Of a DNA stretch of 26,929 nt, positions 1 to 26,929 are shown piece after piece (the stretch's first letter is position 1; each line of letters begins with the position of its first letter). Both the position numbers and the translations under genes were made by a program. The notes beneath the pieces are model-generated. The model saw only the letters and a program-made list of their open reading frames with translations, did not search any database and was not told where the DNA came from. Origin of the DNA: a virus; the IMG/VR virus record IMGVR_UViG_3300028025_002235, positions 1 to 26,929 of that record; one strand, 5' to 3'.

Positions 1-7
1 CAAATCG

Positions 8-40
8 AAAATGGTGTGTAAATTGCACACCATTTTTTTT
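8..40 (+). terminator. Intrinsic terminator upstream of the first gene
   Basis: An 11-bp perfect stem (8-18 with 26-36) closes a 7-nt loop. The stem top is GTGTG/CACAC and a T-run extends to base 40. It would end a transcript entering from the left, outside the window, just before the start codon at 54. Confidence 0.85.
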
Positions 41-53
41 CAAAATCAAAACA

Positions 54-749
54 ATGAATGGGTATAAATTAACCAAACAATTGGTCCAAATGGTTCATCA
101 CCGGCAAATTTCATGGGGTGGATTCGGATTCGGTGTGTATTTGGTGGAATTGGCAAACAAATCCCGGTCCACCGAATTTCCGGTGAATGCCGTGGACATT
201 TCCCATGACACGGGGTTATCCCGAACCACCATCCGTGGGTTCATCAAGGAATTGCAGTCAAGCGGATTCATCACAAAATCATCACAAAAGTCAACGTATA
301 ACATCACCAAATTCACCATCAATGGATGGACAAAAATTGACCAACCGGTTGAACAAAAATTGACCATCCAAAATGAATCAGTTGGACAATCAGTTGGACA
401 AAATTTGACCAACCATACCATATATAAGATAGAAAACTTAAAAAACTTAACTAATAGTAGTAAGAGAGAAAAAACGATTGATGATTTTTGGGATGAATTT
501 TTGAACCAAGATTTGCATTGGCACCGGTTCCGGGATGCCCACCAAATTGACCAACCCACGTTGGAACAAAAACACATCGAATTCAAAAAAACATCCGTGT
601 CCAAGGGTGCAACATACCCACGAATCCATTTGGTCAATTCCCATTTTTTCAATTGGTTCATGTCCACAAAAAAATACGAAAAAAAATCCGGTGGAAAATA
701 TGATGGAAAAAGCCCGGCGGAATGGATGCGAGAAAACGGAATGATTTGA
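54..749 (+). CDS. Winged-helix DNA-binding protein, replication-initiator-like
   Basis: This 231-residue protein starts 14 nt after a terminator. Residues about 25-80 read as a winged helix-turn-helix, with a recognition-helix-like stretch LSRTTIRGFIKELQSSG and a following wing. A polar, Asn/Gln-rich linker (about 95-140) leads to a C-terminal domain rich in Trp, His and Phe (about 143-215). An N-terminal wHTH, a linker and a C-terminal domain is the layout of phage O-like or DnaD-like replication initiators, which bind origin DNA and recruit the helicase. No helicase loader was recognised next to it, so the replication role is inference. A transcriptional regulator is the main alternative. 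Codon use matches the AG/CT-poor style of the phage. Confidence 0.6.
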   Translation: MNGYKLTKQLVQMVHHRQISWGGFGFGVYLVELANKSRSTEFPVNAVDISHDTGLSRTTIRGFIKELQSSGFITKSSQKSTYNITKFTINGWTKIDQPVEQKLTIQNESVGQSVGQNLTNHTIYKIENLKNLTNSSKREKTIDDFWDEFLNQDLHWHRFRDAHQIDQPTLEQKHIEFKKTSVSKGATYPRIHLVNSHFFNWFMSTKKYEKKSGGKYDGKSPAEWMRENGMI

Positions 750-750
750 C

Positions 751-758
751 TATCTTTG
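751..758 (+). promoter_or_regulatory. Possible -7 box (TATCTTTG) before the 779 gene
   Basis: TATCTTTG matches the Bacteroidota -7 consensus TAnnTTTG and sits 20 nt before the ATG at 779, just after the previous stop codon. I find no TTG at the expected -33 distance, so this is a weak candidate. Confidence 0.3.
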
Positions 759-778
759 AAACATCAAAAACAAATACA

Positions 779-1585
779 ATGGAAAACACAAAAACAACCT
801 ACAAAGAAAATCCGGAACATGACCGGGTATTTTTTTGCATCACCATCATTTCCGATGGGTTGTCCTATTTCGGGAACCAAATGCCGGAACCAAATGAATT
901 GAAACGAATGGCCATCCAATTGGATGATGATTTCATGTCCATTCCCGGATTGACCAAAGATTTGATTGTGGATGCCATGAAGCATGGCCGGAAAAATTCG
1001 GACAATATTTTGAAATGTTCACCACGTTTGATTTTGCAATGGGTACGTGATTATAAAATCCGGTTCGACAAATCAAACGAACGGATTTCCCAATCAATCA
1101 TCACATTCACCAAACAACCCGTGTCCAACGATGAAAATTGTTGTTGGATTGTTTCATGTTTCCGGGAATACAAAAGCAACAACGGGGACATGATGAAATT
1201 TTTTGATTTCGGTTCCGTGACTTATTCGGCCATTTACAAACATGCCGGGTTTTCATTGACCGAAAAACAACGGGCAATATGTTTCCAAAATGGGAAACAA
1301 ATTGATTTCAAGTTGGGCGGATTGGATGAACTATTGTCCACCAAACAACAAAAAACGGATTCCATTGATGGCAATGCATCCGCATCCGCATGGGCATGTA
1401 AATTGTTTTTCGACCAATTTAAAACGGAATCCGATTTGAGGGATGCACTAATGTGGCATAAACCCATTCATTCCGACCATTGGACCAATGCATGGTATTA
1501 CAACCCACAACGGCGGAAATACAATGAAGTGGTTGAGGAAAACAGAAAACACCAAGTTCAACAATTGACTATGAATTCCAAATGA
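779..1585 (+). CDS. Hypothetical protein next to the replication initiator
   Basis: This 268-residue protein is not recognised. An in-frame ATG exists at 722, but the start at 779 is preferred: it avoids overlapping the upstream gene and follows an A-rich leader (aaaacaaataca), as most starts here do. The protein is soluble-looking, with no membrane segment. It has a Cys pair (ENCCWIVSCF, about 119-128) and a basic, helical C-terminus. Position directly after the wHTH gene suggests a replication or recombination accessory role, but no catalytic motif is visible. It ends in an ATGA overlap with the next gene. Confidence 0.7.
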   Translation: MENTKTTYKENPEHDRVFFCITIISDGLSYFGNQMPEPNELKRMAIQLDDDFMSIPGLTKDLIVDAMKHGRKNSDNILKCSPRLILQWVRDYKIRFDKSNERISQSIITFTKQPVSNDENCCWIVSCFREYKSNNGDMMKFFDFGSVTYSAIYKHAGFSLTEKQRAICFQNGKQIDFKLGGLDELLSTKQQKTDSIDGNASASAWACKLFFDQFKTESDLRDALMWHKPIHSDHWTNAWYYNPQRRKYNEVVEENRKHQVQQLTMNSK

Positions 1586-1800
1586 TTCAAGTATCACCAA
1601 AACAAATGGCATTTGGGTTATTTACTCCCGAAAATGTAAAAAAAGGTTTGATGAAATCAATTCATGACCAAATTGAAATGGGTTCAAAAACAAAAATTGT
1701 TTTTTCGGAAACCATTGAAAAAAATGGAATAACTACATTGGTTCAATATACTGAAAGTTTTTATTGGCAAAAAGTACAACAAGAAATTGAAAAACTATGA
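1582..1800 (+). CDS. Small hypothetical protein, compositionally foreign
   Basis: A 72-residue protein, coupled by ATGA overlaps on both sides. Its last residues, YWQKVQQEIEKL, closely match the end of the next protein (YWEEVKKEIEKL), so the two share a C-terminal helix. The gene uses GTA, ACT, CTA and similar codons that the surrounding phage genes avoid, and it breaks the window-wide AG/CT depletion. Function is unknown. Small genes ending in this helix recur in Bacteroidota phages as accessory genes (recollection, not searched). Confidence 0.7.
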   Translation: MIQVSPKQMAFGLFTPENVKKGLMKSIHDQIEMGSKTKIVFSETIEKNGITTLVQYTESFYWQKVQQEIEKL

Positions 1801-2021
1801 CACCAAAAGAAAAAGCAGAAGAATTGTATTGTAAATATGATGCATTATTTAAAGCACCTTTCAAAAAGCATCAAGACCTAAAACAATGCACATTGATTGC
1901 AGTGGATGAGATACTAAACTCAAATTATAAAAATACATTAACTGATTTATGTTATAAGTTAACTTGTAATGAATTAGATAATTATTGGGAAGAGGTGAAA
2001 AAAGAAATTGAAAAGTTATGA
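1797..2021 (+). CDS. Small hypothetical protein (MTPKEKAEEL family), foreign composition
   Basis: A 74-residue, Lys/Glu-rich, probably all-helical protein. The N-terminus MTPKEKAEEL, the central segment KQCTLIAVDEIL and the C-terminus YWEEVKKEIEKL form a pattern I recognise from many small Bacteroidota phage and prophage proteins of unknown function. Base composition differs sharply from flanking genes: CTA, ACT, AGA-type trinucleotides are common here and rare elsewhere. It overlaps both neighbours by ATGA. Confidence 0.75.
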   Translation: MTPKEKAEELYCKYDALFKAPFKKHQDLKQCTLIAVDEILNSNYKNTLTDLCYKLTCNELDNYWEEVKKEIEKL

Positions 2022-2254
2022 CACACGATTTTGAGTTTGAAAATTACATCATCTATTTTGAAAACCCATGGTTGAAACAAATTGACATCACCATGGTCAC
2101 GGATGAAAACGACAACGTTTTGGAATTGTCCGAACGTGAATTGGAACGTTTGCAAAAGGAAACCTGGAAACATTGTGAATACAATGATTGGTTTGACAAA
2201 TTCAAAATGGATGATGGGTTCAAAATGTTGGATGATGATAATGAACCAATTTAA
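2018..2254 (+). CDS. Small acidic hypothetical protein
   Basis: A 78-residue protein with a strong acidic excess, especially a D/E-rich C-terminus (MDDGFKMLDDDNEPI). It returns to the AG/CT-poor phage codon style, unlike the two genes before it, and starts in an ATGA overlap. No motif is recognised. Strong acidity is sometimes seen in DNA-mimic anti-defence proteins, but nothing else supports that here. Confidence 0.65.
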   Translation: MTHDFEFENYIIYFENPWLKQIDITMVTDENDNVLELSERELERLQKETWKHCEYNDWFDKFKMDDGFKMLDDDNEPI

Positions 2255-2345
2255 GGCCATCAAAAATCCAATGTGGTATGAATATACCAATGACATGGCG
2301 AACGTCCAACCACGGGCAAAAAACACGGCAAATTTGACAACGTAA
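2241..2345 (+). CDS. Possible 34-residue small ORF
   Basis: Starts at ATG 2241 inside the end of the preceding gene and stops at 2345, two bases before the next ATG. It exactly fills the otherwise empty gap 2255-2346. The peptide (starting MNQFKAIKNPMWYEY) contains three Trp/Tyr residues and looks protein-like, and its codons follow the AG/CT-poor style. At 34 residues it cannot be proven by eye. Confidence 0.4.
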   Translation: MNQFKAIKNPMWYEYTNDMANVQPRAKNTANLTT

Positions 2346-2346
2346 C

Positions 2347-2676
2347 ATGATGGCAACACGAACCAAATACAACAACCGAAAAACAAATGTTGATGGGATT
2401 GTTTTTGATAGCAAAAAAGAGGCGCAAAGGTATGGTGAATTGAAAGTCCGGGAAATGGCCGGTGACATCATTGATTTGAAATTGCAAGTTCCATTCGGAT
2501 TCACATTGCCCGGTGACCAAAAACCCGTTTTCAAATACATTGCGGATTTTGTTTATTTGGACCGGACCAATGGCCAATTCAAAATTGAAGATGTCAAAGG
2601 TTTCAAAACACCATTGTACAAACTGAAAAAAAAATTGATAGAAAAACAATTCAACATCAAAATCATTGAAATATGA
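2347..2676 (+). CDS. DUF1064 family nuclease-like protein (PD-(D/E)XK / RecU-like)
   Basis: A 109-residue protein with the DUF1064 signature: a basic N-terminus (TKYNNRK), FDSKKEAQRYGEL (Glu25), a hydrophobic strand LQVPF, YIADFVY (Asp67), then FKIEDVKGFKT (Glu81/Asp82, Lys84). These acidic residues and the lysine fit a PD-(D/E)XK nuclease core related to RecU-type Holliday-junction resolvases. The expected role is cutting branched DNA during phage replication or recombination, probably together with the ERF annealing protein at 25224. Length is normal for the family. Two tandem ATGs (2347, 2350) make the exact start uncertain by one residue. Confidence 0.8.
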   Translation: MMATRTKYNNRKTNVDGIVFDSKKEAQRYGELKVREMAGDIIDLKLQVPFGFTLPGDQKPVFKYIADFVYLDRTNGQFKIEDVKGFKTPLYKLKKKLIEKQFNIKIIEI

Positions 2677-2903
2677 AAAAACAAACGGCAGTTGAATGGT
2701 TGATTACAGAAGTAAAAAAATTCAACACTATAATTACACGAGAATATGTGTTGATGTTACTCCAACAAGCCATAGAAATGGAGAAAGAGCAGATAATATC
2801 AGCATTTAATAATGGAGAATTTTTTGCATCAGATTATTATCACCCGAATAATTTAAGTGTTGACGGCTCTGAAAATTACTACAATCAAACATTTGAAAAA
2901 TGA
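2673..2903 (+). CDS. Small hypothetical protein (MKKQTAVEWL family), foreign composition
   Basis: A 76-residue protein starting MKKQTAVEWLITEV, with a central AIEMEKEQIISAF helix and a C-terminal YYNQTF. I recognise this arrangement from small proteins of unknown function that recur in Bacteroidota phages and prophages. Like 1582-2021, it is rich in AG and CT (GAG, AGC, ACT, GGCTCT), so it looks like a recent import. It overlaps the DUF1064 gene and the endolysin gene by ATGA. Confidence 0.75.
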   Translation: MKKQTAVEWLITEVKKFNTIITREYVLMLLQQAIEMEKEQIISAFNNGEFFASDYYHPNNLSVDGSENYYNQTFEK

Positions 2904-3352
2904 ATATTAGCAAACACATCACATTTGCCGAGGCAACAAAATCCGCCACGGCAACCCGGTTAGGCATCAACAACAACCCATCACCGGAAATCATTGAAAC
3001 CATGAAAACCACGGCGGAAAACGTTTTTGAACCAATCCGGGAAAAATGCGGTCCAATCCGGATTTCATCATTTTACAGGTCACCGGAATTGAACCGGGCC
3101 ATTGGTGGTGCAAAGATTTCCCAACATTGCAAAGGTGAGGCAATCGACATCCAAGCCATCAACGTGACCAATGCGGAATTGTTCCGGGTTGCATGTGAGT
3201 TGGACCAATTTGACCAAATCATTTGGGAATTTGGGACATTGACCGAACCGGATTGGGTGCATGTGTCATTCAAAAAAGATGGCAACCGGAAACAAATTTT
3301 GAGGGCCACAAAGATTGGCAAACGTACAACATACGTCCCACACCGGTTATGA
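2900..3352 (+). CDS. Peptidase M15 family endolysin (zinc D,D-/L,D-peptidase)
   Basis: A 150-residue zinc peptidase expected to cut peptidoglycan cross-links at lysis. Visible features are ISSFYRSPELN (55-65), the zinc motif SQHCKGEAID with His76 and Asp83, the QIIWEF strand, and PDWVHVSF with the third ligand His121 and probable catalytic Asp118. Length suits a single-domain M15 endolysin. There is no signal peptide, so release would need a holin; the holin candidate lies about 20 kb away at 23371. ATGA overlaps join it to both neighbours. Confidence 0.88.
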   Translation: MNISKHITFAEATKSATATRLGINNNPSPEIIETMKTTAENVFEPIREKCGPIRISSFYRSPELNRAIGGAKISQHCKGEAIDIQAINVTNAELFRVACELDQFDQIIWEFGTLTEPDWVHVSFKKDGNRKQILRATKIGKRTTYVPHRL

Positions 3353-3684
3353 AAGTTCATCCATTCGACATTGGCCCATCATACGGGTTTGAACGTGGTG
3401 AGGAAACCAAGTTCATCAAATGGTTGTGGAATTACAAACAAAAGTTGAAACCCATGGTCCGAATGATTGGTGAAATTCGGAATGACAACCAACCCATGAT
3501 TGATTTTTACATAAGCATGAAAAATGAACGTGATGAAATCAACAAAATTTTGAGTTTTAAAATATACACCAAACTTTGGAAACCATACATTGACAAAGCA
3601 TTGATGTCCAATACCATCCCGGATGAATGCCGGGAATACATATTGGCAAAACGTGTGTATTTCAAGGACCGGGACAAATATTGA
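3349..3684 (+). CDS. Hypothetical protein
   Basis: A 111-residue protein starting at ATG 3349, coupled by ATGA to the endolysin stop. An in-frame upstream start would lie inside the endolysin gene and is rejected. It is Lys-, Tyr- and Trp-rich, with a probable helical centre (KNERDEINKIL). No known motif is seen. Position beside the endolysin could suggest a lysis accessory, but it has no membrane or lipoprotein segment. Confidence 0.7.
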   Translation: MKVHPFDIGPSYGFERGEETKFIKWLWNYKQKLKPMVRMIGEIRNDNQPMIDFYISMKNERDEINKILSFKIYTKLWKPYIDKALMSNTIPDECREYILAKRVYFKDRDKY

Positions 3685-3703
3685 CAAACATGCATTTTAT
3701 ACC

Positions 3704-4576
3704 ATGAAAGTCAACACAAACATCATTCACACCAAAATCAATTTCGACCATGGCCGGTATTTGTCATTGTTGATTTCGGACATTCATTTTGATAATCCGA
3801 AATGTCGTCGTGACATTCTGAAAAACCATTTGGAAACGGCCGTGGAACGTGGTGCCAAAATCCGCATCAATGGGGATTTTTTCTGCATCATGCAAGGCAA
3901 ATATGACAAACGTGCATCAAAGGACCAATTAAGGCCGGAACATGTTGGGCCGAATTATTTTGATTTGGTGGTTGATGAAGCAATTGAATGGTTTAAACCA
4001 TTTGCACATCACATTGAATGGATTTCATACGGCAACCATGAAACATCGGTTTTGAAGCGAAATGAAATTGATGTGTTGAAACGTTTTGTGGATGGCATCA
4101 ATGCCAAAACCGGTTCATCCATCAAATTGGGTGGGTATGGTGGATGGGAATGTTTTTCCGTTTCCAAGAGTGGCAGAACATCAAAAGTCAATTTGAAATA
4201 CATGCATGGATTTGGGGGTGGTGGACCGGTTACAAAAGGAACAATTCAACATTCCCGGATGCAAACAATGATCAACAATGCGGATGTTGTTTGGATGGGA
4301 CACGTTCATGAATTGTACATCATGGCATCGGTTAAGGAATCCGCCCATTTCGGGAAATCATTGCATGTGCGACATGATGTTTCATGGGATATTCGCACAC
4401 CGACATACAAAGATGAATTCATTGATGGTTCACACGGATGGCATATCGAACGTGGCGCACCACCGAAAATCATTGGTGGCATTTGGATGGATATGGGATT
4501 CAAACGGGTTCAACGTGGTGGGGATGATTTGATGGTTCCGGATTTTGTTTTTTCGCCGTGTGTTGGGTATATTTGA
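3704..4576 (+). CDS. Calcineurin-like metallophosphoesterase
   Basis: A 290-residue protein with the full dinuclear metallophosphoesterase motif set: SDIHFD (Asp26, His28), NGDFF (Asp58), GNHE (110-113), YMHG (His168) and GHVH (199-202). It should hydrolyse phosphodiesters or phosphomonoesters. The substrate (nucleic acid end, cyclic nucleotide or other) cannot be read from the sequence. The ATG at 3704 is chosen because the ORF upstream of it overlaps the previous gene and the first conserved strand begins near residue 19. A long insert between GNHE and the later His motifs contains a Gly-rich loop (HGFGGGGP). Confidence 0.88.
   Translation: MKVNTNIIHTKINFDHGRYLSLLISDIHFDNPKCRRDILKNHLETAVERGAKIRINGDFFCIMQGKYDKRASKDQLRPEHVGPNYFDLVVDEAIEWFKPFAHHIEWISYGNHETSVLKRNEIDVLKRFVDGINAKTGSSIKLGGYGGWECFSVSKSGRTSKVNLKYMHGFGGGGPVTKGTIQHSRMQTMINNADVVWMGHVHELYIMASVKESAHFGKSLHVRHDVSWDIRTPTYKDEFIDGSHGWHIERGAPPKIIGGIWMDMGFKRVQRGGDDLMVPDFVFSPCVGYI
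4545..4575 (+). promoter_or_regulatory. Bacteroidota-type promoter candidate before the 4597 gene
   Basis: TTG (4545-4547), a 20-nt spacer and TATATTTG (4568-4575) match the TTG/TAnnTTTG consensus. The -7 box overlaps the last codons of the metallophosphoesterase. The next ATG follows 22 nt later behind an A-rich leader. It could drive 4597 and the sigma-like gene. Confidence 0.5.
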
Positions 4577-4596
4577 AAACATTAAAAAATTGAAAT

Positions 4597-4842
4597 ATGG
4601 AAAATGACAAATTTGTTGGAAAAGGTTGGGTGAACCAATATGGTGGAATCAAAATCCAATTGAAGTTGGATGAAATCCAATCATTGCCGGTCAACCAATG
4701 GGGGGATGTGGAATTGTATGTTGGGCAACGAAAATCACCGGATGAAAAATCCAAGGCAACCCATTACGTGAAATATTCACAACCACAAAACCCGGCCATG
4801 GACAATGCCGTGAAAAAATTAAACGAATACGGATTCAAATGA
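4597..4842 (+). CDS. Small hypothetical protein upstream of the sigma factor
   Basis: An 81-residue protein with alternating strand-like segments (KFVGKGWVNQYGG, IKIQLKLDEIQSL, WGDVELYVGQRK). This suggests a small beta-barrel, as in some single-strand DNA-binding proteins, although no defining motif is present. It is the first gene behind a promoter candidate and is coupled to the sigma-like gene by ATGA. Function unknown. Confidence 0.7.
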   Translation: MENDKFVGKGWVNQYGGIKIQLKLDEIQSLPVNQWGDVELYVGQRKSPDEKSKATHYVKYSQPQNPAMDNAVKKLNEYGFK

Positions 4843-5363
4843 CAACACCAATGCATCCGTTAATTTTGGAATTTGTATCAAACAAAATGTACAAAGCGGA
4901 TGCGATGTCATTGGCCAAATGGGATGGTGATGACCTATTCCAAGAGGTCGCATTGATTTTATTGCAGAAACCACCGGAAAAATTGACCATGATTTGGGAT
5001 TCCGGTGGTTCCCGTTGGTATATTCAAAAATTGATGTGGAATACATACCATGGGAAACGGCAATTGTTTGACCGGGTGTACCGGGATAAATTGTCACGGG
5101 TTGATTTTGAAACATGGTCCATGGTTGCCGTATATGACAACACGTTGGATGAAAAGGTTGACCGGGAAAAATACCATGATGCATTTTTGGAATGTTTGGG
5201 TGGGTTGAATGAAATTGAAAAACAAACCATTCAATTGTCCATGTTCTACAAATCAACACGGGAATTTTCCAATTTTTCCGGGATTCCCTACAAAACATTG
5301 TCAACCAACATCAAACAAATCCGGGAAAAACTGAAAGCAGAAATTTTAAAAAGATTAAAATGA
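4839..5363 (+). CDS. Sigma-70-like (ECF-size) RNA polymerase factor
   Basis: A 174-residue protein with a two-domain sigma layout. Region 2 lies at about 28-75 (GDDLFQEVALILLQKPPEK, then WYIQKLMWNTY), where DLFQEV is the typical core-binding helix. Region 4 lies at about 120-170 (LNEIEKQTIQLSMFYKST, then an HTH ending KTLSTNIKQIREKLK). No region 1 or 3 is present. It should bind host RNA polymerase and redirect it, perhaps to late phage genes that lack visible Bacteroidota promoters. The late-switch role is inference. A region-4-only regulator is unlikely because region 2 is recognisable. Confidence 0.75.
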   Translation: MTTPMHPLILEFVSNKMYKADAMSLAKWDGDDLFQEVALILLQKPPEKLTMIWDSGGSRWYIQKLMWNTYHGKRQLFDRVYRDKLSRVDFETWSMVAVYDNTLDEKVDREKYHDAFLECLGGLNEIEKQTIQLSMFYKSTREFSNFSGIPYKTLSTNIKQIREKLKAEILKRLK

Positions 5364-5629
5364 ATACCATTTTTTTGTTGTTGATTGTTCCCATTTGGGC
5401 ATCAACATTTGCATTGACCATCACCGATTTGACACGTTTGCCGTGGTTGGATTTCAAACCATTCAATTGTTTTGTTTGTTTGTCATGGTGGTTTGGTTTG
5501 ATTGGCGGAATTTCCACCATGTTGATGGTTGATTTGCCGTGGCATATTCAAACATTGGCATCCATCGGGACCGGTGGCATGTCGGTCATTTACACATATT
5601 TTATCCGCAAAAACATTTGGAAACAATGA
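5360..5629 (+). CDS. Small membrane protein with CxxC-type motif
   Basis: An 89-residue protein with three predicted membrane helices: about 3-20 (FLLLIVPIWASTFALTI), 40-58 and 62-82. A KPFNCFVCLSWW segment places two cysteines (C-x-x-C) at a helix boundary; similar KPF-C-x-x-C motifs occur in small membrane proteins of Bacteroidota phages as I recall them. Function is unknown; superinfection exclusion or envelope interaction are possible but unsupported. It overlaps both neighbours by ATGA. Confidence 0.7.
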   Translation: MNTIFLLLIVPIWASTFALTITDLTRLPWLDFKPFNCFVCLSWWFGLIGGISTMLMVDLPWHIQTLASIGTGGMSVIYTYFIRKNIWKQ

Positions 5630-6030
5630 TAAAAGAAAAACCAATCCAATGGACCGATGAAATGTTTGATTCGGCCCAAACTTTATTTGATAAGTATTTG
5701 CAATGGGTACGAATTGGCGAACTAAGGTTGGACCAAGCAGAAACCCAATTGGTCAAAACTTTATTCCACCAATTGAAAGGCCGTGAAATCAATGGTGGTT
5801 GCACCGGTTGTGTCGTGGATGCATTTGTGGTGGTCATGTCATTATTTGAATTTGAACACCGGAAACGTTCACAAACCATCATGGAATCCATGGCCAATAT
5901 TTTAAAAGAGGAACCAACCCAAACAAATATTGAACAAACGTTCACGGAAAATGAACAAAATAAAAAAGTGAACAATAAAACCAATCACAATGCCGTTACC
6001 CAAAAGAAACCAAGACGAATCAAAAAATGA
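5626..6030 (+). CDS. Hypothetical protein
   Basis: A 134-residue protein starting at ATG 5626 (ATGA overlap); an ORF start further upstream overlaps the membrane protein and is rejected. The central part has GGCTGCVVDAFVVVMSLFEFE, a Cys-x-x-Cys followed by a hydrophobic helix too short and mixed to be a clear membrane segment. The C-terminus is a basic Asn/Lys tail ending KKPRRIKK, which might bind nucleic acid. It overlaps the next gene by 41 nt in a different frame. Function unknown. Confidence 0.65.
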   Translation: MIKEKPIQWTDEMFDSAQTLFDKYLQWVRIGELRLDQAETQLVKTLFHQLKGREINGGCTGCVVDAFVVVMSLFEFEHRKRSQTIMESMANILKEEPTQTNIEQTFTENEQNKKVNNKTNHNAVTQKKPRRIKK

Positions 6031-6442
6031 TTTCATTGCCCGTTGCATGGGGCATGAAGTTATGAAACAAGATTTTCCCGACAACATCCAACGTTTAGCA
6101 GTTTGCAACACATTGGCCGTGAAAAAAAGTGAGTTTGAAAAAACGTTCAATGATTACCCAAAAAAAGTCACGGAAAATGCAAAACGTGGAATTGAATTGA
6201 ATGCCAAAAACGGAAACAAATGCGCCACGATGGTGGGGAAAATCCGTGGGCAACAATACGCAAATGGTGAAAATGTTTCAATTGAAACCATCCGGCGCAC
6301 CTATTCATATTTAAGCCGGGCCAAAACGTATTTCACCGGGGCAAATGAAAATGAATGTGGGTACATTTCATTCATGTTGTGGGGTGGAATTGAAGCATTG
6401 AAATGGTCTGAAAACAAATTGAAGCAATTGGGGGAAATATGA
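5990..6442 (+). CDS. Phage head-associated accessory-domain protein
   Basis: A 150-residue protein built from two short modules. The N-terminal module (about 1-45; LPKRNQDESKNDFIARCMG, then FPDNIQRLAVCNTL) resembles the peptide often attached to phage head proteases and minor head proteins. The second module (about 62-145; AKRGIELNAKNGNK, VGKIRGQQYANGE, SIETIRRTYSYLSRA, then LWGGIEALKW) is likewise often appended to head proteins. Here both stand alone, upstream of the terminases and far from the XkdF-like protease at 15111. Function is unproven; a nucleic-acid or head-assembly role is likely. Confidence 0.55.
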   Translation: MPLPKRNQDESKNDFIARCMGHEVMKQDFPDNIQRLAVCNTLAVKKSEFEKTFNDYPKKVTENAKRGIELNAKNGNKCATMVGKIRGQQYANGENVSIETIRRTYSYLSRAKTYFTGANENECGYISFMLWGGIEALKWSENKLKQLGEI

Positions 6443-6741
6443 AAATATCATTTGATTACGATGGGACATTAACCCAATCCAAGGTTCAAAAGATGGCAAA
6501 ATTTTTTGTCAATTTTGGTGATGATGTTTATATCATTACGGCCCGGAATAAAACCATTGGTGGACCTGTTTTGGAAATGGCTAAAAAATTAAACATCCCG
6601 GAATCAAACGTTTTTTTGACCGGTTCAATGCCCAAAAAAATTGAAACCATCATGGACAAAAAAATTGACATACATTTTGACAACAACAAAAATGTGGTTG
6701 ATGCATTGAACATGAACAAATTGAATGGGGTATTGATATGA
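6439..6741 (+). CDS. HAD-superfamily phosphatase-like protein
   Basis: A 100-residue minimal HAD protein. Motif I is FDYDGTLT (nucleophile Asp6, Asp8), motif II is IITARN (Thr34), motif III lysine is Lys66 or Lys67, and motif IV is HFDNNKNV (Asp81). There is no room for a cap domain, so a small or macromolecular phosphate substrate such as a nucleotide or nucleic-acid end is likely. Similar small phage HAD proteins act as nucleotidases or polynucleotide phosphatases; which applies here is unknown. ATGA overlaps tie it to the terminase genes. Confidence 0.8.
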   Translation: MKISFDYDGTLTQSKVQKMAKFFVNFGDDVYIITARNKTIGGPVLEMAKKLNIPESNVFLTGSMPKKIETIMDKKIDIHFDNNKNVVDALNMNKLNGVLI

Positions 6742-7169
6742 AAAATTTGCCGGAAAATTGGGGGAAAAATGGGTTGAAACAAAACCCACAAAACATCAAT
6801 CGAAATGGGCGACCAAAAAAGATTGAAAACGTGGTGGGTGAATTGTTTGCCACGGAATTCAATTTGAGGTTGTCCAAATCACAATGCCATGAAATCATTG
6901 AATCATTGTTGACCATGACACATGGCCAAATCACCAAATTGGGTGAACGGGATGATGTTCCATTCTGGATGAAAATGATTGCCAAAAAAATGGAACGTGA
7001 CATGAACCGGGGTTCCGTTCATTTGATGGAAATTTTGTTTGACCGGGTATTTGGCAAACCAAAGGAAACAATTGACACAATCAATTCATCACCGGAACCA
7101 TTCATCCAAATTGATGTTGTTTCATCCGAAATCCCATTGGCAAATTCCGAAAATCAAATCATTGAATGA
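6738..7169 (+). CDS. terS: Terminase small subunit-like protein
   Basis: A 143-residue protein directly before, and overlapping by ATGA, the large terminase. The N-terminus has a basic NRNGRPKK patch, followed by a helical region (about 28-105) with SQCHEIIESLLTMTHGQI and PFWMKMIAKKMERDMNRGS, then ILFDRVFGKPKE. This helical pattern, the GKPKE end and the position match small terminases of Bacteroidota phages, which recognise the packaging site. Identification rests on position and general pattern more than on catalytic residues. Confidence 0.7.
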   Translation: MKNLPENWGKNGLKQNPQNINRNGRPKKIENVVGELFATEFNLRLSKSQCHEIIESLLTMTHGQITKLGERDDVPFWMKMIAKKMERDMNRGSVHLMEILFDRVFGKPKETIDTINSSPEPFIQIDVVSSEIPLANSENQIIE

Positions 7170-8329
7170 TGTTCAAAACATCGGTGATTTTTGAAAAGAA
7201 CTATTCATCCAAGGCCAAAATTGTCATCAACCAAGGTGGGACATCATCCGGGAAAACCTATTCCATTTTACAATGTCTGTTTCTCAAATGCATTGAAATG
7301 GCACCGGAGTTGAACAACAAAGTTGTGACCATTGTTGGTCAAGATATTCCCAATCTAAAATCCGGGGCATTAAGGGATGCCCAAAACATTTTGAACACAT
7401 CACCGGAATTGCAAAAATGGGTTCAATCATACAATTCCACCGAACGGATTTTCACCTTTGTCAATGGGGCCACAATGGAATTCAAATCATTTGATGATGG
7501 ACAAGATGCCAAATCCGGGAAACGGATGTTTGCATTTTTCAATGAAGCAAACGGGATTTCCAAATCCATTTTTGATGAAATATACATCCGAACGGAAAAA
7601 CAAACGTTCATTGATTACAACCCGAATGCCCGGTTTTGGGTTCATGATGAATTGGTCCCATTGCCGGAATCCGAATTGATTATTTCGGACCACCGACACA
7701 ACCCGTTTTTGTCCGATGAAACCCGGATGAAAATTGAAAATTTGAAAAACCGGGACATGGAATTGTGGCGAGTTTATGCCCGTGGCATGACCGGGAAAAT
7801 AGAGGGATTGATATTCCGGAATTGGTTTGTTGTTGATGCCATCCCATCCCATTGTGAATTGGTTGCATACGGATTGGATTGGGGTTGGAATCCGGATCCA
7901 ACGGCCATGGTGGGTGTGTACAAAGGTGATGGACAATTGTGGGTTGATCAATTGTTGTACACCAATGAAAAATTGAACACGGATTTGATTGCATATTTAA
8001 ATGAAATTGGATTCGACAAAACCCACCAAATCATTGCGGATTCAAGCGAAAAAAAATCAATAGAGGAATTCCGCCGTTCCGGATTCCGAATCATGGGTGT
8101 TTCCAAGCCATCCGGTTCAATCCAATACGGAATTGATGTGTTGAAACGTTACCAAATAAACATCACCAAACGTTCCAAACAAATCATTGATGAATTCAAC
8201 AATTACAAATGGGATGAACGGATGCCGGGAAAAGCCGTGGACAAATTCAACCACGGAATTGATGCCATCCGATATGTTGCCATGACAAAATTGGGAATCA
8301 CAAACAAGGATAACTACCACATATTATGA
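7166..8329 (+). CDS. terL: Terminase large subunit (packaging ATPase/nuclease)
   Basis: A 387-residue packaging motor protein. Walker A is GGTSSGKT (24-31) and Walker B is MFAFFNEAN (121-129, Glu127 catalytic). The C-terminal RNase H-like nuclease has GLDWGWNPDPTA (Asp238), IIADSS (Asp292) and KFNHGIDAIRY (Asp366). It pumps DNA into the prohead through the portal and cuts at the end of packaging. Both domains look intact, though 387 residues is at the short end for the family. The first 300 nt carry more CT/AG than the rest of the gene. Tandem ATGs (7166, 7169) leave the start uncertain by one residue. Confidence 0.93.
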   Translation: MMFKTSVIFEKNYSSKAKIVINQGGTSSGKTYSILQCLFLKCIEMAPELNNKVVTIVGQDIPNLKSGALRDAQNILNTSPELQKWVQSYNSTERIFTFVNGATMEFKSFDDGQDAKSGKRMFAFFNEANGISKSIFDEIYIRTEKQTFIDYNPNARFWVHDELVPLPESELIISDHRHNPFLSDETRMKIENLKNRDMELWRVYARGMTGKIEGLIFRNWFVVDAIPSHCELVAYGLDWGWNPDPTAMVGVYKGDGQLWVDQLLYTNEKLNTDLIAYLNEIGFDKTHQIIADSSEKKSIEEFRRSGFRIMGVSKPSGSIQYGIDVLKRYQINITKRSKQIIDEFNNYKWDERMPGKAVDKFNHGIDAIRYVAMTKLGITNKDNYHIL

Positions 8330-8910
8330 AAAAAAAAGTTGACAACATTTGGCACAAATTAAAGGTGGGCCAATTCCAAGAGATTCAAACGTTGGGCCAT
8401 TTGGAACCATTTGACCAATTGAAAACCATTGTGGCCATTGTGGATGAATTGTCCATGTCAAAAGTGGATGAAATGCCCATGTGGGATGTTCAAAAACGTG
8501 GTGTTGAAATCATGGACCAATTGCAAACCATGAATCATGCGAAATGGAAAACCCATGTTTATTTGGATGGGACACGATATAAAATCATCCGCATGTTTGA
8601 TGAAATCACTACCGGTCAATTTGTTGAATACAACCATTGGATTCATGGGAAAACACCGGCGGAAATCATTGGGAATTTACATTTGATTATTGCAACATTA
8701 TTGACCAAACACAAATATTTTGGGAAATGTGAACCATACGATGGAACGGCCCACAAAGAACGTGCGGAGTTGGTGCAAAACCACATGAAAATCATTGATG
8801 CCATGGGGATTGCGAATTTTTTTTTGGCCACATGGATTCAATTTGTAAACAATATCCCGGAATTTTCAAAAGTGTTGATGAAACAAGCGGAAACGGAAAT
8901 GACCAAATAA
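8326..8910 (+). CDS. Tail assembly chaperone, short product (G-like)
   Basis: A 194-residue protein with FQEIQTLG near the N-terminus and helical segments throughout, ending in PEFSKVLMKQAETEMTK. The zero frame carries a nine-T run (8817-8825) about 85 nt before its stop. A second ORF in the -1 frame overlaps it from 8799. This is the G/GT arrangement of siphophage tail assembly chaperones, where the short form and a frameshifted long form fold and deliver the tape measure. No tape-measure-adjacent position is seen (it lies at 13151), but other tail genes follow directly. Sequence alone does not identify the family firmly. Confidence 0.65.
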   Translation: MKKKVDNIWHKLKVGQFQEIQTLGHLEPFDQLKTIVAIVDELSMSKVDEMPMWDVQKRGVEIMDQLQTMNHAKWKTHVYLDGTRYKIIRMFDEITTGQFVEYNHWIHGKTPAEIIGNLHLIIATLLTKHKYFGKCEPYDGTAHKERAELVQNHMKIIDAMGIANFFLATWIQFVNNIPEFSKVLMKQAETEMTK

Positions 8911-9092
8911 CACCATTCGTTCAAAATTACGGATGGTTGATTTTGGTTGACCGGATTGCCGGTGGGGACAAAATGAAATGGAATGATGTTTTTCGGATTC
9001 CGGCCCGTGAATTTTTGAACATCATTGTTTTTTCCAACATGCAGAGGGAACAAGAACAATTTGAAATGGACAACCACCGGCGAATGGTGTAA
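8799..9092 (+). CDS. Tail assembly chaperone -1 frameshift extension (T-like domain)
   Basis: The -1 frame relative to the gene at 8326 is open from 8799 to 9092. A slip at T TTT TTT (8817-8823) would join 166 residues of the upstream frame to 89 residues here, giving about 255. The extension holds YGWLILVDRIAGGDKMKWN, then DVFRIPAREFLNIIVF and EQEQFEMDNHRRM; this resembles the T domain of tail chaperones, which binds tail tube and tape measure. An independent start at ATG 8832 would give 86 residues, but it lies deep in the overlap without a usual leader. Transcriptional slippage on the T-run is an alternative mechanism. Confidence 0.65.
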   Translation, partial: CHGDCEFFFGHMDSICKQYPGIFKSVDETSGNGNDQITPFVQNYGWLILVDRIAGGDKMKWNDVFRIPAREFLNIIVFSNMQREQEQFEMDNHRRMV

Positions 9093-9119
9093 TTTTTTGG
9101 AATTGTGCATTGGTAATTG

Positions 9120-9734
9120 ATGGCAAAAGACAATTTTTTTTCCGTTGAATTTGATTCCTTTGGGGTTGATGAATCCGTTGCCAATGATGTCACGGGTTTT
9201 GATGATGTCCAAAACGTGTTGTTTGAATGGTGCAAAGAAACCACGGAATTGATGGTTGCCGAATTCGACAACATGCCGTTTGATAAATACGGGCAACGGG
9301 TTGGGCGGTCCACCGGTAATTTGCGACAAAAATTGGTGGCATTGCCGGTTGAAAAATTTGGTGAGGTTTACACGGCGGAAATTTCATCCCAGGATGTTGA
9401 TTATTGGGCATATTTCAATTATGGTGTCCAAGGTAGATATTCAACAACCAAGGCACCGAATTCACCATTTCGATATAAGGATAAAATGCCACCATTATCC
9501 GCCATGCAAACGTGGGGAATGGAAAAAGGATATTTCACCGGGTTGGATGAACAACAACGGGAATCATTGGCCAAATCCATCCGGTGGCAAATCTATTCCA
9601 CCGGAATAAAGGCCCGGCCATTCATTGAACCGGTATTGACTGAAAAACATATCCAAAAATTGACCGACAATTTGGGGGAATTCATTGCCGGTGCAATTGC
9701 ACAAATCCAATTGCCCAAAACACCAAGCAGATGA
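9120..9734 (+). CDS. HK97 gp10-like tail/connector protein
   Basis: A 204-residue protein starting at ATG 9120 (an in-frame TTG sits one codon upstream). The N-terminal half is helical (VQNVLFEWCKETTELMVAEF), followed by GRSTGNLRQKL, the conserved YWAYFNYGVQGRYSTTKAP core (about 98-116), then SIRWQIYSTGIKARPFIEPVL (about 161-181). This order is typical of HK97 gp10-like proteins, which complete the head-tail interface or tail terminus. The RPFIEPVL end is the most diagnostic part. Confidence 0.7.
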   Translation: MAKDNFFSVEFDSFGVDESVANDVTGFDDVQNVLFEWCKETTELMVAEFDNMPFDKYGQRVGRSTGNLRQKLVALPVEKFGEVYTAEISSQDVDYWAYFNYGVQGRYSTTKAPNSPFRYKDKMPPLSAMQTWGMEKGYFTGLDEQQRESLAKSIRWQIYSTGIKARPFIEPVLTEKHIQKLTDNLGEFIAGAIAQIQLPKTPSR

Positions 9735-10960
9735 TTACAATAAATAAAACACCGGCCACATACACATTTTCCGGGAATCCAATGACCATTGTTTTGGATT
9801 CGGACAATTCATCCGTTGTGGGGATGAAATACGTTTGTGATGTTTCAATTGATGGAACTTTGGTCACACGTTTGAAATGTTCACCAAATTCAACCAATGG
9901 TTATGGTTTTTTTGATGTTTCCGGGGTTGTTTCAAAATTTGTGGGGATTGATGTTGATTCACAATCCGCATGGACCATGGGACAAAATTGTGAAAACATG
10001 TTTGTTGATGTGAATGTTGATTTTGCAGAGGAAATTTCCGGAACAATCACCACGTTTTCCCAATTCGATTTCCGGGCCATTACTTATGCCATGGATTGGT
10101 TGGATTTCCCATCCGTTACATTGCCGGATTTTTTCCAAGATGGTGGGACACGTTACACACGGGCATTGACACAAAACCAACAATACAAATTCACATTGGA
10201 CACACGTTCATATTTGTATTTTCCAATCACCATTCAAACATCATCCAACATTGATTTGATGCATGTGGAATATTTTGATGGGATGGGTAATTTGATTCGA
10301 CAATTTGAATTCAACACACCGGTCCGGGAATTTCATGATTCAAGTGATGAAAACCCATCACCATTGATGGCCGTTCCATTCGGGCCAAAAACGTTGGAAA
10401 TATTATCGGAATTTGTTTGTTCCGATACACAACCGGGTTCATTCATGTTGAATGAAGCAAAACGGGTTGTCATGTATGGTGTTTTGAATTCAATGGATTT
10501 GGAACGTTTAACAGAAATTTACGAATACGAAATCATTGAACCATGCCCGGTTGTTGAAATAACGGAAATGCATTTTTTGTGGGGTGGTGTTGAAACGTAT
10601 GTTTTCACAAAACCCAAACGGGAATTTGTTGATTCGGAAAAAACCAATTCATCAAAACCATCCATGAATTTTTTGACCGGGTTGTACAATGTTAGTGATT
10701 CGGGCCGGTTCGTTGCAAATGTGAATTCCAAACAACGTTTTTCCGTGGTGTCCGATTGGTTGAATGATTCCGAATTTGAATGGTTGTCACGATTGGTTCA
10801 AACACCGAATGCATGGGTGACAAATCCAACGTTGGGGAAAATGGTGCCAATCATCATCACCAACACATCATTCCAAAAATTCAAACGGCAATTTGACCAA
10901 TTGAACCAATTGACCATTGAATTTGAATACACGTTTGACCAAACAAACCCATTCCAATGA
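9731..10960 (+). CDS. Tail structural protein, function unassigned
   Basis: A 409-residue, beta-rich protein without membrane helices or coiled coils. It starts with ITINKTPATYTFSGNPM and is rich in Asp, Phe, Thr and aromatic residues throughout. It lies between the gp10-like gene and another large structural protein, upstream of the tape measure, and is coupled by ATGA on both sides. A baseplate or distal tail component is the likely role from position. No carbohydrate-binding or peptidase motif was recognised. Confidence 0.6.
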   Translation: MITINKTPATYTFSGNPMTIVLDSDNSSVVGMKYVCDVSIDGTLVTRLKCSPNSTNGYGFFDVSGVVSKFVGIDVDSQSAWTMGQNCENMFVDVNVDFAEEISGTITTFSQFDFRAITYAMDWLDFPSVTLPDFFQDGGTRYTRALTQNQQYKFTLDTRSYLYFPITIQTSSNIDLMHVEYFDGMGNLIRQFEFNTPVREFHDSSDENPSPLMAVPFGPKTLEILSEFVCSDTQPGSFMLNEAKRVVMYGVLNSMDLERLTEIYEYEIIEPCPVVEITEMHFLWGGVETYVFTKPKREFVDSEKTNSSKPSMNFLTGLYNVSDSGRFVANVNSKQRFSVVSDWLNDSEFEWLSRLVQTPNAWVTNPTLGKMVPIIITNTSFQKFKRQFDQLNQLTIEFEYTFDQTNPFQ

Positions 10961-13143
10961 TTGCCGAATTGTATTTGAACGGACATCGGATTGACATTGA
11001 AAATGACATCCCATTGCCCGTGACCTATTCATTGAATGAAATTGAAAACCCAACCGAACGGAATTCCGCCGTGTCCAAAACCATTGAAGTGGTGGGGACA
11101 CAAAACAATGACCGGGTGTTTGGGGAAATATACATGATTGACCAATACATCATTGATTTCAACCCATTGGAGAAAGCCACGGCGCAAATCATCCGGAATG
11201 GTGTTGAAACATTCCGTGGGATTGGCCAATTGTTGTCCATCCGCAAAACAAAATCATTGGTGGTGTATGAATTGGGATTGTATGGGGAATCCGCAGATTT
11301 CATCCGTTCCGTTTCCACAAAGGAATTGACCGACATTGATTTTTCCGATTTGAACCATGAATGGAATTCAACCAACGTGTATGATTCATGGGTTGTTGCC
11401 GGAACCGGAAATGGGTATTGTTACCCGTTGATTGATTACGGCCAATTACCGGCCGGTGAACGTACAAACACACCACCGGCATCCCAATTATACACCACCG
11501 AAATGTTTTATCCCGGCATTTATTTGAAAACGTATGTTGACCGGATTTTTGCCGGGGCCGGGTTCACGTATGTTTCCGATTTTTTGAATTCGGAAATGTT
11601 TGCAAAATTGGTGGTTCCTTATGGGTTGGCCGGTTTACCATTGATGCCGGAACAATTATTGTTTCAACAAATGTTTTTTGTTGGGTTGGATGGTGGTGTC
11701 CAAGATATTACCCAAGGCACAACCATTCAAATCAATTTTGGAATTGACACACCGGAACCATTTTTCAATGGTGGCAATTATGACACGGCCAATTTTGAAT
11801 TTGATTGTGTCACAACGGACCAATATGATTTTGAATGCCACATGAATTGGCAACCGAATTTGTCAATTTTGGGATATGACCAAACGGCCACGGCGCAATT
11901 GTTTGTCAATGGGGCATCCGTTGGGACATTAGCATCATATACATGGGCACCAAATACGGGAAATGCGGTCCAAGTGAGTGGAGTTTTGACCGGTATTTCA
12001 TTGACGGCCGGTGATGTGGTTGATGTCCGTGTTTCTTTTTATTTGGATACCGACACACCACCACCAATTTCATATTTGCGAATTTTCACGGATGGTTCGT
12101 TTTGGTTGAACAAAATTTCCGGAACACCAACCATGGCAGTTGGTCAAGTGTGGGACATGAACCAAACCATTGTTCCAAAAATCAAACAATCCGATTTCAT
12201 GGCATGGGTATTCAAAATGTTCAATTGTTTTGTGATGCCGGACAAATACGATTCCAAAAAATTGTACATTGAACCATTCCCGGATTTTTATGCAACCACG
12301 GAACCACCAATTGATTGGACACAAAAATTGGATGTTGAACAAACAATGACCATTGAACCGGTTGCATTGGCAACCCAAAAAACGTTTGTTTTCAACCACC
12401 GGGATGGTGGTGAATTCATTGCCAAAAAATATCAAACGGCATTCAATTCATCGTATGGTTCCCGTGTTTATGAAATTGAAAACGAATTTGCCACGGATTC
12501 AAATGAACAAACCAATTTATTTGCCATTGCACCGATGTCCGGGTACACATCATCATCCCGTTTGATTTCACGAATTTGGGACATGGATGAAAATGGAGTT
12601 GTCAAACCTATCAATCCGGGTTTGCGCATCATGTTCCATGGGTTCATTGAATATCCCAAAAATGCCGGGTTTTTTGTATTTGAGGGAACACCATTGGCAT
12701 CATATCCGTATGCCGGGCATTTGGACAATTTGTACAATCCACAACACGATTTGTGTTTTGGCATCCCACGGGAAATTTATTGGACCAATAACACGGAAAC
12801 AAACCAATTTTGGAAATACACCAACGGCAATTTATTCAATCGATATTGGCGGAATTATGTTGATGAATTGACCAACGTGGATGCAAAACGTTTGGTTGCC
12901 AATATCAATTTGGATTCGATTGACATTTACAATTTGGATTTCCGGAAATTGATTTTGATTGGAAACACCATGTTCCGGTTGATTTCCATTCGGGATTTCG
13001 ATGCAAACAAAAACACATCAACCACATGTGAGTTCATCCGGGTGACCAACATTGAACCATTTGTGGCAACACAATTCACATTGACCAATGGGGCAAATGC
13101 ATTCATTGGGGATGAACCAAAACCATACACAATCATTGAATAA
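10957..13143 (+). CDS. Large tail/baseplate protein
   Basis: A 728-residue protein, the largest in the window. The N-terminus (IAELYLNGHRIDIENDIPLP, then PTERNSAVSKTIEVVGTQNN) is a start I associate with large structural proteins of Bacteroidota phages. It is beta-rich with many Asp, Asn, Tyr and Trp residues. The region about 290-370 looks like a beta-sandwich insertion (VNGASVGTLASYTW, then LTAGDVVDVRVSF), as in carbohydrate-binding modules. A hub or baseplate role is likely; receptor contact is possible. The AG/CT depletion is at its strongest here. Confidence 0.6.
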   Translation: MIAELYLNGHRIDIENDIPLPVTYSLNEIENPTERNSAVSKTIEVVGTQNNDRVFGEIYMIDQYIIDFNPLEKATAQIIRNGVETFRGIGQLLSIRKTKSLVVYELGLYGESADFIRSVSTKELTDIDFSDLNHEWNSTNVYDSWVVAGTGNGYCYPLIDYGQLPAGERTNTPPASQLYTTEMFYPGIYLKTYVDRIFAGAGFTYVSDFLNSEMFAKLVVPYGLAGLPLMPEQLLFQQMFFVGLDGGVQDITQGTTIQINFGIDTPEPFFNGGNYDTANFEFDCVTTDQYDFECHMNWQPNLSILGYDQTATAQLFVNGASVGTLASYTWAPNTGNAVQVSGVLTGISLTAGDVVDVRVSFYLDTDTPPPISYLRIFTDGSFWLNKISGTPTMAVGQVWDMNQTIVPKIKQSDFMAWVFKMFNCFVMPDKYDSKKLYIEPFPDFYATTEPPIDWTQKLDVEQTMTIEPVALATQKTFVFNHRDGGEFIAKKYQTAFNSSYGSRVYEIENEFATDSNEQTNLFAIAPMSGYTSSSRLISRIWDMDENGVVKPINPGLRIMFHGFIEYPKNAGFFVFEGTPLASYPYAGHLDNLYNPQHDLCFGIPREIYWTNNTETNQFWKYTNGNLFNRYWRNYVDELTNVDAKRLVANINLDSIDIYNLDFRKLILIGNTMFRLISIRDFDANKNTSTTCEFIRVTNIEPFVATQFTLTNGANAFIGDEPKPYTIIE

Positions 13144-13150
13144 ATAAGCC

Positions 13151-15103
13151 ATGGCAGATACTACCAAAAACATATTGATTCGGGTAAAATCGGAAACCGA
13201 TGACGCAAACAAGGATTTCAAATCATTGCAACATGAATTGAAAGAAATTCAAAAGGCAATGAATTTGTTGTCAGAAGCCGGAAAAGAGGGTTCAAAAGAT
13301 TTTGAACTATTATCACAACGTGCCGGGGAATTAAAGGACCAAATCGGTGACACAAAGGCCCGAATTAACGCATTGGCATCCGATACATTCAAATTGGATG
13401 CAATGACCGGGGCGGTTGAGGGCCTTGCATCCGGGTTCGCAGTTGTTGAGGGTGCAACGGCATTGTTTGGGGCGGAAAATGAAGATTTGCAAAAAACATT
13501 GGTTCGTGTCCAAGGTGCCATGGCATTGCTTCAAGGCGCACAATCAATCCAAAATTTGTTGCAAAAGGAATCTGCCGTGTACATTGGTGTCACTACATTG
13601 GCCCAAAAAACATACAATGCGGTTGTTGGTGATTCCGTTGGTGTCACAAAAGCGTTCCGGGTTGCATTGGCCACAACCGGTGTTGGTGTGTTGGTCGGTG
13701 TCATTGGGTATTTGGCATCCAATTGGGAATCATTAACCAATGCCATTGGTGGTTCAAACCGGGAATTGGGAATCACAAAAGAAACATTGAATTCCGTTGG
13801 TGAACAATATGCAGATGAACAAGTTTCCGTTCGGATGTTGGTTCATGAATATGAAAATGTCAATACATCCGCAACCCGGAAAAAGGAAATTTTGCAAGAG
13901 TTGAACAAGATTTCACCAAATTATTTTTCCACGGCAATCAAAAACACCAATGATTTGAAACGGGCGCAAGATTTGTTCAACCAATCTTTATTGGCGCAAG
14001 TTGGATTTGAAGCGGTCAAATCAACCATGATTGAAAAACAAAAAAAGTTTTTCCAAGATAATGGTGAGGCAATGCAACGTTTGAATCAAATCTATGATGA
14101 AATGAATTCGTTGCAAAAGGAAGCGGAAAAAGAGGGGGACCGGGGGAAAGCATCGGGGCGTTTAGCAATTTTACGTGAGGAACGTGCGCAATTGGAAATC
14201 AATTTGAGTGGACAAAAGGAAATGTTCCAACGGGAACAAGATAATTTGTTGAAATATGCGGATACGTTCAAAGTTGCAATGGACAAATTGGGTGGACCGG
14301 CAATTGAAGAAAAATCACCGGTTCAAAAAATGGCAAAACAAACAAAAAAGGTTGTGCGCCAAACATTCGATGATTTGGACATGTTGACATTGAAATCCGT
14401 TGGAACAATTGCCCAAAAAATGACAAGGACATTGGATGATTTTTCATGGTTTTATGAACAACAACGGGCATTGTTGGACACGTTCATGGAAGACAATTCA
14501 CATTCATTTGACCAAATGCAAATGCAATTGGACACGGCATTGGCGAACCGGGTTATTTCGATAACGGAATACAATGAACGTGTGGCCAAATTGAACCAAT
14601 TGGAATACGAATCTAAGGTGGAAACGGGGAAAGCCATTGCCAATGTTTTACAAGCCATGTCGGATGCAGTTGGAAAACAAACCAAGGCCGGAAAAATCAT
14701 GGCAACGGCATCCGCATTGATTAACACATATTTGGGGATTTCCGAAGTTTTGAAAGCCAAAAACCCGTACCCGGAACCATTCGGAACGGCCATCAAAATT
14801 GCCAATGCATCGGTCATTGGAATCAACGGGTTCAAACAAGTTCGTGAAATCAACAAAGTTCAAATTCCAAATCAATCCGGTGGTGGTGGCAATACGGGTT
14901 CACAACCATCATTGGCCGGGGCATCCGGTTCAATGCCCAATGTTCAATCCATCGGTTCACAATTATCAAGTGCAACAAAAATCCAATTGAACCAATTTGA
15001 GAATTTCAAAAATCCAACAATCCGTGCGTATGTGGTGGAATCCGATGTGACCGGGACACAACAACGGGCAAAACGTTTGAAACAAACATCAACCATAAAA
15101 TGA
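13151..15103 (+). CDS. Tail tape measure protein
   Basis: A 650-residue protein with the classic layout. A charged coiled coil opens it (about 15-75; ANKDFKSLQHELKEIQKAM). An Ala/Gly-rich region with a membrane-like helix follows (about 170-189; VALATTGVGVLVGVIGYLAS), then a long helical middle (about 250-510). A C-terminal hydrophobic stretch has IMATASALINTYLGI, NPYPEPFG and INGFKQVREINKVQIP. It sets tail length and may help DNA entry. At about 1.5 angstrom per residue, 650 residues suggest a tail near 100 nm (inference). Start is ATG 13151, 8 nt after the previous stop. Confidence 0.85.
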   Translation: MADTTKNILIRVKSETDDANKDFKSLQHELKEIQKAMNLLSEAGKEGSKDFELLSQRAGELKDQIGDTKARINALASDTFKLDAMTGAVEGLASGFAVVEGATALFGAENEDLQKTLVRVQGAMALLQGAQSIQNLLQKESAVYIGVTTLAQKTYNAVVGDSVGVTKAFRVALATTGVGVLVGVIGYLASNWESLTNAIGGSNRELGITKETLNSVGEQYADEQVSVRMLVHEYENVNTSATRKKEILQELNKISPNYFSTAIKNTNDLKRAQDLFNQSLLAQVGFEAVKSTMIEKQKKFFQDNGEAMQRLNQIYDEMNSLQKEAEKEGDRGKASGRLAILREERAQLEINLSGQKEMFQREQDNLLKYADTFKVAMDKLGGPAIEEKSPVQKMAKQTKKVVRQTFDDLDMLTLKSVGTIAQKMTRTLDDFSWFYEQQRALLDTFMEDNSHSFDQMQMQLDTALANRVISITEYNERVAKLNQLEYESKVETGKAIANVLQAMSDAVGKQTKAGKIMATASALINTYLGISEVLKAKNPYPEPFGTAIKIANASVIGINGFKQVREINKVQIPNQSGGGGNTGSQPSLAGASGSMPNVQSIGSQLSSATKIQLNQFENFKNPTIRAYVVESDVTGTQQRAKRLKQTSTIK

Positions 15104-15110
15104 TAAAAAT

Positions 15111-15707
15111 ATGAACAACGAAAATGAAATACCATTGTTTGAATGTGTCATTGATGAAAATGATTTTGAAACCGGTGTGAACTTTGTTGCATTGGTTGGG
15201 AAACCGGCCATTGAACGGAATTTCCACATTTTCAATGAATCCAAAAAACATCAATTCCAAATCAATGATGAACGGCGGATTGTATCCGGTCCATTGATGA
15301 TTCCTAATTTGCCAATTTACCGGTATGATGAAAAAACCGGCCCATATTACGTGACATTTTCCGAATCCACCATTGAAAAGATTGCCATGAAGTTCATGAA
15401 AAATGGTTTTGGCAAAAATGTCAACATGCAACACAAAACACCGGTGGATGGTGTTTACATGTTTGAAACGTTTTTGATTGATGGCAAACGTGGAATCAAC
15501 CCACCAACGGCCATGAATGATTTGCCACATGGGACATGGTTTGGTTCATACAAAATTGAAAATGATGATGTATGGGAAAACAAAGTGAAAACCGGTGAAT
15601 TCCGTGGGTTTTCAGTTGAGGGGGCATTTGATGAATTGTTTGTGTTGAAACAAAACCAATTCAAATCAATGTCAATGGTTGATGAAATTTTGGAGTTGTT
15701 GAAATAA
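15111..15707 (+). CDS. XkdF-like prohead protease
   Basis: A 198-residue protein matching the phage serine protease XkdF (Peptidase S78_2) pattern: VALVGKPAIERNFHIF (about 27-42), RRIVSGPLMIPNLPIYR (about 56-72), YYVTFSESTIEKIAMKFM (about 78-95), VNMQHKTPVDGVYMFETFLI with His107, then HGTWFGSYKIENDDVW and GEFRGFSVEGAF. The His and the downstream Ser in GFSVEG fit the expected catalytic residues. It should cleave scaffold and head proteins during maturation. Scaffold and major capsid genes follow directly. Confidence 0.8.
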   Translation: MNNENEIPLFECVIDENDFETGVNFVALVGKPAIERNFHIFNESKKHQFQINDERRIVSGPLMIPNLPIYRYDEKTGPYYVTFSESTIEKIAMKFMKNGFGKNVNMQHKTPVDGVYMFETFLIDGKRGINPPTAMNDLPHGTWFGSYKIENDDVWENKVKTGEFRGFSVEGAFDELFVLKQNQFKSMSMVDEILELLK

Positions 15708-15762
15708 TTTCGGCCAATTTTTTTCAACCCATGCATTTGTTTTCAAATAAATTTTTCAAAAT

Positions 15763-16359
15763 ATGAATACAACAAACCAATTGTTGGTGGGTATCCGGAA
15801 CATTTTGAAAATGTCCAAAAATGAAGCATTTGCAATTTACACCACGGCATCCGGAACGGATGTGAAAATTGATGGTGAAATTGTTGTTGGTGCAAAAGTT
15901 TTGGCCATTGGTGAAAATGGAATGGAAATCCCGGCACCGGATGGGGAACATGAATTGATTGGTGTTGCCAAAATTGTGGTCACCGATGGTGTCATTTCCG
16001 AAATCATGCCCATTGAAGATGAACCATCCGTGGAAATCGAAATTGAAGCAGAAGCCGAGAAAATGGCGGATGAATCAAACATTGAATTGGCGGTTGAACC
16101 ATCAACCCAATCCATTGATTACGGCCCGGAAATCGAATCCATGGCGGAACGAATCACAAAATTGGAAACAATGATTGCAGATTTGATGTCCAAATTGGGT
16201 GGCATGTCCAAAATGAACGAAAAAATGGCATCCATGTTGAGCAAAATTGAATTGTTGCCCACGGCGGAACCAACCAAAAATGAAACGTTTTCAAGTTCCA
16301 AAAAAGATGAAAAATGGGAACGTTTTGAAACATTGAAACAAGTATTAAAAAATAAATAA
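15763..16359 (+). CDS. Scaffolding-type protein
   Basis: A 198-residue protein between protease and major capsid genes. The N-terminal part (about 20-85) is beta-rich and contains DVKIDGEIVVGAKVL, then GENGMEIPAPDGEHEL; a very acidic linker follows (about 86-120; IEDEPSVEIEIEAEAEKM). A Met-rich coiled coil (about 126-165; MAERITKLETMIADLMSKLG) and a charged tail (KWERFETLKQVLKNK) end it. Acidic, coiled-coil and next to the capsid gene is the usual scaffold profile. The first 55 nt upstream hold no clear promoter or hairpin. Confidence 0.7.
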   Translation: MNTTNQLLVGIRNILKMSKNEAFAIYTTASGTDVKIDGEIVVGAKVLAIGENGMEIPAPDGEHELIGVAKIVVTDGVISEIMPIEDEPSVEIEIEAEAEKMADESNIELAVEPSTQSIDYGPEIESMAERITKLETMIADLMSKLGGMSKMNEKMASMLSKIELLPTAEPTKNETFSSSKKDEKWERFETLKQVLKNK

Positions 16360-16364
16360 AAAAA

Positions 16365-17312
16365 ATGAGTTACACATTTACAGCACCATTAACGCAGTAC
16401 ACCAACCAAAATGTATTGCCATTGATTACCAAATCATTGTTTGATGCCCGTACCATTTCGTTAATCAACAAACAAGTTGGTTTGAAAGGTCCATCAACAT
16501 TGAATTTGATGTCCGAAACCACATCATTTGCTTATGGTTTTGGTTGTGGGTTCACATCAAACGTGGGAACTAATGCAACAGATTTCACACAACGCACAAT
16601 CAACGTTGTTGATGTCAAGGTCTATGAATCATTATGCCCAAAAGCATTGCAACAATATTGGATGCAATCACAATTGCCATCCGGTTCAATGTTGACAACC
16701 ATTCCATTTGAGGAACAATACGCCACAATGAAAGTCAAGGCCATCCAAAAGGCATTAGAAACAGCCATTTGGACCGGTACCGGTTCGCTCGGTTCAATCA
16801 ACGGATTTGCAAACATTTTGTCCGGAGTTACCGATTACAATGCAACCGTTTCCGGATGGACAACATTGACATTGGCGGATTTGACCGGGGCATCCGGCGG
16901 AGCAAATGTCATCAAAATGTTGAACCGAATTGAAACCAACATCCCGGCGGACATTCGTGGGGCGGATGATGTTGTTATTTTTTGCGGAATGGACATGTTC
17001 ACCATCATCAAACAAGGTTTGGTAGCGCAAAACTATTTCAACGTTTCATATTTGAATGGTGTTGAAACATACGAATTGACATTGCCCGGTTCCAACATCC
17101 GTTTGATTGGTGTGAATGGTTTGAACACATTAAATGATTTGTATTTCGGCCGTTTGTCCAATTTCTATTTCGGAACCGATTTGTTGGGTGAGGAAGAAAA
17201 ATTTGAAATCTTCTATGCAAAAGAGGCGGATGAAGTTCGTTTCATGTGCGAATTCAAGGCCGGTGTACAGGTTGCATTTACCGACCAAGTTGGTCGTTTC
17301 ATGATTGTATAA
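16365..17312 (+). CDS. Major capsid protein
   Basis: A 315-residue protein placed after protease and scaffold and followed by its own hairpin terminator. It has features common to HK97-fold capsid proteins of this group: an N-terminal arm (LTQYTNQNVLPLITKSLF), a long central helix region (TTIPFEEQYATMKVKAIQKA, then LETAIWTGTG, about 105-143), and a C-terminal VRFMCEFKAGVQVAFTDQVG. An A-rich leader (aaataaataaaaaaa) precedes the ATG and codon choice is slightly more relaxed than in neighbours, both fitting high expression. Fold assignment is inference from context and pattern. Confidence 0.8.
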   Translation: MSYTFTAPLTQYTNQNVLPLITKSLFDARTISLINKQVGLKGPSTLNLMSETTSFAYGFGCGFTSNVGTNATDFTQRTINVVDVKVYESLCPKALQQYWMQSQLPSGSMLTTIPFEEQYATMKVKAIQKALETAIWTGTGSLGSINGFANILSGVTDYNATVSGWTTLTLADLTGASGGANVIKMLNRIETNIPADIRGADDVVIFCGMDMFTIIKQGLVAQNYFNVSYLNGVETYELTLPGSNIRLIGVNGLNTLNDLYFGRLSNFYFGTDLLGEEEKFEIFYAKEADEVRFMCEFKAGVQVAFTDQVGRFMIV

Positions 17313-17319
17313 ATTGACC

Positions 17320-17351
17320 ATGGTGGTGGGGTAAAATCCACCACCATTTTT
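17320..17351 (+). terminator. Intrinsic terminator after the major capsid gene
   Basis: A perfect 10-bp stem, ATGGTGGTGG (17320-17329) with CCACCACCAT (17338-17347), closes an 8-nt loop and is followed by T5 (17347-17351). It lies between the capsid and the next structural gene, inside what otherwise looks like one operon, so it is probably partial. Confidence 0.75.
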
Positions 17352-17374
17352 CCACCAAATAAAAAGATAAAAAA

Positions 17375-17866
17375 ATGAGTTGTTCAATAACAAGCGGATA
17401 TGCATTGGATTGCAAAGAATCCGTGGGTGGAATTAAGGCCGTGTACATTGCGGATTTCACATCCATCACATACGATACACCAACCGGTGGCGTAATTGCC
17501 AACGTTGATGCCGGTGATTTTTACGAATTTGAGTTACCACCACAAACGGGGAATTTTACCACCACGGCAAATTCATCCATTGAAAATCAATCCACGTTTT
17601 ACCAAACCGAATTGGTGATTGCATTGCCACGTTTGTCAACCACGGCCCGAAATCAATTCATGGTTTTGACAAAAGGCCGTTTTGCCATTGTGGTTTTGGA
17701 CCGATTAGGAAACAAATTTGTTTTGGGTTATGAAAACGGATGTTTTGCCACAACCGGAACGGCTGTTTCCGGAACGGCAATGGGTGATTTGAATGGACAA
17801 AATTTGACATTCACATCATTGGAAACACAACCACCATTGATTTTGACCGGTTCCATTCCAACCTAA
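17375..17866 (+). CDS. Major tail (tube)-like structural protein
   Basis: A 163-residue, beta-rich protein starting MSCSITSGYALDCKESVGGIKAVYIADF. It continues with a central QSTFYQTELVIALPRLSTTAR and RFAIVVLDRLGNKFVLGYENG, then GTAMGDLNGQNLTFTSLE near the C-terminus. I recognise this pattern from abundant structural proteins of Bacteroidota phages, most likely the tail tube. Own terminator behind it and an A-rich leader (aaaaagataaaaaa) fit high expression. It lies right after the major capsid gene; a head decoration protein is the alternative. Confidence 0.65.
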   Translation: MSCSITSGYALDCKESVGGIKAVYIADFTSITYDTPTGGVIANVDAGDFYEFELPPQTGNFTTTANSSIENQSTFYQTELVIALPRLSTTARNQFMVLTKGRFAIVVLDRLGNKFVLGYENGCFATTGTAVSGTAMGDLNGQNLTFTSLETQPPLILTGSIPT

Positions 17867-17887
17867 TTTTTCACAACATATTTCAAC

Positions 17888-17920
17888 AAAACCGGTTCCA
17901 ATTTTGGGCCGGTTTTTTTT
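17888..17920 (+). terminator. Intrinsic terminator after the tail-tube-like gene
   Basis: AAAACCGG (17888-17895) pairs with CCGGTTTT (17909-17916), with an inner CCAA/TTGG helix (17898-17901 with 17904-17907). T8 follows the stem (17913-17920). A second weak hairpin, GCACAA/TTGTGC (17926-17931 with 17941-17946), lies just downstream. Confidence 0.8.
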
Positions 17921-17956
17921 ATTTGGCACAATTTGATTTTTTGTGCATTTGTTTTC

Positions 17957-18325
17957 ATGCAATTGTTGAATTCCGGAGAAACCCAACGTTTGTTTTTCAC
18001 GGCCACGGAAAACATGGTTAGTGGGAATTATTTGTATTTGTTGATTGAACATATTTCAACCAATGAATCATTTTTTTTGTCATTCCCAAAATCTGCAAAC
18101 GTGTCAACATACACCGACCGGTGGGATGGGTTTGATGTTTCAATCCCAAACATTCCCATTGGCCAATGTCGGTATTCACTTTACGAGGGTGAAACCGGTG
18201 CAACATCGGTTGATTCGCCGGAAATTACCCGAATGATTGAATGCGGATTGTATCAAGTTTTGACAAATGAATCAACGGATTTCACAATTGAAAATCCAAT
18301 CACATATTTTGAACCAACAATATGA
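17957..18325 (+). CDS. Small structural protein before the portal, unassigned
   Basis: A 122-residue, beta-rich protein. ATG 17957 is chosen over an upstream in-frame TTG (17933) that falls in the leader hairpin. Segments such as TQRLFFTATENMVSGNYLYL, then SFPKSANVSTYTDRWDGFDV and CRYSLYEGE give an immunoglobulin-like strand pattern. It resembles short proteins found beside structural genes of Bacteroidota phages. It is coupled to the portal gene by ATGA. Role unknown; a decoration or connector protein is plausible. Confidence 0.65.
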   Translation: MQLLNSGETQRLFFTATENMVSGNYLYLLIEHISTNESFFLSFPKSANVSTYTDRWDGFDVSIPNIPIGQCRYSLYEGETGATSVDSPEITRMIECGLYQVLTNESTDFTIENPITYFEPTI

Positions 18326-20253
18326 AAAGTGAATACGCTATTGTAACATCACCGGCCAATTTGGACAAACGGACACAAATGAAATTTGAATTGGCCATGC
18401 CCGTTTTCAAGGTTGTGACCGGCAATGATTTTGTGGTGTATGGTGAGGACAACAAATTCCCAATGTATTTGTTGGAAATGTACCAACGTTCCGCCAAACA
18501 CAATGCCATCATCAATGGAAAAGTCAATTACATTTTCGGTGGTGGGTTCACATACGACACAAACAAATTGACCGATGAAATGATTGGTCAATTGGGGGAT
18601 TTTATGGAAAATCCAAATCCATTTGATTCAATGAATGATGTGTTGCGAAAAACCATCATGGACAATGAAATTTTCAATGGTTATGCATTGGAAGTTGTTT
18701 GGTCATTGGGTGGCAAAATTTCATCCATTTCACATGTTCCATTCCATGAATGCCGTGTGTCGGTGGATGGCAAAAAAATTGGCCGTTCAAAATTGTGGGA
18801 TGGCAACCGGAAACCAAAAGATTTGGAAATTTTTGACCGGTTCAATCCGGAACAAAGATTGGGAAAACAAATTTTCTATGTGGTGACCTATTCGCCAAAT
18901 TGCTATCATTACCCAATCCCGGAATATTTCGGGGCCATGGCATACATTGAAAGTGATTCCAGAATTGCCAATTTCCACGTTCAAAATTTGCGGAATGGGT
19001 TTTTGGGTGGATTCATTTTCCAATTCAACAATGGGGTTCCAACGGCGGAAAAGCAACGTGAAATTGAACGCAAAGTCAAATCAAAATTCGGTGGGGATGA
19101 TGGTGAACGCATCATGGTTGAATTCACCGATGGGGCCGAATACGGGATGAAATTGATTCCGGTTCAAGCGAATGACCTTGACAAACAATTTGACATCCTT
19201 AATGAATCCATCCAACAAGAAATTTTCACGGCGCATCGTGTGACATCCGGAATGTTATTCGGTATTAAGGAATCCGGCCAATTGGGTGGCCGTTCGGAAT
19301 TGGTTGAATCTTATGAATTGTTCAAATCGGTGTATGTAAAGGACCGAGCAAATGAACAAATCCGTTCATACAATTATTTGTTGTCATTCAATGGGTTTGG
19401 CAATGTGTTGGAAATCATCCCAACCGAACCAATCAAAGAACAATTAAGTGAACAAACGTTGTTGCAAATTGCATCCCGTGGTGAATTACGTGCCATGATG
19501 GGATTGCCGGATGACACAATTGAAGTTCCAAAAACCACCGATTCCATCCAATCATTGTCACCATTGGTTGCCAATAAAGTGTTGGAAAAATTAACCGATG
19601 CGGAAATCCGTTCATTGGTTGGATTGGGAACAACACAACAATCATTTGCATCCATGGATGATGATGATTTGTTGATTGCAGAATTTGAAAACCATGGTGA
19701 ATGTCAATCGGGTTTTGAATTATTGAAATCACGGCCAATGCGATATGGGTTTGAATTAAAAGAAAACGAATTCAAATCGGAGTATGAAGATATTGACAAA
19801 CAAATTGTCAAGAAAATTGACAAAAACCCAAACATTTCATCGGATGCCATTGCAACCGAATTGGGATTGGACATTGATTTGGTTGCCGAACGTATTTCCG
19901 CATTGATTGAAAATGGTTCCATCAAAGTAACCGGGACATTGAAAGAAATTGGGGAACCGGCAAAAGATTGGGTTAAGTCCAAGGACATGACACAAATGTT
20001 GGAAATCCGGTACAAATACGATGTGTTGCCCGAATACGGGCCAAAATTATTGGAAACATCCCGTAAATTTTGCAAATACATGATTGAAAAAGGCCGGTAT
20101 TACACACGTGAGGAAATCAACCAAATTTCCGCAAAGATGGGTTATTCGGTTTGGGAACGTAGAGGCGGATTTTACACCGACAAAAAAACCGGATTGACAC
20201 GACCATCATGCCGTCACATTTGGGTTCAAACATTAGTGAAAAAACGTAATTGA
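18322..20253 (+). CDS. Portal protein with C-terminal winged-helix and FC/CRHIW domains
   Basis: A 643-residue protein. Residues 1 to about 435 match a phage portal: NAIINGKVNYIFGGGF (61-76), wing and stem regions, DKQFDILNESIQQEIFTAHR (287-306), then SGQLGGRSELVESYELFK (318-335). The portal is the ring through which the terminase packages DNA. Added to it are an Asp-rich linker (445-460), a winged-helix-like unit (about 490-537; ISSDAIATELGLDIDLVAER) and a C-terminal domain (575-640) with SRKFC, GRYYTREEI, RRGGFY and SCRHIW. Similar FC...CRH ends occur on minor head proteins, suggesting a portal-minor head fusion. Start is ATGA-coupled. Confidence 0.85.
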   Translation: MKSEYAIVTSPANLDKRTQMKFELAMPVFKVVTGNDFVVYGEDNKFPMYLLEMYQRSAKHNAIINGKVNYIFGGGFTYDTNKLTDEMIGQLGDFMENPNPFDSMNDVLRKTIMDNEIFNGYALEVVWSLGGKISSISHVPFHECRVSVDGKKIGRSKLWDGNRKPKDLEIFDRFNPEQRLGKQIFYVVTYSPNCYHYPIPEYFGAMAYIESDSRIANFHVQNLRNGFLGGFIFQFNNGVPTAEKQREIERKVKSKFGGDDGERIMVEFTDGAEYGMKLIPVQANDLDKQFDILNESIQQEIFTAHRVTSGMLFGIKESGQLGGRSELVESYELFKSVYVKDRANEQIRSYNYLLSFNGFGNVLEIIPTEPIKEQLSEQTLLQIASRGELRAMMGLPDDTIEVPKTTDSIQSLSPLVANKVLEKLTDAEIRSLVGLGTTQQSFASMDDDDLLIAEFENHGECQSGFELLKSRPMRYGFELKENEFKSEYEDIDKQIVKKIDKNPNISSDAIATELGLDIDLVAERISALIENGSIKVTGTLKEIGEPAKDWVKSKDMTQMLEIRYKYDVLPEYGPKLLETSRKFCKYMIEKGRYYTREEINQISAKMGYSVWERRGGFYTDKKTGLTRPSCRHIWVQTLVKKRN

Positions 20254-20260
20254 TAAAAAA

Positions 20261-20827
20261 ATGGATAAGGCCCTATTTATTACGGAAACGGATTTGAAAA
20301 ATGGAACGTTCATCAATGAAAACGTTTCCATGGTCAAGTTGCGACCATTGGTGATGATGTGTCAAGAAATGCAAATCCAACCCATCATCGGTTCGGATTT
20401 GTACAATGAAATTGACCAACAAATCATTGATGGGAATTTGTCAAATGAAAACCAAACGTTGTTGTTTGAATATATCCAACCGGCATTGAAAATGTGGGTA
20501 ATGGCGGAATCACCAATGATTTTGTCATTTCGATATGTCAACAAAAATGTTGAACGTGGGCAATCAGAAAACAACACCATGGCATCAATGTCCGAGTTAC
20601 AAAAACAAATGGACTATTTCAAAAACAAGGCCCAATGGTATTCCGAACGTTTAACCCGTTTTATCATTGCAAATGTTTCCGATTATCCATTGTACAACGG
20701 CAACAATTCCATTGATGACATCATCCCATCACGTGAAAATTACAACACCGGGTTGGTGTTGGATGATTGTTGGACCAAACAAACGTTTGAACAACGTTTC
20801 CAAGGGGAAAACGGGTGCAATTGTTGA
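20261..20827 (+). CDS. Head-tail connector-like protein (DUF6712-like)
   Basis: A 188-residue helical protein directly after the portal. Its start, LFITETDLKNGTFINENVSM, continues with LVMMCQEMQIQPIIGSDLYNEI (about 28-49) and a LLFEYIQPALKMWVMAE helix (about 68-84). This is the pattern of DUF6712-type proteins, proposed adaptor or connector proteins in Bacteroidota phages. It ends in a Cys pair (NGCNC). Stop of the portal and this ATG are separated by an A-rich 7-nt gap. Confidence 0.7.
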   Translation: MDKALFITETDLKNGTFINENVSMVKLRPLVMMCQEMQIQPIIGSDLYNEIDQQIIDGNLSNENQTLLFEYIQPALKMWVMAESPMILSFRYVNKNVERGQSENNTMASMSELQKQMDYFKNKAQWYSERLTRFIIANVSDYPLYNGNNSIDDIIPSRENYNTGLVLDDCWTKQTFEQRFQGENGCNC

Positions 20828-20872
20828 TTTGTATGCATAAAAAGAACCAAGAAAAAATAAAAAAATTGTGGC

Positions 20873-21697
20873 ATGAAAAGTTGGAATTCAGTGAAAAAAG
20901 CGTTGTTGGAGTTTTCCCGGATTCATCCGTTGGTGAATTCGTTTGGAACGGGCCGAATAACGGACACAAATTCCGCAAAAATCGTGAATTTCGTTGATGC
21001 GGATGTTGACCGGATATATTATCCATTGGTTTTCGCATCACCGGACAATGCCACATTGAATTCCGGATTTTGCCAATTGAATTGTGGTTTGTTTTTCATG
21101 GACAAAGTTGAGGAATTCCAAAAATTGGCGGATGGTCCAACCACGGCGGATGGTGTTGATTTGCAACAATTACAACCGGATGAAATCATGTCGGACATGT
21201 TGCAATTGGCCACGGATTATGTTGCCAAATTTACCAATGATTACGAATTGGAATTGGTGGGTTCACCATCCGTGACATTTTTTGATGATGTATTTTCGGA
21301 CCGGGTTGCCGGTTGCCGGGTTCAATTCAATTTGGCCATCCCATTTGGTCCAAGTATTTGCGCCATTCCAAGTTTGACCGGGCCATGGGTGTTTTATTAC
21401 GGGGCAAATGAATCCGGAATTGTTGGTGATTTTTGGGATGGTTATTCCATTGCCATCCGGCCCGGAATGGAAATTGACATTGATGCATTTGAACCGGATG
21501 CCACGGAAAACATGTATTTGTGGTTTGCAATCCCATCAACCATTTCCGTGACCAATTGGCGCCGTTCATTGATTGACCGGGGTTTGATTTCAACATTGTT
21601 CAATTTAGCAGATACAACAACACACAATGGGGTTGTGTATGATGTTTATGTTTCCAATTGGCAAACAAATGCCACAACCCAAATGACTTTGTATTGA
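20873..21697 (+). CDS. Adaptor/tail-completion-like protein with C-terminal beta domain
   Basis: A 274-residue protein. ATG 20873 follows an A-rich stretch (20828-20872); a shorter overlapping frame starting upstream is rejected as a shadow. The N-terminal half (SVKKALLEFSRIHPLVNSFG, then DVDRIYYPLVFASP and LQPDEIMSDMLQLATDYVAKF) resembles a connector or tail-completion protein of Bacteroidota phages. The C-terminal half (about 160-274) is beta-rich, with GPWVFYYGANESGIVGDF and YLWFAIPSTISVTNW. That pairing suggests an adaptor fused to a surface or receptor domain. Assignment is tentative. Confidence 0.6.
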   Translation: MKSWNSVKKALLEFSRIHPLVNSFGTGRITDTNSAKIVNFVDADVDRIYYPLVFASPDNATLNSGFCQLNCGLFFMDKVEEFQKLADGPTTADGVDLQQLQPDEIMSDMLQLATDYVAKFTNDYELELVGSPSVTFFDDVFSDRVAGCRVQFNLAIPFGPSICAIPSLTGPWVFYYGANESGIVGDFWDGYSIAIRPGMEIDIDAFEPDATENMYLWFAIPSTISVTNWRRSLIDRGLISTLFNLADTTTHNGVVYDVYVSNWQTNATTQMTLY

Positions 21698-21698
21698 T

Positions 21699-23228
21699 AT
21701 GATAAATTTGACCGACAATTTTAATTTGAACAAACCGGCCCATTTAGATGGCCGTGTTGGTCCATGGGAATCAACCGGGGATGCCATCATTGGTGTTCCA
21801 TTTGACAAACGTGAAATTGGATTGACCATTGTTGTTGATAATGGTTCCGGGGCCGTTGAATATTGGTGGAAATCCGGATTGGCGGATGGGGATTTGGAAT
21901 TGAAATCATCCGGTGGTGGTGGTTCATTTAATTGTTCCGATTTGTTGACATGTACAACATTTACGGATTTGCAAACCGAAGTTGCCGGGAAATTTGACAT
22001 ACCAACGGGAACCACGGCCCAATATTTGGATGGTGTTGGAACACCAACCGATTTCCCAACGGCCGGTCAATCCGGGACATTGGTTCGGGAAATCCGAAAT
22101 GAAACCGGGGCAACATTGACAAAAGGAACGGCCGTTTATATTTCCGGCGCATCCGGAAACAAAGCCGTTGTATCAAAAGCCATTGCAACCGGTGACACAA
22201 CATCCGCACAAACGTTTGGAATCATCCAAGCGGATATACCAAACAACCAAAATGGATTTGTTGTGGTTCGGGGGGATTTGGCCGGGTTGGATACCACGGC
22301 ATTCACCGAGGGCGCACAATTGTATTTGAGTTCCACCACGGCCGGGGCATTGACCATGGTGAAACAATACGCACCAAATCATTTGGTGTATATTGGTATT
22401 GTCACACGTGTCCATGCGAACCAAGGTTCAATCGAAGTGGCAATACAGAACGGGTATGAATTGGATGAATTGCATAATGTTTCCGCACAAACACCAACCA
22501 ACCGGAATGGATTGTTTTTCAATTCAACAACCAATTTGTGGGAATCCCGTGCCATTGCCGGGGCGGATTTGCCATCCGGAATTGATGCAACCAAATTGGC
22601 CAATGGGAATGTGACCAATGCGGAGTTCCAAACATTGGATGGTGTTACATCCGCCATTCAAACACAATTGAATTCCAAGGAACCAACCATCACGGCCGGG
22701 ACAACATCACAATTTTTTCGTGGTGATAAAACATTCCAACCAATTGGGGCATCCGATGTCCCAAAGGTTGTCCGGCCATCGGTTCGTTTTTTAACACCGG
22801 TTTTGTCCGGGAATCAAACCACGGAACAAGTATTGACAACAATAAGCATTCCGGCAAATACATTGGTGGTCAATGACATCATCAAAATTGGTGTTGTTTG
22901 GTCATTTTCATCCAATGCCGGAACAAAAACACCACGTGTCCGATTGGGCAACAATACAATCATCGGCAACCAAGTTTATTCACCGGCATCCATTTCCGCA
23001 TCCGTGAATTCGGTTCAAATGGAAGTATTGGCAATTGTGACATCATCAACCAATTTGAAATTGTTTCCATCCGCAACATCATCCGGATATGGAACCGGAA
23101 CCGGTGCCGTGACAAACAACACAATCAGTTTGTCAAGTGCAATTGATTTCACAATCACTATTCAAAAAGCCACGGCCGGGGATACGGCATCATTGGAATT
23201 TGCGTACATTGAAATATTGACATCATGA
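21699..23228 (+). CDS. Tail fibre / receptor-binding protein
   Basis: A 509-residue protein rich in Thr, Ser, Gly and Asn, typical of trimeric fibres. The N-terminus (1-45) would attach to the tail. Residues 70-75 form a Ser/Gly linker (SSGGGGSF). Repeating segments follow: GTTAQYLDGVGTPTDFP, ETGATLTKGTAVYISGASGN, LVYIGIVTRVHANQGSIEVA, TTSQFFRGDKTFQPIG. These are standard phage fibre repeats. The C-terminal 150 residues are beta-rich and likely contact the receptor. The gene lies just before the lysis genes. Confidence 0.8.
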   Translation: MINLTDNFNLNKPAHLDGRVGPWESTGDAIIGVPFDKREIGLTIVVDNGSGAVEYWWKSGLADGDLELKSSGGGGSFNCSDLLTCTTFTDLQTEVAGKFDIPTGTTAQYLDGVGTPTDFPTAGQSGTLVREIRNETGATLTKGTAVYISGASGNKAVVSKAIATGDTTSAQTFGIIQADIPNNQNGFVVVRGDLAGLDTTAFTEGAQLYLSSTTAGALTMVKQYAPNHLVYIGIVTRVHANQGSIEVAIQNGYELDELHNVSAQTPTNRNGLFFNSTTNLWESRAIAGADLPSGIDATKLANGNVTNAEFQTLDGVTSAIQTQLNSKEPTITAGTTSQFFRGDKTFQPIGASDVPKVVRPSVRFLTPVLSGNQTTEQVLTTISIPANTLVVNDIIKIGVVWSFSSNAGTKTPRVRLGNNTIIGNQVYSPASISASVNSVQMEVLAIVTSSTNLKLFPSATSSGYGTGTGAVTNNTISLSSAIDFTITIQKATAGDTASLEFAYIEILTS

Positions 23229-23374
23229 TGAAAGTTTATGCAGTTACATTGGTGGATGGTTCCACCGAATACGATTTGAATTTGTCGGATGCCATGGCAT
23301 TGTATCAACCCGGATGCCGTTTGTGGGAATCCACCAATGGTGGTGGTTCATACCTTGAAATTGAACCATCATGA
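23225..23374 (+). CDS. Small hypothetical protein between fibre and holin
   Basis: A 49-residue protein that starts in an ATGA overlap with the fibre gene (tandem ATGs 23225, 23228) and stops in an ATGA overlap with the holin gene. It reads MMKVYAVTLVDGSTEYDLNL, then DAMALYQPGCRLWES, and ends in a Gly-rich stretch. The perfect fit between two coupled genes and the phage codon style support it. A role with the tail fibre or in lysis is unknown. Confidence 0.7.
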   Translation: MMKVYAVTLVDGSTEYDLNLSDAMALYQPGCRLWESTNGGGSYLEIEPS

Positions 23375-23781
23375 AATCATGGTTGATTCATTTGTGGATT
23401 GGTGTGGTGGCATTTTTATCACCATTGGTTCCATTGGCATTGTTGGTGTCCACATTGATTGGTGTTGATTTCATTTTTGGAATTTTCAGGGCATACAAAA
23501 ACGGGGATGAAATAAGTTCCCGAAAAATGGGGCATTCGATTTCAAAGATATTTTTGTACAACATGGCCGTTTTGTCGGTTTTCATGTTGGAAAAAATAAT
23601 CATTGGGACCAATTTGGAGTTCACCAAAATTTGTGTTGGTGTCATTGCCATGGTTGAATTGAAATCCATTGATGAATCATTCAAATTGTTGTATGGTTTT
23701 TCTATTTATGAATCCATCATCAAAAATTTGAAACGTGGAATAAGTGAAACAAAACCCAATAAAAATGAAAAAAGCAAATGA
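23371..23781 (+). CDS. Holin, phage holin 4-like family
   Basis: A 136-residue protein with membrane helices at about 7-29 (LWIGVVAFLSPLVPLALLVS), 30-39 and 58-76 (IFLYNMAVLSVFMLEKIII), with another possible helix near 85-95. GVDFIFGIFRAYKNG and SSRKMGHSISKIFLYN follow the toxin-secretion/phage-lysis holin pattern (D...GI..A.K...S). It ends in a basic, polar tail. It would open the inner membrane for the M15 endolysin, which lies about 20 kb away at 2900. ATGA-coupled at its start. Confidence 0.78.
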   Translation: MKSWLIHLWIGVVAFLSPLVPLALLVSTLIGVDFIFGIFRAYKNGDEISSRKMGHSISKIFLYNMAVLSVFMLEKIIIGTNLEFTKICVGVIAMVELKSIDESFKLLYGFSIYESIIKNLKRGISETKPNKNEKSK

Positions 23782-23995
23782 AATGGGTGTTTTGGAACGT
23801 TTGAACGGACCAACACCAAAGTTTTTCAAAAAAGTTCAAACCATGGGAATCATTGCCGGTTCGGTTGGTGCCATGATTTTGGCATTTCCCGTGGCATTGC
23901 CCGTGGCCGTGGTGAATGTTGCCGGTTATTTGATTGCATGTGGCGGAATAATGGCCGGAACATCACAATTTGCGGTTGATGATTCAAAAAAATGA
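23765..23995 (+). CDS. Small membrane protein, holin-associated
   Basis: A 76-residue protein from ATG 23765; a GTG at 23744 in frame is less likely. Its PTPKFFKKVQTMGIIAGSVG start and hydrophobic AMILAFPVALPVAVVNVAGYLIACGG region give one or two membrane helices and a short polar tail. I recognise this type from many Bacteroidota phages, where it sits by lysis genes. A second holin, antiholin or lysis regulator is likely but unproven. It is the last gene before the tandem terminators. Confidence 0.75.
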   Translation: MKKANEMGVLERLNGPTPKFFKKVQTMGIIAGSVGAMILAFPVALPVAVVNVAGYLIACGGIMAGTSQFAVDDSKK

Positions 23996-24005
23996 ACTAT
24001 ATTTG
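23976..24005 (+). promoter_or_regulatory. Promoter candidate just ahead of the tandem terminators
   Basis: TTG (23976-23978), a 19-nt spacer and TATATTTG (23998-24005) match the Bacteroidota consensus. The -7 box falls right after the stop codon of the membrane-protein gene. A transcript would start near 24012 and meet the terminator ending at 24069, giving about 57 nt, so it may make a short RNA. Confidence 0.45.
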
Positions 24006-24039
24006 AAACGATGAATTCCATTCATTGTTTTTGATTGAT

Positions 24040-24069
24040 GGCCGTGGTTTTGCCATGGCCGTTTTTTTT
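24040..24069 (+). terminator. Intrinsic terminator 1 of the tandem pair
   Basis: GGCCGTGG (24040-24047) pairs with CCATGGCC (24053-24060), 8 bp with one G-U, over a 5-nt loop, then G and T8 (24062-24069). It would end the structural and lysis operon. Confidence 0.85.
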
Positions 24070-24084
24070 GTTTTGATAGTGTTT
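24067..24084. repeat. Direct repeat copy 1 (GATAGTGTTT)
   Basis: The segment TTTGTTTTGATAGTGTTT recurs, with one extra T, at 24153-24171. The copies are about 86 nt apart in non-coding DNA and could be binding sites for a regulator. Confidence 0.5.
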
Positions 24085-24106
24085 TTCATGTAGTTTTTTT
24101 TTGGAG

Positions 24107-24140
24107 TGTGGCCAATTGTGAAATTCGCCACATTTTTTTT
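24107..24140 (+). terminator. Intrinsic terminator 2 of the tandem pair
   Basis: TGTGGC (24107-24112) pairs with GCCACA (24127-24132). Beyond a C-C mismatch an inner AATT/AATT helix closes a GTGA tetraloop. T8 follows (24133-24140). It would back up terminator 1. Confidence 0.75.
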
Positions 24141-24147
24141 GCTCAAA
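24137..24147. repeat. Direct repeat TTTTGCTCAAA, copy 1
   Basis: This 11-mer recurs exactly at 24213-24223, where it ends three bases before the -33 TTG of the promoter at 24227. A regulator site is plausible. Confidence 0.45.
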
Positions 24148-24152
24148 AAATC

Positions 24153-24171
24153 TTTGTTTTTGATAGTGTTT
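24153..24171. repeat. Direct repeat copy 2 (GATAGTGTTT)
   Basis: Second copy of the segment at 24067-24084, with one additional T in the T-run. It lies about 55 nt upstream of the promoter at 24227-24256. Confidence 0.5.
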
Positions 24172-24212
24172 GCCCACAATTTGCAAAAATCACAAATATT
24201 TTTTTGAATTTA

Positions 24213-24223
24213 TTTTGCTCAAA
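24213..24223. repeat. Direct repeat TTTTGCTCAAA, copy 2
   Basis: Identical to 24137-24147. It abuts the -33 element of the strong promoter candidate, a typical operator or activator position. Confidence 0.45.
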
Positions 24224-24226
24224 GTA

Positions 24227-24256
24227 TTGCACAATTCATTTTGGGCATTACCTTTG
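24227..24256 (+). promoter_or_regulatory. Bacteroidota-type promoter of the second early operon
   Basis: TTG (24227-24229), a 19-nt spacer and TACCTTTG (24249-24256) match the TTG/TAnnTTTG consensus exactly. Transcription would start near 24263, giving a leader of about 26 nt before ATG 24289. Direct repeats lie just upstream. Confidence 0.7.
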
Positions 24257-24288
24257 TTTTATAGTTCAACAATCAAAAACACAAAAAC

Positions 24289-24474
24289 ATGAAAAAACAA
24301 ATTGAAATCATGCATTTTCCAACAAGAACGTTGGATGTGCGCACATTCCCAACGGAAAAAATGGCCCAACAACATTTCCGTGAATTTGCGGATTTCCACA
24401 ACCTTGACATTGATGGTGACATGGCCGGTGGAATTGGGTTCGATTACCGGGTTACACTTTGCGAAATTGATTGA
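24289..24474 (+). CDS. Small hypothetical protein, first gene of the early operon
   Basis: A 61-residue protein directly behind the promoter at 24227-24256. The leader is A-rich (caaaaacacaaaaac). The protein has a mixed alpha/beta pattern (KQIEIMHFPTRTLDVRTF, then AQQHFREFADFHNLDID) with no known motif. First position in an early operon often holds host-takeover or anti-defence genes, but no function can be read here. Confidence 0.7.
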   Translation: MKKQIEIMHFPTRTLDVRTFPTEKMAQQHFREFADFHNLDIDGDMAGGIGFDYRVTLCEID

Positions 24475-24477
24475 CCC

Positions 24478-24633
24478 ATGAACCATACACAAACAACCAT
24501 TTGGGGATTGGTAACATTGTTCATTTTCCTAATCACCAAAAACCCATTCACCATGATATACATGGTTTTTGTTGGGGCCTACATTTCAAAACGTATTGAA
24601 AACAAAAAAATCAAAAGACATGAAAACAAATAA
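24478..24633 (+). CDS. Small two-helix membrane protein
   Basis: A 51-residue protein starting 3 nt after the previous stop. Two membrane segments are visible: TIWGLVTLFIFLI (about 7-19) and FTMIYMVFVGAYI (about 24-36). A strongly basic tail follows (SKRIENKKIKRHENK), which by the positive-inside rule should be cytoplasmic. It overlaps the next gene by 14 nt. Function unknown; an early small membrane protein might act in superinfection exclusion. Confidence 0.65.
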   Translation: MNHTQTTIWGLVTLFIFLITKNPFTMIYMVFVGAYISKRIENKKIKRHENK

Positions 24634-24958
24634 TGTGAACATCCCAAATTTGAATTCGATTGGACATCATGATGGTGATTCCGGTTGGTCATTTACCATC
24701 AAACCATTGGATGGGGATTCGGTGCCAAATCACATGTTGTGGGACATTTACCACATCGCAAAACATTTTGATTGGGATTCCGATGAATCATTGTTGGATG
24801 AATTGAATTGGTCATTGAAGTATTGCAACGAATACACAACAACCATTGCCCATTCACCAAAATTCACCATGGACATTGATGAAACGGAATTCACATTTGA
24901 ATTCCAATTGAACCGAAATGAAAACAATTTTTTAATCACATTTAATTTCAAAAAATGA
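24620..24958 (+). CDS. Acidic hypothetical protein
   Basis: A 112-residue protein from ATG 24620; an in-frame start at 24569 lies inside the previous gene and is rejected. It is strongly acidic, with clusters such as HFDWDSDESLLDELNW and MDIDETEFTFEF, and few basic residues. The second half looks like beta strands. An acidic early protein could mimic DNA, but no family is recognised. ATGA overlap with the next gene. Confidence 0.65.
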   Translation: MKTNNVNIPNLNSIGHHDGDSGWSFTIKPLDGDSVPNHMLWDIYHIAKHFDWDSDESLLDELNWSLKYCNEYTTTIAHSPKFTMDIDETEFTFEFQLNRNENNFLITFNFKK

Positions 24959-25170
24959 AACGTGAAATCAACAAAATCCGGGTGGGCCGGAAAAAAATTC
25001 AACCCAACGTGTCCGATGCATTGGCCATTGATTTGGAATACAACCGGGTAAAAAAAGGTTATCGCATTGCTGATTTGCCAATCAGTCAACCGACATACCG
25101 AAAATGCATCATTGATGGGGTAATTTCACCGGACAAATTGGAAATTATCAAACAATTTTTGTTGGATTGA
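24955..25170 (+). CDS. Small basic protein, possible HTH regulator
   Basis: A 71-residue protein with a basic N-terminus (KREINKIRVGRKKIQP) and a helical C-terminal half (about 33-70) that includes KGYRIADLPISQPTYRKCII, then SPDKLEIIKQFLL. The spacing of short helices fits a compact Cro-like helix-turn-helix, though the match is loose. The next promoter starts one base after its stop, so a local regulator would make sense. Confidence in the gene is higher than in the function. Confidence 0.65.
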   Translation: MKREINKIRVGRKKIQPNVSDALAIDLEYNRVKKGYRIADLPISQPTYRKCIIDGVISPDKLEIIKQFLLD

Positions 25171-25201
25171 TTTGGAAAAAAGAATTGAACAAATAAATTT
25201 G
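25171..25201 (+). promoter_or_regulatory. Bacteroidota-type promoter of the ERF gene
   Basis: TTTG (25171-25174), a 19-nt spacer and TAAATTTG (25194-25201) match the consensus. The ERF gene starts 22 nt further on behind an A-rich leader (aaaaccaaaaaaaacaattta). Confidence 0.65.
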
Positions 25202-25223
25202 CAAAACCAAAAAAAACAATTTA

Positions 25224-25886
25224 ATGGAAAACACAATCAAATCATTGGCCAAATCATTGGTCAAGGCACAATCCACCATTGCCGGGGCAATCATGGATTC
25301 AAACAACCCATTTTTCGGTTCCAAGTATGCGGATTTGGAATCCGTTACCATGGCAATCAAAAAACCATTGGCTGAAAACGGGTTGGGATATGTTCAACGG
25401 GTTCACCGGGAAAACAATTTTGTTGGGGTTGAAACCATCATCATTCACGAATCAGGGGAAACATTTTCAAATGGTGTCACATGGGTTCCCGTTACCAAAA
25501 ACGATGCCCACGGATTTGGGGCAGGTTTGACTTATGCCCGGCGTTATTCATTGGCATCATGTTTTGGTGTTATTCAAACGGATGATGATGGCAATGGTGC
25601 CATTGGCAACACAACGGCAAATGCGCCGGTTTCAAAGGTCAAAACAAACCAAGGTGGCCCAAAGTATGGCAACACCAAAAACGAACCAACCACGGCCAAA
25701 AAAACGGATAATGTGCCGGTGAAAAGAAAACCAACACCGGAATTGACCAAACAAGTGATTGAACGTTGGTTGGCTGGGGAATTGGATGTTGTGCAAAAGG
25801 CAAATGAATTCATTGAAGTGGACCAAACCATGATGGATGAATTTTACATTGCAACCGGTGTTGAATGGAGTTTTAAAACAAAATAA
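25224..25886 (+). CDS. ERF family single-strand annealing recombinase
   Basis: A 220-residue protein with the ERF core: KSLAKSLVKAQSTIAGAIMD, NPFFGSKYADLESV (about 28-41), KPLAENGLGYVQRV, IIIHESGETFSNG and HGFGAGLTYARRYSLASCFG (about 96-115) followed by TDDDGNG. ERF proteins anneal complementary single strands and drive phage recombination and replication-linked repair. A Lys/Pro/Thr-rich linker (about 130-170) leads to a C-terminal helical tail (ELTKQVIERWLAGELDVVQK). The DUF1064 nuclease at 2347 may be its partner. It has its own promoter candidate. Confidence 0.88.
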   Translation: MENTIKSLAKSLVKAQSTIAGAIMDSNNPFFGSKYADLESVTMAIKKPLAENGLGYVQRVHRENNFVGVETIIIHESGETFSNGVTWVPVTKNDAHGFGAGLTYARRYSLASCFGVIQTDDDGNGAIGNTTANAPVSKVKTNQGGPKYGNTKNEPTTAKKTDNVPVKRKPTPELTKQVIERWLAGELDVVQKANEFIEVDQTMMDEFYIATGVEWSFKTK

Positions 25887-25896
25887 AATCAAAACA

Positions 25897-26367
25897 ATGG
25901 ACATGATTATCACAACCGAAAAATTGTTGGATTCAATTTCCGGCAAATCATCCGTGAATGCATTAGCAGAGGCAATGATATTCAACATTCATGAAGGAAT
26001 CACCAACCCATTGGAATTCCGTGTCAAGGCAAAAATGGTGATTGATGCATTGGAAAATGCAATCAAAATGACCAATGATGATGCCATGGTTGAACAAATG
26101 AAGCATGGCAAACGTTCGGAAATGTTTGGTGCCGTGATTGATTCCGTGGAAACCGGTGTCAAATACGATTATCAATCCACCAATTGCCCGGAATGGAAAC
26201 GTTTTGATGAAATGGTCAAACACTATTCCGAACTAAAAAGGCAACGGGAAACGTTTTTGAAGTCATTAAAAGAACCAATGAACATCATCACCGATGATGG
26301 GGAAATTGTGACCATCAACCCACCAATCAAAAGTTCAACAACGGCATTGAAAATCACATTGAAATGA
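25897..26367 (+). CDS. Hypothetical protein downstream of ERF
   Basis: A 156-residue protein from ATG 25897; an in-frame ATG at 25837 lies inside the ERF gene and is rejected. It is mostly helical (about 1-65 and 105-130; HYSELKRQRETFLKSL), ending with a beta-like DGEIVTINPPIKSSTTALKI. Position behind a recombinase and the helical core suggest a recombination or nuclease-inhibitor accessory, without motif support. ATGA overlap with the next gene. Confidence 0.65.
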   Translation: MDMIITTEKLLDSISGKSSVNALAEAMIFNIHEGITNPLEFRVKAKMVIDALENAIKMTNDDAMVEQMKHGKRSEMFGAVIDSVETGVKYDYQSTNCPEWKRFDEMVKHYSELKRQRETFLKSLKEPMNIITDDGEIVTINPPIKSSTTALKITLK

Positions 26368-26588
26368 CGACGGCAAAATGGAAAAAAATGGTGGATGATT
26401 ACGATTTCATCCACCGAATTTTGGACAATGAATCCAATGGCCAAAAACACAATGATGGAATCATCCGAACCATTGAATTGTTTTTGGAGAAACACAAAAC
26501 CCAATTGGTCCAACCGGAATCCCATTCGATGTTGGTTGATTTGTCAACCCGGTTGCAACAAAAGTTCAACAACAAAAAATTCAATTAA
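26364..26588 (+). CDS. Small hypothetical protein
   Basis: A 74-residue, probably helical protein (DDYDFIHRILDNES, then IIRTIELFLEKHKTQL) with a basic end. It is coupled by ATGA to the previous gene and shares one base with the next (TAATG). No motif is recognised. Belongs to the ERF operon by spacing. Confidence 0.65.
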   Translation: MTTAKWKKMVDDYDFIHRILDNESNGQKHNDGIIRTIELFLEKHKTQLVQPESHSMLVDLSTRLQQKFNNKKFN

Positions 26589-26800
26589 TGGCATTATTAA
26601 CAAAACCCGAAAAATCCAAATACAAATATGTATATGTGATAAAATCATACGGCCGTTGGTCATATCAAGCATCAATTATTGTCAATGGGAAACACACCAC
26701 CAAAAATTTTGACAATGAACATGATGCCGGAAAATGTGTTGACCTTAATTTGATTGGCCGTGGATTACAACCCGTGAACGTATTAAAACCCAAAAAATGA
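26588..26800 (+). CDS. AP2-domain-like DNA-binding protein
   Basis: A 70-residue protein with an AP2-like pattern: KYKYVYVIKSYGRWSYQASI, then IVNGKHTTKNFDNEHDAGKC and VDLNLIGRGLQPVNVLKPKK. The three strands with a central W, the F-x-x-E-x-x-A helix start and the ending G...P.N fit the AP2 fold, known in phage proteins and homing endonucleases. Here it stands alone with no nuclease domain. A role as DNA-binding regulator or replication accessory is inference. Confidence 0.6.
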   Translation: MALLTKPEKSKYKYVYVIKSYGRWSYQASIIVNGKHTTKNFDNEHDAGKCVDLNLIGRGLQPVNVLKPKK

Positions 26801-26929
26801 AATACAAACAACCACAACATGCAGAGGACATCGAATCATTGAAATGGCGGATGTCTTATTTGGAAAACCAATTGACCGGTGAAATGAATGATGAACAATT
26901 TGCCATCCGGGATGAAATCAACCAAATCA
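26797..26929 (+). CDS. Partial hypothetical protein at the window end
   Basis: An ATGA-coupled start at 26797, open to the last base. The 44 visible residues (MKYKQPQHAEDIESLKWRMS, then YLENQLTGEMNDEQFAIRDE) are charged and helical, probably a coiled coil. The gene is cut by the window edge, so its length and function are unknown. Confidence 0.6.
   Translation, partial: MKYKQPQHAEDIESLKWRMSYLENQLTGEMNDEQFAIRDEINQI

Follow-up and report, generated by a model that had tools for sequence, protein, structure and literature searches.

The gene that directly follows the terminase large subunit (TerL) gene in the viral sequence analysed here carries a run of T's that is almost certainly a built-in slip-back signal after the packaging-enzyme gene, by which one gene would yield a short and a long protein. 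We conclude, with a probability of about 0.85, that this gene makes two proteins by programmed -1 ribosomal frameshifting and that the pair most likely are tail-assembly chaperones. The features are located within the window, which is a whole IMG/VR virus record of 26,929 bases (Table 1). In the proposed mechanism, most ribosomes would stay in the zero frame up to the stop codon at 8910 and produce a protein of 194 residues. A minority, with tRNA-Phe on TTT codons in both the P and the A sites, would move back by one base on T TTT TTT and read the -1 frame to 9092, giving a product of 255 residues. An N-terminal domain of about 166 residues would be common to both forms, and a helical C-terminal domain would be present in the long form only. 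By analogy with lambda gpG/gpGT, the short/long pair would most likely chaperone the tape measure and tube proteins in tail assembly.

Table 1. Features of the frameshift gene and its neighbourhood in the window, and the in-frame relative L209.
Feature	Coordinates	Strand	Basis
Terminase large subunit (TerL)	7166..8329	+	PHROG and Pfam terminase matches
Zero-frame ORF, short product, 194 aa	8326..8910	+	ORF list, translation
Nine-T slip run	8817..8825	+	Sequence; phased T TTT TTT kept in relatives
Slip heptamer 1, T TTT TTT (zero-frame X XXY YYZ)	8817..8823	+	Sequence, frame
Possible slip heptamer 2, T TTT TTG	8820..8826	+	Sequence
Predicted -1 extension, 89 aa, about 60 past the zero-frame stop, helical C-terminal domain	8823..9092	+	Translation, homologous -1 domains, model
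Dual-coding overlap, slip site to zero-frame stop	8826..8910	+	Substitution pattern in relatives
-1 frame ATG, likely choice of an ORF caller	8832..8834	+	Probably not a real start
Neck / tail completion protein	9117..9734	+	phrog_5, E 1.3e-6
Candidate tape measure, 650 aa	13151..15103	+	Weak tape measure PHROG matches, E 0.002-0.009
Natural fusion in L209	L209:3083-3760

The zero-frame codons across the nine-T run read AAT TTT TTT TTG (8815-8826), and a slippery heptamer thereby lies in the zero-frame phase within the overlap with the -1 frame, which is open from 8799 to 9092. The ATG of the 194-residue ORF overlaps the TerL stop codon, and slippage on T TTT TTT gives a predicted fusion of 166 + 89 = 255 residues. 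In all these points (the run, its codons, the limits of the ORF and of the -1 frame, a fusion of about 255 residues next to a 194-residue form) the preliminary description of this DNA was accurate. T TTT TTT is the sole heptamer common to all frameshifting relatives, those with seven T's included; the overlapping T TTT TTG appears not to be required for the shift, since it is missing from the seven-T relatives. A T-run alone would be weak evidence for a frameshift because a second nine-T run is present in the window at 24094-24102, along with several runs of eight bases; it is conservation, not the run itself, that excludes chance.

Conservation was examined in three comparisons. The first was built on TerL homologues from IMG/VR and covered 76 loci in which no fewer than 650 nt follow TerL, the window and three further loci among them; any A- or T-type in-phase heptamer was accepted. 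An in-phase slippery heptamer and a -1 extension were found in an ORF near TerL in 66 of the 76 loci, and the heptamer was T TTT TTT in 66/66. The -1 frame passes the zero-frame stop by 27-68 residues in these TerL-linked loci, which form 27 clusters at 70% identity, and the N-terminal domain of the short product is conserved across the 27 clusters. Given the conserved Phe-Phe and a preceding pyrimidine-ending codon, codon usage puts the chance of NNT TTT TTT in all 27 clusters at about 10^-15.5, a value that ignores shared ancestry and overstates the evidence. The ten misfits comprise L011, L012 and L064, which are taken up below, L068, in which the phased run is present further downstream, and a remainder with other gene orders.

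In the second comparison, a collection with a single genome for each bacterial or archaeal species was queried with the -1 domain of a distant group. It yielded 62 loci, from Mucilaginibacter or from Bacteroidetes bins, and every one of the 62 has the phased run, with seven T's in 47, eight in 8 and nine in 7, beginning in each case at codon position 3. The third comparison used the -1 domain of the window's own group as the query and was blind to both the slip site and TerL; it recovered a nine-T run with a phased heptamer in 65 of 66 loci, the lone exception being L209. Homology links the -1 domains of the window's group to those of the Mucilaginibacter group (hhalign probability 96.8%, E 2e-10), and homologues in relatives bear out the earlier impression of a conserved-looking -1 domain. 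Altogether, the slip site and the frame relation were found in more than 150 records, isolate genomes among them. The preliminary description had proposed a programmed -1 frameshift at the nine-T run, to be checked by the conservation of the run and of the frame offset in relatives and to be doubted if the run length varied with loss of the frame relation. Run and offset were found in all three comparisons, and the length varies from 7 to 9 with the frame relation kept throughout. The comparisons (66/76, 62/62 and 65/66 loci) lend strong support to programmed -1 frameshifting at the T-run, and the same predicted signal is retained in well over a hundred related viral sequences, previously unannotated as such.

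Substitution patterns in the L016 group further reveal which frame is coding. Before the slip site, 1288/1494 substitutions fall at zero-frame codon position 3, while zero-frame position 2, which is position 3 in the -1 frame, receives 93/146 in the overlap and 191/239 in the extension; these counts are over pairs of related sequences and are not independent events. The substitution bias changes codon position, and therefore the coding frame switches at the T-run and the overlap is constrained in both frames. Homopolymers are error-prone, and the frame relation could in principle reflect a sequencing error or a decayed gene; this reading is refuted by conservation, the same relation recurring in the isolate genomes and other records counted above with coding constraint in both frames, and we assign it a negligible probability. 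Alternatively, re-initiation or coupled translation, for example from the ATG at 8832 in the window, could yield a separate protein from the second ORF, and ORF39 of phage P12024S is annotated as a gene of its own. The -1 homology, however, already begins at the T-run, upstream of that ATG, whose equivalent is absent from most relatives, and 21 of the 27 clusters have neither ATG nor GTG within 25 codons after the slip site in the -1 frame. For these two reasons independent initiation is unlikely, and a separate protein, which would leave the phased T-run and the in-frame fusion in L209 unexplained, is very improbable. Relatives encoding the second ORF with its own leader and no slip site, which the preliminary description had named as counter-evidence, were not seen.

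The shift would most probably be ribosomal. RNA polymerase might instead add a U on the nine-T run, such that part of the mRNA pool encodes the fusion. Nine T's suffice for polymerase slippage in other bacteria, all close relatives carry nine-T runs, and the run stands in another codon phase in some lineages, all of which speaks for slippage during transcription. Tandem slippage by two tRNAs depends on the X XXY YYZ phase; slippage by the polymerase is independent of phase and as a rule takes a longer run. Against the polymerase, the run is just seven T's long, and exactly in the T TTT TTT phase, at most Mucilaginibacter loci (47/62) and in several viral clusters, and no run is longer than nine; in the first two comparisons, seven- and eight-T runs always stand in this phase and start at codon position 3. 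Because the seven-T runs are always in exact X XXY YYZ phase, ribosomal slippage is favoured over transcriptional slippage, which we consider an improbable origin of the long form; some polymerase slippage may occur in the nine-T lineage of the window. Pseudoknot-free folding of the 75 nt after the slip site in 27 clusters revealed no conserved RNA structure and no consistent signal in the fold energies, and the z-scores of the window were positive; no stimulator of the shift was found in this folded downstream region. The predicted site would accordingly be a very simple natural one, a poly-U stretch with no evident stimulator. Translation initiation in Bacteroidota relies little on Shine-Dalgarno pairing.

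Supporting the existence of the long form, L209 encodes both halves in one uninterrupted in-frame protein that lies between TerL and the neck gene and has no T-run. The alignment of this protein with the predicted frameshift products spans both from end to end, at 24-30% identity, and places the junction on the slip codons. We regard this fusion as good evidence, at the level of sequence, that the predicted long form is a real protein, and L209 serves as a natural control in which the fusion is genomic. L209 itself seems to make only the long form, or to make the short form in another way. L011 and L012 have a single in-frame ORF after TerL and, like L209, seem to manage with one in-frame protein. 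The N-terminal parts of L011 and L012 show no clear homology to the N-domain of the window (hhalign probability 7%); the -1 domain of TCUEAP1 (L012) is detectable from a family member (tblastn, E 3e-4).

Searches by sequence yielded little, whether the window's proteins were compared with Pfam and PHROGs or family members with cultured phages. The frameshift protein matched no Pfam or PHROG family above the cut-off, and 2 of 28 members matched Phage_TAC_7 (PF10109) below the curated cut-off (best E 0.0098). We modelled the N-domain and the -1 domain separately. The AlphaFold model of the shared N-domain has a pLDDT of 93, and that of the -1 domain, at pLDDT 74, consists of three confident helices; a Foldseek search of the latter against the PDB gave no match, which the pLDDT of 74 makes uninformative. 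In a library of viral protein models, the N-domain model has 34 matches at E < 0.001; none of the matched proteins carries a functional name, and one of them belongs to the cultured Nonlabens phage P12024S. Among 350,542 PDB chains, the top Foldseek match of the N-domain model is the HK97 tail assembly chaperone 2OB9, a weak one (E 0.75, probability 0.23) confined to model residues 76-166; by VIA-align, 2OB9 ranks second (Z 3.2, rmsd 4.4, 77 residues).

The classical place of a G/GT gene is between the major tail protein and the tape measure gene, directly upstream of the latter. The frameshift gene of the window, in contrast, sits directly after TerL, and the candidate tape measure gene lies four genes downstream of it. 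The whole late order of the window (7166-20253) is unusual, running from TerL through the frameshift gene, the neck gene, two large genes, the candidate tape measure, a protease and a capsid-like gene to the portal, which comes last. The architecture nevertheless predicts short and frameshift-extended forms of one gene amid structural genes. Such short/long pairs, produced by -1 frameshifting, typify the tail chaperones of long-tailed phages; the shared part binds the tape measure and the extension binds the major tail protein (PMC5009743).

A chaperone role is probable and is the most likely function, with this analogy, the weak fold match and the sub-threshold Phage_TAC_7 matches behind it. 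The frameshift could be real and the protein could still serve head-neck or packaging assembly; the gene is located between TerL and the neck gene, and no family is matched above threshold. Such a role is unlikely in our view, since a short and a long form related by a frameshift typically mark a tail chaperone in tailed phages, the HK97 chaperone is the top PDB match and Phage_TAC_7 is weakly matched by two members. The earlier assignment of a tail chaperone following G/GT logic is plausible: the gene is small and late, a C-terminal domain is predicted to be added by the frameshift, and the product weakly resembles the HK97 chaperone fold; no family is matched above threshold, and the location after TerL is not the classical one. 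The gene would work like lambda G/GT, with its membership of that family unproven.

Several known systems resemble the one described here. Lambda gpG/gpGT and the conserved G/GT of long-tailed phages likewise have one gene with a -1 frameshift near its 3' end, and the frameshift of the latter is retained despite low protein similarity (reviewed in PMC5009743). An abundant short form and a rarer long form with an extra C-terminal domain characterise the lambda pair and are predicted for the gene of the window, which differs from lambda in its pure poly-T slip site and in its location after TerL instead of before the tape measure gene. Xu, Hendrix and Duda reportedly described the conserved G/GT frameshift of long-tailed phages in 2004. 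The HK97 gp14 chaperone (PDB 2OB9) is the best, though weak, PDB match of the N-domain model by Foldseek. Known chaperone families share no sequence similarity above threshold with the frameshift protein. The slip site of the phage P2 gene pair E/E+E' is T TTT TTG. This heptamer is also present in the window, and the two members that weakly match Phage_TAC_7 match the family of the P2 pair; the heptamer common to all relatives here is T TTT TTT instead.

The same gene, directly after TerL, is found in the cultured Nonlabens (Persicivirga) phages P12024S and P12024L. P12024S (JQ823122) has nine T's at 23578-23586 and a -1 ORF at 23570-23830 that covers the next annotated gene; its annotation lists two separate hypothetical proteins, ORFs 38 and 39, and notes no frameshift. 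In P12024L the gene is 99% identical to that of P12024S and is annotated as hypothetical, as it is in the cultured phages checked. In an open-access library, no paper describing this frameshift in phages of Bacteroidota was found. The kind of system is known (G/GT); the family, its genomic place and its wide distribution in Bacteroidota phages appear undescribed in the open-access literature searched. The analysis would extend the frameshift logic of tail chaperones to a large group of Bacteroidota phages with no Pfam or PHROG match for the gene, and it suggests a rule for annotation: a TerL gene followed by an ORF that contains a phased T TTT TTT and, after that, by a -1 ORF. The cultured phages provide material for testing the frameshift.

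More tentatively, and with slightly less than even confidence, we propose that the gene represents an as yet undescribed family of tail chaperones regulated by frameshifting, with no sequence relationship to the known ones. The family would be displaced to the packaging end of the late operon, be widespread in tailed phages of Bacteroidota and, together with its slip site, persist in a single-copy, phage-derived element of Mucilaginibacter that is inherited vertically and is GTA-like or otherwise domesticated. The Mucilaginibacter loci (L093-L154 and L224-L282) contain a phage-derived cluster of about 20-25 kb that includes the frameshift gene, and its late gene order is similar to that of the window. 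TerS, TerL, a ClpP-type protease, a capsid-like gene and a portal gene occur in the window's order, the capsid-like gene being phrog_11320, shared with 16365-17312 of the window. Of 150 Mucilaginibacter genomes, 101 have the -1 domain, nearly always as a single copy, 76 have the capsid-like gene and 81 the portal. Complete copies of the capsid-like protein share 72-99% identity with the query, and variation falls mostly at third codon positions. Capsid-gene distances track rpoB distances (Mantel r 0.83, p 0.0001, 19 genomes), and this agreement points to vertical descent of a domesticated phage. That the cluster is a domesticated phage, perhaps a gene transfer agent, is a lead and not a result.

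Individual copies of the cluster differ in their state. A tyrosine integrase lies near the G003 copy and has no homologue in the other nine loci compared. Only a 51-residue capsid fragment is left in G001 (L232-L233), the capsid gene is split in G002, and no portal match was found in G001, G061 (L226-L227) or G025 (L242-L243). In these copies, whose head genes are missing or damaged, TerL, the frameshift gene and the tail genes remain; the copies may be decaying or may be in a tailocin-like state.

Three further records were noted. The GC-rich locus L064 has the -1 ORF relation about 640-810 nt after TerL and no T-run. Flavobacterium phage 6H (L220) contains a weak fold match at 10044-10939 on its minus strand; a -1 frame ORF lies directly downstream of it, and the -1 frame has a stop after T TTT TTC. 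This case may reflect a different mechanism, a sequence error or no relation at all. Dulem virus 31 (L013, PP511318.1) is filed under Microviridae, and its 35.8-kb record has terminase, portal and tail sheath genes; the filing is probably a taxonomy error.
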